DNA from: Streptomyces halobius
Lineage (GTDB): Bacteria > Actinomycetota > Actinomycetes > Streptomycetales > Streptomycetaceae
Length of the DNA: 64,000 nt
Direction of reading: 5' to 3'
Assembly: GCF_023277745.1 (NCBI RefSeq)
Contig: NZ_CP086322.1
Coordinates: forward strand, 5,208,001-5,272,000
Below the pieces are notes generated by a model that worked only from the letters and a program-made list of their open reading frames with translations, was not told the DNA's origin and did not search any database. The position numbers were made by a program, and so were the translations under genes. Below, in pieces: positions 1 through 64,000 of this stretch (positions are counted from its first letter, which is position 1; each line of letters starts with the position of its first letter).

Positions 1-26
1 TGGTGTGGGCGCGTATCCTCGTCTGC

Positions 27-602
27 GTGCTTCTCTCAGACAAGGACATCCGGGCCGAGATCGACGCCGGTCGGGTGCGCATCGACCCCTATGACGAGTC
101 GATGGTGCAGCCGTCGAGCATCGACGTGCGGCTCGACCGCTATTTCCGGGTGTTCGAGAATCACCGCTATCCGCACATCGACCCCTCCGTCGAGCAGCCC
201 GACCTGACCCGTGAGGTCGTGCCCGAGGGCGACGAGGCGTTCATTCTGCACCCCGGTGAGTTCGTGCTGGCCTCGACGTACGAGGTCATCAGCCTGCCGG
301 ACGATCTCGCATCGCGGCTGGAGGGGAAGTCCAGTCTCGGGCGGCTGGGGCTGCTGACGCATTCGACCGCCGGATTCATCGACCCCGGGTTCAGCGGGCA
401 CGTGACGCTGGAGCTGAGCAATGTCGCGACGCTGCCGATCAAGCTGTGGCCGGGTATGAAGATCGGGCAGCTGTGCATGTTCCGGCTGACCTCGCCGGCC
501 GAGCACCCCTACGGCTCCGCGCACTACGGCTCCCGCTACCAGGGGCAGCGCGGCCCGACGCCGTCCCGGTCGTTCAAGAACTTTCACCGTACGCAGGTGT
601 GA
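27..602 (+). CDS. dcd: dCTP deaminase
   Basis: Deaminates dCTP to dUTP, feeding dUMP and thus dTMP synthesis in the cytoplasm. The 191-residue product matches the family length. Visible family features are the GKSSLGRLG block at about residues 101-109, the HVTLEL segment with the catalytic Glu near residue 129, and the C-terminal [10 protein letters not shown] nucleotide-lid sequence at about 171-180. The GTG at 27 is chosen because the protein then begins [11 protein letters not shown], the usual N-terminus. The frame remains open to position 3, but those eight residues do not look native. The gene begins only 26 nt into the window, so its promoter is not visible. Identification is firm. Confidence 0.95.
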
Positions 603-743
603 CGCGGGGCGGCTGCGACGCGGGCGGCTGCGATTCGGGTCGGGCGTGACAGGGGTCGGGTGTGACTCCGGTGCGGGGAAGCGTCGCCGGTGGACGTGTG
701 GGCAGCGAAGGTCTGAGAGAGCTGAAAGATCTGAGAGAGATAC

Positions 744-1241
744 GTGCGTGACATACGGGAGAACCTGACGTACGAGCGCTTCGGCGGAGCGATCCGCGAG
801 CTGGCGCAGACGATCGCCGACGACGGGTACGAGCCCGATATCGTGCTGTCGATCGCCCGGGGTGGCGTGTTCGTCGCGGGCGGTCTGGCGTACGCGCTGG
901 ACTGCAAGAACATCCACCTGGTGAATGTGGAGTTCTACACGGGCGTCGGCACCACGCTGGAGATGCCCGTGATGCTCGCGCCGGTGCCGAACGCGATCGA
1001 CTTCTCGAAGAAGAAGGTGCTGATCGCGGATGACGTCGCGGACACCGGGAAGACACTGAAGCTGGTGCACGACTTCTGCCTGGGGACCGTGGCGGAGGTG
1101 CGCAGTGCGGTGGTCTATGAGAAGTCCCACTCGCTGGTGAAGTGCGAGTACGTGTGGAAGCGCACGGACGACTGGATCAACTTCCCGTGGAGTGTCGAGC
1201 CGCCGGTCGTACGGCGGGAGAACCAGGTGCTCGACGCCTGA
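744..1241 (+). CDS. Phosphoribosyltransferase, purine (xanthine/hypoxanthine) type
   Basis: A 165-residue cytoplasmic type I phosphoribosyltransferase. The PRPP-binding signature VLIADDVADTGKTL lies at about residues 92-105 and is preceded by a typical SIARGG loop near 37-41. The length and the lack of a regulatory domain suit hypoxanthine or xanthine salvage enzymes of the Gpt/HPRT group, but the substrate cannot be fixed from sequence alone. The start is GTG at 744. The gene lies 141 nt behind dcd on the same strand, with no obvious terminator between them, so co-transcription of two nucleotide-metabolism genes is plausible. Confidence 0.8.
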   Translation: MRDIRENLTYERFGGAIRELAQTIADDGYEPDIVLSIARGGVFVAGGLAYALDCKNIHLVNVEFYTGVGTTLEMPVMLAPVPNAIDFSKKKVLIADDVADTGKTLKLVHDFCLGTVAEVRSAVVYEKSHSLVKCEYVWKRTDDWINFPWSVEPPVVRRENQVLDA

Positions 1242-1294
1242 CGACGCCCCGACAGGGGCGGTTCAGCGGATCATGATCGGCTGGCGACGTGGCC

Positions 1295-1322
1295 CGGCGG
1301 GCGGGTGAAGACCCGCCCGCCG
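1295..1322. terminator. Strong hairpin after the phosphoribosyltransferase gene
   Basis: Arms at 1295-1306 and 1311-1322 are perfectly complementary (12 bp, core GGCGGGCGGGT) around a GAAG tetraloop. It lies 54 nt beyond the stop codon of the preceding gene and before the next start, with no clear T tract, as is usual for Streptomyces terminators. Confidence 0.75.
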
Positions 1323-1457
1323 TTGGTGTGTTGGCGTGTCGGCGAGCGATGGCCGTCCTCTTGCGCGTTTTTCGGCCAATCCCGTTCCGGGTGTTCCACC
1401 GGTGCCTTACTTCCGAGTAAATACCGGCGGTAACAGCAGACCGGAGGGGAGGCCCCA

Positions 1458-3116
1458 ATGGTGCGTGCGAGGCATGGGCGGTGGTCGGTACGTGGCGGGC
1501 GGCGGGTACGCGGCCGGCGGCCCTTACATGGACGTCGGCTGGTGGACGGACGACGGCCGGTCCGCGGGAGGCGGCTGCGGGCGGGAGCGGTGGCGTTCGG
1601 TGTGGCGGCGGCCGTGGCGATGGGGACGGCAGGCGCCGCCTCCGGGGCCACCGCGCCCGGAGCCCCCGACGCCTCTGGAACCGCCGTGGCGTCCGGCCGG
1701 GCACCGTCCGCCGAACCCCTGGCGCCCGAGCTGGAGAAGATTCGGGCGCAGGAGGCCGTCAAGCTGTACGGCGCCCCGGGTGAGCGGCCGATCGACGAGC
1801 GCAAGACCGCGTTGATCTCGCTGGGCGACAGCGAGATCTCGGGCGAGGGCGTCGGCACGTACGAGCCGGGGACCGACGGGCCCGACAACTGGTGCCACCG
1901 GTCGCCCGACGCGGCGATTCACCGCACCGGGATCGCGGCGGAGGTGACCTACAACGTCGCCTGCTCGGGCGCGTACACCGGGAACATCGTGATCGGTGGG
2001 ACCAAGCAGTACGCGGACGAGCTGGTGCAGAGCGACAGCCTGGCCATCGCGGCACGTAACACCAAGCTGAAGATGGTGCTGCTGGTGGCGGGGGCCAATG
2101 ACGATCTGCAGTTCGGGCCGGTGATGACGGACTGCGTGACGCGATGGTTCCTGTTCCAAGGCACCTGCGAGCCGAAGTACCGGCCGGGGTGGCAGGCGCG
2201 GGTCGACGGGCTGGTCCCGAAGGTCGAGCGGACGGTGCACGACCTGCGGACGGTGATGCGGGACGCGGGCTACGCGGACGGCGACTACCGGCTCGTGGTG
2301 ATGTCGTATCCGAGTCCGATCGGGCCGGATGTGGAGGACAACCCGGACTTCCCCGGGAAGCTGCCGGGCGGCTGCACGGGCTACACCTCTGACGCGGGCT
2401 GGGGACGTAACGCGGCCGTGCCGGCCTTCGAGCGGGGCATACGGAAGGTCGCCCAGGAAACCGGCGCCACCTATCTCGACGCCTCGCGGCTCTTCCACGG
2501 GCACGAGGTGTGCATGGAGGCGACCTGGGCCCGCGGCCTGTACGTCGATGTCGCCAACCCCTTCCCGCCGGATGCCAATTCCGTACGCCAGTCCTTCCAC
2601 CCCAACGCCGCGGGCCACGGCGCCTTCGCGACCTGTCTCACCCAGCTCTACGCGGCGCCGGGGCTGCGCGAGGCGTCCTGCGCGGATCCGGCGAGCACCG
2701 GACGGCCGAAGCTGTACGCCGGGGCCTGGGACGATGCGTACCGACCGCTGAAGAACGCGGGCACGGGCAGCTGTGTGGACGCGGCCGGCGGCGGCACCCG
2801 GAACGGCACGGTGGTCGGCGGCTGGGACTGCACCGGGCAGCGCCATCAGAGCTGGTGGTACGACCCGGAGCAGCGGTCGGTGCATAGCGAGCTGACCCAG
2901 GACCGGTGCCTGGACGTGCCGGAGGGGCGCTATGAGCCGGGCGTCGGCCTGGTGCTGTGGAACTGCTCGGGCGCGGCCAACCAGCAGTTCGTGCGGGCGG
3001 ACGGCGGTACGGTCCGGCCGGCCGTCGCGCAGTCGCTGTGCCTGACGCTGGCCTCGACGAAGGACGCGCTGCGGCTTCAGCCCTGTGATGGCTCGGATAC
3101 GCAGCGTTTCACGTGA
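1458..3116 (+). CDS. Secreted SGNH/GDSL hydrolase with C-terminal ricin-B lectin domain
   Basis: A predicted extracellular esterase/lipase of the SGNH superfamily, 552 residues. The catalytic blocks are GDSEISGEG with the nucleophile Ser near residue 125 (block I), GAND near 212-215 (block III) and HPNAAGH near 381 (block V, catalytic His). Residues from about 431 to the end form a ricin-B/CBM13-like beta-trefoil with QxW-like positions, suggesting carbohydrate binding. The N-terminus is odd: about 41 residues with 17 arginines in repeated GRR units precede the hydrophobic stretch at about 42-65, so export may use the Tat route. A GGAGGG site lies 9 nt before the ATG. The stop codon lies inside a parS site. 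Substrate unknown. Confidence 0.88.
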   Translation: MVRARHGRWSVRGGRRVRGRRPLHGRRLVDGRRPVRGRRLRAGAVAFGVAAAVAMGTAGAASGATAPGAPDASGTAVASGRAPSAEPLAPELEKIRAQEAVKLYGAPGERPIDERKTALISLGDSEISGEGVGTYEPGTDGPDNWCHRSPDAAIHRTGIAAEVTYNVACSGAYTGNIVIGGTKQYADELVQSDSLAIAARNTKLKMVLLVAGANDDLQFGPVMTDCVTRWFLFQGTCEPKYRPGWQARVDGLVPKVERTVHDLRTVMRDAGYADGDYRLVVMSYPSPIGPDVEDNPDFPGKLPGGCTGYTSDAGWGRNAAVPAFERGIRKVAQETGATYLDASRLFHGHEVCMEATWARGLYVDVANPFPPDANSVRQSFHPNAAGHGAFATCLTQLYAAPGLREASCADPASTGRPKLYAGAWDDAYRPLKNAGTGSCVDAAGGGTRNGTVVGGWDCTGQRHQSWWYDPEQRSVHSELTQDRCLDVPEGRYEPGVGLVLWNCSGAANQQFVRADGGTVRPAVAQSLCLTLASTKDALRLQPCDGSDTQRFT

Positions 3117-3119
3117 AAC
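3106..3119. other. parS site 1 (ParB-binding sequence)
   Basis: Exact palindrome GTTTCACGTGAAAC, the established Streptomyces parS consensus. It overlaps the end of the SGNH hydrolase gene, and the TGA stop at 3114-3116 is part of the site. ParB binding here is inferred from the perfect match. Confidence 0.9.
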
Positions 3120-3380
3120 ATCGTCGTACGCCGAGGAGTTCGGGCCGGGAGTTCGGGCCGGGAGCTTGGGCGACGACTGCCTACGTGGTGAGCAGTGTGT
3201 GGGCTGTGAGGAGTGTGTAGGTGGTGAGGGACGCACGGGCGGTGTGCAGTCCGTAGGCGCGGTGAGTAGTACGCAGGTGGTGCGTAGGCCGTACGCGGTG
3301 AGCAGGGAAGTAGGTGGCAGGTAGTCCGCGTAGCGCGCACCTGGCGAAAGGCATCCGGCGAGAGGCGTCTGGCGACCAGT
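3117..3380. repeat. Degenerate GTAGG/GGTGAGNAG-rich non-coding stretch
   Basis: Between parS site 1 and the convergent terminator, the G/T-rich strand shows many irregular copies of short words such as GGTGAGCAG, GGTGAGTAG, GTGTGTAGG and CCGTAGGC. No reading frame here resembles a protein. It reads as slippage-prone filler between convergent genes. Confidence 0.5.
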
Positions 3381-3450
3381 CCGTACGCAGACATGGAAGG
3401 GCCCCGCTCCGAGCAATGCCGGAGCAGGGCCCTTCCATGTCTGCGTACGG
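3381..3450. terminator. Bidirectional terminator with a 30-bp stem
   Basis: Arms 3381-3410 and 3421-3450 are complementary over 30 bp with a single mismatch, around a 10-nt loop. It lies between two convergent genes (SGNH hydrolase, Yip1 protein) and begins only 3 nt beyond the Yip1 stop, so it should end transcription from both sides. Confidence 0.85.
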
Positions 3451-3453
3451 GCG

Positions 3454-4404
3454 TTACAGCGTGCCGAGCTTGACCAGGGCGAGCAGCGCGACCAGCTGGA
3501 TCGCGGCGGCACCCAGCGCCTTGGGCCAGGGCAGGTCGTGCGACTTGCTGACCATGGAGGTGAAGAGATAGCCGGCCGCGAGCCAGGTGAGCCAGCCGAT
3601 GACCTGCACCAGGGTGCTGTCACCGCCGAGGAACATCGCGAAGATCAGTCGGGGTGCGTCCGAGACCGACATGATCAGCATGGACAGGCCGATGGTCGGC
3701 GCCCAGGCGCCGTCGCCACCGAGCTGGCGGGCCATGGTGTGGGTGACCGCGCCCAGGATCAGACCGCCGATGATGAACATCACGCCGGTGATCAGCACCC
3801 ACGGGATGCTGTTGCCGAGCGTGGCGTTCAGCACATCCTCGCGGGCCTTGTCGAATCCGAAGACGGCCAGCAGACCGTAGAGGAAGGTGACGGTCAGTGC
3901 CGGGCCCCACACGGTGTGGTCCCGCATCTGCCAGAAGGTGGGTGCGGGGCGCAGCACGATGCCGGACAGCAGCTGCTTCCAGTGCAACCGGGGGCCGGCC
4001 GGCGGGGCGGTGGTCTGGCCGGCGCGGTAGGTGCCGCCGTCGGCGTACTGGCCGTCGGGGCCGTGGCCGCCGTTGTACTGGTCCGGATACGGTCCGTACG
4101 CGTCCGGGGCCTCGCCGACGCGGAACTGCTGGGTGTGGCCGGGGGTGTTGTCATTGGCGTACGGCGCGTAGGACTGCTGCTGAGCCTGGTAGCCGCCGTC
4201 GCCGAAGTACTCGGGCTCGTCGTGCTGTCCGTGCGGCCGGCCGCTGTATTGCTGCGGTTGCGGAGAGTGCTGCCACTGCCCATGCGGCGGCGGGGGCTGC
4301 TGCCCGTACGGTCCCTGCTGTCCGTACGGGGCCTGCTGCCCCGGCTGCTGCCCGTCCTGCGCGGTGCGGGGATCCCGTCCGCGACCCATCCTGAATCCAG
4401 CCAC
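3454..4404 (-). CDS. Yip1-domain integral membrane protein
   Basis: A 316-residue protein with two parts. Residues 1 to about 140 are a low-complexity Gln/Pro/Gly/Tyr tail (repeated PYGQQ units) that should be cytoplasmic and disordered. The rest holds about five hydrophobic segments in the pattern of actinobacterial Yip1-family proteins, including FWQMRDHTVWGPALTVTFL. Yip1 proteins act in membrane trafficking in eukaryotes; the bacterial role is not known. The start is GTG at 4404; an ATG at 4389 in the same frame is an alternative. It converges on the SGNH hydrolase and shares its terminator. Confidence 0.75.
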   Translation of the reverse strand: MAGFRMGRGRDPRTAQDGQQPGQQAPYGQQGPYGQQPPPPHGQWQHSPQPQQYSGRPHGQHDEPEYFGDGGYQAQQQSYAPYANDNTPGHTQQFRVGEAPDAYGPYPDQYNGGHGPDGQYADGGTYRAGQTTAPPAGPRLHWKQLLSGIVLRPAPTFWQMRDHTVWGPALTVTFLYGLLAVFGFDKAREDVLNATLGNSIPWVLITGVMFIIGGLILGAVTHTMARQLGGDGAWAPTIGLSMLIMSVSDAPRLIFAMFLGGDSTLVQVIGWLTWLAAGYLFTSMVSKSHDLPWPKALGAAAIQLVALLALVKLGTL

Positions 4405-4572
4405 GCCTTCGAAAGTACCTGGTCTGCGCGGCCGCGGTGGCGGAGCGGGGCACTGGGCGGGGGTTTGCTGCTGAGCTGTGACATCCCCTAGGGGTAACCC
4501 TTAAGGGTTGGTCAAAGGGGGCCCTTAGGGGTTGTGTGGACCCCTTGCAGGCCACAACGGGGTGGGCTCGGG

Positions 4573-4700
4573 GTGGTATTCCCGCTCGGGGCGCTGTTTC
4601 CGTCTGGGGTAGGTGCTTCCGCCCAGGAGGGTGTTTCCGCCTGGGATGGTGCTTCCGTCTCGGGGTGGTGCTTCCGTCTCGGGGGGTGCTCCCTCGAAGG
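4573..4700. repeat. Degenerate 18-19-bp tandem repeat (about 7 units)
   Basis: Units resemble TGGTGCTTCCGTCTCGGGG. The two best copies start at 4647 and 4666, and diverged copies start near 4573, 4591, 4610, 4629 and 4683. Non-coding. Confidence 0.7.
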
Positions 4701-4871
4701 GGGCTGCCCGGGGTGCGGTCTGGCCTCAGGCGCGGCCTGGGTTCAGGGGCGCTCTCTGCCGTGCCGTCACCTGCCATGTCGTCAGGCTCGGTGCGCGGCA
4801 GGGCTTCGGCAGCCGCATCAAGACGTAGGTATGCGCCAACACGGCGGCCGACAAAGCCCGTTCAATCCCGC

Positions 4872-4943
4872 AACCCGCTCAACCCGCTCAACCCGCTCAA
4901 CCCGCTCAACCCGCTCAACCCGCTCAACCCGCTCAACCCGCTC
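4872..4943. repeat. Perfect 9-bp tandem repeat, 8 units
   Basis: Eight identical head-to-tail copies of AACCCGCTC starting every 9 nt from 4872 to 4935. The 9-nt period preserves frame (N-P-L on the plus strand, E-R-V on the minus strand), but no plausible gene contains it. Copy number is likely variable between strains. Confidence 0.9.
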
Positions 4944-5006
4944 AGCTCGGTGAATGCCTGATACGGCTGCTCGCTGCCGCGAGCGCTGGCCGTTCTGCAT
5001 GCCGTT

Positions 5007-5363
5007 CTACAGAGGGCACTGGCCCGGGTAGACGGAGTGGGCCGTGAATTCGAGCCGGCGCACGGTCTCGCCCTGGTCGAGCTGATGGTGAATGCCCCGG
5101 AAACCCATGCCCTCGAAGAAGCACCAGGGGTACGCGGTTCGGTTCTGCGCGCTCTGGACGCCGTAGGGGATGAAGCCGTCATCGGCGAACAGTGGCCTCA
5201 GCTGTCCGCTACCGCCTGGCCCGGTCCACGTGCAGACCGTGTAGACAAAGGGGCAGTGCAGCGGGGCGTCGGCCTGTGCCTGGCTCGCCGGGACGACGGC
5301 CATCCCTAGAGCCGCGGCGGCAACCGCGGAAAACGTCGTCAACTTCCGCAACATGCGCTTCAT
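5007..5363 (-). CDS. Small secreted Cys-containing protein, peptidase-inhibitor-I36-like
   Basis: A 118-residue exported protein. A clear Sec signal peptide covers about residues 1-32 (basic start MKRMLRK, hydrophobic core, ASQAQA cleavage region). The mature part is about 86 residues with cysteines in CPF, VCTW, PWCFF and GQCPL contexts and a beta-rich, Gly/aromatic pattern like small beta-gamma-crystallin-fold inhibitors of family I36 (Streptomyces metalloproteinase inhibitor type). No residue proves inhibitory activity, so this is a weak family placement. It could equally be a generic secreted small protein. It stands alone between repeat-rich intergenic regions. Confidence 0.6.
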   Translation of the reverse strand: MKRMLRKLTTFSAVAAAALGMAVVPASQAQADAPLHCPFVYTVCTWTGPGGSGQLRPLFADDGFIPYGVQSAQNRTAYPWCFFEGMGFRGIHHQLDQGETVRRLEFTAHSVYPGQCPL

Positions 5364-5544
5364 TTACGTGTCCCCTCCTGTCGTGTGCGCCCATCTGGGG
5401 CGTGACGGTGGGTACGTTAATGAATGCGTACAGTGCGCACTCGGGGTTGTGGGCGGCTCACACGAATGAGTCAAGGGCCGCTGTTCAAACCCGGAGAAGG
5501 GGCGTGGCAGGCGTTTCCAGCCATAACACCCATTAACCGCGTCC

Positions 5545-5600
5545 CATCAACCACGCCTCATGAACCACGCCTCATGAACCACGCCCCATGAATCACGCCC
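5545..5600. repeat. 14-bp tandem repeat, 4 units
   Basis: Four head-to-tail copies close to CATGAACCACGCCT starting at 5545, 5559, 5573 and 5587, with one or two substitutions in the outer units. Non-coding. Confidence 0.8.
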
Positions 5601-5651
5601 CACCCTCCGCCCCAAACTCCCCGGCCCCAGCTCCCACCCCACCACACACCA

Positions 5652-5686
5652 AACGGCCGGCCCCGCACTCCGCAGGACCGGCCGTT
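5652..5686. terminator. Terminator of the Fe-S oxidoreductase gene
   Basis: Arms 5652-5663 and 5675-5686 pair over 12 bp with one mismatch (core AACGGCCGG). The hairpin lies just beyond the minus-strand stop codon at 5704. Confidence 0.7.
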
Positions 5687-5703
5687 CCGATGACGTCGCG
5701 CCG

Positions 5704-7971
5704 CTACTTCACCGGCTCAGGCTGCGGCGCGTCCTCCGACTCCGGCTCGCCCGCCGGGTCGAGGGGGGTCCTGACGGACTCCAGCAGCAGCTGGGCCACG
5801 TCGACGACCTGCACCGACTCCTTCGCCTGGCCGTCGTTCTTCTTGCCGTTGACCGAGTCGGTCAGCATGACGAGGCAGAACGGGCAGGCCGTCGAGACGA
5901 TGTCGGGGTTCAGCGACAGCGCTTCATCGACGCGCTCGTTGTTGATGCGCTTGCCGATGCGCTCTTCCATCCACATCCGCGCGCCACCGGCGCCACAGCA
6001 GAAGCCGCGCTCCTTGTGGCGGTGCATCTCCTCGTTGCGCAGGCCCGGCACGTTGGCGATGATCTCGCGCGGCGGGGTGTAGACCTTGTTGTGGCGGCCC
6101 AGGTAGCAGGGGTCGTGGTAGGTGATCAGACCCTCGACCGGGGTGACGGGGATGAGTTTGCCCTCGTCCACCAGGTGCTGCAGCAGCTGCGTGTGGTGGA
6201 TGACCTCGTACTCGCCGCCGAGCTGCGGGTACTCGTTCGCGATGGTGTTGAAGCAGTGCGGGCAGGTCGCGACGATCTTCTTCGACGACTTCGGCTTCTT
6301 GGTCGACTCGTCCTCGTCGTCCTCGCCGAAGGCCGCGTTGAGGGTCGCCACGTTCTCGGCGCCGAGCTGCTGGAACAGGAACTCGTTGCCCAGACGGCGC
6401 GGGGAGTCACCGGTGCACTTCTCGTCGCCGCCCATGATGGCGAACTTGACGCCCGCGATGTGGAGGAGTTCGGCAAAGGCCTTCGTCGTCTTCTTGGCGC
6501 GGTCCTCCAGGGCGCCGGCGCAGCCGACCCAGTAGAGGTACTCGACCTCGGTGAGGTCCTCGACGTCCTTGCCGACGACCGGGACCTCGAAGTCGACCTC
6601 CTTGGTCCAGGCGAGCCGCTGCTTCTTGGCCAGGCCCCAGGGGTTGCCCTTCTTCTCCAGGTTCTTGAGCATCGTGCTCGCCTCGGACGGGAACGACGAC
6701 TCGATCATGACCTGGTAGCGGCGCATGTCGACGATGTGGTCGATGTGCTCGATGTCGACCGGGCACTGCTCGACGCAGGCGCCGCAGGTGGTGCAGGACC
6801 ACAGGACGTCCGGATCGATGACGCCGTTCTCCTCCAGTGTCCCGACCAGCGGGCGCTCGGCCTCGGCGAGGGCCGACGCCGGGACGTCCTTCAGCTGCTC
6901 GGCGGACGCCGTCTCGTTGCCTTCCATGTCCTTGCCGCCGCCCGCGAGCAGGTACGGGGCCTTGGCGTGCGCGTGGTCGCGCAGCGACATGATCAGGAGC
7001 TTGGGGGAGAGCGGCTTGCCGGTGTTCCAGGCGGGGCACTGCGACTGGCAGCGGCCGCACTCGGTGCAGGTGGAGAAGTCGAGCAGGCCCTTCCAGGAGA
7101 AGTGCTCGATCTGCGAGACGCCGAACTGGTCGTCCTCGCCCGGGTCCTCGAAGTCGATCGGCTTGCCGCCGGTGGTCATCGGCTGCAGCGCGCCGAGCGC
7201 CACATCGCCGTCCGCCTCGCGCTTGAACCAGATGTTGGGGAAGGCCAGGAAGCGGTGCCAGGCGACGCCCATGTCGGTCTTGAGGGCGACCGTGATCATC
7301 CAGATGAAGGACGTCGCGATCTTGATCATCGCGAAGAGGTAGGTGAGGTTCTGCAGGGTGCCGACGCTCAGCCCCTTGAAGAACGCGACCAGCGGATACG
7401 AGGCGAAGAACGCGGGCTCGTAGTGGTCGACGCCGTGCTGGGCGCCCTCCAGGGCGTGCAGCGTGACGATGCAGATGCCGACGATCAGGATGACGGCCTC
7501 GACGAAGTACGCCTGACCGGTGTTGGAGCCCGCGAAGCGGGACTTTCGGCCCGCGCCGCCCGGCCGGTTCAGCTGCCGGATGACGATCAGGGTGAGGATG
7601 CCCAGGGTCGTCATCATGCCCATGCCCTCGACCCACATCTCCCACGGCAGCCAGGTACCGATGAAGGGGATCACCCAGTCGGCCTTGAAGAGCTGGCCGA
7701 TGGCGTTGGCGATGGTCAGCAGCAGGGAGAAGAAGCCCACTGCCACGAACCAGTGCGCCACGCCGACGATGCCCCAGCGGTTCATCCGGGTGTGGCCGAG
7801 GAACTCCCTGACCACGGTGACGGTGCGCTGCACGGGGTCGTTGGTCCGGGAACCGGCGGGTACTGGCTGGCCAACGCGCATGGAGCGGTAGATCTGCGCG
7901 ATGGCACGGCCGAACAGCGCGACGCCTACCGCGATGAGGACCAGCGACACGATGATCGCGGCGAGTTGCAT
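5704..7971 (-). CDS. Membrane-bound Fe-S oxidoreductase, heterodisulfide-reductase-like
   Basis: A 755-residue membrane redox protein. Residues 1 to about 250 contain several transmembrane helices with conserved His residues, resembling a NarI/HdrE-type heme b anchor. Two [4Fe-4S] ferredoxin motifs follow: CTECGRCQSQCP at about 302-313 and CTTCGACVEQCP at about 393-404. Two CCG (cysteine-rich) domains come last, near 481-521 and 620-662 (DPCYLGRHN, GFCCGAGG), as in HdrD and glycolate oxidase GlpC subunits. Homologs are widespread in actinobacteria (Mycobacterium Rv0338c type); their exact electron donor and acceptor are unclear. It stands alone, divergent from dnaK, with a GAGGAG ribosome site before the ATG. 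Confidence 0.88.
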   Translation of the reverse strand: MQLAAIIVSLVLIAVGVALFGRAIAQIYRSMRVGQPVPAGSRTNDPVQRTVTVVREFLGHTRMNRWGIVGVAHWFVAVGFFSLLLTIANAIGQLFKADWVIPFIGTWLPWEMWVEGMGMMTTLGILTLIVIRQLNRPGGAGRKSRFAGSNTGQAYFVEAVILIVGICIVTLHALEGAQHGVDHYEPAFFASYPLVAFFKGLSVGTLQNLTYLFAMIKIATSFIWMITVALKTDMGVAWHRFLAFPNIWFKREADGDVALGALQPMTTGGKPIDFEDPGEDDQFGVSQIEHFSWKGLLDFSTCTECGRCQSQCPAWNTGKPLSPKLLIMSLRDHAHAKAPYLLAGGGKDMEGNETASAEQLKDVPASALAEAERPLVGTLEENGVIDPDVLWSCTTCGACVEQCPVDIEHIDHIVDMRRYQVMIESSFPSEASTMLKNLEKKGNPWGLAKKQRLAWTKEVDFEVPVVGKDVEDLTEVEYLYWVGCAGALEDRAKKTTKAFAELLHIAGVKFAIMGGDEKCTGDSPRRLGNEFLFQQLGAENVATLNAAFGEDDEDESTKKPKSSKKIVATCPHCFNTIANEYPQLGGEYEVIHHTQLLQHLVDEGKLIPVTPVEGLITYHDPCYLGRHNKVYTPPREIIANVPGLRNEEMHRHKERGFCCGAGGARMWMEERIGKRINNERVDEALSLNPDIVSTACPFCLVMLTDSVNGKKNDGQAKESVQVVDVAQLLLESVRTPLDPAGEPESEDAPQPEPVK

Positions 7972-8279
7972 GGACGGCTCCTCGTGCCTGCGAGAGCGGA
8001 AAACTAAGCGGAACTACTAAGCGGTAACTTTTCGGGTCTGCGCTGAGGTTACCCAGTATCCGGGGCCCCATGAAGTCGCCCGGCCGGTGATCTGCGTCGC
8101 GCAGGCAACCCTCTGTTGGCCCCTGGCGTCTACGGTTGGCCCTGGCGTCTATGGTGGCAAGTCGGTGGACGGTAAGGCCGACATAAAAGTTGAGTCACTC
8201 TGGCTCACCTCTGTTGACAGGCTTCCATCGATGCTGCACTCTTGAGCCTGTTCCACTCAAGTCAGCTGGAGGAATTGAA
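7972..8279. promoter_or_regulatory. Divergent promoter region of the Fe-S oxidoreductase and dnaK
   Basis: About 308 nt without a gene. The dnaK side carries a TTGACA -35-like hexamer at 8214-8219 and a CACTCT -10-like hexamer at 8237-8242 (17-nt spacer), overlapping the HspR site listed separately. A degenerate second HspR-like repeat (GTTGAGT-N7-GCTCACC) lies at 8189-8209. The dnaK ribosome site CTGGAGGAA is at 8266-8274. Confidence 0.6.
8241..8261. promoter_or_regulatory. HspR operator (HAIR) of the dnaK operon
   Basis: CTTGAGC-N7-ACTCAAG matches the HAIR consensus CTTGAGT-N7-ACTCAAG with one substitution. It lies about 20 nt before the dnaK start and overlaps the likely -10 region. HspR, encoded last in this operon, represses at such sites together with DnaK as co-repressor in Streptomyces. 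Confidence 0.9.
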
Positions 8280-10151
8280 ATGGCACGTGCGGTCGGCATC
8301 GACCTGGGCACGACGAACTCCGTCGTCAGTGTTCTCGAAGGCGGTGAGCCCACCGTCATCTCCAACGCCGAGGGCGCCAGGACCACGCCGTCCGTCGTCG
8401 CCTTCGCCAAGAACGGCGAGGTGCTGGTCGGCGAGGTCGCCAAGCGCCAGGCGGTCACCAACGTCGATCGGACCATCCGGTCGGTCAAGCGCCACATGGG
8501 CACCGACTGGAACATCGACATCGACGGCAAGGGCTTCAACCCGCAGCAGATGAGCGCTTTCATCCTGCAGAAGCTCAAGCGCGACGCCGAGGCGTACCTG
8601 GGCGAGAAGGTTGTGGACGCGGTCATCACCGTCCCCGCCTACTTCAACGACTCCGAGCGCCAGGCCACCAAGGAGGCCGGCGAGATCGCGGGTCTGAACG
8701 TCCTGCGTATCGTCAACGAGCCTACTGCGGCCGCCCTGGCCTACGGCCTGGAGAAGGACGACCAGACCATTCTGGTCTTCGACCTCGGTGGCGGTACCTT
8801 CGACGTCTCGCTGCTGGAGATCGGCGACGGTGTCGTCGAGGTGAAGGCCACCAACGGTGACAACCACCTCGGTGGTGACGACTGGGACCAGCGCGTCGTC
8901 GACTACCTGGTCAAGCAGTTCCAGAACGGCCACGGCGTCGACCTGGCCAAGGACAAGATGGCGCTGCAGCGTCTGCGCGAGGCCGCCGAGAAGGCGAAGA
9001 TCGAGCTGTCGTCCTCCACCGAGACGACGATCAACCTGCCCTACATCACCGCCTCCGCCGAGGGTCCGCTGCACCTGGACGAGAAGCTCACCCGGGCGCA
9101 GTTCCAGCAGCTGACCTCGGACCTGCTGGAGCGCTGCAAGACCCCGTTCCACAACGTCATCAAGGACGCCGGCATCCAGCTGTCCGAGATCGACCACGTG
9201 GTCCTGGTCGGCGGCTCGACCCGTATGCCGGCCGTCGCCGAGCTCGTCAAGGAGCTGACCGACGGCAAGGACGCCAACAAGGGCGTCAACCCGGACGAGG
9301 TCGTCGCCATCGGCGCGTCGCTGCAGGCCGGTGTCCTCAAGGGTGAGGTCAAGGACGTCCTGCTGCTGGACGTCACCCCGCTGTCCCTCGGTATCGAGAC
9401 CAAGGGCGGCATCATGACCAAGCTGATCGAGCGGAACACCACGATCCCGACCAAGCGGTCCGAGATCTTCACCACCGCCGAGGACAACCAGCCCTCCGTG
9501 CAGATCCAGGTCTACCAGGGCGAACGCGAGATCGCGGCGTACAACAAGAAGCTCGGGATGTTCGAGCTGACCGGTCTGCCGCCGGCTCCGCGCGGCGTCC
9601 CGCAGATCGAGGTCGCCTTCGACATCGACGCCAACGGCATCATGCACGTCGCGGCCAAGGACCTCGGCACCGGCAAGGAGCAGAAGATGACCGTCACCGG
9701 CGGCTCTTCCCTGCCGAAGGAAGAGGTCGACCGCATGCGCCAGGAGGCCGAGCAGTACGCGGACGAGGACCACAAGCGCCGCGAGGCCGCCGAGTCCCGT
9801 AACCAGGGCGAGCAGCTCGTCTACCAGACCGAGAAGTTCCTCAAGGACAACGAGGAGAAGGTTCCCGGCGAGGTGAAGACCGAGGTGGAGACCGCCGTCG
9901 ACGAGCTGAAGGAGAAGCTCAAGGGCGACGACACCGCCGAGATCCGCACCGCCACGGAGAAGGTCGCGGCCGTCTCCCAGAAGCTGGGCCAGGCCATGTA
10001 CGCCGACGCCCAGGCCGCGCAGGCCGCGGCCGGTGGCGCCGAGGGTGCCGCCGGTGCCGCGGACGGTCAGGCCAAGGCCGAGGACGACGTCGTCGACGCC
10101 GAGATCGTCGACGACGAGAAGCCCCGTGACGCGAAGGGCGGCGCGGCCTGA
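8280..10151 (+). CDS. dnaK: Hsp70 chaperone DnaK
   Basis: ATP-dependent protein-folding chaperone, 623 residues, cytoplasmic. Hsp70 signatures are intact: GIDLGTTNS near residue 6, the [10 protein letters not shown] phosphate loop, and VGGSTRMP. A substrate-binding domain and helical lid follow, and the Ala/Gly-rich tail ends in acidic DAEIVDDE sequence. The start is ATG 8280, with GGAGGAA upstream. Thirty additional in-frame codons upstream are leader sequence containing the HAIR operator, not protein. It heads the operon dnaK-grpE-dnaJ-hspR, and DnaK serves as co-repressor with HspR. A long open frame antisense to it is a codon-bias shadow. Confidence 0.98.
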
Positions 10152-10846
10152 TGACGGAGGAGACCCCGGGCTTCGACGAGAAGCCTGACGTCGCCTCCGA
10201 CACCGGGTCCGCAGGAACTCCTGACGACACGGCGCAGGGTGCCGAGTCCGCCGAAACGGCGGGCTCGGCCCCGGCCGGGGCCGACAAGCCGGGCTCTCAA
10301 GAGCCCCAGGACACAGCTCTCCTGGCGCAGCTGGACCAGGTGCGTACGGCGCTCAACGAGCGTACGGCGGACCTCCAGCGGCTCCAGGCGGAGTACCAGA
10401 ACTACCGCCGTCGGGTGGAGCGGGACCGGGTCACGGTCAAGGAGATCGCCGCGGCGAACCTCCTGTCCGAGCTCCTTCCCACCCTCGACGACATCGGTCG
10501 CGCCCGCGATCACGGCGAGCTGGTCGGCGGCTTCAAGTCGGTGGCCGAATCGCTGGAGACCGCGGTCGCCAAGCTCGGTCTGCAGCAGTTCGGAAAGGAG
10601 GGCGAGCCCTTCGACCCGACGATCCATGAAGCGCTGATGCATTCCTATGCACCGGATGTCACAGAGACCACGTGCGTTGCCATCCTGCAGCCCGGGTATC
10701 GGATCGGTGAACGAACGATCCGCCCTGCGCGGGTCGCCGTCGCCGAGCCGCAGCCGGGCACGCAGACCGCCAAGTCCGGATCCGAGGATGACGCCAAGGG
10801 TGCCAAGGCCACGGACGAGGAGAGCGGTGGCCCGGACGAGGGCTGA
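10151..10846 (+). CDS. grpE: Nucleotide exchange factor GrpE
   Basis: Releases ADP from DnaK. The product has 231 residues: an acidic disordered N-terminus (about 1-55), a coiled-coil long helix (about 56-100, with QAEYQNYRRRVERDR) and the beta domain with FDPTIHEALMHSYAPDV and YRIGERTIRPARV. The TGATG junction makes its ATG overlap the dnaK stop by one base, which implies translational coupling and a fixed DnaK:GrpE ratio. The C-terminal tail after about residue 200 is Lys/Glu/Gly-rich and not part of the fold. Confidence 0.97.
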   Translation: MTEETPGFDEKPDVASDTGSAGTPDDTAQGAESAETAGSAPAGADKPGSQEPQDTALLAQLDQVRTALNERTADLQRLQAEYQNYRRRVERDRVTVKEIAAANLLSELLPTLDDIGRARDHGELVGGFKSVAESLETAVAKLGLQQFGKEGEPFDPTIHEALMHSYAPDVTETTCVAILQPGYRIGERTIRPARVAVAEPQPGTQTAKSGSEDDAKGAKATDEESGGPDEG

Positions 10847-10891
10847 CGTGACAGCACGAGAGAGAACCGCGCGGAAGGAGGGACGTCGGGG

Positions 10892-12061
10892 ATGAGCACC
10901 AAGGACTTCGTGGAGAAGGACTACTACAAGGTCCTCGGCGTCCCGAAGGACGCCACCGAGGCGGAGATCAAGAAGGCGTACCGCAAGCTCGCCCGGGAGA
11001 ACCACCCGGACGCCAACAAGGGCGACGCCAAGGCCGAGGCGCGCTTCAAGGAGATCTCCGAGGCCAACGACGTCCTCGGTGACCCCAAGCGGCGCAAGGA
11101 GTACGACGAGGCGCGGGCGCTGTTCGGCAACGGCGGCTTCCGGCCCGGCCCCGGCGGGGGTGGCGGCAGCTTCAACTTCGACCTGGGCGACCTCTTCGGG
11201 GGCACTCAGGGCGGGGGCGCCGGCGGCTTCGGCGGCGGGCTCGGGGACGTCTTCGGCGGCCTGTTCAACCGCGGCGGGGCGGGTACGCGTACCCATCCGC
11301 GCCGTGGCCAGGACATCGAGTCCGAGGTGACGCTCAGCTTCACCGAGGCGGTCGACGGCGCCACGGTCCCGCTGCGGATGTCCAGCCAGGCGCCGTGCAA
11401 GGCGTGTTCGGGCACCGGCGACAAAAACGGTACGCCTCGGGTCTGCCCGACCTGTGTGGGCACCGGTCAGGTCAGCCGGGGCGCGGGCGGCGGCTTCTCG
11501 CTCACCGACCCGTGCGCCGACTGCAAGGGCCGCGGTCTGATCGCCCAGGACGCATGCGAGGTCTGCAAGGGTAGCGGGCGGGCGACGAGTTCCCGCACCA
11601 TGCAGGTCCGCATCCCCGCGGGCGTCTCCGACGGGCAGCGCATCCGGCTGCGCGGCAAGGGCGCTCCCGGTGAGCAGGGCGGCCCGGCCGGCGATCTGTA
11701 TGTCGTGGTGCACGTCGACGCCCACCCGGTCTTCGGCCGCAAGGGCGACAACCTCACCGTCACGGTGCCGGTCACCTTCCCGGAGGCGGCGCTGGGTGGT
11801 GAGATCAAGGTGCCGACGCTGGGCGGCCCACCGGTCAAGCTGAAGCTGCCGGCCGGCACACCCAACGGACGCACCATGCGGGCCCGCGGCAAGGGCGCGG
11901 CCCGTAAGGACGGCACCCGGGGTGATCTGCTGGTCACCATAGAGGTGATCGTCCCCAAGGACCTCGGCGACGAGGCGAAGGAATCGCTGGAGTCCTATCG
12001 CGAGGCGACCGCGGGAGTGGACCCGCGGGCGGAGCTGTTCCAGGCCGCGAAGGGAGCTTGA
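10892..12061 (+). CDS. dnaJ: Hsp40 co-chaperone DnaJ
   Basis: Stimulates the DnaK ATPase and delivers substrates; 389 residues. Domains in order: a J domain with the HPD triad (about residues 9-72), a Gly/Phe-rich linker (about 78-130), a zinc-binding domain with four CxxCxGxG-type repeats (CKACSGTG, CPTCVGTG, CADCKGRG, CEVCKGSG) near 165-235, and the C-terminal beta-sandwich domains. The gene starts at ATG 10892 behind a GGAGGG site, 45 nt after grpE, and ends one base before the hspR start codon. This is the DnaJ1-type copy tied to the HspR operon. Confidence 0.97.
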   Translation: MSTKDFVEKDYYKVLGVPKDATEAEIKKAYRKLARENHPDANKGDAKAEARFKEISEANDVLGDPKRRKEYDEARALFGNGGFRPGPGGGGGSFNFDLGDLFGGTQGGGAGGFGGGLGDVFGGLFNRGGAGTRTHPRRGQDIESEVTLSFTEAVDGATVPLRMSSQAPCKACSGTGDKNGTPRVCPTCVGTGQVSRGAGGGFSLTDPCADCKGRGLIAQDACEVCKGSGRATSSRTMQVRIPAGVSDGQRIRLRGKGAPGEQGGPAGDLYVVVHVDAHPVFGRKGDNLTVTVPVTFPEAALGGEIKVPTLGGPPVKLKLPAGTPNGRTMRARGKGAARKDGTRGDLLVTIEVIVPKDLGDEAKESLESYREATAGVDPRAELFQAAKGA

Positions 12062-12062
12062 G

Positions 12063-12518
12063 ATGGACAGCCGGGGCGGGCAGCGTCGTAACCCGTATGA
12101 ACTGACCGATGAGTCGCCGGTGTACGTCATCTCCGTCGCGGCTCAGCTCTCCGGCCTGCATCCGCAGACCCTGCGGCAGTACGACCGGCTGGGCCTGGTG
12201 TCGCCCGACCGCACGGCCGGGCGGGGCCGCCGCTACTCGGCCCGGGACATCGAACTGCTCCGTACGGTGCAGCAGTTGTCCCAGGACGAGGGCATCAACC
12301 TCGCCGGCATCAAGCGCATCATCGAGCTGGAGAACCAGGTCGCGGCCCTGCAGCAGCGGGTCGCCGAGCTGCAGGGCGCCCTGGAGGGCGCGGCCAGCGC
12401 GATGCAGCAGCGGGAGGCGGCGGTGCACGCCTCGTACCGCCGTGACCTGGTGCCGTATCAGGATGTGCAGCAGACCAGCGCGTTGGTGGTGTGGCGGCCC
12501 AAGCGGTCGTCGGAGTAG
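12063..12518 (+). CDS. hspR: Heat-shock repressor HspR (MerR family)
   Basis: Transcriptional repressor of the dnaK operon and clpB through HAIR sites. The product has 151 residues. The MerR-type winged helix-turn-helix lies at about residues 18-85 (VYVISVAAQLSGLHPQTLRQ, then YDRLGLVSPDR). A coiled-coil region follows at about 90-125 (ENQVAALQQRVAELQ), and the C-terminus is short. The start codon lies one base after the dnaJ stop, so it is translated with the operon it represses. HAIR operators at 8241-8261 and 14353-14373 in this window are its expected targets. A strong hairpin follows. Confidence 0.95.
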   Translation: MDSRGGQRRNPYELTDESPVYVISVAAQLSGLHPQTLRQYDRLGLVSPDRTAGRGRRYSARDIELLRTVQQLSQDEGINLAGIKRIIELENQVAALQQRVAELQGALEGAASAMQQREAAVHASYRRDLVPYQDVQQTSALVVWRPKRSSE

Positions 12519-12525
12519 CGCGCGA

Positions 12526-12556
12526 GCCGGGCCGGTGTCAGGGACACCGGCCCGGC
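12526..12556. terminator. Terminator of the dnaK-hspR operon
   Basis: A perfect 14-bp stem (12526-12539 with 12543-12556, GCCGGGCCGGTGTC) around a 3-nt loop, 8 nt after the hspR stop codon. Confidence 0.9.
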
Positions 12557-12607
12557 TGTGTGCGACTCAGCCCGGTGTGGTGGACGCCTCGACTGCCGAG
12601 TCGGCGA

Positions 12608-12629
12608 AGGGCCGGGGAAACCCGGCCCT
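12608..12629. terminator. GAAA-tetraloop hairpin facing the minus-strand pair
   Basis: AGGGCCGGG, a GAAA loop, then CCCGGCCCT: a perfect 9-bp stem. It lies 55 nt beyond the stop of the minus-strand gene at 12684 and probably terminates it. Confidence 0.7.
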
Positions 12630-12683
12630 CTTGCGGGCTTCGCGCTTCTGCTTCGTGCTTGTGCGGCGCTTCGCCGCTTCCGC

Positions 12684-13088
12684 TCAGCAGCCGTTGTAGC
12701 CCGCCGTCGGCATCGAGAGGCGGCGGTGCACATGCGATTTCATCGCCAGTGTGTAGACCGGCTCGTCGAGGTCGGCGGTCTCCAGGCGTACGCCGGCGGC
12801 GGCGCAGCGCGCGGTGAATTCGTCGGCCCCGTCGATGGCGTTCTCCAGCGCCCGGCGGTTGGGCGTCACGAACACATCGACCAGTCCCTCCTCCACATCG
12901 CTCCACAGCGCGCTGTGGTCGGCGCGCAGCTGGTGCAGGGTGAGCTGGCAGGTGAGGTGGTAGTCACGGGCCGCCGCCCACTTTTTGCACATGTCGTGCT
13001 GGCTGCGGTCGTCGACCAGGAACGGATCCTCGTCCAGTTCGGACAGCGGCATCAGGCAGGCGATCGCCGTCACTCGGACCGAGTTCAT
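12684..13088 (-). CDS. Unknown protein resembling a resolvase N-terminal fold
   Basis: 134 residues. The function is not established. The order of segments resembles the N-terminal domain of serine recombinases: an initial beta-strand region (VTAIACLMPLSEL), a helix like the resolvase QRELCRRWAEARGY helix (QHDMCKKWAAARDYHL, about residues 28-43), a strand followed by NRRAL (about 70-80), and AAAGVRLETAD near 95. The Arg of the YxRxS catalytic signature is absent and there is no DNA-binding domain, so it is unlikely to recombine DNA. The ATG at 13088 has a GGAGGG site and overlaps the upstream zinc-ribbon gene stop as ATGA, showing coupling. The similarity is my own pattern match and needs profile confirmation. 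Confidence 0.65.
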   Translation of the reverse strand: MNSVRVTAIACLMPLSELDEDPFLVDDRSQHDMCKKWAAARDYHLTCQLTLHQLRADHSALWSDVEEGLVDVFVTPNRRALENAIDGADEFTARCAAAGVRLETADLDEPVYTLAMKSHVHRRLSMPTAGYNGC

Positions 13089-13321
13089 CGTGCCCTCCGG
13101 GGCGTGGCGACTGTGGGGGCGACGATACCCCCGCAGACGGCCCGGGGTGGAGGGGCCGTACCGGGTGGCGAGGCATAGCCGCAGGCGTGGCAGATCTTCC
13201 ATCCGTCCTGGTTGACCGCGAGTTGGCCGCCGCAACGCGGGCAGAGCTCGGCGCGGGGCCGCGACCGGGCGGGGTCGGGGCGTCGGGGACGGATCGTCGC
13301 GATGCACAGTGCCGACGCCAT
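13085..13321 (-). CDS. Small zinc-ribbon protein
   Basis: 78 residues with one zinc ribbon: CPRCGG near residues 27-32 and CHACGY near 44-49, separated by a short hairpin. The flanks are Arg/Pro-rich and probably flexible. It may bind nucleic acid or a partner protein; nothing specifies which. A GGAG site lies 8 nt before the ATG. Its TGA overlaps the ATG of the following gene, which supports both being real genes made together. No family name is recognised beyond zinc ribbon. Confidence 0.65.
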   Translation of the reverse strand: MASALCIATIRPRRPDPARSRPRAELCPRCGGQLAVNQDGWKICHACGYASPPGTAPPPRAVCGGIVAPTVATPRRAR

Positions 13322-13487
13322 GCGGTCTCCAGCTGCCGTGATGTGACCGAGAGAGGTCCGAAGAGGTCCGCTGTCTGCGCGGGGCTGTTCGGTTTCCTTC
13401 CGTTCCTGGGTACCAGGTGAGGGCCGGGCGACGGATGCAAAGCGGCGGTTTTCGGCCAGGTACGGACCAGTGAGTGCCGGCGCCGGG

Positions 13488-13892
13488 TCAGGCCCGGCCG
13501 AGCGCCTTGGTCACCGCGATCTCGATCATGACGCGGTCGGGGTTGGGCGTCGGTGTCCGCCCGTAGCGCGCGGCGTAACGGCGTACCGCGTCGGCGACGG
13601 ACTCCGCGTCCGTACGCACCCGTGCGAGGCCCTCCAGCGTCGCCCAGCGGCCGCGGTCCACCTGGCACACGGCGACGGCGGCCCCGCCGGGACCGGCGGC
13701 GAGGATGTTCTTGACCTTGGTGCTGTCCTTGCGGGTGATGACCCGCGCGATCCGCTGCCCGGCGTCGAAGGTGACGCCGACCGGGACGACGTGCGGGGTG
13801 CCGTCCGCACGCAGGGTGGTCAGGGTGGGCATGAAGTACTCGTCCCAGAAGGCGAGGTACGCGGGGGTGAGGGCGGAGAGATCGTGGGCCAT
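13488..13892 (-). CDS. PPOX-class F420/FMN-dependent oxidoreductase
   Basis: 134 residues, a single split-beta-barrel domain of the pyridoxamine-5-phosphate-oxidase-like superfamily. Recognisable features are the N-terminal MPTLTTLRADGTPHVVPVG strands, the VITRKDSTKVKNI helix typical of the F420-binding group, and the central GRWATLEGLARV strand pair. Actinobacterial members reduce varied substrates with F420 or bind FMN or heme; the substrate here is unknown. It is a single gene separated by about 165 nt from the zinc-ribbon gene on the same strand. Confidence 0.8.
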   Translation of the reverse strand: MAHDLSALTPAYLAFWDEYFMPTLTTLRADGTPHVVPVGVTFDAGQRIARVITRKDSTKVKNILAAGPGGAAVAVCQVDRGRWATLEGLARVRTDAESVADAVRRYAARYGRTPTPNPDRVMIEIAVTKALGRA

Positions 13893-13924
13893 GGGGCAAG
13901 GGTAGGCCCGCGTCCCCTATGGGT

Positions 13925-14232
13925 TCTCGGGCCGTTCCTGGAAGTCGGAGGAGGTCGGTGGTGTCGAGGTCGAAGGAGAAGGGGGCGGGGAGGGGGATGG
14001 GTTTGCCGAAGGGGGCAGTGGTGCTGCCCACGTAATCTTCCACGGAAGGTTCGCCGAACAGCGTGATCGTGGACTTGCTCCGGTCAACGAGCAGGTAAAG
14101 CGGGATGCTGGCGCGCGTAGCAGTGACGCCTGGCCACTCGGTCGCGATCGGGTTTGCTTGAGGTCACGTCGATGACCAAGGCGACTCCATCACTGGGCAT
14201 CCAGGACTCGGCGCCCCGGAACAGATGCAGCT
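13925..14232 (-). pseudogene. Frameshifted remnant of a Uma2-family endonuclease-like gene
   Basis: Reading the minus strand gives two family-like segments in different frames. An upstream part (about 14115-14232) reads ...GVALVIDVTSSKPDRDRVAR..., matching the Uma2 EVTSxS...RDR pattern. A downstream part (about 13925-14113) reads ASIPLYLLVDRSKSTITLF and then KPIPLPAPFSFDLDT, the usual C-terminal half. The two are joined only if the frame changes near 14113. The N-terminal part of the family is not seen, and the normal C-terminal stop also appears lost. Uma2 (DUF820) proteins have a PD-(D/E)XK-like fold and are numerous in Streptomyces. This copy looks dead. Confidence 0.7.
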
Positions 14233-14352
14233 CGACGGCCGAAGGTCAGTGTGGGCGGGTGGGTCGCCGGCGAAGGGAAGTTCGGCCGGGTTCACTCCCA
14301 GGTGGGATGTCCGTATGAGAGGACCGGCACGCCCCTACGGCGTTGGAGCCGC

Positions 14353-14373
14353 CTTGAGTGGAATAGACTCAAT
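14353..14373. promoter_or_regulatory. HspR operator (HAIR) before clpB
   Basis: CTTGAGT-N7-ACTCAAT matches the HAIR consensus except for the last base. It sits 53 nt before the clpB start. A GGAAT at 14360-14364 and a GTT at 14383-14385 with exactly 18 nt between also fit the sigma-R promoter pattern GGAAT-N18-GTT, overlapping the operator. Confidence 0.85.
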
Positions 14374-14425
14374 TTATCGCACGTTGGCGTGAGCAGGGTA
14401 CGAGTACGAGGAGGAGTACGGGGAC

Positions 14426-17089
<2,664 letters not shown>

Positions 17090-17452
17090 CCCGGGGCGAC
17101 GGCCCGAGCGGTGGCGCTTTCGGTGCCTTGGGGGGCCGGCGGGCTCCGGCGGAGCGGGGGCGCTGGTGGTGCCGTGTCCGGACGGGGACCCGGCTGGTGG
17201 TGTGTCCGGACGGGGGATCCGGCCGAGCGGTGGCTCTCGGCCGGAGCTGCCGGTCGTCCGCTGACCACAAAGCCCTGGTCGTCCCTTGATCAGAGCCCCT
17301 CGACGTCCCCCCGGCCCGGCCCCGCGCCGTTCTCCTCCCCTCTCCTCCCCACCGCCTGATCGGGGGCATGCTCGCCCCCCTCCGGCCTGGGCTTGCCAGA
17401 ACGGGGCGGGGATGGGGGAGGATGGCAGTGACCATACGAAGGGAATTCCACG
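17090..17452. other. 363-nt intergenic region after clpB
   Basis: Very GC-rich. It contains a repeated word GGTGTCCGGACGGGG-like (near 17171 and 17203) and the hairpin at 17218-17245. No convincing gene on either strand. Confidence 0.5.
17218..17245. terminator. Probable clpB terminator
   Basis: TCCGGCCGAG and CTCGGCCGGA form a perfect 10-bp stem around an 8-nt loop, about 130 nt after the clpB stop. Confidence 0.55.
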
Positions 17453-17995
17453 GTGAGCATCGACCCGTCCTCGATTCCGAATTTCGGGGGCCAGCCCGAG
17501 CCCGAACCGCAGCCGTCGGGTCCTGAGGGGCCCGTCGTGCCCGACCAGGACCTGGTCAAGCAGCTCCTCGACCAGATGGAGCTGAAGTACGTAGTCGACG
17601 AGGAGGGTGACCTCGCCGCCCCGTGGGAGCAGTTCCGCACGTACTTCATGTTCCGTGGCGAGCAGGAGCAGCAGATCTTCTCCGTGCGCACGTTCTATGA
17701 CCGTGCCCACGACATCGACGACAAGGTCAAGCTGCTGGAGGCGATCGACGACTGGAATCGCCGGACCCTGTGGCCCAAGGCATACACCCACACCCACGAC
17801 GACGGCACCGTCCGACTGATCGGTGAGGCATCGATGCTGATCGGCACCGGCGTCTCGCTCGAACACTTCGTTTCGAGCACGGTCAGCTGGGTCCGCGCCT
17901 CGATCGAGTTCGACAAGTGGCTTGTCGAACAGCTCGGCCTGGAGGCCGAGATCGAGGGCGACTCGGACGACAAGCCGGGCGACGACGAGGGCTGA
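17453..17995 (+). CDS. YbjN-domain protein
   Basis: 180 residues. The N-terminal 30 are Pro/Glu-rich. A YbjN-like domain (about 32-165) contains VVDEEGDLAAPWEQFRTYFM and a long helix ending in EFDKWLVEQLG. The tail is acidic. The fold resembles a type III secretion chaperone. In enterobacteria YbjN affects motility and stress traits; in actinobacteria its role is unknown. The start is GTG 17453 within GAATTCCACGGTG; no strong ribosome site is seen. Monocistronic, followed by the convergent aminotransferase gene. Confidence 0.8.
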   Translation: MSIDPSSIPNFGGQPEPEPQPSGPEGPVVPDQDLVKQLLDQMELKYVVDEEGDLAAPWEQFRTYFMFRGEQEQQIFSVRTFYDRAHDIDDKVKLLEAIDDWNRRTLWPKAYTHTHDDGTVRLIGEASMLIGTGVSLEHFVSSTVSWVRASIEFDKWLVEQLGLEAEIEGDSDDKPGDDEG

Positions 17996-18125
17996 GCCCC
18001 GTCCGTCCGTAAGCCCTGCTGCGCGGGCCCCTGGAGCTTGGTTCCGGGGGCTCGCGTCTGTGTGCCGGAATACGTCTGTGCGCCGGAATATCTTCTACGT
18101 GCCGGAATTCCGTGCCGGAATTCGC

Positions 18126-19304
18126 TCACAGCAGCTGAAGGCGTCCGACGGCCTCCTGCAGCACCTTTTCCTGTTTGCAGAAAGCGAAGCGGACGAAGGG
18201 AGCGCCCTGGTCACGGTGGTCGTAGAAGACCGCGTTCGGGATGGCGACCACACCGGCGCGTTCCGGGAGGGTGCGGCAGAAGGCGAAGCCGTCGGTTTCG
18301 CCGAGGGGGCGGATATCGGTGGTGATGAAGTAGGTGCCGGTGGGGCGGTAGACCCGGAAACCCGCTTCGGTGAGGCCGGTTGCCAGGATGTCGCGTTTCG
18401 TGCGGAGGTCGTCCCGGAGGCCCGTGTAGTAGCTGTCCGGGAGGGCGAGCGCCTCGGCGAGGGCGTATTGGAACGGGCCGGCGGAGACATAGGTCAGGAA
18501 TTGTTTCGCGGAGCGGACGGCGCTGACCAATGCGGGTGTGGCGGTGACCCAGCCGACCTTCCACCCGGTGAAGGAAAAGGTCTTGCCAGCCGAACTGACG
18601 GTGACGGTGCGGTCGCGCATTCCGGGGAAGGACGCGAGGGGGAGGTGAGCGCCCTCGAAGACGAGGTGTTCGTAGACCTCGTCGGTGATGACGAGGAGGT
18701 CGCGCTCCACCGCCAGCCCGGCGATGGCGGTGAGTTCGTCGCGGGTGAGGACGGTGCCGGTGGGGTTGTGCGGGGTGTTGAGGAGGATGAGGCGGGTGCG
18801 GTCGGTGACGGCGTCCCGGAGTTCGTCCAGGTCGAGGGCGTACGCGCCGGTCTCCGGGTGCGGACGCAGGGTCACCGGGACACGGGTGCCGCCCGCCATC
18901 GCGATGCACGCGGCGTACGAGTCGTAGTACGGCTCCAGCGCGATGACCTCGTCGCCCGGTTCGAGGAGGGCGAGCAGGGAGGCGGCGATCGCTTCCGTGG
19001 CGCCGGCGGTGACCAGGACCTCGGTGTCGGGGTCGTAGGCCAGGCCGAGGTGTCCGTAGAAGCGCTTCTGGTGCGCGGCGACGGCGATACGGAGTTCGGG
19101 GATGCCGGGGCCCGGCGGGTACTGGTTGCCGCGGCCGTCGCGGAGCGCGCGGACGGCCGCCTCGCGGATTTCCTCGGGGCCGTCGGTGTCCGGGAAGCCC
19201 TGGCCGAGGTTGATGGAGCCGGTCCGTACGGCGAGTGCCGACATCTCGGCGAAGATCGTCGTGCCGAACTCGGCGAGGCGGCGATTGAGCAGCGGTCGGT
19301 CCAT
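18126..19304 (-). CDS. PLP-dependent class I aminotransferase, kynurenine-aminotransferase-like
   Basis: 392 residues, fold type I. Features: NLGQGFPDTDGP near the N-terminus, YPPGPGIPELR, NTPHNPTG, DEVYEHL, and the PLP-binding Lys in SSAGKTFSFTGWKVGW. The set and order match the kynurenine-oxoglutarate transaminase / MalY-like group, which also includes enzymes named as N-succinyldiaminopimelate aminotransferases (Mycobacterium Rv0858c type). Substrate specificity is therefore open. Start 19304 is preferred because GGAGG lies 9 nt upstream; the ATG at 19313 overlaps that site. The tryptophan-kynurenine genes 9 kb away are a suggestive but unproven link. Confidence 0.8.
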   Translation of the reverse strand: MDRPLLNRRLAEFGTTIFAEMSALAVRTGSINLGQGFPDTDGPEEIREAAVRALRDGRGNQYPPGPGIPELRIAVAAHQKRFYGHLGLAYDPDTEVLVTAGATEAIAASLLALLEPGDEVIALEPYYDSYAACIAMAGGTRVPVTLRPHPETGAYALDLDELRDAVTDRTRLILLNTPHNPTGTVLTRDELTAIAGLAVERDLLVITDEVYEHLVFEGAHLPLASFPGMRDRTVTVSSAGKTFSFTGWKVGWVTATPALVSAVRSAKQFLTYVSAGPFQYALAEALALPDSYYTGLRDDLRTKRDILATGLTEAGFRVYRPTGTYFITTDIRPLGETDGFAFCRTLPERAGVVAIPNAVFYDHRDQGAPFVRFAFCKQEKVLQEAVGRLQLL

Positions 19305-19486
19305 GCGTGTCATCCTCCGCCGAACCTCAGGACTTCCTCAACTGTGCTTTGAGCTCTTTCCGGCCAGGGCATCAGCCCGCACGAAGGACAACCACGGTCG
19401 CGACGGCGGCCGGCGGCGCACGGCGCCGAAACGGCGCACGGGGCGCCGGACGAAGCGGATGCCTCGCTTCGGGGGAAGGAAGGTGT

Positions 19487-19768
19487 GTGAGGCAGATGGG
19501 GATTGTTGTTTTTCTCGTGATCTGTGTGGTGGTCATCGCTCTGGTGGCCGCGGCCTCGCGGAGCGGCACCGGCTCGGGACGCAAGGGCCGCGGCCGGTAC
19601 GTGAACTCGGCCGGCTCGGCCGGCGGTAGCTGGTGGGTCGCCGGTGGCGACTCGGGGTCACACCACCACGGTGGCCACTCGTGCGGCGGTGGCTCGTCCT
19701 GCGGTGGCGGCTCCTCGTCCTGCGGCGGTGGCGGCGGTGGCGGCTGCGGTGGCGGCGGCGGTTGCTGA
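19487..19768 (+). CDS. Small membrane protein with Gly/Cys/His-rich tail
   Basis: 93 residues from GTG 19487 (or 90 from ATG 19496). A single hydrophobic helix (MGIVVFLVICVVVIALVAAA) is followed by a short basic stretch and then a Gly/Ser tail containing HHHGGHSC and six Cys residues in C-G(n) spacing. The tail resembles C-terminal Gly/Cys tails of some actinobacterial membrane proteins (TIGR04222-like), but the main domain of those is missing. Metal binding through the His/Cys cluster is possible; this is inference. The GGAAGG site fits the GTG start better than the ATG. It is transcribed away from the aminotransferase gene. Confidence 0.6.
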   Translation: MRQMGIVVFLVICVVVIALVAAASRSGTGSGRKGRGRYVNSAGSAGGSWWVAGGDSGSHHHGGHSCGGGSSCGGGSSSCGGGGGGGCGGGGGC

Positions 19769-19839
19769 GCGGGCCACGGCGTCTTCTGCATAGCGGGCCA
19801 CGGTGTCTTCTGCCGAGCGGGCCGCGGCGTCTTCGCGCG
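19768..19839. repeat. 24-bp tandem repeat, 3 units
   Basis: Three head-to-tail copies starting at 19768, 19792 and 19816, each beginning AGCGGGCC(A/G)CGG(C/T)GTCTTC. The first copy begins at the last base of the preceding stop codon. Non-coding. Confidence 0.8.
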
Positions 19840-20463
19840 GTCGTCCGCGCGGCGTGGTGGACGGTCTGGTGAACGGCGTGAGCACGGCCGAGGGCGGTCG
19901 CGGACGGTCGTCGTGACGAGGGGTGCACGACCCCGTCCGACGACCACCCTCACGTCGTCCACAGGACCGCTGCGCTGGCCGTCCGCACGCCGTCCTCAAG
20001 ACCGTTGGGCGAGCTCCTCACCATCGTCTGCGGGACCGTTGCGCGACCGTCCGGTAACCGCGCTCGGGACGGCTCTCGCGACCGCCCCCGCGACCGTTTT
20101 CGCCACCGCCCACCCGACCTTCCCGCACCTCTCGGCACCGCCGTGAAGTCCCTCCCGAACTGCACACATGCACGCGGCTCATGCCCCTTCGCATATGCTC
20201 CCGGCGGGCGTCGGAGGCAGCTCCGACGAGCTTTGTGTGATTGGCAGTTGAACAATTGAACTGTAGGGCCCTCTAGGGGATGGAAACCCGGCGAAGATGG
20301 GTAAAACCGCTGTGGGTGAAGCCCCTTTCATGATTCCCTCTTCCTTGAGAATCCCCCAGTTCTCGGACCCCACGTGGGCACGAGCCGGCAGGCAGTCATA
20401 CATCCCTGATCCCTTTCGGGCGGGCCGGCCCACCATTCCACTGCGTGCTTGCGGAGCCGACCC
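19840..20463. other. 624-nt intergenic region
   Basis: The first part (to about 20150) is GC-rich with many short GACCGT/GCGACCG words and no plausible protein. The second part (20180-20463) is distinctly more AT-rich (for example GTTGAACAATTGAACTGTAG near 20246) and probably holds the promoter and leader of the DUF2617 gene. Confidence 0.5.
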
Positions 20464-20985
20464 ATGCTCACCACCCTGAAAACGGCTTACACCGATACCC
20501 GTGCATCCGATCTGGCCTGGGCCCTGGGCAGGGAACCCCTGCCGGCGCTCGCCGTACTGGACCTCCAACTCGACGAGGCACAGGTGCAGTTGAGGCTCCT
20601 GGGGGCCTCGCATCAGGTCCTCCTTGAGGAGGAGCACGGCAGCTGTTCCGAGACGGTCGCCTGTATGCCGGGAAGCAGTACGCCGCTTCCGCTGGGTGTC
20701 GCGAAGCGGCTGGGTGACTGGGAGTACGAATTCGCCGCGCACGTCGAGACGTTGTCGCGCGGATCGTTCGCGGGGCGCGCGCAGGAGTTGCTCGCGCTGG
20801 TCGCCGAACATCCGCATGGCCTCGCCGGGACGTTCCCCGGCTCGCCGCACGCGTTCACCGCGATGTTGGCGCAGCGTCAACCAGGACAGGTGCACTGGCG
20901 GACCTGGCATGCGTACCCGCAGGAGGGCCGGCTCGTGGCCACCCGTACACGCGTCGGCGTACGGGCGGCGGTCGTCGCGGTCTAG
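20464..20985 (+). CDS. DUF2617 family protein
   Basis: 173 residues. The sequence from MLTTLKTAYTDTRASDLAWA to the end matches the actinobacterial DUF2617 family in length and pattern (LGASHQVLL near residue 46, HPHGLAGTFPGSPHAFTA near 121-138). Function is unknown and no catalytic motif is apparent. The ATG at 20464 follows a GCGGAG site; an in-frame start 15 nt earlier lacks one. It precedes the spermidine-synthase-like gene by 209 nt on the same strand. The two are neighbours in many Streptomyces as far as I recall, so a joint role is possible. Confidence 0.75.
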   Translation: MLTTLKTAYTDTRASDLAWALGREPLPALAVLDLQLDEAQVQLRLLGASHQVLLEEEHGSCSETVACMPGSSTPLPLGVAKRLGDWEYEFAAHVETLSRGSFAGRAQELLALVAEHPHGLAGTFPGSPHAFTAMLAQRQPGQVHWRTWHAYPQEGRLVATRTRVGVRAAVVAV

Positions 20986-21194
20986 TCGTGGTGGCCCGGG
21001 GGATGTCTCGGAGGGCGAGGCGGGTCCCCCTGCTCCTGAAGAGCTCGCGGGAGGATGGCTCGGGGGCGTGGGGCGGGTGTCCGCAGGGGGTGTGAGCGAC
21101 GTGTCTATCTGCCATTCGGCCGCTGGGTGTAGACCGCAGAGTGCACTCGTGTGGGTGACAAAGGGGTGCGGAACCGTCACGTAGCGTTCATTTC

Positions 21195-22964
21195 ATGATC
21201 GACCCGCCAGAGCCCGCTCTCACCGGCGCCCTCCGGCCGTCGGAGGCCATGCAGTCGGCGCGACTGCCCGTGCCGTCGGGGCTCGGCCGACTGCTCGTTC
21301 TCGCCGTGGTTTTCGTCTGCGCCGCCTGCGGTCTGGTCTATGAGCTCGAACTGGTCGCTCTGGCAACGTACTTGGTCGGCGACTCGGTCACCCAGGCGTC
21401 GGTTGTCCTCTCCGTCATGGTCTTCGCGATGGGCGTCGGCGCGCTGCTGGCGAAGCGACTGCGCTGCCGGGCGGCGGTCGGATTCGGTGCGGTCGAGGCG
21501 GCCCTCGCGCTCATCGGCGGCACCTCGGCGATGGCGCTCTACGCCTGCTTCGCCTGGTTCGGCGAGTCCCGCTCCGCGCTCGTCGGCTTCTCCCTGGCCA
21601 TCGGCGTACTGGTCGGCGCCGAGGTGCCGCTGCTGATGACGCTGATCCAGCGGGTCCGCCGCCAGGACGCGGGCGGTGCGGTCGCCGATCTCTTCGCCGC
21701 GGACTACGTGGGCGCGCTCGTCGGCGGCCTGGCGTTCCCCTTCCTTCTGCTGCCCCGCCTGGGGCAGTTGACCGGGGCACTGGTCACCGGCGGGGTCAAC
21801 GCGGTGGCCGGCGGCGCGCTCGTGCTGTGGCTGTTCCGCCACGATCTGACCGTCCGCGCGCGCTGGACGCTGCTCGCCGTCAACGCGCTGGTGCTCGCCG
21901 TGCTCGCCGCGGGCGTGTTGCTGGCCACGCCCTTCGAACAGGCCGCCCGGCGGGCGGTGTACGGCTCGGCGGCGCGGGTCGCGGTGCAGACCGACGTCCA
22001 GGAAGTGGTGATGACGGGCGGCGCGGGCCATGGAGCCGGTGCGGGACGGGGGAGGAAAGGTTCCGGCCGTCCGCTGGAGCTCTATCTGGACGGCCGGCTG
22101 CGGGTCAGCGCGGACAACGAGTACCGCTACCACGAAGCGCTGGTGCATCCGGCGATGTCGGGCGGCCCGCGCGGCCGGGTACTGGTCCTCGGCGGCGGGG
22201 ACGGACTCGCCGTCCGCGAGATCCTCCGTTACCGCGCGGTCCGTTCGGTGACCCTGGTCGAACTCGATCCCGGTGTCGTGCGGTTGGCGCGAACGGACTC
22301 TGGACTGTCGGCCCTCAACCGGCATTCGCTGAGCGATCCGCGGGTGCGGGTGGTGACGGGGGACGCCTTCGACTGGCTGCGGCGGCAGGGCGCGTCCCCC
22401 GGGCGTCGGCGGCCGGTGCCGTACGACGTCATCGTCTCCGACCTCCCCGATCCCGGGATCACCGCCAGCACCAAGCTCTACTCCGAGGAGTTCTACGGCC
22501 TCGCGGTGCGCATGCTGGCCGACGACGGGCGGCTGGTGGTGCACGCGGGGCCGCCGCGGGTGCGGCCGCGGGCCTATTGGACGGTCGAGGCGACCCTGCG
22601 GTCGGTGGGCCTGTCGACAGCGCCCTACCGCATGCCCGGCCGGTACACGGACTTCGCCGGTGGCCCGGACCGCGAGCTCGGCCTCCCCGGGCCCGGCGGC
22701 CCGCCCGGCCTCGGCGACCTGATCGACCTGGATTCGCCCGCCGTCCCGCCGGGCCCGAGGACCGTGCCGACGGCCGACCGGACCCGGTACTGGGGCTTCG
22801 TACTCGCCGCGCGACGACCGCCCCGGCCGGCCTTGGCCCCCGACGCGCCACCGCTCGTCGCCGTCACCCGCGAGGCACTACGGGCCAGTGCCCGGGCATC
22901 GGCCCGCGCGCGGATCCCCGGTCTGCCGGCGTCGACGTTGATGCATCCGCGGTATCGGGAGTAG
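21195..22964 (+). CDS. Membrane-anchored spermidine-synthase-like protein
   Basis: 589 residues. The N-terminal half (about 28-255) has seven or so transmembrane helices. The C-terminal half (about 285-500) is a Rossmann-fold aminopropyltransferase domain with [28 protein letters not shown] and LVELDPGVV, which are the SAM/decarboxy-SAM-binding motifs of spermidine synthases. The key catalytic Asp region appears as VIVSDLPDP. Such fused proteins are common in actinobacteria, and whether they make spermidine is uncertain. A Gly-rich insert (about 277-293) and a basic tail flank the enzyme domain. Start ATG 21195. Confidence 0.85.
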
Positions 22965-23166
22965 GGGGCGTCGGGTGGGCGGGAGGCCCATCCGACGAAC
23001 TGCCCGGGGGCCGCACCGGGTGCCTGGAGGCTTCGGCTTCTGTCCGGAGGCTTCAACGAGCTCGGCTCCCGTGAGGCGTGACGGCCCCGAACCGCCCCGA
23101 TTCACACACCACGGACCCTGCGAGGGGGTCCCCGCGGCGCCGGGAAACGAATTAGGCTCCCATGCC

Positions 23167-24180
23167 ATGGAGCATGAGGTGTTCGTTCCGTTTCCCGTCG
23201 GGACCGTGCGGCAGGCGCTCACCGAGCCGGAGCGGGTGGCGCGCTGTGTGCCAGGCGTCCAGCTCGACGCCGACGCGACCCCGGACAACCCCGAAGGCCG
23301 ACTGCGGCTGCGTATCGGCAGCTCCACCATCACCTATCGCGGCACGCTGACGGTGGGGGCCGCCGACGCGGGGGGCGCCGAAGAGGCCGGGGTGACCGTC
23401 GAGGCGCAGGGCACCGAGGCGCGCGGCGACGGATCCGTGGCGCTGACGCTGGCCGTCCGGCTGTCCCAGGCCGCCGAACCCGGTCCCGGTACGACGCTGA
23501 CCTGCGTCGGCACGGTCCAGGGCGACGGCCGGCTCGCCCAGGTCACCGATCAATCCGCCGAAACCGCGGGCCGTCGCCTGCTGGATCGTTTCGCGGCGAA
23601 CCTGGCCGTGGATCTGGAGCAGCGGCCGGTGGGCGACCAGACGTCGGGTTCGGAGCCGACATCGGGTCCGGAGTCGGAGGTGGGCTCGGAGCCGGAGGCT
23701 GGCTCCGAGCCGGAAGCGGGCTCGGGGGACGGGCCTGAGGTGTCCGCCGAGCCGTCCGGGCGTGGGGTGTTCGACACCGAGGTGCCGCCGCCATCGCTCG
23801 ATCCGCGCAGTGACATGGACGAGACGGGTGAGGCGGATGACGCGGACGGCACGGACGCGGCGGCGGACGCGGCGGAGGCCATGGACGCGGGCGATCTGGC
23901 CGACTTGGGAGACGTAAGCGATGCGGACGCCGCGTACGACCACGCCTACGACGACGACATCGACGGCGCTGTGCCCGCCGAGGCCGCGCATGCCCGCCGC
24001 ACCATGATCGGCCGCAGCGCGGAGGAGGTCGACCACGCACCGCCGCGCGGACGGTACGCGCCGGTGCCCCCGCCGGAGACGAGCGGCACGTCGGCAGCCC
24101 TCCGGTGGGCGGCGCCGGCGGCCGCGGTGGTGATCGCTTCCGCTGTGGTGGTGGGTCGCGTGCTGCGCCGCCGCCGATAG
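23167..24180 (+). CDS. SRPBCC (CoxG-like) protein with C-terminal membrane anchor
   Basis: 337 residues. Residues 1 to about 155 form a SRPBCC/START-like domain in CoxG style (FVPFPVGTVRQALTEPERVA, GRLRLRIG). A long acidic, repetitive linker follows (about 158-290, with SEPEAGSEPEAGS-type repeats and many Asp). The last 27 residues form one transmembrane helix with an RRRR stop-transfer end. CoxG proteins help membrane attachment or maturation of CO dehydrogenase, but no cox genes are nearby, so only the fold is claimed. ATG 23167 (MEHEVF) is chosen because the domain begins there. Confidence 0.75.
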   Translation: MEHEVFVPFPVGTVRQALTEPERVARCVPGVQLDADATPDNPEGRLRLRIGSSTITYRGTLTVGAADAGGAEEAGVTVEAQGTEARGDGSVALTLAVRLSQAAEPGPGTTLTCVGTVQGDGRLAQVTDQSAETAGRRLLDRFAANLAVDLEQRPVGDQTSGSEPTSGPESEVGSEPEAGSEPEAGSGDGPEVSAEPSGRGVFDTEVPPPSLDPRSDMDETGEADDADGTDAAADAAEAMDAGDLADLGDVSDADAAYDHAYDDDIDGAVPAEAAHARRTMIGRSAEEVDHAPPRGRYAPVPPPETSGTSAALRWAAPAAAVVIASAVVVGRVLRRRR

Positions 24181-24199
24181 GCGCTGCGCTGTGCGGTGG

Positions 24200-24455
24200 C
24201 CGGCTTGGTTGCTCGCCGGTCGCCTGCGGCGGGCCTGCGTCCCACGTTGCCGGCTTTCCCGCCGTGAGGGGGTCGCCTGCGGCGGACGCCCACCGCAGGT
24301 GCAGCGGCGGGACAGCCAGATACGTCGGCTCAGGCACAGCGCAGCGGACGCCCACCGCAGGTGCAACGGCGGGACAGCCGGAACGTCGGCTCAGGCCCGC
24401 CGCAGGCGAACCCCCACGGCTGGACAGCCGACAACGTGGGGCCCAGGCAAAGCGC
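24200..24455. repeat. Dispersed repeat cluster A (plus and minus units)
   Basis: Five related units of about 45-55 nt. Two plus-orientation units (24200-24240 and 24240-24289) resemble CACGTTGTCGGCT followed by TTCCCGCCGTGAGGGG and CGCCTGCGGCGGGCC. Three units in the opposite orientation follow (24288-24452). The ends therefore form a long imperfect inverted repeat. The cluster begins 20 nt after the SRPBCC stop codon. Related units form cluster B after fba. No transposase. Confidence 0.75.
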
Positions 24456-24479
24456 AGCGGACAGCAATAGGGTCACCCC

Positions 24480-25343
24480 GTGAGCATCGACAAAGACACC
24501 CAGCCCGCGCCGCAGGCGGCGGGCGTCTCGTTGGCTGCCGGGGACACCGAACTGACCGTTCATCCGGACAACGGCTGCCGCATCGGCAGCTTCCGGGTCG
24601 GGGGGATGGAGCTGCTGCGGCAGGGCGCGGCGTATGGCTGTTTCCCCATGGTCCCGTGGTGCGGCCGGATCGACCACGGACGGTTCCGCAGTGGCGGCGT
24701 GCTGCATCAGATGTCGGTCAACGACCCGCCGCACGCCCTCCACGGCACCGGCCGCGATCTTCGCTGGCGCACGGCGCGGGCGAGCGCGACACAGGCCGCG
24801 TTCACCTACGATCTCGCCGATACGGCGGCCCCCTGGCCGTATCCGGGGCTGGTCACCCAGCTCGTCGAACTCGCCGGGGACGGCCGTTCGCTCACCCTCA
24901 CCCTGGGTGTCGAGGCGAGCGGCGACTCCTTCCCCGCGCAGGCCGGTTGGCATCCGTGGTTCGTACGGTATCTCGGCGCGGCCGATGGCGAGGGCGGCGG
25001 CAGCGGGGCCCAGGTGCAGCTCGACTTCACCGCGGAGTGGCAGGAGGAGCGGGGTGAGGACCACCTGCCGACCGGCCGGCGGATCGTGCCGAAGCCGGGT
25101 CCCTGGGACGACTGCTTCGGTATGCCGCGCGGTGTCGCGGTGACGGTCACCTGGCCGGGCCGACTGGAGCTGAAGATCACCAGCCGCGCGGAGTGGGTTG
25201 TCGTCTACGACGAGCAGGCGGAGGCGGTCTGCGTCGAACCGCAGTCGGGCCCGCCGAACGGTCTCAATACACTGCCGCGCCTGGTCACGCCCATCGATCC
25301 CCTGGAGATCTCCACGACGTGGAGCTGGCGGCCGCTGGCTTAA
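24480..25343 (+). CDS. Aldose 1-epimerase family protein
   Basis: 287 residues with the galactose mutarotase-like beta-sandwich fold. Active-site landmarks: MVPWCGRI (about residues 56-63), HALHGTGRDLRW with His, GWHPWF with the second His (about 159-164), and VEPQSGPPNGL with the catalytic Glu. It probably interconverts anomers of a hexose or related sugar, cytoplasmic. The start is GTG 24480. It is followed after 10 nt by pyrE, implying one transcript even though the functions differ. The upstream 300 nt is a dispersed-repeat cluster, so the promoter must lie within or before the repeats. Confidence 0.85.
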   Translation: MSIDKDTQPAPQAAGVSLAAGDTELTVHPDNGCRIGSFRVGGMELLRQGAAYGCFPMVPWCGRIDHGRFRSGGVLHQMSVNDPPHALHGTGRDLRWRTARASATQAAFTYDLADTAAPWPYPGLVTQLVELAGDGRSLTLTLGVEASGDSFPAQAGWHPWFVRYLGAADGEGGGSGAQVQLDFTAEWQEERGEDHLPTGRRIVPKPGPWDDCFGMPRGVAVTVTWPGRLELKITSRAEWVVVYDEQAEAVCVEPQSGPPNGLNTLPRLVTPIDPLEISTTWSWRPLA

Positions 25344-25353
25344 GCTCGTGCGC

Positions 25354-25896
25354 ATGAGCGACGACGTACGTGGCGATCTGCTGCAGCAGATCAAGGACAA
25401 GGCCGTGGTGCACGGCAAGGTGATTCTTTCGTCCGGCAAGGAGGCCGATTACTACATCGACCTGCGCCGGATCACCCTGGACGGCGAGGCATCGCCGCTG
25501 GTCGGTCAGCTGATGCTGGATATCACCGCCGATCTGGACTACGACGCGGTCGGCGGGCTGACGCTCGGCGCCGACCCGGTCGCGACGTCGATGCTGCACG
25601 CCGCCGCCGCGCGGGGCCGGCGGCTGGACGCGTTTGTCGTCCGCAAGGCGCAGAAGACGCACGGTATGCAGCGCCGTATCGAGGGGCCGGACATCAAGGG
25701 CCGCCGGGTGCTGATCGTGGAGGACACCTCCACCACCGGCGGTTCCCCGCTGACCGCCGTCGAGGCGGCGCGCGAGGCAGGTGCCGAGGTCGTCGCGGTC
25801 GCCACGATCGTCGACCGCGGCGCCGCGTCGGCCATCGCCGAAGCGGGCGTGCCGTACATCACCGGTTTCCAGCTCGGTGACCTCGGTCTGGCCTGA
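25354..25896 (+). CDS. pyrE: Orotate phosphoribosyltransferase
   Basis: Converts orotate and PRPP to OMP in pyrimidine synthesis. The product has 180 residues. Visible are the SGKEADYYIDLRR orotate/PRPP contact segment (about 26-38), the mobile-loop basic residues in VVRKAQKTHG, and the PRPP motif VLIVEDTSTTGG (about 117-128). ATG 25354 is chosen; the frame stays open upstream only because it overlaps the epimerase gene in another frame. It lies 10 nt after the epimerase gene and is followed by the 40-bp parS palindrome that may also end its transcript. Confidence 0.93.
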   Translation: MSDDVRGDLLQQIKDKAVVHGKVILSSGKEADYYIDLRRITLDGEASPLVGQLMLDITADLDYDAVGGLTLGADPVATSMLHAAAARGRRLDAFVVRKAQKTHGMQRRIEGPDIKGRRVLIVEDTSTTGGSPLTAVEAAREAGAEVVAVATIVDRGAASAIAEAGVPYITGFQLGDLGLA

Positions 25897-26042
25897 CCGC
25901 AGCCGGTTGTGATCGCGGCTTCGGGTGAGCGCGGCCCGGCTTGGCCGGTGCACGACGGAGCTGATCGCGCTGTGAGGGAAGCTGCCAAGTCGTGACGTCG
26001 TCCTCGCCGCTTTGCGCAGATCGAGCTGACCTGGGGCTTTCT

Positions 26043-26082
26043 CGAAGTGGGGTTGGTTTCACGTGAAACCAACCCCACTTCG
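26043..26082. other. parS site 2 within a perfect 40-bp palindrome
   Basis: The core GTTTCACGTGAAAC (26056-26069) is an exact parS. The palindrome continues perfectly for 13 bp on each side (arms 26043-26062 and 26063-26082). It lies between pyrE (ends 25896) and fba (starts 26206). As RNA it could fold into a long hairpin and serve as a pyrE terminator; as DNA it is a ParB site. Confidence 0.93.
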
Positions 26083-26205
26083 CGCAGGGCCGGCGTGCGG
26101 GCGATGTGGAGCAATCCGGCAAGTCTGGGAAGATGGGCCCGGCGAAGTCGTCGCCCCCTGGTCAGGGCCAAGCACGCACACCCCGCACACACAAGGAGCG
26201 GACAG

Positions 26206-27228
26206 ATGCCCATCGCAACTCCCGAGGTCTACAACGAGATGCTGGACCGGGCGAAGGCAGGCAAGTTCGCCTACCCGGCCATCAACGTGACTTCGACCCA
26301 GACCCTGCACGCCGCGCTGCGTGGCTTCGCGGAGGCCGAGAGCGACGGCATCATCCAGATCTCCACCGGTGGTGCGGAGTTCCTGGGCGGCCAGTACAAC
26401 AAGGACATGGTCAGCGGTGCCGTGGCGCTGGCGGAGTTCGCGCACATCGTCGCCAAGAAGTACGACATCAACGTCGCGCTGCACACCGACCACTGCCCCA
26501 AGGACAAGCTGGACGGCTACGTCCGCCCGCTGCTGGACATCTCCGCCGAGCGCGTCGCCAAGGGCGAGAACCCGCTGTTCCAGTCGCACATGTGGGACGG
26601 CTCGGCCGAGAACCTTGCCGACAACCTGGCCATCGGCCAGGAGCTGCTCGCCAAGGCCGCCGCCGCCAAGATCATCCTTGAGGTCGAGATCACCCCGACC
26701 GGCGGCGAAGAGGACGGCGTCAGCCACGAGATCAACGACGAGCTCTACACCACGGTCGACGACGCGCTGCGTACCGCCGAGGCGCTGGGCCTGGGCGAGA
26801 AGGGGCGCTACCTGCTCGCCGCGTCCTTCGGCAACGTCCACGGCGTCTACAAGCCGGGCAATGTCGTGCTCCGCCCCGAGCTGCTGAAGGACCTCCAGGA
26901 GGGCGTCGGAGCCAAGCACGGCAAGGCCGCCCCGTTCGACTTCGTCTTCCACGGCGGCTCCGGCTCCACCGAGCAGGAGATCGCCACCGCGCTGGAGAAC
27001 GGCGTGGTCAAGATGAACCTGGACACCGACACCCAGTACGCCTTCACCCGCCCGGTCGCGGACCACATGTTCCGTAACTACGACGGTGTCCTGAAGGTGG
27101 ACGGCGAGGTCGGCAACAAGAAGACCTACGACCCGCGCAGCTGGGGCAAGCTGGCCGAGGCGGGCATGGCCAAGCGGGTCACGGAGGCTTGCGCGAACCT
27201 CCGCTCCACCGGGACCAAGCTCAAGTAG
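26206..27228 (+). CDS. fba: Fructose-bisphosphate aldolase, class II
   Basis: Cleaves fructose-1,6-bisphosphate to dihydroxyacetone phosphate and glyceraldehyde-3-phosphate (glycolysis and gluconeogenesis). The product has 340 residues. Zinc and substrate motifs: HTDHCPKDKLDGY (metal-binding His and the adjacent Asp/His), LEVEITPTGGEEDGV, SFGNVHGVYKPGNV, and FHGGSGSTEQE. ATG 26206 lies behind an AAGGAG site at 26193-26198. The codon use is highly biased, as expected for an abundant enzyme. It has its own upstream region of about 120 nt after the parS palindrome. A dispersed-repeat cluster begins 2 nt after its stop codon. Confidence 0.96.
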   Translation: MPIATPEVYNEMLDRAKAGKFAYPAINVTSTQTLHAALRGFAEAESDGIIQISTGGAEFLGGQYNKDMVSGAVALAEFAHIVAKKYDINVALHTDHCPKDKLDGYVRPLLDISAERVAKGENPLFQSHMWDGSAENLADNLAIGQELLAKAAAAKIILEVEITPTGGEEDGVSHEINDELYTTVDDALRTAEALGLGEKGRYLLAASFGNVHGVYKPGNVVLRPELLKDLQEGVGAKHGKAAPFDFVFHGGSGSTEQEIATALENGVVKMNLDTDTQYAFTRPVADHMFRNYDGVLKVDGEVGNKKTYDPRSWGKLAEAGMAKRVTEACANLRSTGTKLK

Positions 27229-27229
27229 T

Positions 27230-27369
27230 CGCACGTTGTCGAATGGCCCGCCGTGAGGGGGCGCCTGCGGCGGGCCTGCGCCCCACGTTGTCGGCCTTCC
27301 CGCCTGGGGTTCGCCTGCGGCGGGCTTGCTCCGTTTCGGCTGTCCCGCCGTGTGGGTGTTTCGCCGTTG
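27230..27369. repeat. Dispersed repeat cluster B (three plus units)
   Basis: Three direct units (27230-27281, 27281-27330, 27331-27369), each with CACGTTGTCGG-like sequence, then CCCGCCGTGAGGGG-like and CGCCTGCGGCGGGC words. They match cluster A at 24200-24455. Only two bases separate the first unit from the fba stop codon. Confidence 0.75.
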
Positions 27370-27404
27370 GTCCCCCACGCCCTGTAGGCAGTGGGGGAGC
27401 AACA
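27369..27404. repeat. Short C5/G5 palindromic repeat
   Basis: An imperfect hairpin with TCCCCCAC and GTGGGGGA arms. Related short palindromes with TCCCCC...GGGGGA cores occur at 35462, 45555 and 53612. Confidence 0.6.
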
Positions 27405-27463
27405 GTGGGACGGACGAAGCGTCGGCCAGGCAAAGCGCAGCGTCGACCGGGCAGACTTAAAGC

Positions 27464-27877
27464 ATGGCCATTCACGAAAACCTCCTAGGGGGCCCGCCCC
27501 CCACCCACCTGCCCGATGACCCGGAGCCCCGCGAGCTGCTTGCCGCGGGCACCGCGCCGGCCGATGTTGCCGCGAAGTACCCGACCTCCTCGCTGGCCTG
27601 GGCTCAGCTCGCGGATGACGCGTTCGAGGGCGGACGGATCGTCGAGTCGTACGCCTATGCCCGCACCGGCTACCACCGTGGCCTGGACTCGCTGCGCCGG
27701 GCCGGCTGGAAGGGCCACGGCCCCGTGCCGTTCGAGCACGAGCCCAACCGCGGCTTCCTGCGTGCCCTGCACGCCCTCGCCCGCGCCGCGCAGGCGATCG
27801 GTGAGCAGGACGAGTACGAGCGCTGCACGACGTTCCTGCGTGACTCCTCCCCGACGGCCGCCGACACGCTCGGCTGA
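27464..27877 (+). CDS. DUF3151 family protein
   Basis: 137 residues, matching the actinobacterial DUF3151 family in length and in the sequence blocks TAPADVAAKYPTSSLAWAQL, GRIVESYAYARTGYHRGLD and ALARAAQAIGEQDEYERC. It looks like a helical TPR-like protein and has no known function. Starts at ATG 27464. The gene is on the fba strand but separated by the repeat cluster. A large hairpin lies about 90 nt beyond its stop. The association of fba with DUF3151 is common in actinobacteria as I recall. Confidence 0.8.
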   Translation: MAIHENLLGGPPPTHLPDDPEPRELLAAGTAPADVAAKYPTSSLAWAQLADDAFEGGRIVESYAYARTGYHRGLDSLRRAGWKGHGPVPFEHEPNRGFLRALHALARAAQAIGEQDEYERCTTFLRDSSPTAADTLG

Positions 27878-27883
27878 TTCGCC

Positions 27884-27971
27884 CGGTCACTCGATGCGGC
27901 CGGTCACTCGTAGTTCTGGTCACTCTTAGTATCCGCGGTCACCTTTAGTACCTGCGGTCATGTCTAGTCCC
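27884..27971. repeat. Degenerate 17-19-bp tandem repeat, 5 units
   Basis: Units begin CGGTCACTC or GGTCAC and contain TAGT, starting at 27884, 27901, 27918, 27937 and 27956. They are more AT-rich than the surroundings. Non-coding, between DUF3151 and its terminator hairpin. Confidence 0.65.
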
Positions 27972-28013
27972 GCCCTTCCCTGCCGGTGAGTTCTCACCGG
28001 TGGGAGGGGCGGG
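27969..28013. terminator. Large hairpin after the DUF3151 gene
   Basis: Arms 27969-27990 and 27993-28013 pair over about 20 bp with a small bulge (GCCGGTGAG with CTCACCGGT near the tip). It probably terminates the fba/DUF3151 transcript. The rest of 28014-28251 shows no gene and holds the promoter region of the tryptophan dioxygenase operon. Confidence 0.7.
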
Positions 28014-28251
28014 GGAAGCCCCGCAGGGCCGGAGCGGGAGGGCACAGCCCGTCGCATCGAGCGCATCCGCCCCGCCGAAACTCCGTCCCCGTGATCGGGA
28101 CCCATGATCGGGATCGGCTCTTGCGCGGTCCGTGTCCAGCACGGATGATTTTAGTGGGCCGGGTCATCCTGAGCCCGAGGGGACCGGGGCTCCCGAGCCG
28201 ACAAGGAAGGAGCGGACCGCTACCCGGTAGTTCGCACCTGAGGAGTCCCTC

Positions 28252-29127
28252 ATGTCGCAGCCTTCTCCCATTCCTCCGTCCGGCGACGCGTCCAGAGACG
28301 CGGCGGATCCGTCGTTCGCGCCCGATCTGAGTATCGGCAGCCGCACCACGACCCCGTACGAGGACTACGTCCAGGCGGATGTGCTCACCCACCTCCAGCA
28401 CCCGCTCTCCGACGACCCCGGCGAGATGGTCTTCCTGGTCACGACCCAGGTCATGGAGCTGTGGTTCACGGTCATCGTCCACGAGTGGCAGACCGCCGCC
28501 GATGCGCTGCGCCGGGATGAGCTGACGGTGGCGATGGACGCGCTCAAGCGCTCCACGTACGAGCTGGAGGCGCTGAACGCCGCCTGGAAGCCGCTCGCCC
28601 GGCTGACCCCGGCGCAGTTCAACGCGTACCGCGGCGCGCTCGGCGAGGGCTCCGGATTCCAGTCGGCGATGTACCGGCGGCTGGAGTTCCTGCTGGGTGA
28701 GAAGTCCGCCTCGATGCTGGTGCCGCACCGCGGCGCATCGCGTGAGTACGCCGAGCTGGAGAAGGCCCTTCAGGAGCCGAGTCTGTGGGACGAGGTGCTG
28801 CGGCTGCTCGCGCGCCGCGGCTATTCGATTCCGGACGCCGTGCTCTGGCGGGATCCCACCGTCCGTCATGAAGCGGACCCGGCTGTCGAGGCCGTCTGGG
28901 CGGAGATCTTCGCCGGCCCGCAGGAGTCCGAACTGGTCCGGCTCGGCGAGGCGCTGACGGATGTCGCCGAGCTGGTCTGGCGCTGGCGCAACGACCATCT
29001 GGTGGCGACCCGGCGGGCGATGGGCGCGAAGCCGGGGACCGGCGGTTCCGCGGGGGTGGCCTGGCTGGAGAAGCGGGCCCGCAAGAACGTCTTTCCCGAG
29101 CTGTGGACGGCGCGCAGTCATGTCTGA
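28252..29127 (+). CDS. kynA: Tryptophan 2,3-dioxygenase
   Basis: Heme enzyme that opens the indole ring of L-tryptophan to N-formylkynurenine. The product has 291 residues. Recognisable family features: YEDYVQADVLTHLQHP near residues 37-52, ELWFTVIVHEW near 65-75, and the C-terminal WRWRNDHLVATRR with the proximal heme His (about 243-256). It is the first gene of a three-gene operon, and its 3' end overlaps the kynureninase start by 8 nt. Together the operon should degrade tryptophan to anthranilate plus alanine. ATG 28252 lies behind a GAGGAG site. Confidence 0.93.
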   Translation: MSQPSPIPPSGDASRDAADPSFAPDLSIGSRTTTPYEDYVQADVLTHLQHPLSDDPGEMVFLVTTQVMELWFTVIVHEWQTAADALRRDELTVAMDALKRSTYELEALNAAWKPLARLTPAQFNAYRGALGEGSGFQSAMYRRLEFLLGEKSASMLVPHRGASREYAELEKALQEPSLWDEVLRLLARRGYSIPDAVLWRDPTVRHEADPAVEAVWAEIFAGPQESELVRLGEALTDVAELVWRWRNDHLVATRRAMGAKPGTGGSAGVAWLEKRARKNVFPELWTARSHV

Positions 29128-30409
29128 GTCCCCCGGAACCCCTGAGCCGGCCGAGGCCCCGTCCCCCGACGTCGAGGCACAGGCCGCCCAACAGGTCGCG
29201 CACGCACGGCGGTTGGACACCGATGACCCGCTCGCCGCGCTGCGCGACCGCTTCACCCTCGACGACGTCACCTACCTCGACGGCAACTCGCTCGGCGCCC
29301 TGCCCCGTGCCGTGCCCGGCCGGATCGCCGATGTCATCGCCCGCGAATGGGGCGAGCTGCGCATCCGGTCCTGGACCGAATCCGGCTGGTGGACCGCGCC
29401 CGAGCGGATCGGCGACAAGATCGCGCCGCTGATCGGGGCGGCGCCCGGCCGGGTCGTGGTCGGCGACTCCACCAGCGTCAATGTCTTCAAGGCCGTGGTC
29501 GGCGGCATCCGGATGGCCGGGAAGGGCTGTACGGAGATCCTGGTCGATGCGACGACCTTCCCGACCGACGGCTATATCGCCCGGTCCGCGGCCCGGATGA
29601 CCGGCCTCGCGGTGCGGCCTGTCGAGCCTGCGCGGATCTCCGACGAGGTCACCGAGCGGACCGCGCTCGCGCTGGTCAACCATGTCGACTACCGCACCGG
29701 AGCGCTCAACGATCTGCCCGGCATCACCCACGCCCTGCACTCCGCCGGCGCGCTTGCCGTCTGGGACCTGTGCCACAGCGCGGGCGCCCTGCCGGTGGGG
29801 CTGGACGCGCACCATGTCGACCTCGCCGTCGGCTGCACCTACAAGTACCTGAACGGCGGCCCGGGTTCGCCCGCGTATCTCTACATCCGCGAGAGCCTCC
29901 AGAACCGGTTCGAGTCACCGCTGCCCGGCTGGAACTCACACGCCGAACCGTTCGGCATGGACCCCAACTACACCCCCGCCGACGGCATCGTGCGCGGCCG
30001 GGTCGGTACCCCCGACATCCTGTCGCTGCTCGCACTGGAGGCGGCGCTGGACGTCTGGGAGGACGTCTCCATCGAGGACGTACGCACCAAGAGCCTCGCC
30101 CTGACCGACTTCTTCCTCGACTGTGTGGCCCTGTACGCGCCGCCCGGCCGGGTCCGTTCGGTCACGCCGTACGACCACAGGCGGCGCGGCAGCCAGGTGT
30201 CGTTGGAGTGCTCGCGGGCCGGCGGCGTGATGGACGGGCTGATCCGGCGCGGGGTGGTCGGCGACTTCCGGGAGCCGGATGTGCTGCGGTTCGGCTTCAC
30301 CCCGCTCTACACCTCCTTCGTGGACGCGGAGCGGGCGGCACGGGTGCTCGGCGAGGTGCTGCGGGAGCTGCCCGAGGAGCAGCCGGAGCCGGCCGGGGAC
30401 GGCGGGTGA
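29120..30409 (+). CDS. kynU: Kynureninase
   Basis: PLP enzyme cleaving kynurenine to anthranilate and alanine; 429 residues, fold type I. Motifs: YLDGNSLGALPR near residues 53-64, VGDSTSVNVFK, WDLCHSAGALPVGL with the Asp pairing PLP, and CTYKYLNGGPGSP with the PLP Lys (about 238). The start ATG 29120 lies within the last codons of the dioxygenase gene (8-nt overlap), and its stop overlaps the next gene as GTGA, so all three genes are translationally coupled. The frame is open further upstream, but only across the dioxygenase gene. Confidence 0.95.
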   Translation: MSESPGTPEPAEAPSPDVEAQAAQQVAHARRLDTDDPLAALRDRFTLDDVTYLDGNSLGALPRAVPGRIADVIAREWGELRIRSWTESGWWTAPERIGDKIAPLIGAAPGRVVVGDSTSVNVFKAVVGGIRMAGKGCTEILVDATTFPTDGYIARSAARMTGLAVRPVEPARISDEVTERTALALVNHVDYRTGALNDLPGITHALHSAGALAVWDLCHSAGALPVGLDAHHVDLAVGCTYKYLNGGPGSPAYLYIRESLQNRFESPLPGWNSHAEPFGMDPNYTPADGIVRGRVGTPDILSLLALEAALDVWEDVSIEDVRTKSLALTDFFLDCVALYAPPGRVRSVTPYDHRRRGSQVSLECSRAGGVMDGLIRRGVVGDFREPDVLRFGFTPLYTSFVDAERAARVLGEVLRELPEEQPEPAGDGG

Positions 30410-31320
30410 GCGCATCGGACGAGGAGTCGGCGCTGCTGGGGCTCGCCCCGGTGGCGCCGGACCGGACGGTGGCGTACGGGCCGCATCCGGACCAGATCGT
30501 GGATCTGTACGAGCCGACGGGCGCGGGGCCCGGCAGCGGCGCGCGCCCGCTTGCCGTGCTGCTGCACGGAGGGTTCTGGCGCGCGGCCTACGACCGCCGT
30601 CATCTCTCGCCGTGCGCCGCCGAGCTGGCCCGGCACGGTCTGCCGGTAGCGCTGGCCGAGTACCGGCGGGTCGGCGCGGGCGGTGGCGCACCACGGACGT
30701 TCGAGGATGTGACGGCGGCCATCGAGGCGGCACGAGCAGAGTTTCACGTGAAACAGTTTCACGTGAAACATCGCCCAGTGACGGCACCTGCGGCCGGGGA
30801 CGAGCGGGCGGCACCCGGCGGCCTCGTCCTCGTCGGGCACTCGGCGGGCGGCCATCTCGCGCTGCTCGCCGCTGCCCGCCCCGGCACCCCGGTGACGCGT
30901 GTCCTCGCCGTCTCACCGGTCGCCGACCTCGCCCGCGCCCACGAGCTGGAGCTGAGCGAGGGCGCGGTCGCCGAGCTGGTGGACGCCAGGGGCGGGGATG
31001 CTGTCGACGCCGGAGACGGGGACGCCGGCGACGACGGGGAAGGGGACGCTGTCGGCACCGGGGAGGCGGACGCGCCCGCCCTCGCCGCCAGGATCGCCGC
31101 GGCCGATCCGATGTGCCACCCCTTGCCCGCCGACCTCCCCGTCACCCTCCTGCACGGCACCGACGACGCCGACGTCCCCCTGGAGATCTCCCGTCGCTAC
31201 GCCGCCGCCCACCCCAGCGCCACGACGCTCTTCGAGCTCCGCGGCGTCGGCCACTACGCCACCGTCACCCCGGGCACCCCGGCCTTCCGTACCCTCCTCG
31301 CGGCCCTGCTCGACGAGTGA
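30406..31320 (+). CDS. Alpha/beta hydrolase, probable kynurenine formamidase
   Basis: 304 residues. Motifs: HGGFWRAAYDRR (oxyanion hole), GHSAGGHLAL (nucleophile Ser), HGTDDADVPLEI (Asp) and GVGHYATV (His). Its place after the dioxygenase and kynureninase genes indicates the missing step, N-formylkynurenine to kynurenine. GTG 30406 overlaps the kynureninase stop (GTGA). Two insertions are unusual. Residues about 113-121 (FHVKQFHVK) are encoded by two tandem parS sites. An acidic Gly/Asp/Ala-rich stretch (about 195-222) interrupts the usual fold. Both lie where loops are expected, so activity is probably kept. Confidence 0.88.
   Translation: MSASDEESALLGLAPVAPDRTVAYGPHPDQIVDLYEPTGAGPGSGARPLAVLLHGGFWRAAYDRRHLSPCAAELARHGLPVALAEYRRVGAGGGAPRTFEDVTAAIEAARAEFHVKQFHVKHRPVTAPAAGDERAAPGGLVLVGHSAGGHLALLAAARPGTPVTRVLAVSPVADLARAHELELSEGAVAELVDARGGDAVDAGDGDAGDDGEGDAVGTGEADAPALAARIAAADPMCHPLPADLPVTLLHGTDDADVPLEISRRYAAAHPSATTLFELRGVGHYATVTPGTPAFRTLLAALLDE
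30741..30754. other. parS site 3 (first of a tandem pair)
   Basis: Exact GTTTCACGTGAAAC inside the hydrolase coding sequence, one base before parS site 4. Read in frame it specifies part of EFHVKQ. Confidence 0.92.
30756..30769. other. parS site 4 (second of a tandem pair)
   Basis: Exact GTTTCACGTGAAAC, 15 nt after the start of parS site 3, so the pair repeats with a period that keeps the reading frame (FHVKQ then FHVKH). Confidence 0.92.
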
Positions 31321-31510
31321 CCGGCGGATGACCTGACGGGATATTCGGCAGGGGACGCGGCCGCGCCCTGCCCGCGGCTGCCCGCTCCCTGCCCGCAGCC
31401 CTGTGACCTGTGCCGAAGCCTTCTCCGCCCCCGTAGTACTTGAGACGGACCCCCACGGATCCCCACTGGTGGGGACGCCTGCCACGCTCCCACTGCTTAC
31501 CGTTGTCAGC

Positions 31511-32881
31511 GTGAACGAGAAGACCCCGCCGCGGAGCACCCTGCACTCAGAGGCCCGGATAGCCCATGGCGCGCTGCACCGGCTGCGCCAGGACCTGTTC
31601 GTCGACGCCTTCGCCTTCCGCCCGCTGCCGCCGTTGGACGACGCCAAGGTGGCCCGGTGGGTGCCGTTTCTGCCGGAGCGGGTCCGGCGCTGGGTGCGCT
31701 GGCTGCCGCATTCCGCTGTCGGCTTCTTCGCCGCGTGTGTCTTCCTGGCGACCTTCGCCTCGGCCTACGAGGGGGGCCCGGTGGCCGGCGTCATCTTCAC
31801 GGGTTTCTCCCTGCTGGTCGCCGTACCGCCGGTGCTCACTCTCTTCCGCCCGGTGGGTGCCTTCTGGCTCTCACTGTTCGGGTCCGGGGTGGCGGCGAGC
31901 GGCACTGCCGTTTTCGGCGGGTACGCAGGCAGTGCCTGGATGGGTGTCGGCTTCATCGCCCACCTCGCCGTGATGACGCTGGTCGTGCTGCGTACCCGCC
32001 CGCGGCTGGCCGTGGAGATGTGGCTGGTCACCTTTGCTCTCGGGGCGGTGTGGTCGGTGTTCACCGGCATCGGTACGGGCGCACTGCCGCCGGTGGCGGT
32101 CTTCTCCGGGGTGGTGCTGATCTCCGCGGCCGCGATCCGCGCCTGGCGCGAGGAGCGCCGGCAGGTCGTCGAGACCCAGACCGTCACCGCCGAGGAACGC
32201 TCCCGGCGCACGCTGCTGGAGGAGCGCGCCACCATCGCCCGGGAGCTGCACGACGTCGTCGCGCACCATATGTCGGTGATCGCGATCCAGGCCGAGGCCG
32301 CCCCGTACCGTGTCGAGAACACCCCGCCCGAGCTGGCCACCTCGTTCGCCACGATTCGTGAGAACGCCGTCGCCGCGCTCACCGAACTGCGCCGCATCCT
32401 GGGCGTGGTCCGCTCCGAGGATCCGGACGCCTTCCGCGACCACGACCCGGAGGCACCGCAGCCGACCCTGGCCAGCCTCGATTCGCTGCTGGACAGCGTC
32501 CGGGGTGCGGGGCTGACCGTCGAGGCGGTGGTCACCGGCTCGCCCCGCCCGCTGCCGCAGGGCGTCGAGCTGTCCGCGTACCGGATCGTGCAGGAGGCGC
32601 TGAGCAATGTGCTGCGGCACGCGCCGGGCGCCGAGGCCCGGGTGGAGGTCTCGTATGTGCTGGGCGGGCTCGGTCTGCGGATCGTCAACGGCGCACCGAG
32701 CCGTCTCGCCAAGCCGTCCCCGGGTGCCGGCCATGGCGTCCTGGGCATGCGCGAGCGGGTTCAGATGCTGGGCGGTGAGATGACGGTCTACGACACCGAG
32801 GACGGCGGCTTCGAGGTCGCCGCGTTCATCCCGGTGGCGAACACCGCGGGGGAGACCATGGCCGGGGGGAGCGCCGCATGA
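31511..32881 (+). CDS. Sensor histidine kinase, DesK/NarL-partner type
   Basis: 456 residues. After a soluble N-terminus (about 1-60), five to six transmembrane helices (about 62-215) lead to a HisKA_3 dimerisation helix with ERATIARELHDVVAHHMSVI (phospho-His near residue 250) and a HATPase domain ending in GHGVLGMRERVQMLGGEM. GTG 31511 is chosen because the protein proper (MNEKTPPRS) begins there; the open frame runs further upstream through promoter-like sequence. It overlaps the response-regulator start by 4 nt (ATGA). The stimulus is unknown. Confidence 0.88.
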   Translation: MNEKTPPRSTLHSEARIAHGALHRLRQDLFVDAFAFRPLPPLDDAKVARWVPFLPERVRRWVRWLPHSAVGFFAACVFLATFASAYEGGPVAGVIFTGFSLLVAVPPVLTLFRPVGAFWLSLFGSGVAASGTAVFGGYAGSAWMGVGFIAHLAVMTLVVLRTRPRLAVEMWLVTFALGAVWSVFTGIGTGALPPVAVFSGVVLISAAAIRAWREERRQVVETQTVTAEERSRRTLLEERATIARELHDVVAHHMSVIAIQAEAAPYRVENTPPELATSFATIRENAVAALTELRRILGVVRSEDPDAFRDHDPEAPQPTLASLDSLLDSVRGAGLTVEAVVTGSPRPLPQGVELSAYRIVQEALSNVLRHAPGAEARVEVSYVLGGLGLRIVNGAPSRLAKPSPGAGHGVLGMRERVQMLGGEMTVYDTEDGGFEVAAFIPVANTAGETMAGGSAA

Positions 32882-33546
32882 TCAGGGTACTGATCGTCGA
32901 CGACCAGGTGATGGTCCGCGAGGGCTTCTCCGTGCTGCTCAACGCCATGCCGGACATCGAGGTCGTCGGCGAGGCCGTCGACGGCCGCCAGGCGGTGCAG
33001 AAGGTGGCCGTCCTCAAGCCCGATGTCGTACTGATGGACATCCGGATGCCCGAGATGAACGGGCTGGAGGCGACCCGTGAGATCGTCGCCGCCGACGCGG
33101 ATGCCAAGGTCCTGGTGCTCACCACCTTCGACCTGGACGAATACGTCTACCAAGCGCTGCGGGCCGGGGCCAGCGGCTTTTTGCTCAAGGACGCCTCGGC
33201 CGGCCAGCTCGCCGACGGCGTACGCATCGTCGCGTCCGGTGAGGCGCTGCTGGCCCCGACCGTCACCAAGCGGCTGATCTCCGAGTTCTCCCGCCTCGGC
33301 ACCCCCCGTGCTCCCGCTCAGGAACGCATCGGCGATCTGACGGAGCGGGAGACGGAGGTCCTGGTGCTGGTGGCCCAGGGGCTGTCGAACGGGGAGATCG
33401 CCGAGCATCTCGTCGTCGCCGAGTCGACGGTGAAGACGCACGTCAGCCGGATTCTGGTGAAGCTGGGGCTGCGGGACCGCACCCAGGCGGCGGTGTTCGC
33501 GTACGAGGCGCGGCTGGTGACGCCGGGGGCTGACCGGGGCCGGTGA
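32878..33546 (+). CDS. Response regulator, NarL/LuxR family
   Basis: 222 residues. Receiver domain (1 to about 120) with the acidic pair DD near residue 8, phospho-acceptor Asp in DVVLMDIRMPEMNG (about 54), Thr in LVLTTFD and Lys in FLLKDAS. A LuxR helix-turn-helix (about 150-210) contains LTERETEVLVLVAQGLSNGEIA and VAESTVKTHVSRIL. It is coupled to the upstream kinase by an ATGA overlap and should be its partner. Target genes cannot be read from the sequence; autoregulation is possible. The 98 nt after the stop repeat GGGCGTTGTCC and carry no gene. Confidence 0.93.
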   Translation: MIRVLIVDDQVMVREGFSVLLNAMPDIEVVGEAVDGRQAVQKVAVLKPDVVLMDIRMPEMNGLEATREIVAADADAKVLVLTTFDLDEYVYQALRAGASGFLLKDASAGQLADGVRIVASGEALLAPTVTKRLISEFSRLGTPRAPAQERIGDLTERETEVLVLVAQGLSNGEIAEHLVVAESTVKTHVSRILVKLGLRDRTQAAVFAYEARLVTPGADRGR

Positions 33547-33644
33547 CGCGGGACGTTGGCCGGGCCGGTGGCCGGGTGGCTGACCGGGGCGTTGTCCGGG
33601 GCGTTGTCCGGGGGCTGTCCCGGGTGGTTGACCCGGGAGCGGGG

Positions 33645-34106
33645 TTACTCCGCGGGGATCTCCCTTACCAGGCGGGAGCTCCAGGGGCACCAGATCAGGC
33701 CGGGCAGGAACGCGCCGCCGGCCTCGCGGAGATGGTCTTCGACGTAGGGGATCGTCGCGTCACACACTTCGATGGCGTAGTCGAAGAAATCGATCGTGTC
33801 CGGTTTGATGTGATAGCTCCAGCGCGGGTTGTACGCAACGCGGCGCTTGTCGATCCGTCCGACGACGTGGGGCTCGCTGTCGGACGTTCCGTTCACGAGG
33901 TCTCGGGCGTGCCGGATCTTGGCCGGGTCGGTGAGCGCGATGACGAACCTCTGGCCGGTGACGTCGGTCATCTCGAAGTAGGCCGTGGGGGCCTTGCCGC
34001 GGTGTGCGGTGTGCTGCGTCGGTACTCCTTGGGCGTTCTCCGCCGCCGCGAGGGCGAGCGCCATAGTCGCTGCGAGCACGCCGATCTTGATGGTCAAACG
34101 TCGCAT
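33645..34106 (-). CDS. Secreted BP74-domain (calmodulin-binding-protein-like) protein
   Basis: 153 residues from ATG 34106, a start chosen because it begins a clear signal peptide (MRRLTIKIGVLAATMALALA). The mature part has AYFEMTDVTGQRFVIALTDP, then ARDLVNGT, then YNPRWSYHIKPDTIDFFDYAIEVCD, and WCPWSSRLVREI. This pattern matches the BP74 N-terminal domain family, first seen in Dictyostelium calmodulin-binding protein and often annotated in Streptomyces as calmodulin-binding protein. The bacterial function is unknown, and calcium or protein binding is not established. It is monocistronic, on the minus strand, with short direct GGTTA words upstream. Confidence 0.75.
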   Translation of the reverse strand: MRRLTIKIGVLAATMALALAAAENAQGVPTQHTAHRGKAPTAYFEMTDVTGQRFVIALTDPAKIRHARDLVNGTSDSEPHVVGRIDKRRVAYNPRWSYHIKPDTIDFFDYAIEVCDATIPYVEDHLREAGGAFLPGLIWCPWSSRLVREIPAE

Positions 34107-34211
34107 GAGCACTCCGGTGCGGATCGGGTCGTGTTCACGACCGTTCACCACGCAAGGTAATGACGTGCTCACGTAAGCCTCTATGGTTACCAGTGGTTAT
34201 CGCGGCATGAG

Positions 34212-34418
34212 GTGAAATGGCGGAGAGTGGCTGGCGCCGGGGCGGCCGTCGTGCTGTTGTCCACAGCCTGTGGATGGTGCGGCGAGGGGGGACGGGAGTG
34301 CCCGGAGGGGTGCGCCGATGGTGCGGCGAGGGGGTGCCGGAGCGCCGGAGGGGTGCGCCGCTCGATACCCGGGAGTGCGCCGCCGGAGTCCGCTACAGCT
34401 CCGGCGGCGCACGGGTGA
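34212..34418 (+). CDS. Possible short lipoprotein or lipoprotein remnant
   Basis: 68 residues beginning MKWRRVAGAGAAVVLLSTACGW, which looks like a lipoprotein signal with lipobox LSTAC. The remainder is a short Gly/Arg/Pro-rich stretch produced by a 44-bp tandem repeat and a hairpin, with no domain. There is no good ribosome site before the GTG at 34212. It could be the 5' end of a lost lipoprotein gene, or chance. Low confidence. Confidence 0.3.
   Translation: MKWRRVAGAGAAVVLLSTACGWCGEGGRECPEGCADGAARGCRSAGGVRRSIPGSAPPESATAPAAHG
34273..34359. repeat. 44-bp tandem duplication
   Basis: Two copies (34273-34316 and 34317-34359) beginning GATGGTGCGGCGAGGGGG and ending CCGGAGGGGTGCGCC, the second one base shorter. 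Confidence 0.8.
34375..34412. terminator. Terminator of the ABC exporter operon
   Basis: A perfect 14-bp stem GTGCGCCGCCGGAG (34375-34388 with 34399-34412) and a 10-nt loop, about 90 nt beyond the permease stop codon on the minus strand. Confidence 0.75.
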
Positions 34419-34504
34419 GGGGCGGCTCGCCCGTGCGCGGCACCGACCCGTCGCGGGCCCCGCCCGGGTGCGTCCCGCCCCCTTCGCGGGGCAGCCCCGG
34501 GGCG

Positions 34505-36172
34505 TCAGCCGATGTCGCGGCGGCGGAAGCCGACGAGACCGGCGGCCAGGAGGACGGCCGCGAGGGCGAGCAGCCAGACGAACGGGGTGGCGGTGACCTC
34601 CGCGCCGGGGAGCTTGGGAAGGTGTCCGTAGGGCGAGAGGTCCATGGCCCAGTCCGGCAGCTTGAGGGCCGGGCCGACCCAGCCGATGACCAGGCAGCCG
34701 CCGATCACCGCCCAGGCGGCGGCCGAGGCCTTGGGCACCACTCCGAAGAGGAGCACCGCCAGGGAGGTGAGGACCCAGACCGCTGGTATCTGGGCGAGCG
34801 CGGCACCCAGGACCGGCCCGATCTGTCCGCCGACGTCCTCCACGGCGAGGCCGTAACTGATGCCCAGCGCCAGCCCGCCCACGGCCAGCACCACGACCGA
34901 ACCGAGATAGGCGATCACCAGATGGCTGGCCGCCCAGCGCAGCCGCCGGACCGCGCCCGCGAGGACCGGTTCGGCGAGGTCGCCGGTCTCCTCGCCGCGC
35001 AGGCGCAGCACGGAGCCCGCCCCGTAGAGCGCGGCGACCATCCCGAGCATGCCGACGATGGCGGCCAGGAAGGCGTCGGCCAGGACCTGCTGGCCGCCCA
35101 TCCGCTCGACGATCGCGCGGGTCTGTGCGTTGTCGCCGACCACATCGGCCACGCCCTCCGCGACACCGCCGAAGACGGCGCCGGCGAAGGCGAAGCCGAG
35201 CGCCCAGCCCAGCAGGGTGGTGCGCTGCAGACGCCAGGCGAGGCCGAAGACGCCGCTGAGGGAGGCGGCCGCCCGCGCCGGGCCGGGGCGGGCGGGCAGG
35301 AAGCTCATGCCCAGGTCGCGGCGGGCGGTGAGGGTGTACGCCACGCAGACGGCGGAGGCGATGGCGGCCAGGAAGAGGAGCAGCACCCACCAGCGCTCGT
35401 CGGCGAAGGCCCGCAGATTCTCCGCCCAGCCGACCGGCGAGACCCATGTCAGCGGGGAGGAGGCTCCCCCGGACTCCGTCCGGGGGGACCCCCCTTGGGA
35501 CGCCGCGTCGCCCGCCGCGCGGAGCACGAAGGCGAGGCCGAGGGCGGCCCCGGTCAGGCCCTTGGCCAGCCGCGCGCTCTCGGTGAGCTGCGCGGCGATC
35601 GCGGCCAGGGCGGCGAAGAGCATGCCGGTGCCGCCGATGGCGAGGCCCAGGGCGAGCGAACCGCCCGCCGGCCGGCCGGTGTTGGCCAGGCCGGCGGTGA
35701 TGATCAGGGTGAGCGCCCCGTTGGCGACGAGCGCGGCCAGCAGGGCGGCGGTCAGCGGGGCACGGCGGCCCACCATCGCGGCGGAGAGCAGCTCCTGACG
35801 GCCGGTCTCTTCTTCCTCGCGGGTGTGCCGTACGACGATGAGCAGGCTCATCACGGCGGCGAGGACGGCCGCCATACCGCCGATGCGCCAGGCGACCAGG
35901 CCGCCGATGGAGTCGCTGAAGACCGGCCCGTACATCGCGCGCAGCGAGCCGTTGGCGTTCATGGAGGCGGCGACCTCGGCCCGCTGGGCGGGGGTGTCGT
36001 ACAGCGTCTCCAGGGTCGAGCCCATGCTGACGACGGTGAGGCCCAGCAGCACCACCCACATCGGGATCATGATCCGGTCGCGGCGCAGCGCCAGGCGCAA
36101 CAGGGCGCCGGTGCCGGCCAGATCGCGGGATCCGCCCCCGCGGGCGACCTTGGCGGCGGTCACGGCGGTCAT
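34505..36172 (-). CDS. ABC-2-type exporter permease
   Basis: 555 residues with about twelve hydrophobic segments arranged in two similar halves, the pattern of large actinobacterial ABC-2 permeases that pair with CcmA-like ATPases. The loop near residue 234 ([15 protein letters not shown]) is encoded by a short C5/G5 palindromic repeat at 35462-35492 and looks like an insertion. The ATG at 36172 overlaps the ATPase stop (ATGA), so the two subunits are coupled. The substrate is unknown; relatives export antibiotics or lipids. The operon is divergent from a MarR regulator. Confidence 0.85.
35462..35492. repeat. Short C5/G5 palindromic repeat inside the permease gene
   Basis: An imperfect palindrome GGCTCCCCCGGACTCC followed by GTCCGGGGGGACC. 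It keeps the permease reading frame open. Same style as repeats at 27369, 45555 and 53612. Confidence 0.65.
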
Positions 36173-37092
36173 CGTGCCTTCGCCCCTTCGGCGCGGGCGC
36201 CGGCGCCGACGTCGTCCTGGTAGTGACGGAGGAACAGTTCCTCCAGGGTGGGCGGGGTGCTGGTGAGGCTGCGGACGCCGGACTTGCTGAGCGAGCGCAG
36301 TACGGCGTCGAGCTTGTCGGTGTCGACCTGGAGCTTGACGCGGTGGCCCTTGACGTCCAGGTCGTGGACACCGGGAAGGTGCGTCAGGCCGTTGGGCGGG
36401 CCCGCGAGTTCGGCGGTCACGAAGGTACGGGTGAGGTGCCGCAGTTCGCCGAGCGAGCCGGATTCGACGGTCTGCCCCTTGCGGATGATGCTGACCCGGT
36501 CGCAGAGCGCCTCGACCTCGGACAGGATGTGGCTGGAGAGCAGGACCGTACGGCCGCGGTCGCGCTCCTGCTCCACACAGTCGCGGAAGACCCCTTCCAT
36601 GAGCGGGTCGAGTCCCGAGGTCGGCTCGTCCAGGATCAGCAGATCGACCTTGGAGGCGAAGGCGGCGACCAGCGCGACCTTCTGGCGGTTGCCCTTGGAG
36701 TACGTGCGCCCCTTCTTCGTGGGATCGAGCTCGAACCGCTCCAGGAGCTCGGCCCGGCGCCGCGGGTCCAGCCCTCCGCGCAGCCGCCCGTAGAGATCGA
36801 TGACCTCCCCGCCGGAGAGATTGCGCCACAGGGTGACGTCACCGGGGACGTAGGCGACGCTGCGGTGCAGCTCGACCGCGTCGCGCCAGGGGTCCTTGCC
36901 CAGGAGCTGTGCGGCGCCGCGGTCGGCGCGCAGCAGGCCCAGCAGGACGCGGATCGTTGTGGACTTTCCCGAGCCGTTGGGACCCAGAAAGCCGTGGACC
37001 TCGCCGGCCTCGACGCCGAGGTCGAGGCCGGCCAACGCGTGCGTCGGGCCGAAGGACTTGTGCAGGCCGGCCACCGAGACTGCCTTCGTCAT
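36169..37092 (-). CDS. ABC transporter ATP-binding protein
   Basis: 307 residues. Walker [10 protein letters not shown] (about 38-46), Walker [13 protein letters not shown] and the switch His in SSHILSEVE. The signature motif reads YSKGNRQKV rather than LSGGQ, a variant usual in ABC-2 exporter ATPases of this type. A C-terminal extension of about 80 residues resembles the regulatory domain of drug-efflux ATPases. It is the first gene of the two-gene exporter operon and is divergently transcribed from the MarR gene, sharing a 92-nt intergenic region with a large palindromic operator. Confidence 0.93.
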
Positions 37093-37107
37093 GATTTCGA
37101 AGGTACG

Positions 37108-37133
37108 TTAGATTCACAAAATTGTGAAGCTAA
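37108..37133. promoter_or_regulatory. MarR-type operator between exporter and regulator genes
   Basis: TTAG-n-TTCACAA-aa-TTGTGAA-n-CTAA: perfectly complementary 7-bp inner arms plus a matching outer tetramer on each side, in an unusually AT-rich 50-nt stretch. It lies 16 nt upstream of the exporter ATPase start and 52 nt before the marR start, so one bound dimer could control both. Confidence 0.8.
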
Positions 37134-37184
37134 GAAACCATATAAACTTTTCTTGGGGCTCTGATCAGGGGAGATGATGCGCAG

Positions 37185-37796
37185 ATGGACGCGGAGAAGG
37201 CCGAGAGGGCCGAGCAGGCCGAGCTGAGTGAGCTGAGTGAGCGGTCGCGGCAGGGCGGTGGCCGACAGAGCGACCAGCAGAGCGGGGGGCGGGGGGCGGA
37301 CGACCGCCGCGACGAGGCGGTCATGACCTTCGTCGAGCGGTTCGCCGCGCAGCTCGTCGACGCCGGGATGACGCGGATGCCCTCCCGCGTCTTCGCCTGC
37401 CTGCTGGCCACCGACGACGGCGTGCTGACGTCCGCCGAGCTCGGCGAGCGCCTCCAGGTCAGCCCCGCCGCGGTCTCCGGTGCCGTTCGCTATCTCGCCC
37501 AGGTCGGCATGCTCAGCCGCGAACGCGAGCCCGGCTCCCGCCGCGAGCGGTATCGCGTACACAGCGACCAGTGGTACGAGGCCCTGACCCGCCGGGACAG
37601 CATCCTGTCCCGCTGGGAGGGCACACTGCGCGAGGGCGTCGAGAGCCTCGGCGAGGACTCCGACGCGGGCCGGCGGATCAGCGAGACCCTGGCCTTCATG
37701 GCGTTCATGCAGAAGGAGCTCTCCGGGATGATGGAGCGCTGGCGCGATCACCTGGAGGGGCTGCGGGCGGAGGAGAGCGGGACTTCGCAGCGCTGA
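37185..37796 (+). CDS. MarR-family transcriptional regulator
   Basis: 203 residues. A charged low-complexity N-terminus (1 to about 45) precedes a winged helix domain (about 46-115) with LTSAELGERLQVSPAAVSGA as recognition region and the wing EREPGSRRERYRV. A helical C-terminal part (about 120-195) probably dimerises. ATG 37185 has AGGGGAG 10 nt upstream. Divergent orientation from the ABC exporter and the palindromic site at 37108-37133 make it the likely local repressor of that exporter and of itself. The inducer is unknown. Confidence 0.85.
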   Translation: MDAEKAERAEQAELSELSERSRQGGGRQSDQQSGGRGADDRRDEAVMTFVERFAAQLVDAGMTRMPSRVFACLLATDDGVLTSAELGERLQVSPAAVSGAVRYLAQVGMLSREREPGSRRERYRVHSDQWYEALTRRDSILSRWEGTLREGVESLGEDSDAGRRISETLAFMAFMQKELSGMMERWRDHLEGLRAEESGTSQR

Positions 37797-37840
37797 GTGC
37801 TGTGTTTCTCCCCGGCGTTTTTCCCCGCCGTTTTCCCCCG

Positions 37841-37870
37841 CCGCCCACCCCCCTTCGGGGGGTTGGGCGG
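37841..37870. terminator. Terminator between marR and the convergent DAG-kinase-like gene
   Basis: CCGCCCACCCCCC pairs with GGGGGGTTGGGCGG (one bulged base) around a TTC loop. It can serve both converging genes. Confidence 0.7.
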
Positions 37871-37881
37871 GTGTAGATGGG

Positions 37882-39042
37882 TCACTTTCGCGGCAACGTC
37901 AGCCGCCACGCCCCCGGCTGGACCGTCCACGTACGGGTGCGCACCGGTCCGCCCACCACCGTGTCCGCCCGGTAGTGGAAGTCGGGTCCGGACACCGTCA
38001 CCGCCCGCGCCCGGGTCCGTACCGGCCGCTCGGAACCCGGCCAGTGCACCACGACCTCGGCCAGCCCGTCGGCACCGGAACCCCCGGCCGCCGCGTCCGC
38101 CGCCCGCACCCCGTCAGCCCCGCCCGAACCGTCCGAACCAACCGAACCGTCAGAGCCGTCCGAACCGTCAGCCCGGGCCACCCCGACCGCCCTGTTCGCC
38201 CCACCCGGCATCACGGAAACCCCCCGCACCGGCCGGTCCAGATCGGCCAGCAGCACCCCGTCCGCCTCGACCCGCAGCCGCAGCCGCTGGGCCGGCACCC
38301 GTCCGCGCCGCCCGCCGGCCGGCGACGACAGCAGCGCCAGCGCACTCCGCGCGGTCCGCGCCGCCGGCGCCCACCACGGCCGCCGCCCGGCCAGGACCTC
38401 ATCGCCGCCCGCACCCGCCAGACCGCTCCCGGAGCCCCCGGAGCGCGCCGCGCCCCCGTTCTCCGCCGAGCCGAGAGAGTGCGCCGAGCCGGCCAGGCAA
38501 GCACCGGGCCCCGCCCCCAGCAGATGCCCGTTCGGCTGCCCATACGGAGCCGGAGCCCCGTCCCGCTCCCCGCCCCCGCAAGGAATCCGCAGCCCGCCCA
38601 GCACGATCCCGTCACTGTCGTCCGTGAGCAGATCCATCGGCCGCTCCCCGCCGTCCAGGACGGTCCGCGCGGCCGCCACCGTGTCCGTCGGGACGCCCAG
38701 CGCACCGCTCAGCGCCAGCGCGCCCGGAGCCCCCACCGGCACCACCGACAGCGCCACCCGCCCCAGCTCCCGCTCCTTGTGGAGCAGGCCCACGGCCCGT
38801 AGCAGCGCACGGTCATCGCCGATCACCACCGGGCGCCGTTGACCGCGCCGGGCGAGCGCCCGCGCGAATTCCTCCGGCCCCTCGGGAAGGCAGATTTTCG
38901 CTCCCGCGCCCGCACACAGGACATCCTTCGCGATCCGTACGGACTCACCGTCCGTACTACGGGCGGCCGGGTCGATGACTACGAGCAAGGGGTACCCCCG
39001 AACGGACTCCGCGGGAGAGTGCCCAGAAGGCTGCGCCGACAC
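37882..39042 (-). CDS. Diacylglycerol-kinase-catalytic-domain-like protein
   Basis: 386 residues. The N-terminal half resembles the DAGK/LCB5 catalytic domain: LLVVIDPAARSTDGESVR, a phosphate-loop-like VVIGDDRALLRAV in place of the usual GGDGT, then VPVGAPGALALSGALGVP in place of GTxNDFAR and LGVP. The replacement of GGDGT by GDDRA suggests altered or lost kinase activity. The centre (about 155-215) and a Gly/Ser/Asp stretch (about 290-325) are low-complexity. Start GTG 39042. The product might bind lipid rather than phosphorylate it; this is inference. Confidence 0.7.
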   Translation of the reverse strand: MSAQPSGHSPAESVRGYPLLVVIDPAARSTDGESVRIAKDVLCAGAGAKICLPEGPEEFARALARRGQRRPVVIGDDRALLRAVGLLHKERELGRVALSVVPVGAPGALALSGALGVPTDTVAAARTVLDGGERPMDLLTDDSDGIVLGGLRIPCGGGERDGAPAPYGQPNGHLLGAGPGACLAGSAHSLGSAENGGAARSGGSGSGLAGAGGDEVLAGRRPWWAPAARTARSALALLSSPAGGRRGRVPAQRLRLRVEADGVLLADLDRPVRGVSVMPGGANRAVGVARADGSDGSDGSVGSDGSGGADGVRAADAAAGGSGADGLAEVVVHWPGSERPVRTRARAVTVSGPDFHYRADTVVGGPVRTRTWTVQPGAWRLTLPRK

Positions 39043-39076
39043 CTCGGTCCTTCCTCAGGTAGCATCTCGGTGCAAG

Positions 39077-39104
39077 AGCCCCTTGCGCTATTGCGCCAGG
39101 GGCT
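39077..39104 (+). promoter_or_regulatory. Stem-loop in the purA leader
   Basis: AGCCCCTTGCGC and GCGCCAGGGGCT pair over 12 bp with one mismatch around a TATT loop, followed by TCGTCTATTC. It lies 115 nt before the purA start. It could be an attenuator or a terminator of a short leader RNA. No known purine riboswitch core is visible. Confidence 0.5.
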
Positions 39105-39218
39105 TCGTCTATTCCGGGGCACCGGTCCGACGGCTCCAGCGTCGACGTCCGCGTGAACACGCACGCCGACGCCATCCACGCACGTTGGACATGCCCCGCC
39201 CGGAAGGGGTGTACGCCT

Positions 39219-40505
39219 GTGCCCGCACTTGTGCTGCTCGGTGCTCAGTGGGGTGATGAAGGCAAGGGAAAGGCCACCGATCTGCTCGGTGGATCCGTTG
39301 ATTACGTGGTGCGCTACCAGGGCGGCAACAACGCCGGCCACACGGTCGTCGTCGGCGACCAGAAGTACGCGCTGCACCTTCTCCCTTCCGGAATCCTCTC
39401 CCCGGGGTGCACCCCGGTCATCGGCAACGGCGTCGTCGTCGACCCTTCGGTCCTGCTCTCCGAGCTGAGCGGACTCAACGAGCGAGGTGTCGATACGTCC
39501 AAGCTGTTGATCAGCGGTAACGCGCATCTGATCACGCCGTACAACATCACCGTCGACAAGGTGACGGAGCGCTTCCTCGGCAAGCGGAAGATCGGTACGA
39601 CCGGCCGCGGCATCGGCCCGACCTACGCCGACAAGATCAACCGCACCGGCATCCGCGTCCAGGACCTCTACGACGAGTCGATCCTGGCGCAGAAGGTCGA
39701 GGCGGCCCTCGACGTCAAGAACCAGCTGCTCACCAAGCTCTACAACCGGCGCGCCATCGACGCGGCCAAGGTCGTCGACGAGCTGCTGGGCTACGCCGAC
39801 CAGATCAAGGGCTACGTGGCCGACACGACCCTGATCCTCAACGACGCCCTCGACCAGGACAAGGTCGTCCTCTTCGAAGGCGGGCAGGGCACGCTGCTCG
39901 ACATCGATCACGGCACGTACCCCTTCGTCACGTCCTCGAACCCGACCGCCGGCGGCGCCTGCACCGGTGCGGGCGTCGGCCCGACGAAGATCAACCGGGT
40001 CATCGGCATCCTCAAGGCGTACACGACGCGGGTCGGCGCCGGTCCGTTCCCGACCGAGCTGTTCGACGAGGACGGTGAGGCGCTGCGCACCATCGGCGGC
40101 GAGCGCGGTGTCACCACCGGCCGTGACCGCCGCTGCGGCTGGTTCGACGCCGTTATCGCACGCTACGCGACCCGAGTCAACGGTCTGACGGACTTCTTCC
40201 TGACCAAGCTCGACGTCCTCACGGGCTGGGAGCAGATCCCGGTCTGTGTCGCGTACGAGATCGACGGCAAGCGGTTCGAGGAACTGCCCTACAGCCAGAG
40301 CGACTTCCACCACGCGAAGCCGGTCTACGAGAACCTGCCGGGCTGGTCCGAGGACATCACCAAGGCGAAGTCCTTCTCCGACCTGCCGAAGAACGCGCAG
40401 GCGTATGTGAAGGCGCTGGAGGAGATGTCGGGCGCGCCGATCTCCGCGATCGGGGTCGGGCCCGGCCGGGACGAGACGATCGAGGTCAACTCGTTCCTGT
40501 CGTAA
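39219..40505 (+). CDS. purA: Adenylosuccinate synthetase
   Basis: Joins IMP and aspartate using GTP, the first step from IMP to AMP. The product has 428 residues. Motifs: [16 protein letters not shown] near residues 8-23 (GTP loop), [11 protein letters not shown], the [15 protein letters not shown] segment with IMP contacts, [22 protein letters not shown], and the guanine-specificity [21 protein letters not shown] 39219 follows GGAAGGGG by 9 nt and gives the normal N-terminus; 22 more codons upstream are open but unlikely to be protein. It is monocistronic, with a leader stem-loop and a downstream terminator. By remembered order it marks the left side of a rearrangement junction. Confidence 0.96.
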
Positions 40506-40526
40506 TCGCGTAGTTCGCGTACGTAT

Positions 40527-40568
40527 GTGCCGTGGTCGGCTGGCGTCGTTGTCAGTCGGCCACGGCAC
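40527..40568. terminator. purA terminator
   Basis: Arms 40527-40542 and 40553-40568 pair over 16 bp with two mismatches, outer part GTGCCGTGG with CCACGGCAC, about 20 nt after the purA stop. Confidence 0.7.
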
Positions 40569-40608
40569 AATTGCATCCGGATGCGTGGAGTGGCGGAGGG
40601 GGGAGCGA

Positions 40609-41469
40609 ATGCCGGTACGGAAGCCTCCGACGGAGCGGCAGCGGCGGTTGGGTGCGGAGCTGCGCAAGATGCGCGAGCGGGCGGGGTTGACGATCAACGC
40701 GGCTGCCGCGATGCACCATACGGACCGGACCACCGTTACCAACACCGAAGTCGGCCGCATCGGAGTGAGCGCGGACCGGGTACGTATCTGGGCCGCTAAC
40801 TACTGTTGTCCCGAACGTGATTACGCAGACGCGTTAGTCGCGATGGCTAGGGAGCGGCGCATCGCCGAACCGGGCTGGTGGGACGAGTACCGGGGCATGG
40901 TTGTTGCGAGGCTTCTGGATCTCGCGGAGATGGAACACCATGCCGTGGCGCTCCGGACGGTGCAGATCGTGTACATGCCGGGGCTCCTACAGTGCGAGGA
41001 CTACGCGCGCGCCGTGATCGAAGAAGCGATGCCGCCACCGACGCCCGAGGCTCTTGAGCGCATGCTCTCCTTCCGGATGCGGCGTAGCGACGTATTGGAC
41101 GGGCCACGACCACCGAAGGGCACCTTCATCGTCCATGAGGCCGCCCTGCGCATGCGGTTCGGCACCAGGGAAGTGAGCAAGGCCCAACTTGCTCATCTGC
41201 TGAAGCAGTCCGAGCGGGAGAACGTGATGATCCGCGTCGTGCCGTTCGCAGCTGGCGGGTTCCCTCAGGCGGGAAGCTCGACTCTCTACGCTCACGGGCC
41301 GGTCCCGCAGCTGGACACGGTGCAGATTGAAACCGCAATGGGTGCGGAGTTCCTCGACGCAGAAAACCATCTCGCAAACTATCGCGCGGTGCTGGATCGT
41401 ACGGAGCAGCGTGCCCTCAGTCCGGCTCGCTCGCAGGACTTCATTCGTGAAGTGGCTCGGCAACTATGA
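40609..41469 (+). CDS. XRE-family regulator with DUF5753 domain
   Basis: 286 residues. An N-terminal helix-turn-helix (about 12-70, with LGAELRKMRERAGLTINAAA) is followed by a DUF5753 domain (about 90-280) with GLLQCEDYARAVI, FIVHEAALRMRFG and VMIRVVPF. Such regulators are paired with DUF397 genes in Streptomyces, often many per genome, and act in development and secondary metabolism. Here DUF397 follows within 4 nt. Codon 76 is TTA (40834-40836), so translation should need the bldA tRNA and be delayed in development. Base composition is visibly less GC-rich than its neighbours. Confidence 0.9.
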   Translation: MPVRKPPTERQRRLGAELRKMRERAGLTINAAAAMHHTDRTTVTNTEVGRIGVSADRVRIWAANYCCPERDYADALVAMARERRIAEPGWWDEYRGMVVARLLDLAEMEHHAVALRTVQIVYMPGLLQCEDYARAVIEEAMPPPTPEALERMLSFRMRRSDVLDGPRPPKGTFIVHEAALRMRFGTREVSKAQLAHLLKQSERENVMIRVVPFAAGGFPQAGSSTLYAHGPVPQLDTVQIETAMGAEFLDAENHLANYRAVLDRTEQRALSPARSQDFIREVARQL

Positions 41470-41473
41470 AGGC

Positions 41474-41680
41474 GTGAGAAGAGTGGAAATACGCTGGCGC
41501 AAGTCCTCGTTCTCCGGACACCCCGAAGCAGACTGCCTCGAACTCGCCTCTTACGAAGGCGACATTCTCGTGCGGGAGAGCGACGACCCCGGCGTGATCG
41601 TCACGACCACGCCAGAGCAGTTGCGGGCATTCCTGGCATATGCCGACTGTCTCAACATGTTGAAACGGCGCGGCTGCTGA
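41474..41680 (+). CDS. DUF397 protein
   Basis: About 68 residues with the whole DUF397 pattern: RWRKSSFSGHPEADCLELA (about 7-25), then ILVRESDDPG and TPEQLRAFLA. These small proteins accompany XRE/DUF5753 regulators and are thought to act with them, in some pairs as an antitoxin-like or co-regulatory partner; the role here is inferred. GTG 41474 is the chosen start; GTG 41483 is an alternative. Neither has a strong ribosome site, which suggests translation coupled to the XRE gene that ends 4 nt earlier. Confidence 0.85.
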   Translation: MRRVEIRWRKSSFSGHPEADCLELASYEGDILVRESDDPGVIVTTTPEQLRAFLAYADCLNMLKRRGC

Positions 41681-41757
41681 CGCTAGCGTGAACGCAAGGC
41701 GCCCCGGCGGTGTGCCAGCACCCCGGGGCTTGGCCAACGCTGAATAGGAGCGCCAGC

Positions 41758-41994
41758 ATGCGCCAGCGTATCCGCTGTGCCCTTTTCCGAACACTCACCC
41801 ACCTGCTCACGCTCTTAATTCCCGCCACTGGGCGGAGGCGTAAGGGCGTGCCCGTGGCGGCTGCCGCAACGCCCGTGCCGCCGCCCCGCCGCCGCAAGTG
41901 GGAACCACTGCTCGACGGCGGGCCGCTGTTCGTCGACGGGCAGCCCCTCGTCCGCCCCTACCTCCTCGCCTACGAGCGGGAGGTGGCGGCATGA
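41758..41994 (+). CDS. Small unknown protein with N-terminal hydrophobic helix
   Basis: 78 residues, MRQRIRCALFRTLTHLLTLL then IPATGRRRKGVP, a Pro/Arg-rich middle and WEPLLDGGPLFVDGQPLVRP near the end. I recall similar short proteins next to XRE/DUF397 genes in Streptomyces but know no function. Codon 20 is TTA (41815-41817), a second bldA-dependent gene in this island. The stop overlaps the next start as ATGA. GGAG lies 8 nt before the ATG. Confidence 0.65.
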   Translation: MRQRIRCALFRTLTHLLTLLIPATGRRRKGVPVAAAATPVPPPRRRKWEPLLDGGPLFVDGQPLVRPYLLAYEREVAA

Positions 41995-42284
41995 ACGGCG
42001 GCATGAGCAACAACTGCGACCCGCGCGGGCTGCGCATCAGCCGCGTCCCCGGCAAGCCCGTCCGGCGCGACGAATACGGCGACTACGAAATCCCTCTCTG
42101 GCTACGCCACGACGGCAAGTTCGACGGCGACATCACACTTCTACTCACACCGGCGGAGACCGAGCAGTTGCACGCCCAGCTCTGCTTCGCGCTGGACGGC
42201 GAGCCGGTGACGACATACGCCGACGTCACTCCGGACTGCCGCAAGGACCCCCGCGGCTTCGCCGCTCGCGTGCGGTGGCCGTAG
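41991..42284 (+). CDS. Small unknown protein of the XRE/DUF397 island
   Basis: 97 residues, coupled to the preceding gene by an ATGA overlap. The sequence contains RDEYGDYEIPLWLRHDGKFD and LLLTPAETEQLHAQLCFAL, resembling a small acidic alpha/beta domain; no family is recognised. It ends 27 nt before the stop of the convergent Ser/Thr kinase gene. Position and coupling suggest it belongs with the 78-residue gene, possibly as a partner protein. Confidence 0.6.
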   Translation: MNGGMSNNCDPRGLRISRVPGKPVRRDEYGDYEIPLWLRHDGKFDGDITLLLTPAETEQLHAQLCFALDGEPVTTYADVTPDCRKDPRGFAARVRWP

Positions 42285-42311
42285 CCGCGCCGGGGAGGCG
42301 GGGCCGCGCCC

Positions 42312-44273
42312 CTACTCCGCCCTGGAGTACGTCCGCGGCTGCTTGTCCCCGCCCAGGAACTCGCGCCGCAGCGTTCCGTCCTCGTGGAGACGGAAGACGG
42401 ACGGGCTGCTCGGGGCGCAGCCGGGGGCGGCCCTGTCGATGACCGAGGGGCCGACGGTCAGTTTTCCCTCGGCCGAGTAGAGGTCGGCGTGCGCGGTGCA
42501 GCGGCCGTTGGGGCCGTCGACGACCGCGGTCAGTACCCGGCTGCCGACCGGGGCCCGCTTGACGGTGAGGCGGTGGGAGCTGCCATTGGCGGTCGATCGC
42601 TGCCAGGTGCCGAGGTATGCGGACGGGACCGTCTCGGCGGTGGCGCTCAGGCGGTGCAGTGTCGCGGTGCGGCCTGCCGCCGCCCACTTCAGGGTGTTGC
42701 CGTTGCCCGGTTCCAGGGTGTGCTCCCCGAGCGCGGAGCAGCGGCCGGCCGGGACCGATGCCACGACCTTGGTGTCGAGGCGCAGTGCGGGGCGGCCGTC
42801 GCCCGCCGTGACGGAGACCAGTTTGCCGTCGCTCTTGCACTCGTACGTCCTGCCGAGGCTGGTGCTGTTCGCGACCACTTCGCCGACCTTGCCGTGCGAG
42901 ATCACGAACCGGCGCTGCTGCCCCGTGGGCGTGCCGTCGCGCAGGACGGGGCCCGACCATGTGCCGACGTAGCGGGCGGAGATGTCGGAGGAGCGGTCAG
43001 CGCCGCCGGAGTTGCCTGAGTCGTCGTTCGCGCCGGTCAGGAGAGGCACCGCGATGGCGGTTGCGGTGGCGGCGGCGACGGCCGTGACGAGGAGGGGAAG
43101 CCAGCGGCGGCGGGGAGGGGAGGGCGGCGGACCCGCCGGGGACGGTGAGGCGTGGGCCGGTGGGTGGGAGGGGGTGGTCTGCGGTTTGTTCGAGGACTTC
43201 GAGGGCGGCGTCGGGGGCGTCTCGGGTGTTGTTTCACGTGAAACGGCCTCTGGGGAACTGGGGTTGGGCCGTGCCATCAGCGTCGTCGTGCCCGTCCTGC
43301 CCGCCGTCGGCGGGTGCCCGCCGGGCGGGGTGTCCGTGTCCAGGAGGCGTACGGCGTGCTGGCCCAGGCTTGCGATCAGCTCGGCCGGCAGCCACGGGGC
43401 CGTCGACCCGCCGCTGTTCACCGGACCGAACCGGTCCACGATCCGGCCCACGACCTCCTCGGGCGCGGGCCGCGCCGCCGGGTCCTTGGCCAGGCAACCC
43501 TCGATCAGCCCCCGGATTCCCTCCGGCGCGTCGGCCAGATCCGGCGGGTCCTGCGCGATCCGGAACATCACCGCATGCACGCCCGACGCCACGCTGCCGA
43601 ACGGCGTCCGCCCGGTCGCCGCGTACGCGAGCACCGATCCGACACAGAAGACATCGCTGGCCGGGCCGACGCGATGGCCCTGCACCTGCTCGGGCGACAT
43701 GAAGCTGGGCGAGCCGACGACCATGCCGGCACGGGTCTGGGTCTGGTCGCCGACCGCGTCCAGGGCGCGTGCGATGCCGAAGTCGATGACGCGGGGCCCG
43801 TCGATGGTGAGCAGGACGTTGGACGGCTTGAGGTCGCGGTGCACCAGGCCGACGCCGTGGATGTCGCGCAGGGCGCAGGCGAGGCCGTAGGCGAGGTGCC
43901 GCAGCGAGTGCTCGGGGAGCGCGCCGTAGGTGCCGGCCCGGCCGTACGATCCGCCGACGACCGCGCTGAGCGCGGGGCCCGCGATGTATCCGGTGGCGAC
44001 CCACGGGACGTCGGCCTCGGTGTCGGCGTCCAGGACGGGCGCGGTCCACTGGCCGCCGACCCGGCGCGCGGCCGCCACCTCGGCCCGGAAGCGGTCCCGG
44101 AACTCCTCCTCGGCGGCCAGCTCGGCCTTCACCAGTTTCACGGCGACGGTCCGGCCGCCCTCGGAACGGGCGAGGTAGACCCGGCCCATCCCGCCGCTGC
44201 CGAGGCGGCTGAGCAGCCGGTAGTCCCCGATCCACGGTGGATCGTCGGCCGTCAGTCCGCGCAGGCCCTCCAT
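42312..44273 (-). CDS. Transmembrane Ser/Thr protein kinase (PknB-like)
   Basis: 653 residues. Kinase domain at about 15-275: glycine loop LGSGGMGRVYLA, VAVKLVKAE with the ATP Lys, catalytic loop HRDLKPSNVLL, DFGIA and SPSFMSPEQ. A Ser/Pro/Thr-rich linker (about 300-390) holds the residues VSRET encoded by parS site 5. One transmembrane helix lies at about 393-415, and an extracellular part of about 230 residues with two WSG/WQR-type repeated beta segments (YVGTWSG, YLGTWQR) may be a sensor. Extracellular PASTA repeats are absent. The ligand and phosphorylation targets are unknown. Confidence 0.9.
   Translation of the reverse strand: MEGLRGLTADDPPWIGDYRLLSRLGSGGMGRVYLARSEGGRTVAVKLVKAELAAEEEFRDRFRAEVAAARRVGGQWTAPVLDADTEADVPWVATGYIAGPALSAVVGGSYGRAGTYGALPEHSLRHLAYGLACALRDIHGVGLVHRDLKPSNVLLTIDGPRVIDFGIARALDAVGDQTQTRAGMVVGSPSFMSPEQVQGHRVGPASDVFCVGSVLAYAATGRTPFGSVASGVHAVMFRIAQDPPDLADAPEGIRGLIEGCLAKDPAARPAPEEVVGRIVDRFGPVNSGGSTAPWLPAELIASLGQHAVRLLDTDTPPGGHPPTAGRTGTTTLMARPNPSSPEAVSRETTPETPPTPPSKSSNKPQTTPSHPPAHASPSPAGPPPSPPRRRWLPLLVTAVAAATATAIAVPLLTGANDDSGNSGGADRSSDISARYVGTWSGPVLRDGTPTGQQRRFVISHGKVGEVVANSTSLGRTYECKSDGKLVSVTAGDGRPALRLDTKVVASVPAGRCSALGEHTLEPGNGNTLKWAAAGRTATLHRLSATAETVPSAYLGTWQRSTANGSSHRLTVKRAPVGSRVLTAVVDGPNGRCTAHADLYSAEGKLTVGPSVIDRAAPGCAPSSPSVFRLHEDGTLRREFLGGDKQPRTYSRAE
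43231..43244. other. parS site 5
   Basis: Exact GTTTCACGTGAAAC within the Pro/Thr-rich linker of the Ser/Thr kinase gene, where the minus strand encodes VSRET. Confidence 0.92.
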
Positions 44274-44903
44274 GCGAGCGCCGTCCCCCTGTCCCCTGTC
44301 GTTCGTCGCCGGGCCATCGTCCCCGTGCCCTTCCGTGCTCCGCCGAGCCTAGGGCGCCGCTTATCGCGCGACGGCAGACGGAGCGTTACGACGGGAGAAC
44401 GATCGAGGGGAGTATCGAGGGGGAGTGAAGCGAGACGTCAGTCCGTCTTTCGCGCAGGTCAGTGCAGGTCAGTACCGACTTGCGGTGATGATCTTCCGCG
44501 GAGTTCCGGCCCCACCGGGGATTGAGGTCGATCATCGCGTCTCGGGATCCCGGAGAATCACGTCATCCGGCTTGAGGCCCACACGATCGAGCCCGACGCG
44601 TCCCCGTACGGTGACAACCATGACCGGTACGTCGGCACCATGAAGGTGCGCAGCTGAGCGCAAGGTGACGCGGTCAGGGGGACAGCCCGTCCAGGGCCCG
44701 GTCGAGCCGTTCCAGAGCTTCCGGCACGTGACGGAACCCCCGCCGGCCGCCCAGCCGTTCGACCCGCTTCTCCGCACCGGGCTTCGACCCGCACCTCAGG
44801 CGCGTCAACTCACGTCGAAGTCCTGTTAACCCGTACGGGAGGCGCGCTTAACCCCACCGTTCCTAGCGTCCGTGCCGTACTGCACGTCCCGAGCAGAGGA
44901 GCG
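44274..44903. other. 630-nt intergenic region
   Basis: No gene is convincing. On the minus strand, a 49-codon stretch from about 44823 to 44683 (RRELTRLRCGSKPGAEKRVE, ending DGLSP) reads like protein but lacks a good start, and could be a gene remnant. The last 60 nt hold the promoter and ribosome site (AGAGGAG) of the DUF4956 gene. Confidence 0.4.
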
Positions 44904-45626
44904 GTGGACGCCTTGGAGACATACGGGCAACTGGCGGCGCGGCTGGCGATCGACCTGGCCGCGGTGAGTGTGCTGACCTTCGCCGTGTACTACCCGCGGC
45001 ACCGGCGCCGTGACCTCGTACCGGCCTATCTGGCGCTGAATGTCGCGCTGTTCTCCGTGGTCGCGGCGCTGGCGAGGGTCGGCGAAGGCGGCGGCATGGC
45101 GCTCGGCTTCGGGCTCTTCGGGGTGCTGTCGATCATCCGGTTGCGCTCGGACTCCATCCAGCACGAGGAGGTCGCGTACTACTTCACGACCCTGGTGCTC
45201 GGCCTGCTGTGTGCGCTGCCGCATCTCCCGATTGCCCTGGCCGGGGCGCTGGCCGGCCTCCTCCTGCTGGTCATTCACTTCGCCGATCATCCGCGACTGC
45301 TGGCCGGTACCCGTCGTGCTGTGGTCACTCTGGACGTCGTCCACTCCGACTCGGCCGCGCTCCGCGCCGACCTGGCCCGCCGCCTTGGCGAGCCGCTGAC
45401 CTGGACCGTGAAGAGTGTGGATTTTGTCCGGGACTTGATGGTGGTGGATGTCCGGTTCCGTGTGGCGGAACTTTCCGGGGGTGTGGAGCGTAGAACGCGC
45501 AGCACCGCACAGAGCGCTCCCCGGTCCCGTGCGATCCCCCGGGCGCGCGCGAACCCCCTTCCCCAAGCTCTCAACTCCGATCGAGCTGGGGACCCCTATC
45601 GTCCGCCCGCCAAGGAGACCGTGTGA
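44904..45626 (+). CDS. DUF4956 membrane protein
   Basis: 240 residues. Four transmembrane helices (about 12-130) with the DUF4956 core GFGLFGVLSIIRLRSDSIQHEE are followed by a cytoplasmic domain (about 135-195). The last 25 or so residues derive from a short palindromic repeat (45555-45597) and are likely not part of the native fold. DUF4956 genes commonly sit beside VTC-domain polyphosphate polymerase genes, as here (GTGTGA overlap with the next gene). The function is unknown; a role in a polyphosphate-related membrane complex is inferred from association. Start GTG 44904. Confidence 0.82.
   Translation: MDALETYGQLAARLAIDLAAVSVLTFAVYYPRHRRRDLVPAYLALNVALFSVVAALARVGEGGGMALGFGLFGVLSIIRLRSDSIQHEEVAYYFTTLVLGLLCALPHLPIALAGALAGLLLLVIHFADHPRLLAGTRRAVVTLDVVHSDSAALRADLARRLGEPLTWTVKSVDFVRDLMVVDVRFRVAELSGGVERRTRSTAQSAPRSRAIPRARANPLPQALNSDRAGDPYRPPAKETV
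45555..45597. repeat. Short palindromic repeat at the DUF4956 gene end
   Basis: CCCCTTCCCCAAGCTC pairs imperfectly with GAGCTGGGGACCCC. It supplies the C-terminal codons of the DUF4956 gene. Confidence 0.55.
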
Positions 45627-46507
45627 TTCCCGCCGTACGAGCCATCGCGCGCGCCGCCATGGCCGCACGCCCCGTCCCGCTCGCCGACGTCCAGGCGCGC
45701 GCCGAACTCCTCGCCCGCTACGACCACAGCTATCTCGTACCGGTCGACGTCTTCGCCGCCTTCGCGGCCGAACTCACCGACCAGCGCAGGCCCGGCGGCC
45801 CGTTCGCCGCGCTCTGCATCGACGGCCGCCGCTGGTTCCGCTATCACTCCACCTACTACGACACCCCTGACCTGCGGTGTTACCACGACCACCGGCAGGG
45901 CCGCCGACTGCGCTACAAGATCCGCGAGCGGCTCTACGAGGACACCGGTGAGCGGCAGTTCGAGATCAAGCTCAAGGGACGGCGCGGCGAAACGGTCAAG
46001 CACCGGCAGCCGCTGCTGCCCGGCGACACGCCCCTCGGCCACGCCCCGCGAGGCTTCCTCTCCTCCGTACTGGGCCGTGCGTACGGCATCGAGGCCCCCA
46101 CCGGACTCGGGCTCTCCATAGAGACCGACTACCAGCGCACCACCCTTGTCGCGGACGGACAGCGCATCACCTGTGACGCGGCCCTGGCCTGCCGCGACCT
46201 GGAAACCGGCCGCACCGTACGGGCCGACGACGGCCTCGTCCTCGTCGAGACCAAGACCACCGGTCATCTGACGGAGGCGGACCGGCTGCTGCACGGCTAC
46301 GGGCTGCGCGCCGCCGAATTCACCAAATACTGCGGGGCGTTGGCGGCCCTGCGCCCGGAGCTGACCGCCAGCCACTGGCGGCGGGCGGTGCGGACGGTCT
46401 TTCCTGCGGAGGCGGGCTCTTCCTCGGAGGCAGGCCCCCCTTCGGGGGAAATTGGTCCTTCGGATGCGGGTTCCTCTTCAGAGGCGGGCTTTTCTTCGGG
46501 GGCCTAA
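45623..46507 (+). CDS. VTC-domain protein (polyphosphate polymerase-like)
   Basis: 294 residues. The VTC catalytic tunnel fold is visible: RYDHSYLVP (about 31-39), STYYDTPDL, LRYKIRERLY with basic residues, QFEIKLKGRRGET, and the late VLVETKTTG Glu. In yeast, Vtc4 polymerises ATP gamma-phosphate into polyphosphate; bacterial members are mostly uncharacterised. It is coupled to the DUF4956 gene by a 4-nt overlap. The C-terminal 35 residues repeat (S/P)SSEAG-like units and are probably slippage-derived. The 3' end overlaps the convergent histidine kinase stop by 3 nt. No CotH gene is adjacent, though it often accompanies this pair. Confidence 0.85.
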   Translation: MIPAVRAIARAAMAARPVPLADVQARAELLARYDHSYLVPVDVFAAFAAELTDQRRPGGPFAALCIDGRRWFRYHSTYYDTPDLRCYHDHRQGRRLRYKIRERLYEDTGERQFEIKLKGRRGETVKHRQPLLPGDTPLGHAPRGFLSSVLGRAYGIEAPTGLGLSIETDYQRTTLVADGQRITCDAALACRDLETGRTVRADDGLVLVETKTTGHLTEADRLLHGYGLRAAEFTKYCGALAALRPELTASHWRRAVRTVFPAEAGSSSEAGPPSGEIGPSDAGSSSEAGFSSGA

Positions 46508-47835
46508 CGGGGAGGACCTTCCCCGGCCCCGAACATCGCTGTGATCCGGGTCCCGCCCCCCGGCACAGCGCCGAATTCCACCGCGCCGCCCGACTCCCGG
46601 GCGGCCCGGCGCACGATGTCCAGGCCGAGGCCCGTGGAGCCGCCGCCGCTGTTGCCGCGTTCGGGGACATGGCCGTCGGGAAAGCCGGGCCCATCGTCCT
46701 CGATGACGAGCCGGGCGGCGGGCCGTTCATGCCCTGCGTCCCCTTCCCCGCGTACGACCGTGATCCGCATTCCCGCGCCCTCCGGTGTGTGGTCGAAGAC
46801 GTTGCCGATCAACGCGTCGACGGCGGCGGCCAGTGCGGTGCCATCGACCTGTACGACGACAGGGGACGACGGGGCGGTGAAATCGAGCGCGCGGCCCTGG
46901 TCCTCCGCCAACGCGCGCCAGAAGTCCGCCCGGTCGCGGGCGACGGCGGCCAGGTCGGCGCGTGCCGCCTCTGCGGCGCCCTCCCGCAGCGGCTTGCGGG
47001 CCGTACGGATCACCTCGTCGACGCCGCGCTCCAGCGCCGCCACGCCCGCCGCGATCCGCTCCGCCTCCGTCGGGTCGCGCAGCCCCTCCGCGTCCAGGCG
47101 CAGCACGGCGACCGGCGTACGGAGGCGGTGCGCGAGGTCGGCGGCGTTCTCGCGTTCGGCGGTCAGGAAACCGTGGATGCGCTCGGCGAGATGGTTGAGC
47201 TGGCGGGCGACGAGGCGGAGTTCGGGCGGCCCGGAGGGCTCGGCGCGGGCCGTGAGATCGCCGCCGGCCAGGCGGTCCGCGACGGCGGCCAGACGGCGGG
47301 CGGAGCCGACGAGGCGGGAGCCGAGACGGTCGGCGAACAGCAGGCCCAGCAGCATCAGCCCGGCGCCGATTCCGGCGAACGCGAGAGACGAGGCGCGCGT
47401 GCCCGCGTACAACTGCCCGCTGGTGAGGGCGACGCGGACGACGGCGCTGCCCCTGTCGACGCCCTGCACCGGGACGAGGACGGTCCGGCCGCCGCCGGAA
47501 GGCTCGTAGGTGAAGGCCCGCCCGTAGCGCGCCAGCCGCACCGCGTCGTTGACCGGTGCCGGGGGACCGAGGACCGTGCCGTCGGCCAGGATCACCGACG
47601 TACGGGGGAGTCCGGGGCCGTTGGCGGACGCGACGAGGGTGGCGGCGGAACGGCGTCCGGAGGGCCCGGCCAGCGCTCCGCCGAGACTGGCGGCCAGGGA
47701 GTGGGCGCGCGCGGTGGCGTCGGCGGTCGCCCGGTCGGCGGCGTGGCTGCGGGCCAGGAGGGACAACGGGACGAGCAGTGCCGCCAGCACGAGCGCGGTC
47801 GTGGCGGCGGTCAGCAGGAGGATACTGCGGCGCAT
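46504..47835 (-). CDS. Sensor histidine kinase, OmpR-partner type
   Basis: 443 residues. Two transmembrane helices (about 5-27 and 140-165) flank an extracytoplasmic sensor. A HAMP domain (about 166-220) precedes the HisKA helix with ENAADLAHRLRTPVAVLRLD; the phospho-His is in HRLRTP, where HELRTP is usual. A HATPase domain follows with DNA-like N box IGNVFDHTPEG, DDGPGFPDG and GLGLDIVRR. The ATG at 47835 lies 3 nt after the response-regulator stop. The stop codon overlaps the convergent VTC gene stop. The stimulus is unknown. Confidence 0.88.
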   Translation of the reverse strand: MRRSILLLTAATTALVLAALLVPLSLLARSHAADRATADATARAHSLAASLGGALAGPSGRRSAATLVASANGPGLPRTSVILADGTVLGPPAPVNDAVRLARYGRAFTYEPSGGGRTVLVPVQGVDRGSAVVRVALTSGQLYAGTRASSLAFAGIGAGLMLLGLLFADRLGSRLVGSARRLAAVADRLAGGDLTARAEPSGPPELRLVARQLNHLAERIHGFLTAERENAADLAHRLRTPVAVLRLDAEGLRDPTEAERIAAGVAALERGVDEVIRTARKPLREGAAEAARADLAAVARDRADFWRALAEDQGRALDFTAPSSPVVVQVDGTALAAAVDALIGNVFDHTPEGAGMRITVVRGEGDAGHERPAARLVIEDDGPGFPDGHVPERGNSGGGSTGLGLDIVRRAARESGGAVEFGAVPGGGTRITAMFGAGEGPPR

Positions 47836-47837
47836 GG

Positions 47838-48662
47838 CTAGGGCCGCTCTTGGCCGGTGGGCTGCGGAGCGGTCTGCGGGGTGGCCGGCAGCGCCGGGGC
47901 AGCGTCGGGGGCGGGGGCCGACGGGGCGGGTGTCGCGTCCGGTGGAGCGTCGGAGACGGCGTCCCGTGGGGCATCGGGTGCCGCGCCCGGCGGGGCCAGT
48001 TTCACGCCCACCGTACGGACCGTATGGAGATAGCGCGGCCGCTGCGCCGTCTCCCCCAGCTTCCGCCGCAGCCACGACAGATGCACGTCCACCGTCTTGT
48101 CGGCGCCGCCCAGCGGCTGCTGCCACACCTCCGCGAGCAGCTCCCGCCGCGAGACCACCTGACCTGCGCGGCGGGCCAGATACGCCAGCAGGTCGAACTC
48201 CCGGGGGGTGAGGTCCAGCGGCCGGCCCGTCAGCGTCACCTCGCGCGCCGCCACATCCAGCACCAGCTCACCGACACGGAGAGCCGGGTCGGGCTCCTCG
48301 GGGCCGAGGCGGCGCAGCACCGCCTTGATCCTCGCGTCCAACTGGTCCGCCCCGAACGGCTTGACGATGTAGTCGTCCGCGCCGTCCCCGAGCGCCGCGA
48401 CCATATCGGGCTCGTCGTCCCGGGCGGTGGCGACGATCACCGGGACATCGCTGACCGCGCGCAGCATCCGCAGGACCTGGGCGCCGTCCACATCCGGCAG
48501 CCCCAGATCCAGGACGACGAGATCGGGGCGGTCGGTGACGGCGGCGTCGAGTCCGGACATTCCGGTCGCGGCGGTGGCGACGGCATGGCCGCGGTCGCGC
48601 AGCGCACGCACCAGCGCACCGCGCAGCCGCGGGTCGTCCTCGACGACGAGTAGGTGGGGCAT
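47838..48662 (-). CDS. Response regulator, OmpR/PhoB family
   Basis: 274 residues. The receiver domain (about 1-118) has DD near residue 9, Asp in LVVLDLGLPDVDG (about 51), and the Lys in YIVKPFGADQ. The winged helix DNA-binding domain (about 125-222) has LTPREFDLLAYLARRAGQVVS and DVHLSWLRRKLGE. The last 50 residues are Pro/Ala/Asp-rich and appear disordered. It is the first gene of a two-gene operon with the sensor kinase. Regulated genes cannot be deduced; the adjacent divergent lipoprotein gene is a candidate. Confidence 0.93.
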   Translation of the reverse strand: MPHLLVVEDDPRLRGALVRALRDRGHAVATAATGMSGLDAAVTDRPDLVVLDLGLPDVDGAQVLRMLRAVSDVPVIVATARDDEPDMVAALGDGADDYIVKPFGADQLDARIKAVLRRLGPEEPDPALRVGELVLDVAAREVTLTGRPLDLTPREFDLLAYLARRAGQVVSRRELLAEVWQQPLGGADKTVDVHLSWLRRKLGETAQRPRYLHTVRTVGVKLAPPGAAPDAPRDAVSDAPPDATPAPSAPAPDAAPALPATPQTAPQPTGQERP

Positions 48663-48916
48663 ACAGCCACCGTAGTCAGCGTCCAGGCTTTAACAGGAGG
48701 GGCGGCGGCGGGCTTTGAGCGGGCTTTAACCGGGCGTTAGGGAAGGGTGCGAAAGACTGGAACCGGGCAGGCCGGTTCGGGCAGGGGCTGGACGGGGCAC
48801 GAGGTCGGGATGGACGCGAGGTCGGGACAGACACGAGGTTGCGTCGGGCACGCCACCGGGGCGGGTAGGAGGTCGTGCCGGCTACCGGCTCGGGCCGGGC
48901 ACTCGGGGGAGAGGCG

Positions 48917-49417
48917 ATGGCCATGAGGTGGCGTGGTGCCGTGACGGTGGTTGCCTGGGCCGCCGGGGTGGGCGCGGCGAGCGTGCTGGGCGCCTGCTCT
49001 CTCGCCGGCACGGTGGACCGCGGTGCCGGCGCCGCTCCCATGGACGACGCGGCCGTACGGCAGCAGCTCGCCGAGGCCCGCTCCGCCTCCCCGGGACCGT
49101 CGGCCACCGCGTCCCCGCCGCCCCCGCCGTCCACCTCCTTACCGTCGGCGCACGCGAACACCGCGACCGTACGGGTCACCGGGGGCAGCATCAGCGCCGC
49201 ATGCCGCGCCGACGGCCGGATCTACCTCACCGCCTGGAGCCCCGCCACCGGCTACCACGTGGACGACGACGTCACCCGGGGGCCAGTCGGCACCGCCACC
49301 GTCGAGTTCGAGCCACTGGACGACGCAGGTGGCGAGGATCGTCCCTACGACGTCCACTGCGCCGACGGCCGCCCCAAGGCCACACCGGTCCCCGACCAGG
49401 ACGACGCGGACGACTGA
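48917..49417 (+). CDS. Predicted lipoprotein
   Basis: 166 residues. A signal sequence (MAMRWRGAVTVVAWAAGVGA) ends in lipobox VLGACS, so the mature protein should start at Cys near residue 27 and be lipid-anchored on the outer face of the membrane. After a Pro/Ser-rich linker (about 55-80) comes a compact beta-rich domain (about 84-155) with ISAACRADGRIYLTAWSP. Function unknown. ATG 48917 has GGGGAG 5 nt upstream; ATG 48923 is possible. Divergent from the OmpR-type two-component operon, 254 nt away. Confidence 0.75.
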   Translation: MAMRWRGAVTVVAWAAGVGAASVLGACSLAGTVDRGAGAAPMDDAAVRQQLAEARSASPGPSATASPPPPPSTSLPSAHANTATVRVTGGSISAACRADGRIYLTAWSPATGYHVDDDVTRGPVGTATVEFEPLDDAGGEDRPYDVHCADGRPKATPVPDQDDADD

Positions 49418-49630
49418 GCGGCGGCGACGCCCGACCGACAGACGCGGACGGCTGAGGCGCGGCAACGCCCCTCGTCCCCTCCAGCCGCTCCCTCCCGCCG
49501 ACACTCTGTCCACCCCCGTGGCGAGCGCCATACACCCTGTCGGTACCGGTCAGCACACCGTGATCCATACGCTGGAGGAGTTCGCCGCCGTCCCCGGCGG
49601 ACCCGAGCGACCCGATCCGAGGTACTGACC

Positions 49631-51016
49631 GTGACCACGACGCATCCCGCCTCCGCCTCCGCCTCCTCCTTCGCCGACTCCGCCGCCGGCGCGGCCGTGA
49701 AGGCCGACGACCGCGCGCATGTCTTCCACTCCTGGTCCGCGCAGGGCCTCATCGACCCGCTCGCGGTCGCCGGCGCGGAGGGCGCGTACTTCTGGGACTA
49801 CGACGGCAACCGCTACCTCGACTTCTCCTCGCAGCTGGTCAACACCAACATCGGCCACCAGCACCCCAAGGTCGTCGCGGCCATCCAGGAGCAGGCCGGA
49901 AAGCTGTGCACCCTGGCGCCCGGTTTCGCGGTGGACGTACGGTCCGAGGCCGCCCGGCTGGTCGCCGAGCGCACCCCCGGCGACCTCGACAAGATCTTCT
50001 TCACCAACGGCGGCGCGGAGGCCGTGGAGAACGCCGTCCGGATGGCCCGGCTGCACACCGGCCGCCCCAAGGTGCTGTCCGCCTACCGCTCGTACCACGG
50101 CGCCACCGCCGCCGCGATCAACCTGACCGGTGACCCGCGCCGCTGGCCCTCGGACACCGCGTCGGCCGGCGTGGTGCACTTCTGGGGCCCGTTCCGCTAC
50201 CGCTCGGCCTTCCACGCCGAGAACGAGGCGCAGGAGTGCGAGCGTGCCCTGGCGCACCTTGAGCAGACCATCGCCTTCGAAGGCCCGCAGTCGATCGCGG
50301 CGATCATCCTGGAGTCCGTCCCCGGCACCGCGGGGATCATGGTCCCGCCGCCCGGCTATCTGGCCGGCGTCCGCGAGATCTGCGACCGCTACGGCATCGT
50401 CTACATCCTCGACGAGGTGATGGCGGGCTTCGGCCGCACCGGCCGCTGGTTCGCCGCCGACCACTTCGACGTCACCCCGGACCTGCTGACCTTCGCCAAG
50501 GGCGTGAACTCCGGGTATGTCCCGCTCGGCGGCGTCGCGATCAGCGCCGGGATCGCCGCCACCTTCGAGACCCGGCCCTTCCCGGGCGGCCTGACCTACT
50601 CGGGCCACCCGCTGGCCTGCGCCTCCGCCGTCGCCACGATCAACACGATGGCCGAGGAACGGATCGTCGAGAACGCGGCCGAGATCGGCGAGAAGGTCAT
50701 CGGCCCGGCCCTCCGCGAGATCGCCGGGTGCCATCCGTCCGTCGGCGAGGTCCGGGGCATGGGCGTCTTCTGGGCCCTGGACCTGGTCAAGAACAAGGAG
50801 ACCCGCGAACCGCTGGTCCCGTACAACGCGTCGGGCGCCGCCAACGCGCCGATGGCCGAATTCGCGGCGGCCTGCAAGCGCGGCGGACTGTGGCCGTTCG
50901 TGAACATGAACCGCACGCATGTCGTCCCGCCCTGCACGATCACCGAGGCCGAGGCCAAGGAGGGCCTGGCCGCGCTGGACGAGGCGCTGACGGTGGCGGA
51001 CGGGCACACGGACTGA
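49631..51016 (+). CDS. Class III aminotransferase (taurine/omega-amino acid type)
   Basis: 461 residues, PLP fold type I. Features: YLDFSSQLVNTNIGHQHPKV, TNGGAEAVENAVRMAR, the YRSYHGAT segment, DEVMAGFGRTG, and the PLP Lys in TFAKGVNSGYVPLGG. It belongs with taurine-pyruvate and beta-alanine/omega-amino-acid transaminases, but the donor is unresolved. GTG 49631. The GntR/FCD regulator gene 145 nt downstream on the same strand is likely functionally related, since FCD-type regulators often control amino acid or organic acid degradation. Confidence 0.88.
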   Translation: MTTTHPASASASSFADSAAGAAVKADDRAHVFHSWSAQGLIDPLAVAGAEGAYFWDYDGNRYLDFSSQLVNTNIGHQHPKVVAAIQEQAGKLCTLAPGFAVDVRSEAARLVAERTPGDLDKIFFTNGGAEAVENAVRMARLHTGRPKVLSAYRSYHGATAAAINLTGDPRRWPSDTASAGVVHFWGPFRYRSAFHAENEAQECERALAHLEQTIAFEGPQSIAAIILESVPGTAGIMVPPPGYLAGVREICDRYGIVYILDEVMAGFGRTGRWFAADHFDVTPDLLTFAKGVNSGYVPLGGVAISAGIAATFETRPFPGGLTYSGHPLACASAVATINTMAEERIVENAAEIGEKVIGPALREIAGCHPSVGEVRGMGVFWALDLVKNKETREPLVPYNASGAANAPMAEFAAACKRGGLWPFVNMNRTHVVPPCTITEAEAKEGLAALDEALTVADGHTD

Positions 51017-51160
51017 GCGGGCGGGGACGGGGCCCGGTCGCCGTGGTCTTCTCCCCGTCCCCCGACCGTCTCCGGATCACGGTCACCGCGGCCCTCGCCT
51101 ATCGTGGGCGGGGGCCGCTTTCCGTCCGCGGCCATGGAGTGGTCGAAGGAGACGCACACG

Positions 51161-51838
51161 ATGGCGGCCGGCGCAGACAGCGGAGTCATACGGCGCAGCA
51201 CCCTGCGCCAGCAGATCGCCGACGCGCTCCGCGACGAGGTCCTGGCCGGCCGGCTGCCGTGCGGCCACGCGTTCACGGTCAAGGAGATCGCGGACCAGTA
51301 CGGCGTCTCCGCGACCCCGGTGCGCGAGGCGCTGCTCGACCTGTGCGCCCAAGGCCTCCTCGTCGTCGAACAGCACCGCGGCTTCAAGGTGCACGCGTTC
51401 ACCGCCGACGACTTCCGCGCCATGGTCGAGGCCCGCACCCTGATCACCGAAGGCATCTTCCGCGGCGGCGCGGAACGCGCGCTGCGCGACACCCCCAGCG
51501 AGGTGCTGGTCTCCGTCCGGCGCCGGGCCGAGGAGGCCGAACGGGCCGCGCGGGCCGGTGACCTGGACGTCCTCATCGGCTACGACCTGCGGTTCTGGCG
51601 TGAACTCAGCGGCATCGTGGGAAACCCGTACATCAGCGACTTCCTGGACCGGGTCCGTGTACAGACCTGGATGTTCGCGGTGCCCCTGCTGCGCCGGGAG
51701 GACGACCTCAGGGGGCATCTGTGGCAGGGGCACGGCGCGCTGGCCGACGCCCTCGTCCGGCACGATCTGCGCGAGGCCCAGCGACTGATCGCCGAATACA
51801 ACGCGCACTCACTGGCCCTCGTCGGAACGCGCGGCTAG
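51161..51838 (+). CDS. GntR-family regulator, FCD (FadR-C-terminal-like) type
   Basis: 225 residues. Winged helix domain (about 10-78) with LRQQIADALRDEVLAGRLPCG and QYGVSATPVREALLDL. FCD ligand domain (about 85-220) with metal-ligand-type positions in DLRFWRELSGIVGNP and HLWQGHGALADAL. ATG 51161 is preferred, with AAGGAG upstream; two earlier in-frame starts lack support. It probably controls the aminotransferase gene before it or its own expression. The effector, perhaps an organic acid, is unknown. Confidence 0.88.
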   Translation: MAAGADSGVIRRSTLRQQIADALRDEVLAGRLPCGHAFTVKEIADQYGVSATPVREALLDLCAQGLLVVEQHRGFKVHAFTADDFRAMVEARTLITEGIFRGGAERALRDTPSEVLVSVRRRAEEAERAARAGDLDVLIGYDLRFWRELSGIVGNPYISDFLDRVRVQTWMFAVPLLRREDDLRGHLWQGHGALADALVRHDLREAQRLIAEYNAHSLALVGTRG

Positions 51839-51890
51839 CACTACGCTGTCCCGACCATCGGCCGTAAGCGCCGCACTCACGTAGCTACTC

Positions 51891-51932
51891 CGTGGCCGTT
51901 CTGTATGTGCCCGTAGCCGTTCTGTACGTGCG
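51891..51932. repeat. 21-bp direct duplication before the next gene
   Basis: Two adjacent copies of GT(G/A)GCCGTTCTGTA(T/C)GTGC-like sequence, immediately before the start of the 51936 gene. Confidence 0.7.
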
Positions 51933-51935
51933 CCG

Positions 51936-52622
51936 GTGTCCCCGTCCCCGACCGGAAGCGAGCCCCCACTCGTGGCATGTGACCTGTGGCTGGTACCCCT
52001 CGTCGATGTGCTGTGCCACAGCCCCGACAACCCGTTCTCCGAAGAGATCGCCGCCTACGACAAGGCCCTGACGGACGCGGGTCTGCCACCGGTCCCGGTC
52101 TTCGGCTATATGCCGGGTCTGTCCGGTGAGGTCGCCCCGGTCGCCGGATTCGACTACGACGCGCTGCACTTCCTGCGCCGCGCCTATCTCCTGCGCCTGT
52201 GCGGCCTGGAGGTCACTCCGGTGGACGAACTGGGCGGTGACTACGAGCAGTTGCTGGAGATGTTCGAGAGCACCGCACGGCAGTCCCACCTGGTGTGGCA
52301 CTACGACCACGCGGGCGCGTACGTCCCGGTCGACTTCGCGCATCCGCTCGCCAACGACGAACTGCTGGAGGGCGGCGGCCCGTTGGGGTCCGCGCACGGG
52401 CTGCTGCGAGAACTCGAAACGGTCGCGCCGTCCCTCGGTATCGATCCGGCCAATCCGCCGGCCGCGCCCGCCCCGCCGGCCGGTCCCACCTCACTGGAGG
52501 AGCGGGCGGGCGTGATACCCCTGGACGACGGCCCGTTCGCCCGGGAGCGGCATGTCTGGCTGGGACTGCATGCGGCGGCCACGCGGAGCCTCGGGCAAGG
52601 ATCCATGATCGTCTTCAGTTGA
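51936..52622 (+). CDS. Conserved hypothetical protein
   Basis: 228 residues, predicted cytoplasmic and acidic. Sequence landmarks are LVDVLCHSPDNPFSEEIAAYDKAL near residues 22-45, FLRRAYLLRLCGLEVTPVDE and LVWHYDHAGAYVPVDFA. No family is recognised. It resembles proteins conserved next to purD in Streptomyces as far as I recall. GTG 51936 is the start; the ribosome site is weak, and a 21-bp duplication lies directly upstream. Neighbouring SLATT gene is convergent. Confidence 0.65.
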   Translation: MSPSPTGSEPPLVACDLWLVPLVDVLCHSPDNPFSEEIAAYDKALTDAGLPPVPVFGYMPGLSGEVAPVAGFDYDALHFLRRAYLLRLCGLEVTPVDELGGDYEQLLEMFESTARQSHLVWHYDHAGAYVPVDFAHPLANDELLEGGGPLGSAHGLLRELETVAPSLGIDPANPPAAPAPPAGPTSLEERAGVIPLDDGPFARERHVWLGLHAAATRSLGQGSMIVFS

Positions 52623-52748
52623 GGCGTCGGGGCGCTTCCGGGGGCCTGAGGTGTCAGGGCGTGTCCCGGGGCTGAGGTCTCGGGGCATGTCCGGGGGGCT
52701 GAGGTGTCGGAGCGCGTCCCGGGACGTGGCCCAGGACGCGATGCCACC

Positions 52749-53567
52749 TCAGCGCGGCGGCTCCGGCGGCCGCTGCCGTGGCATGTTCGGCTGCCGCGGC
52801 ATGTTCGGCCGGGCGCCGGGCGGCAGGGCGAACCGGCCCTGCTGCCCCGCCGCCTCCTGCCGCGGCGCCGCCCACGGCACCAGCGCATGCGTGGCCTGGG
52901 GCATCCGCCCGGCCCGGAAGTCCGCCATCCAGTGCGCCGTCTCGGACCGTACGAGCTCGCCGATGTCCTCGTTGAACCGGCGCAGCACCGCCAGGCAGCG
53001 CTCCGCCGCCTCGCTCGCCGTGCCCTCCGTGGGCCCGAGCACCTCTCGCACGCACTCCACCGCCCAGTCGAATTGCAGCGCCTCCAGACGCCGGTGAATC
53101 GCCTGGGCGGTGGCCAGGTCCCGCATCCACCCGGCCGTCACCCCGAAGTACCGGTCACAGCCGACACACACCGCCGCCAGCAGCAGCGTCAGATAGCCCC
53201 ACGGCGCCCCGCCGCTCCAGATCCTGGTCAGATCCAGCATCGGAAGCGCTCCGCCCGCCGACACCCCGGCCGCGGCGCCCAGCCGCAGCAGCCGCGCTCC
53301 GCGGCGCTTCGCCAGCCGGTCGTGCAGATACCAGTCGGCGGCCCGCAGAGCGCCCTGCTCCGTCCACAGATAGAGCGCGTCCAGGCGGTCGGCCGGCTCA
53401 CCCCAGTCACCGAGCGGGAAGACCCGCCCCACCAGATCCTCCCGGCCGACGGCCCGGACCTGCCCCGGGCCCCGCTCCCCGAACCGTCGCCGCTCGCGGT
53501 CCTGGCCCCGTCCCTGCCCGCCCTTCTCCCGAGGGGGCCCCTCGGGCTGCATCTCCGGCTGACTCAC
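52749..53567 (-). CDS. SLATT-domain membrane protein
   Basis: 272 residues. After a charged, Pro/Gly/Arg-rich N-terminus (about 1-50), a helix (LDALYLWTEQGALRAADWYLHDRLAKRR, 28 residues at about 66-93) is followed by two transmembrane helices (about 96-115 and 120-138), then a long helical region with DFRAGRMPQ. This is the SLATT architecture (two-TM, SMODS/SLOG-associating), predicted to form pores in conflict systems. No SMODS nucleotide cyclase, SLOG or kinase gene is adjacent, so a defence role is uncertain. GTG 53567 has AGGGAG 7 nt upstream. The C-terminal tail repeats PNMPRQ. Confidence 0.7.
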   Translation of the reverse strand: MSQPEMQPEGPPREKGGQGRGQDRERRRFGERGPGQVRAVGREDLVGRVFPLGDWGEPADRLDALYLWTEQGALRAADWYLHDRLAKRRGARLLRLGAAAGVSAGGALPMLDLTRIWSGGAPWGYLTLLLAAVCVGCDRYFGVTAGWMRDLATAQAIHRRLEALQFDWAVECVREVLGPTEGTASEAAERCLAVLRRFNEDIGELVRSETAHWMADFRAGRMPQATHALVPWAAPRQEAAGQQGRFALPPGARPNMPRQPNMPRQRPPEPPR

Positions 53568-54047
53568 CCGTGCACTCCCTCTATACGGATACGTGCGGTG
53601 CGCGCGAGGGGGCACCTCCCATGCCTTTCGGGCCATGGGGGAGTGCGAGACGGCTGATGCGCGCAGCCCCTTCCTACCGCCGAACGGTTGGCCTTGTGCC
53701 CAAGATCGCCCGAATTCCGCCCGGAAGTAGTGCGACGTCGGGTATAAGGCCATCGGGCATCTCACTCGAAAGAGTTCGCCGAGGGGGGAACGGAGGTTTC
53801 GCGGCCGGGCGGCGCGCATGCGGAGGATTCCCCGGCCGTGCCCGGCGGCTCTGCCCGGCGGCGCGTACGCAAAGGTCCTCGGCTCTGGCCCAGGCCGGGC
53901 GTGCGCAAAGGTCCCTAGCCCTTCCCGGTACGCCACCCTCCACCAATTCCGGTACGCCACCCTCCCCAAGATCTACGGCACCCCCGCCCCCGCCCCCCCC
54001 AAGGCCCGCGGGGTCTCCCGCCGCCGGAGGCGACTAGGCTGCCCCGC
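53568..54047. other. 480-nt intergenic region before purD
   Basis: No convincing gene. It holds the SLATT promoter side, the palindromic repeat at 53612-53644, two direct copies of a TGCGCAAAGGTCC-like word (about 53867 and 53902), and two copies of CGGTACGCCACCCTCC (53927 and 53949 regions), probably duplicated during slippage near the purD promoter. Confidence 0.5.
53612..53644. repeat. Short C5/G5 palindromic repeat
   Basis: CACCTCCCATGC pairs imperfectly with GCCATGGGGGAG around CTTTCG. Same family style as the repeats at 27369 and 35462. Confidence 0.6.
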
Positions 54048-55310
54048 GTGAAGGTCCTCGTCATCGGCGGCGGTGCCCGCGAACACGCCCTGTGCCGCTC
54101 TCTGTCCCTCGACCCCGACGTCACCGCGCTGCACTGCGCCCCCGGCAACGCCGGTATCGCCGAGGTGGCCGAACTGCACGGGGTCAACGCCCTCGACGGC
54201 ACCGCCGTCGCCGACCTGGCCGCCCGCCTGGCGGCCGACCTGGTCGTGGTCGGCCCCGAAGCCCCCCTGGTGGCGGGCGTCGCGGACGCGGTACGCGCCC
54301 GGGGCGTCCCGGTCTTCGGCCCCTCGGCCGAGGCCGCCCAGCTGGAGGGCTCCAAGGCGTTCGCCAAGGACGTGATGGCCGCCGCCGGCGTGCCCACCGC
54401 CCGCAGCTATGTCTGCACCACCCCGGAAGAGGTCGACGAGGCCCTGGACGCGTTCGGCGCCCCGTACGTCGTCAAGGACGACGGCCTGGCGGCGGGCAAG
54501 GGCGTCGTCGTCACCGAGGACGTCGAGCAGGCCCGCGCGCACGCCAACGCCTGCGACCGCGTTGTGATCGAGGAGTTCCTCGACGGTCCCGAGGTCTCCC
54601 TCTTCGCCGTCACCGACGGCGAGACCGTCGTCCCGCTCCAGCCCGCCCAGGACTTCAAGCGTGCCTACGACGGCGACGCCGGCCCGAACACCGGCGGCAT
54701 GGGCGCGTACAGCCCGCTGCCCTGGGCCGACCCGAAGCTGGTCGCCGAGGTCATGGACACCGTCCTGCAGCCCACCGTCGACGAGCTGCGCCGCCGCGGC
54801 ACCCCGTTCTCCGGGCTGCTCTACGCGGGCCTGGCGATCACCTCGCGCGGCGTCCGCGTGATCGAGTTCAACGCGCGCTTCGGCGACCCCGAGACCCAGG
54901 TCGTCCTGGCCCGCCTCAAGACCCCGCTGGCCGGCCTGCTGCACGCCGCCGCCACCGGCACGCTCGCCTCCTTCCCACCGCTGCGCTGGACCGACGGCGC
55001 GGCGGTCACCGTCGTCATCGCGTCCCACAACTACCCGGGCACCCCGCGCACCGGCGACCCCATCGAGGGCCTCGCCGACGTCGCGGAGCAGGACGGACCC
55101 AAGGCGTACGTGCTGCACGCCGGCACCAGGCGGGACGAGTCCGGCGCCGTGCTCAGCGCGGGCGGCCGGGTGCTGTCCGTCACGGCCACCGGCGCCGACC
55201 TCGCCACCGCCCGGCAGCGCGCCTACCACGCCGTCGGCCGGATCTCGCTGGACGGCTCCCAGCACCGGACGGACATCGCGGCCAAGGCTGCCGAGTCGGC
55301 CGTGGCTTAA
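54048..55310 (+). CDS. purD: Phosphoribosylamine-glycine ligase
   Basis: Second step of purine synthesis: PRA, glycine and ATP to GAR. The product has 420 residues. ATP-grasp features: [13 protein letters not shown] at residues 3-15, [13 protein letters not shown], the glycine-rich ATP loop [13 protein letters not shown] (about 144-156), [11 protein letters not shown], and the metal-binding [12 protein letters not shown] (about 273-284). GTG 54048. It lies 4.5 kb before purC with two non-purine genes between. By remembered S. coelicolor order, purD and purC lie on the other side of oriC from purA. Confidence 0.96.
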
Positions 55311-56037
55311 GGGGAGGTCGCTCCGGCTGCGACTTCGGAGGCGGGCCGGGCCATCGGGAGAGGCCGCTCCGCAGGCGTAGGGCACCCGCCCACCCTTGCC
55401 GGCACCGGCCCCGGGCGCACGTCCCGAGCGGACGGGCACCCGGGGGCCGAGGTTTGTGGGCGCCGGGTGCCGACGCATACGCGTACGGGGACGCGATCTC
55501 CCGGGGATGAGCTCCCCGTACGCGGGCTTGCGGCCGCCGCGGCGTACGCGCGTACGAGGCTGCGGCGCCCTGTACGTACACGCGCACGGACGGCCCGGTG
55601 GCCCAACCCCGCACGACCGCCCCGCGCCCCCGCCTCCGCTCGCCCCGCGCTCTCCGGGCCTGCTGAGGCTGCTGCGCCGCCGTGGCACAGCCCCGCCCGC
55701 CGCCAGTTCCCGGCTTTGCCCAAAGCCATTCCATCGAGTGACCGCACCGGGTATCCGGCTGACGTGGGCCACACCCCCAACTAGGGTGCCGCGCAAGCGT
55801 CCTGCGGTTGCCGCGCCGGAATCCGGCACGGTTGCCACGGCGGCGTCCGGCAAGTGGCTCACCGGCATTGCGATGTCAGTGGCCAGTGCCACAGTGGTGG
55901 GGGAGTGAGCAACGCCCACGGCGGACGCCCGCGTCCACCAGACCGGCAGCGGAGTTCTCTCGCCCGCCCGATCCGTTCCGTGTTCTCTCCGTCGTCTCCG
56001 TCCGGCTCCATCAGGACAGCAGGGGGTGTACAGGCTC
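55311..56037. other. 727-nt intergenic region after purD
   Basis: No credible gene on either strand; open frames reflect GC bias only. The first 300 nt are rich in CGTACG words. The last part carries the promoter of the next gene. Confidence 0.5.
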
Positions 56038-57987
56038 GTGACAGATCCGGAAACAGGCGTCCTGGCAGCGCGTGCCCGCGCCCTCGCCGTGCTGCGGATC
56101 CGAGGTGCGGCGCTGGCCGTGGCGGTGCTGCCCGCGGCTGTCGCCGTGGTGCTGCTCGTCGGCGGCGCGACCGGCCATATCGGCGGCTCCGGCCCGGCCT
56201 GGCAGGCGGCCCTTTGGATCGTGAGCGGTCTCGCCGTGGGCGTCCTGCTCCTGGCGGCCCTGGTCGCCGCGGTCGTCACCCGCGCCAGACCCGCGCTCAG
56301 TCCGTCCGTGCCGATCGCCGAGACATCCGCCCCCGACCTCTACCGCCTCGTGCGCGACCTCGCCGACCGCCTCGGCGTCCCGCCGCCGTCCGCGATAGCG
56401 CTCACCCCGGACTGCGACAGCTGGCTGGAGGACCGTACGCACCGCGCCCACGCCCCGCCCCGCGACGACGGGACGCCGGGGCGGTCCGCCGCCGAAGGCC
56501 GCCGGGAGCCCGAGGCGCCGGTCCTCGTCATCGGCTCGCCGTTCCTGTGGTGGATGCGGGTCGCCGAGCTGCGCGCCCTGCTCGCCCCGGTCGTCGCCGG
56601 CACCGGCCCGTCCGCCCACCCCGACATAGCCGCCGCCCGCCGCTTCATCCGCGGGCTGGACGCCGCCGTCGCGGTCTCCGCCCGCGCCCGGGGCGGGCTC
56701 CGCCGCCCCGCGCTCCGCTTCGTCGGCCGGGTGGCCCGGCTGCTGCTCCGCGCCTGCCGCGACCACGCCACGATCATGGAGCGGGGTGTCGCGGCCGCCG
56801 CCTCCGAGCGCGCCCAGGGCGTCGACTACGGCCTGCGGGTCGTCGCCCAGGAGCAGGTCGGCCTGGCGTACGCGGGCTGGGACCGGCTGCTGACGAGGGT
56901 CGCGCTGCCCGCCTGGCGGATGGGCCGCTGGCCGTCCCGCCTGGACGCCGGTGTCGTCTCGGCGCTCACCGAACTCTCCCGCCGCGACCGCCTCGCCGAG
57001 GGCTTCGCCTCCCGCCTCGGCGAACGCCCCGCCTGCGACCTCCTGGAAGAGCCCGGCGCCATCGACCGCGCCGCCTCCCTGCTGGCCGCCCGGCTCTTCC
57101 ACGGCGGCCCGGCCGAGCCCGGCCCGGACTGGTCGCCGGTCGGCTGGCAGCAGTACCCCCAGGAGGTCGTCGACCGGAAGTGGCGTACGGAAGCCGCTCG
57201 CCTCCACCGCATCCTCGACGACCTCCCGCCCACGGGGCCGTCCGCGACGGCGGCCGGCACCGCACCGGCGCCGGACACCGCACCCCTCCCGGGCACCGCG
57301 CCCACGGCGAACACCCCGGCCGGCGCGAGCACCGCGCCCGGAGCCACCGACCCGCCCTCCGCTTCCTCCGCCGCCTCACATTCCACGGTCCGGCCCGCCG
57401 CCCGGCCCCTCGCGTATGCCCGCGCCCGTGCCCGTACGCCCGTGGACCACCGCCCCCGAGGCCACCACCCCGCCACCCCTCAGCCCGGCGGCCTCCCCGC
57501 CGCCGAGCCGGGCCCGCCGCCCCCCGGGCCGACCCTCGCCCGGGTCATCGACCGACTCGCCCGCGACGCCCGCGCCGGTGACCTCGTCGCCGCCCGCCTC
57601 GGCGCCGAGGTCGAGCGCGAGGAGCGCGCAGAAGCGGCCCGCCAGGCCGCCCGCACTTCCGTCCAGGACACCGCCGCCGACGTGGCCTGGGGCGACGGCC
57701 TGGCCGAAGACGGCCTCCCGCTCTTCCCGCTGCAACCGCCCCGCACCGGCCGGGAACTCCTCGCCGACCACGTCACGGCCATGGTCTGCTGCGCCGCCGT
57801 CGACACCGCCGGCGCCGCCCCCGGCCTCGACTGGCTGGACGGCCCGGCACTGCTCGTCGACGGCGCCCGCCGCTCCGACCTCGGCAACCCCGTGCTCAGC
57901 CTGGTCGACGAGGGCGACGCCGAACCCCTCCGCGGCTGGCTGTCCACCGTCGGCGTCCGCCCCGAGAAGCCGGTCCGGCTGGGGTGA
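56038..57987 (+). CDS. Membrane protein resembling an inactive M48 (HtpX-like) peptidase
   Basis: 649 residues from GTG 56038 (GTG 56026 is an alternative). Two transmembrane helices lie at about 20-78. Residues about 95-215 follow the M48 outline: LYRLVRDLADRLGVPPPSAI, then VLVIGSPFLWWMRVAELRAL, which is where M48 enzymes have DGLL...ELxAVLAHE. The zinc site HExxH is replaced by sequence reading APVVA, so protease activity is not expected. A long Pro/Ala/Thr-rich middle (about 395-500) follows, and a further conserved segment lies at the C-terminus. The M48 similarity is inference from pattern and should be tested. Confidence 0.6.
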   Translation: MTDPETGVLAARARALAVLRIRGAALAVAVLPAAVAVVLLVGGATGHIGGSGPAWQAALWIVSGLAVGVLLLAALVAAVVTRARPALSPSVPIAETSAPDLYRLVRDLADRLGVPPPSAIALTPDCDSWLEDRTHRAHAPPRDDGTPGRSAAEGRREPEAPVLVIGSPFLWWMRVAELRALLAPVVAGTGPSAHPDIAAARRFIRGLDAAVAVSARARGGLRRPALRFVGRVARLLLRACRDHATIMERGVAAAASERAQGVDYGLRVVAQEQVGLAYAGWDRLLTRVALPAWRMGRWPSRLDAGVVSALTELSRRDRLAEGFASRLGERPACDLLEEPGAIDRAASLLAARLFHGGPAEPGPDWSPVGWQQYPQEVVDRKWRTEAARLHRILDDLPPTGPSATAAGTAPAPDTAPLPGTAPTANTPAGASTAPGATDPPSASSAASHSTVRPAARPLAYARARARTPVDHRPRGHHPATPQPGGLPAAEPGPPPPGPTLARVIDRLARDARAGDLVAARLGAEVEREERAEAARQAARTSVQDTAADVAWGDGLAEDGLPLFPLQPPRTGRELLADHVTAMVCCAAVDTAGAAPGLDWLDGPALLVDGARRSDLGNPVLSLVDEGDAEPLRGWLSTVGVRPEKPVRLG

Positions 57988-58246
57988 CCCGCCCGCAACC
58001 CGCCGGCCGCCGCACGCTCCCGCCCGGCTGCGTGTTCCCCTCCGGTTCAATTTTCGGGTGGGGCCCCCGAATTCACGACGAAGGGTGACGAAGTGAGCGC
58101 GTAATGTGATGTGCTGAGGAGGGCCGGGTTCGTCCAATCATCAACAGCCGGACACCACAGGGCCCGTCCCGCACCACGAGACGGCGAGACGAACCGCCAA
58201 CGGCCGGTCGGCCGCGGCCATGGGGGACCCGGGAGGGGAGTGGAAG

Positions 58247-59725
58247 GTGGCGACGGAACAGATCAGGCGCTGGGAATCGGGCGCCCTCGCCCACGCGGTC
58301 ACGGACCCGTTCGGACAGGGCCCGCTGCCCTGGCTGCGCGGCAGCGAACACTACTTCGACAACGGACAGGTCGTCCCCTGGTACGTCGACCCCGCCGTCG
58401 CCCAGGGCGACCCCCGCGTCCCACCACCCCGCAAGCACAACGGCCCCCGCAGCGCCGACGACGTCCACCGCCAGATCAAGGGCTTCGCCAGCACCGGCGC
58501 GGTCGCCCCCGGCGAACCCATCGACTTCCGCGTCTCCGTCGACCCGCCCCAGCCCTTCAGCATCGACATCTACCGCATCGGCCATTACGGCGGCGCCGGC
58601 GCCGCCAAAATCACCACCAGCCCCCGCCTCGCCGGCATCGTCCAGCCCTCCCCGCTCACCGCGGACCGCACCGTCTCCTGCCACCACTGGTGGCTCTCCT
58701 GGCGTCTCCAGGTCCCCACGTACTGGAACCTCGGCGCCTACGTCGCCGTCCTCACCACCGCCGACGGCTACCGCAGCCACATCCCCTTCACCGTCCGCGA
58801 CGACCACCCCGCCGACCTGCTCCTGCTGCTCCCCGACATCACCTGGCAGGCATACAACCTCTACCCGGAGGACGGCCGCACCGGCGCCAGCCTCTACCAC
58901 GCCTGGGACGAGAAGGGCGCCCTCCTCGGCGAACGGGACGCCGCCACCACCGTCTCCTTCGACCGCCCCTACGCCGGCGCCGGCCTCCCCCTCCACGTCG
59001 GCCACGCCTACGACTTCATCCGCTGGGCCGAGCGCTACGGCTACGACCTCGCCTACGCCGACGCCCGCGATCTGCACGCCGGCCTCGTCGACCCCGCCCG
59101 CTACCGCGGCCTGGTCTTCCCCGGCCACGACGAATACTGGACGGTGCCCATGCGCCGCACCGTCGAAAGCGCCCGCGACAGCGGCACCTCCCTCGTCTTC
59201 CTCGCCGCCAACACCATGTACTGGCAGGTCGAGCTCTCCCCGTCCCCCTCGGGACCGGACTCCCTGCTCAGCTGCCGCAAACGCCAGGGCCCCGGACGCC
59301 CCGCCCTCTGGCGCGAGCTGGGCGAACCCGAGCAGCGGTTGATGGGCATCCAGTACGCGGGCCGGGTCCCCGACCCCGCCCCTCTCGTCGTCCGTAACGG
59401 CGACCACTGGCTGTGGGAAGCCACCGGCGCCCACGAAGGCGACGAACTCCCCGGCCTCGTCGCCGGCGAAGCCGACCGCTACTTCCCCCGCACCAGCCTC
59501 CCCGAGCACACCAGCCGCATCCTGCTCGCCCACTCCCCCTACCGCGACAGCGAAGGCATCCGCCGCCACCAGGAGACCTCCCTCTACCGCGCCCCCAGTG
59601 GCGCCCTGGTCTTCTCCTCCGGCACCTTCGCCTGGTCCCCGGCCCTAGATCGCCCCGGCCACGTCGACCAACGCGTCCAACGCGCCACGGCCAACCTCCT
59701 CGACCGCATCTGCAAACGCGACTAG
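58247..59725 (+). CDS. Protein of the N,N-dimethylformamidase large-subunit-like family
   Basis: 492 residues. The region from about 150 to 470 contains DITWQAYNLYPEDG, VSFDRPYAGAG, YDFIRWAERYGYDLAYADARD and VFPGHDEYWTVPMRRTVE, the pattern of the DMFase beta-subunit C-terminal-like domain, with a beta-rich domain before it (about 70-140). Relatives hydrolyse N,N-dimethylformamide or are uncharacterised; many Streptomyces proteins carry this domain without a known substrate. GTG 58247 follows GGAGGGG by 8 nt. No signal peptide is evident, so it should be cytoplasmic. It lies just before purC but is functionally unrelated. Confidence 0.82.
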   Translation: MATEQIRRWESGALAHAVTDPFGQGPLPWLRGSEHYFDNGQVVPWYVDPAVAQGDPRVPPPRKHNGPRSADDVHRQIKGFASTGAVAPGEPIDFRVSVDPPQPFSIDIYRIGHYGGAGAAKITTSPRLAGIVQPSPLTADRTVSCHHWWLSWRLQVPTYWNLGAYVAVLTTADGYRSHIPFTVRDDHPADLLLLLPDITWQAYNLYPEDGRTGASLYHAWDEKGALLGERDAATTVSFDRPYAGAGLPLHVGHAYDFIRWAERYGYDLAYADARDLHAGLVDPARYRGLVFPGHDEYWTVPMRRTVESARDSGTSLVFLAANTMYWQVELSPSPSGPDSLLSCRKRQGPGRPALWRELGEPEQRLMGIQYAGRVPDPAPLVVRNGDHWLWEATGAHEGDELPGLVAGEADRYFPRTSLPEHTSRILLAHSPYRDSEGIRRHQETSLYRAPSGALVFSSGTFAWSPALDRPGHVDQRVQRATANLLDRICKRD

Positions 59726-59863
59726 ACCGGAGAGACACCGGGGTGGACCTTGCGGCGGGCCTCCCAACGGGCCCCGCAGCGCCCCGCCGACCCTGCGGCA
59801 CCGGCCCCGCCCCGCATACGGGAGAATCGGAACGACTCCTGGATCAACCTACGCGGAGGCAGC

Positions 59864-60778
59864 GTGTCCGGTTTCGTAGAAAGGCCCGAGCCCGTGCAGG
59901 TCCCCGGGCTCACTCACCTGCACACCGGCAAGGTGCGCGACCTCTATCAGAACGCCGCCGGCGAACTGATCATGGTCGCCAGCGACCGCACCTCCGCCTA
60001 CGACTGGGTGCTGCCCACCGAGATCCCGGACAAGGGCCGCATCCTCACCCAGCTGTCCCTGTGGTGGTTCGACCAGCTGGCCGACCTGGCCCCCAGCCAT
60101 GTCCGCTCCACCGACATCCCGGCCGGCGCCCCCGCCGACTGGGCCGGCCGCACCCTCGTCTGCACCTCCCTCGACATGGTCCCGGTCGAATGCGTGGCCC
60201 GCGGCTACCTCACCGGCTCCGGCCTCGCCGAGTACCAGCAGTCCCGCACCGTCTGCGGTCTGGCCCTCCCCGAGGGCCTGGTCAACGGCTCCGAACTGCC
60301 AGCGCCGATCTTCACCCCGGCCACCAAGGCCGCCGTCGGCGACCACGACGAGAACGTCTCCTACGAAGAGGTCGCCCGCCAGGTCGGCGCCGAGATCGCC
60401 GCCCAGCTCCGCCAGACGACCCTCGCCGTCTACAACCGGGCCCGCGATATCGCCCGCGAGCGCGGTGTCATCCTCGCGGACACCAAGTTCGAGTTCGGCT
60501 TCGACGAGCGCCCTGGGGGCGAGAAGGTGCTGACCCTGGCCGACGAGGTCCTCACGCCCGACTCCTCCCGCTTCTGGCCCGCCGACCAGTGGCAGCCCGG
60601 CCGCCCCCAGCCGTCCTTCGACAAGCAGATCATCCGGGACTGGCTGACCTCACCGGCCGCAGACTGGGACCGTACGGGCGAGCAGCCGCCGCCCGCCCTC
60701 CCGCAGGACGTCATCGACCACACCCGCGCCAAGTACGTCGAGGCATACGAACGCCTCACCGGCCTCAGCTGGACCTGA
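59864..60778 (+). CDS. purC: SAICAR synthetase
   Basis: Condenses CAIR with aspartate to form SAICAR in purine synthesis. The product has 304 residues. Motifs: HTGKVRDLYQ near residues 18-27, ASDRTSAYDWVLPTEIPDKG, MVPVECVARGYLTGS, KFEFGFDE and ADEVLTPDSSRFW. GTG 59864 follows GGAGG by 4-5 nt. Upstream frames are open but not protein-like. A terminator and tRNA-Gly follow. It pairs functionally with purD 4.5 kb upstream and purA 20 kb upstream. Confidence 0.95.
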   Translation: MSGFVERPEPVQVPGLTHLHTGKVRDLYQNAAGELIMVASDRTSAYDWVLPTEIPDKGRILTQLSLWWFDQLADLAPSHVRSTDIPAGAPADWAGRTLVCTSLDMVPVECVARGYLTGSGLAEYQQSRTVCGLALPEGLVNGSELPAPIFTPATKAAVGDHDENVSYEEVARQVGAEIAAQLRQTTLAVYNRARDIARERGVILADTKFEFGFDERPGGEKVLTLADEVLTPDSSRFWPADQWQPGRPQPSFDKQIIRDWLTSPAADWDRTGEQPPPALPQDVIDHTRAKYVEAYERLTGLSWT

Positions 60779-60814
60779 CCGCCCGGTGCGCATACACGGG
60801 CGGGAACACACGGA

Positions 60815-60849
60815 AAAGCCCCGGCCGATATCCCATCGACCGGGGCTTT
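60815..60849. terminator. Terminator shared by purC and the tRNA-Gly gene
   Basis: AAAGCCCCGG-containing arm (60815-60828) pairs with 60836-60849 over 14 bp with one mismatch. It ends both the purC transcript and the convergent tRNA. Confidence 0.75.
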
Positions 60850-60858
60850 CCTCCTCTG

Positions 60859-60931
60859 AGCGGACGACGAGGCTCGAACTCGCGACCTCAACCTTGGCAA
60901 GGTTGCGCTCTACCAACTGAGCTACGTCCGC
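60859..60931 (-). tRNA. tRNA-Gly, anticodon GCC
   Basis: The reverse strand folds as a standard 73-nt tRNA. The acceptor stem is GCGGACG with CGTCCGC, and the D arm includes AGCTCAGTTGGTAGAGC. The anticodon stem-loop CAACC-TTGCCAA-GGTTG gives anticodon GCC (glycine GGC/GGU), and the T arm is GCGAG-TTCGAGC-CTCGT. CCA is not encoded. No integrase or attachment-site duplication is seen beside it. Confidence 0.95.
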
Positions 60932-60983
60932 ACGCCCCGCGAAAGCGCCTGAAACCAGTCGCCGCTGCGCGGTGCGGGCTCCA

Positions 60984-61601
60984 CTATAGCCAACCCCGCT
61001 CGCGTGCGATGCGCGCCGCCGCATGACGGTTTTCCGCGGACAGCTTCGCGGTGGCCGACGACAGGTAATTGCGCACCGTCCCCGGAGACAGCGCGGCCCG
61101 CTCCGCGATCTCTGTCACGGGCGCTCCGGCCTCGGCGTATTCCAGCACCTCGGCCTCCCGCGCCGTCAGCGGGGAATCCCCCGCACTGATCGCGTCCGCC
61201 GCCAACTCCTGATCGACATAACGCTTTCCGGCATGCACCGTGCGAATGATCTCCGCCAGCTGCTGCGCCGACACCGTCTTCGGTACGAACCCCCGCACCC
61301 CGGCCTCCAGGGCCCGCTTCAGATGCCCCGGACGCCCATGACTCGTCACGATCATCGACCGGCACCACGGCACCTCACTCCGCAACGATGTGGCCACCGC
61401 CACACCGTCCGCCCCCGGCATCTGCAGATCCAGCACCGCCACATCCGGCTCATGCGCCCGCGCCATCGCCCGCGCCTCCGGCCCCGACGCCGCCTCCGCC
61501 ACCACCAGAAGATCGCCTTCCAGCGACAACAGGGCGGCCAGCGCGCCGCGGATCAGATGCTCGTCGTCGGCGAGCAGTACACGGATCACGTTGTCACTCA
61601 T
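60984..61601 (-). CDS. Response regulator, NarL/LuxR family (DesR-like)
   Basis: 205 residues from ATG 61601. Receiver domain with DDEHL near residue 12, Asp in VAVLDLQMPGADG (about 58) and Lys in FVPKTVS. LuxR helix-turn-helix at about 140-200 with LTAREAEVLEYAEAGAPVTEIA and LSPGTVRNYLSSA. Second gene of a pair with the sensor kinase at 61736, with about 134 nt between. A nearby ABC exporter upstream on the same strand is a likely target, since such systems often regulate ABC transporters. Confidence 0.92.
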   Translation of the reverse strand: MSDNVIRVLLADDEHLIRGALAALLSLEGDLLVVAEAASGPEARAMARAHEPDVAVLDLQMPGADGVAVATSLRSEVPWCRSMIVTSHGRPGHLKRALEAGVRGFVPKTVSAQQLAEIIRTVHAGKRYVDQELAADAISAGDSPLTAREAEVLEYAEAGAPVTEIAERAALSPGTVRNYLSSATAKLSAENRHAAARIARERGWL

Positions 61602-61735
61602 CTCGCTTCCCCTCTCCCCCGCCCCCGCCCCGCCCGCCCCGGCCCCCATCCCCGTCCCATCCCCTCGGTCCCTGCCTCCCCTGCCCTGCCCCATCCCTAT
61701 CCCTGACCGCTCCCCTAGCCCCGATCCCTCAGCCC

Positions 61736-63079
61736 TCAGTCCTCAGCCCTCACCAAGCCCGCCCCGTGCGACGCCCCCCGCTCCGGTGTCTCCCCCTCCG
61801 CGGCCACCGGGAGTTCGACCGTCAGGCGGTACGAGCCCTTCGCGAAGGGGCCCGATTTCAGGGTTCCGCTCAACGGGTCCAGGCGTTCTCGCAGGCCCTT
61901 GAGGCCGCTTCCGCTCTGTGGCTCGGTGACATCGCCCGGGGGTGTCACCACGCCGTCGTTCTCCATGGTCATCACCAGTACGCCCAGGTCCCGGTCGACT
62001 CGGGTCCGCAGGACGCAGTGGCGGGCTTCGGCCGCATGCCGCAGAACGTTGGTGGTGCCTTCGCGTACGACCCAGCCGAGTGCCGACTCCACCTCCGCCG
62101 GCAGCCGCAGGCCCTCCTCTCCCTCGATCCGGCAGTCGACCCCCGCTGCCCGCAGTATGGAACGCGCCCCGGCCAACTCCGCCTGAAGATCAGCTCTCCG
62201 GTATCCGCGCACCACCTCCCGTACCTCCCGCTGTGATTCCTGCGCTATCCGCTGCACCTCCACCATCTGCTCGACGGCCTCCGGCCGCTGCCGCCGGGCC
62301 AGCTGGACCGCCAGCTCGCTCTTCAGAGCGATCACCGCCAGATTCCGGCCCATGACGTCGTGCAGGTCCCGGCCGAACCGCAGCCGCTCCTCGGCGACCG
62401 CGAGCTGCGCCTGGGTCTTGCGCGCCGCGTCCAGTTTCCAGAACACGGCGAGGAGCCAACCCGACGGCCGCGCTATCAGCAAGCTCCACATCCCGGCGAT
62501 GAACAGGAAGATCCCCAGCATCACCGCGCCCAGCCACACCTGGGTCACCAGGCCGGCCAGGAGCACCAGCCCCGTGGTCGCACCGACCACCGATGCCAGA
62601 TACCTCCGCTTGGAAACCAGCAGGCTGTAGGCCATGCAGAACGGGGTGAGGGTCGCGCCCACCGCCAATACCACCGTGGCCGCGGTGTCCTCGTCCCAGC
62701 CTTCGTTGACTCCCTTGATGGCGAGGACGGCGAACAGCGCGATCTCGGCGGCCAGCGTCAGCACACCCGAGACCAGCATCAGCCGGTGCGGTGTCGCCCC
62801 CTGTTGCAGATACCGCCGCAGAGCGCGGTTGAACAGGCTGATCGCCAGGAACCCCTGAGCCGCATTCAGCCCCAGGGCCGCACCGGCCAGGGTGAGGGCC
62901 AACGGTTCGTCGACGGTGGTCTTTCCGAGGACGGGTCCCACCCCGCCGATGATGGGGAACCAGGGCAGGAGACACAGCGTCCAGCGGAAGTACGCGTCGA
63001 CCAGCGCCAACTGGCCCCGGCGCCGCAGCTGCGTCCGCACCCGTCCGATCATGTCCTCCGTGCCCCCGTCGTCCCTCAT
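61736..63079 (-). CDS. Sensor histidine kinase, DesK-like
   Basis: 447 residues. Six hydrophobic helices lie at about 25-205. The HisKA_3 helix has RFGRDLHDVMGRNLAVIALK (phospho-His near residue 247) and a coiled-coil start. The HATPase domain contains REGTTNVLRHAEARHC-type N box and SGLKGLRERLDPL. It is on the same strand as the downstream response regulator and the upstream ABC permease. The gene between the permease and the regulator fits a transporter-plus-sensor arrangement, as seen for bacitracin- or membrane-stress modules, although the signal is unknown. Confidence 0.9.
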   Translation of the reverse strand: MRDDGGTEDMIGRVRTQLRRRGQLALVDAYFRWTLCLLPWFPIIGGVGPVLGKTTVDEPLALTLAGAALGLNAAQGFLAISLFNRALRRYLQQGATPHRLMLVSGVLTLAAEIALFAVLAIKGVNEGWDEDTAATVVLAVGATLTPFCMAYSLLVSKRRYLASVVGATTGLVLLAGLVTQVWLGAVMLGIFLFIAGMWSLLIARPSGWLLAVFWKLDAARKTQAQLAVAEERLRFGRDLHDVMGRNLAVIALKSELAVQLARRQRPEAVEQMVEVQRIAQESQREVREVVRGYRRADLQAELAGARSILRAAGVDCRIEGEEGLRLPAEVESALGWVVREGTTNVLRHAAEARHCVLRTRVDRDLGVLVMTMENDGVVTPPGDVTEPQSGSGLKGLRERLDPLSGTLKSGPFAKGSYRLTVELPVAAEGETPERGASHGAGLVRAED

Positions 63080-63091
63080 TGCCGTATGCCG

Positions 63092-63910
63092 CTAGCGTCG
63101 TGGCTCCCAGCGGAACCACCGATGGACAGCAAACACCGCGAGCCCGGCCCAGACCAAGCCGCTGATCAGCAGCTTCACGGTCGCCGCCGGATCCGGGCCG
63201 CCGGTCCAGCCGGCACGTATGAGCTCCATCGCCGGTGACATCGGCAGCAGTTGGAGCACACCGGCGACGCGGTCCGGCAGCACTTCGAGCGGAACAACCA
63301 TTCCGGAACCCATCAGCGACATCATCATGAGGGGCAGCACCACCAGCTGTGAGGCTTCGGCGGACTTGGCGAGGGCGGAGGACGCCGCGGCGAATCCCAC
63401 GACCGTCAGCATGCCGATCACCAGCCCGGTTATCAGCAGATGCGGCGCGGTCGGCAGCCCCAGGTCCAGCACCACTCCGCCCAGCACCACCAGCAGCACG
63501 CACTGCGCCAGCCCCATGAGCACGGACGGCAGGGCGGTGCCGGCCACTATCTCCAGATCCCGCGGCTCTCCGGTGCGCAGCCGCTTGAGGACCAGCTCCT
63601 CGCGGCGCGCGACATAGGAGCCGGTGAGGTTGGAGTACACACCGAAGAGCAGCACATAGCCGAGAGCCGCCGGCAACAGCACCGTCCCGACGGACAGGCC
63701 GGACCCGCGGAGGTCCATGCCACTGACGGCTTGTTTCATGGCGAACGCCAGGGCGACGGGGATGACCAGCGACATGAACAGCGCCGTCTTGTTGCGACAG
63801 AGCAGCGTCAACTCTGCCCGCCCCAGCGCCGTCAGCCGCGCCGTGGCACTGGTCACGGCCGGCGCTCCCGCCCGCTCGGCCGCGGTTGCTCCGATGGTGT
63901 TCGTGCTCAT
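63092..63910 (-). CDS. ABC-2-type transporter permease
   Basis: 272 residues with about six transmembrane helices, typical of ABC-2 permeases (LTLLCRNKTALFMSLVIPVAL, then GVYSNLTGSYVARREELVLKRL, then MMSLMGSGMVVPLEVLP). The ATG at 63910 overlaps the ATPase stop (ATGA), and it lies 12 nt before the kinase start, so ATPase, permease, kinase and regulator form one operon. The substrate may be a drug or lipid; not determinable here. Confidence 0.88.
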   Translation of the reverse strand: MSTNTIGATAAERAGAPAVTSATARLTALGRAELTLLCRNKTALFMSLVIPVALAFAMKQAVSGMDLRGSGLSVGTVLLPAALGYVLLFGVYSNLTGSYVARREELVLKRLRTGEPRDLEIVAGTALPSVLMGLAQCVLLVVLGGVVLDLGLPTAPHLLITGLVIGMLTVVGFAAASSALAKSAEASQLVVLPLMMMSLMGSGMVVPLEVLPDRVAGVLQLLPMSPAMELIRAGWTGGPDPAATVKLLISGLVWAGLAVFAVHRWFRWEPRR

Positions 63911-64000
63911 GCTTTTTCCAGCCCCTTCGCTATCTCCAGGAAGGCTTCTTCGAGGGACGCGGATCGGACGTCCAGGCCGCGCAGCTCTATCCCCTTGTCC
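63907..64000 (-). CDS. ABC transporter ATP-binding protein (C-terminal end only)
   Basis: Only the last 30 codons are inside the window; the gene continues past 64000. The frame reads DKGIELRGLDVRSASLEEAF then LEIAKGLEKA, the usual end of ABC-2 exporter ATPases (SLEEAFLE). It overlaps the permease start as ATGA. Without its Walker and signature motifs in view, the assignment relies on the tail and the context. Confidence 0.75.
   Translation of the reverse strand, partial: DKGIELRGLDVRSASLEEAFLEIAKGLEKA

What the first reader, a model, noticed from the sequence alone, without database searches (positions are those of the whole stretch)
26043..26082. parS inside a perfect 40-bp palindrome between pyrE and fba
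The 14-bp parS core is extended without mismatch for 13 bp each side. This is far more symmetry than ParB needs. It may serve both as ParB site and as a pyrE terminator hairpin, joining transcription termination to segregation. Long perfect palindromes are usually unstable, so its retention suggests selection or a recent origin.
Basis: partly seen in the sequence, partly recalled or inferred. Interest (0 to 1): 0.75.

Follow-up and report, generated by a model that had tools for sequence, protein, structure and literature searches.

The report
Centromere site inside terminator-like hairpin
In Streptomyces, some of the short DNA sites that mark chromosomes for segregation sit at the tip of gene-end hairpins whose arms change from species to species while staying self-complementary, which suggests that one small sequence does two jobs: chromosome segregation and ending a gene's transcript.

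Summary
It is neither unique nor recent. A parS lies just upstream of fba in 74 of 109 sampled loci. In 57 of the 72 with a single parS it is the apex of a hairpin whose arms differ between species but stay complementary (85 inferred double compensatory changes on a tree; 4-8 in control pairings). At the five inner arm positions, changes away from pairing favour G-U over A-C on the pyrE-sense strand (16 v 3; not at positions 6-10), and the stem end carries a T/CGT tail on that strand. This points to an RNA hairpin ending the pyrE transcript, probably a U-poor terminator. Four relatives kept the arms although the core changed. The design recurs: 29 of 162 parS in seven genomes have perfect arms of at least 5 bp (1.5 expected), none of 21 inside genes. 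Two sites beside the tRNA nucleotidyltransferase gene, between convergent genes, reach 24-bp arms without significant strand bias. I conclude that these parS double as apices of gene-end hairpins. Termination and any coupling to ParB are untested. Seven literature searches found no report.

The parts
26056..26069 (.). parS core GTTTCACGTGAAAC
   Evidence: exact 14-bp match; 35 exact copies in the genome, spread over about 400 kb around dnaA/parB
26043..26055 (+). 5' arm of the hairpin (CGAAGTGGGGTTG)
   Evidence: perfectly complementary to 26070-26082; sequence varies but pairing is kept in most relatives
26070..26082 (+). 3' arm of the hairpin (CAACCCCACTTCG)
   Evidence: as above; RNA fold of 26036-26092 + strand -38.8 kcal/mol, z -8.3
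26027..26033 (+). TGACCTG, conserved block starting 29 nt before the core; function unknown
   Evidence: column counts in 63 non-redundant loci: T44 G44 A41 C48 C51 T44 G46
26037..26040 (+). short T-rich stretch before the 5' arm (CTTT here); T is the commonest base at -19 to -16 in relatives
   Evidence: column counts
   Evidence: Pfam Pribosyltran; stop 159 nt before the core
26206..27228 (+). fba, class II fructose-bisphosphate aldolase, downstream gene
   Evidence: Pfam F_bP_aldolase E 1e-75

Best explanation
This is a dual-use element: a ParB-binding parS whose palindromic 14-bp core also forms the apex (5-bp stem and ACGU tetraloop) of an RNA hairpin at the 3' end of the pyrE transcript. 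The core is held constant by ParB. The arms are held mainly to base-pairing rather than to one sequence, by selection on the RNA hairpin, most likely as a U-poor (I-shaped) transcription terminator that insulates fba from pyrE read-through. The same architecture recurs at other gene ends of the origin region; between convergent genes it would work in both directions. Shown: the palindrome, conservation of position, compensatory evolution of the arms, G-U tolerance at the inner positions, a strand-specific tail, recurrence at gene ends, no case among 21 sites inside genes. Inferred: that the hairpin is transcribed, that it terminates (rather than only protects or processes 3' ends), and that ParB binds this site in the cell.
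For: Of 110 loci (30 fetched, the window's own included, and 80 named loci) 109 have fba; within 300 nt upstream of it 72 have exactly one parS and 2 have several. In 63 non-redundant ones, arm positions 1-12 are Watson-Crick in 622 of 756 cells against a shuffle mean of 362 (max 400 of 500); 13-16 are only slightly above (91 v 69), 17-24 at chance (131 v 138). On a pyrE+fba tree of the 72 loci, 85 of 255 changes at positions 1-12 are WC-to-WC double changes, against 4-5 with mispaired arms and 8 of 427 at flank positions 17-28. At positions 1-5, 16 changes go WC to G-U and 3 WC to A-C (binomial p 0.004; flank control 19 v 24). T in the 8 nt around the stem end is 2.25 on the pyrE strand v 1.06 on the other; CGT near the stem end 23 of 51 v 0 of 49 hairpins; a CGT/T-rich motif marks 293 of 2,115 mapped S. 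griseus 3' ends (PMC8914203, section read). Four loci kept arms although the core changed (L040, L066, L124, L136). In seven genomes, perfect arms of 5 bp or more: 29 of 162 parS (shuffle mean 1.5, max 6 of 2000): convergent 16/49, co-directional 9/74, divergent 1/9, unclear 3/9, in genes 0/21. In the convergent gap next to a tRNA-nucleotidyltransferase-like gene, each of 67 anchored loci (of 70 fetched; 150 genomes matched) carries parS and 49 have a site with perfect arms of 8 bp or more (max 24); G-U v A-C is 13 v 24 and 22 v 29 there, no significant bias, as expected if both strands matter.
Against: No transcript data were available. The window copy has no U-tract and the terminator scan did not call it. 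The G-U bias is absent at arm positions 6-10 (7 v 9 events; and 14 inferred A-C-to-WC changes there v 1 G-U-to-WC, so A-C states were reconstructed at inner nodes), and in the seven-genome survey the 13 hairpin sites in co-directional gaps had 4 G-U v 7 A-C. Part of the T-tail contrast comes from the T-rich block upstream, which makes the other strand A-rich. The right-hand convergent hairpin shows little tail (1.28 and 0.73 T of 8). 15 of 72 loci keep the core without strong arms and 35 of 109 loci have no exact parS there, so neither part is essential. Double changes (85) outnumber single WC-to-G-U or A-C changes (53), which also fits palindrome-correcting mutation.
Confidence: 0.7

Rival explanations
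1. Palindrome-correcting mutation without function: the palindromic parS core seeds hairpins in nascent DNA, and template switching copies one arm onto the other, producing perfect palindromes that drift.
For: Arms up to 24 bp are perfect (62-bp palindrome, L244). Double changes (85) outnumber single WC-to-G-U or A-C changes (53).
Against: Does not predict G-U over A-C at the inner positions of the pyrE site with no such bias at the convergent sites, the CGT/T tail on one strand, or arms kept where the core has changed. Absence in genes could be purifying selection on codons, so it is weak evidence. The mechanism may well supply the variation that selection then keeps.
Confidence: 0.15
2. DNA-level function: the arms extend the ParB site, bind a second dimeric protein, or form a cruciform used in segregation or condensin loading.
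For: Perfect dyad symmetry around a known protein site; conserved position; arm positions 4-9 keep a G-rich 5' arm and C-rich 3' arm (about 0.6-1.5 bits).
Against: Arm positions 2-3 carry only 0.07-0.24 bits, and every position exchanges pair types. G-U tolerance with A-C avoidance at inner positions is an RNA sign. Most parS in the same genomes have no arms (133 of 162 below 5 bp).
Confidence: 0.07
3. An RNA hairpin under selection that does not terminate: it protects the pyrE mRNA 3' end from exonucleases after Rho-dependent or processive 3' trimming, or is a leader element of fba.
For: U-poor tail in the window. Streptomyces Term-seq papers say that structured 3' ends without U-tract may be I-shaped terminators or Rho-dependent ends (PMC8269248 passages; PMC8914203 passages and one section).
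Against: The CGT/T tail on the sense strand in relatives and the symmetric hairpins between convergent genes are what terminators look like.
Confidence: 0.2
4. Chance or a recent duplication in this strain only.
For: None found.
Against: The longest arm expected by chance is shorter; the arrangement occurs across the genus and in other genera of the family.
Confidence: 0.01

Closest known systems
Chromosomal parS sites of Streptomyces (ParB sites around oriC)
   Same: Identical 14-bp core; origin-proximal, many copies per chromosome (mean 22.8 in 20 genomes, PMC8743542 passages; 16 in S. venezuelae with ChIP-seq, PMC4852455 passages).
   Different: The passages seen treat parS as the short site alone; extended covarying arms and a gene-end hairpin role are not mentioned in them.
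U-poor ('I-shaped' or 'HS-U-lack') intrinsic terminators of GC-rich actinobacteria
   Same: GC-rich stem, 4-nt loop, position after a stop codon, weak T tail with CGT in relatives.
   Different: The apex is a fixed, protein-binding palindrome; the stem is often perfectly palindromic; termination not measured.
Bidirectional terminators between convergent genes
   Same: Symmetric hairpins in the convergent gap next to a tRNA-nucleotidyltransferase-like gene, no significant G-U strand bias.
   Different: Centred on parS.
ParB regulation of genes next to parS (Pseudomonas aeruginosa parS3/parS4 repressing adjacent genes; PMC7022226 passage)
   Same: parS placed where it can affect transcription.
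   Different: There the effect is at upstream regions; here the site is at transcript 3' ends and the proposed element is the RNA hairpin.

Membership tests
chromosomal parS | 14-bp palindrome GTTTCACGTGAAAC | tested here: met
   exact match at 26056-26069
chromosomal parS | one of a cluster near oriC in a genome with chromosomal parB | tested here: met
   35 exact copies at C1:4848200-5251244; parB family gene at 4961485 and dnaA at 4967566. This copy is an outlying member about 265 kb from dnaA.
chromosomal parS | bound by ParB in vivo | not testable with these tools
   no ChIP data for this strain
intrinsic transcription terminator | stable GC-rich RNA hairpin shortly after a stop codon | tested here: met
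   -38.8 kcal/mol, z -8.3; core 159 nt after the stop here, 26-97 nt in the 19 relatives scored (22 loci asked, 2 not scored)
intrinsic transcription terminator | U-rich tract after the stem | tested here: inconclusive
   absent in the window copy; on the pyrE strand of relatives mean T 2.25 of 8, and CGT near the stem end in 23 of 51
intrinsic transcription terminator | selection on RNA pairing on the transcribed strand | tested here: met
   compensatory changes, and G-U over A-C at positions 1-5; the bias is not seen at positions 6-10
intrinsic transcription terminator | RNA 3' ends at the stem end, without Rho | not testable with these tools
   needs Term-seq or in vitro transcription
bidirectional terminator (convergent sites) | symmetric pairing without strand bias between convergent genes | tested here: met
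   G-U v A-C 13 v 24 and 22 v 29, not significant; a tail on both strands only for the left hairpin

The most novel reading that the evidence does not exclude
Streptomyces has merged part of its centromere with its transcription terminators: ParB clamps are loaded exactly where RNA polymerase is made to stop, so that polymerases do not sweep ParB off its loading sites, and ParB bound at the apex may itself help stop polymerase, which would make read-through between neighbouring genes depend on the state of the segrosome during sporulation.
Probability: 0.25. Interest if true: 0.85.

Novelty: new variant of a known kind. Interest (0 to 1): 0.66.

Why it matters
parS sites are normally described as short loading sites whose surroundings do not matter. 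Here a family of bacteria carries a share of its parS at the tips of fast-changing but paired gene-end hairpins. If the hairpins terminate, transcription ends and chromosome segregation share one sequence, which might help explain why streptomycetes carry so many parS and how they avoid collisions between RNA polymerase and ParB. It is directly testable with existing Term-seq and ParB ChIP-seq data and with simple arm-swap mutants in a laboratory strain.

Tried and rejected
Chance palindrome: rejected. Recent origin: rejected. A sequence-specific extended ParB site is unlikely because inner arm positions are not conserved, although positions 4-9 keep a G-rich 5' and C-rich 3' arm. A conserved TGACCTG block before the hairpin is reverse-complementary to an AGGTCA motif near fba; I could not tell whether this is a long-range stem and left it. 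The G-U test beyond arm position 12 is uninformative because background composition is already G-U rich (60 v 12 at positions 15-18, close to shuffles). The CGT/GCAT pattern was chosen after seeing the sequences; the CGT-only count uses the motif named in PMC8914203. Gene contexts come from my own codon-usage ORF caller, not from annotation, so single sites may be misclassified. The six extra genomes of the survey were picked by me from the 150 (mostly closed, from different branches), not at random; the 40 convergent loci were also picked by me, beside the 30 best. Some loci are the same genome under two names; near-identical rows were merged (72 to 63) and add no events on the tree. A few of the 109 loci are not Streptomyces (Actinacidiphila, Nonomuraea, an uncultured bacterium). 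In one search some pyrE stops were misplaced (e.g. L056, L104), so later counts use 300 nt upstream of fba; for those few loci the tree sequence may include part of the gap. The tree was the quick kind and parsimony gave one reconstruction. In one search, 3 of 70 loci (L241-L243) had no anchor and were dropped. I did not score hairpins systematically in loci without parS (folds seen). Literature: listings; passages of PMC8743542, PMC12511625, PMC12207404, PMC8269248, PMC8780764, PMC4852455, PMC7022226 and PMC8914203; one section of PMC8914203 read whole; a find in PMC6742748 gave no hits. None of what I saw mentions parS in terminators. The S. coelicolor parS paper of Jakimowicz 2002 was seen only as a reference.

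Full report
OBSERVATION. Window 26043-26082 is exactly the palindrome described: 13-bp arms around GTTTCACGTGAAAC at 26056-26069. It is the longest spacerless perfect palindrome of the window (20 bp per half; next 10), and 20 Markov-1 simulated sequences never exceeded 12. It lies between a pyrE-like phosphoribosyltransferase gene (25354-25896) and fba (26206-27228), both on the + strand.

GENOME. The window lies in a 9.24-Mb single-contig genome; the nearest named sequences of the pyrE-like protein are of Streptomyces piniterrae, S. natalensis and S. lydicus. The genome holds 35 exact parS between C1:4848200 and 5251244, with a parB family gene at 4961485-4962018 and dnaA at 4967566-4969326 (a second parB-family gene over the cut-off lies at 4303930). 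The pyrE-fba copy is an outlying member, about 265 kb from dnaA. Perfect extensions of other copies in this genome: 14 bp (L030, 25 nt after a pirin gene), 9 (L023), 8 (L024), 7 (L021), 5 (L016); the rest have 0-3. One tandem pair (L027) lies as a unit inside a single 49-bp inverted repeat with one central base.

RELATIVES AT pyrE-fba. I examined 110 loci: 30 (149 of 150 genus genomes matched, the own genome included; only the best 30 were fetched) and 80 named loci kept of 306 relatives; 109 contain fba. Within 300 nt of fba, 72 have exactly one exact parS, 2 have several, 35 have none. Arms differ widely between species, yet mostly remain complementary: 57 of the 72 have an arm score of at least 6, and 15 keep the core without strong arms. 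In 63 non-redundant loci, arm positions 1-12 are Watson-Crick paired in 622 of 756 cells, against a shuffle mean of 362 and maximum of 400 in 500; at positions 13-16 it is 91 v 69 (max 90), at 17-24 131 v 138. On a tree of pyrE and fba coding sequence, parsimony gives 85 double WC-to-WC changes among 255 events at positions 1-12, but 4-5 when arms are mispaired and 8 of 427 at flank positions 17-28.

RNA OR DNA. On the pyrE-sense strand, changes from Watson-Crick to G-U outnumber those to A-C by 16 to 3 at positions 1-5 (p 0.004; flank control 19 to 24), but not at positions 6-10 (7 to 9, with 14 inferred changes from A-C back to Watson-Crick); over 1-12 it is 35 to 18. The 8 nt around the stem end hold 2.25 T on the pyrE strand and 1.06 on the other, and CGT lies near the stem end in 23 of 51 against 0 of 49. 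Part of the T contrast comes from a conserved T-rich block upstream. In S. griseus, 293 of 2,115 mapped transcript 3' ends share a GC stem followed by CGT with T-rich neighbours (PMC8914203, section read). The RNA of 26036-26092 folds at -38.8 kcal/mol, z -8.3. The window copy itself lacks a U-tract and was not called by the terminator scan.

ARMS WITHOUT CORE. In L040, L066, L124 and L136 the core has one to three changes but the arms still pair; in L124 the two core changes are themselves symmetric. L094 has a one-mismatch core and no arms. Many loci without parS have a short gap, and the folds seen show no obvious hairpin of this kind there, but I did not score this systematically.

DEPTH. 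Of 20 regions upstream of fba from 16 other genera of the family, 11 (8 genera) contain an exact parS; three of these have perfect arms of 7 bp or more (L285, L296, L299).

GENERALITY. In seven genomes (the window's and six picked) I read 162 exact parS with flanks. Perfect arms of at least 5 bp occur in 29 (shuffled right flanks: mean 1.5, max 6 of 2000), of at least 8 bp in 19 (mean 0.5, max 3). By context: convergent 16 of 49, co-directional 9 of 74, divergent 1 of 9, unclear 3 of 9, inside genes 0 of 21. Convergent against in-gene is significant (p 0.002), against co-directional p 0.011, against divergent it is not (p 0.26), the sample being small. Contexts come from my own ORF caller.

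CONVERGENT LOCUS. Next to a tRNA-nucleotidyltransferase-like gene (domains) I anchored 67 of 70 loci; each carries parS, 59 of them two. In 49 of 67 at least one site has perfect arms of 8 bp or more, the longest 24 bp, a 62-bp perfect palindrome in L244. Pairing exceeds every shuffle at arm positions 1-10 for both hairpins, and G-U against A-C is 13 to 24 and 22 to 29, without significant bias, as expected where both strands are transcribed. The left hairpin has T near the stem end in both directions (1.77 and 2.18 of 8); the right one less (1.28 and 0.73).

INTERPRETATION. The simplest account is that ParB fixes the core, while selection at the RNA level fixes the pairing more than the sequence of the arms, because the hairpin ends the upstream transcript. 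A palindromic protein site is a ready-made hairpin apex, so a parS just after a stop codon can become a terminator by extending its arms, and between convergent genes it serves both directions. Palindrome-correcting mutation may supply the perfect arms, but does not explain the strand-specific signs. Termination, as opposed to 3'-end protection, and any effect of ParB on it are inferences.

LITERATURE. Searches (listings) and passages of PMC8743542, PMC12511625, PMC12207404, PMC4852455 and PMC7022226 gave no mention of parS at the centre of terminator hairpins. The library lacks most subscription papers; the 2002 S. coelicolor parS paper was seen only as a reference.

Noticed in passing
window 30741-30769: Two parS with a 15-bp period lie in frame inside an alpha/beta-hydrolase gene (30406-31320, read as FHVKQFHVKH). 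Two relatives match either side but have roughly 80 bp less there, so the pair may have come with an in-frame gain; the three-sequence alignment did not resolve its borders.
   Followed up: partly
window 43231-43244: An exact parS inside a protein kinase gene (42312-44273, minus strand), without arms.
   Followed up: no
window 3381-3450: A 31-nt-arm, 97% complementary inverted repeat with an 8-nt loop and no parS, close to the parS at 3106.
   Followed up: no
window about 26110-26170, and the same place in relatives: A conserved stretch before fba (AGTCTGGRAAGATGG, a GC hairpin, then AGGTCAGGG) occurs in loci with and without parS, perhaps fba promoter and leader; the AGGTCA is reverse-complementary to the TGACCTG before the parS hairpin.
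   Followed up: partly
L244 (G143:C1:116640-117190): 62-bp perfect palindrome around parS between convergent genes, the longest seen.
   Followed up: no
L027 (G000:C1:5044600-5046700), sites 1084 and 1099: Two parS one base apart, flanked as a unit by complementary 10-bp arms, forming one 49-bp inverted repeat after a stop codon.
   Followed up: no
L067: Four parS at 24-bp spacing upstream of fba in Streptomyces sp. NRRL F-4489 instead of one parS in a hairpin.
   Followed up: no
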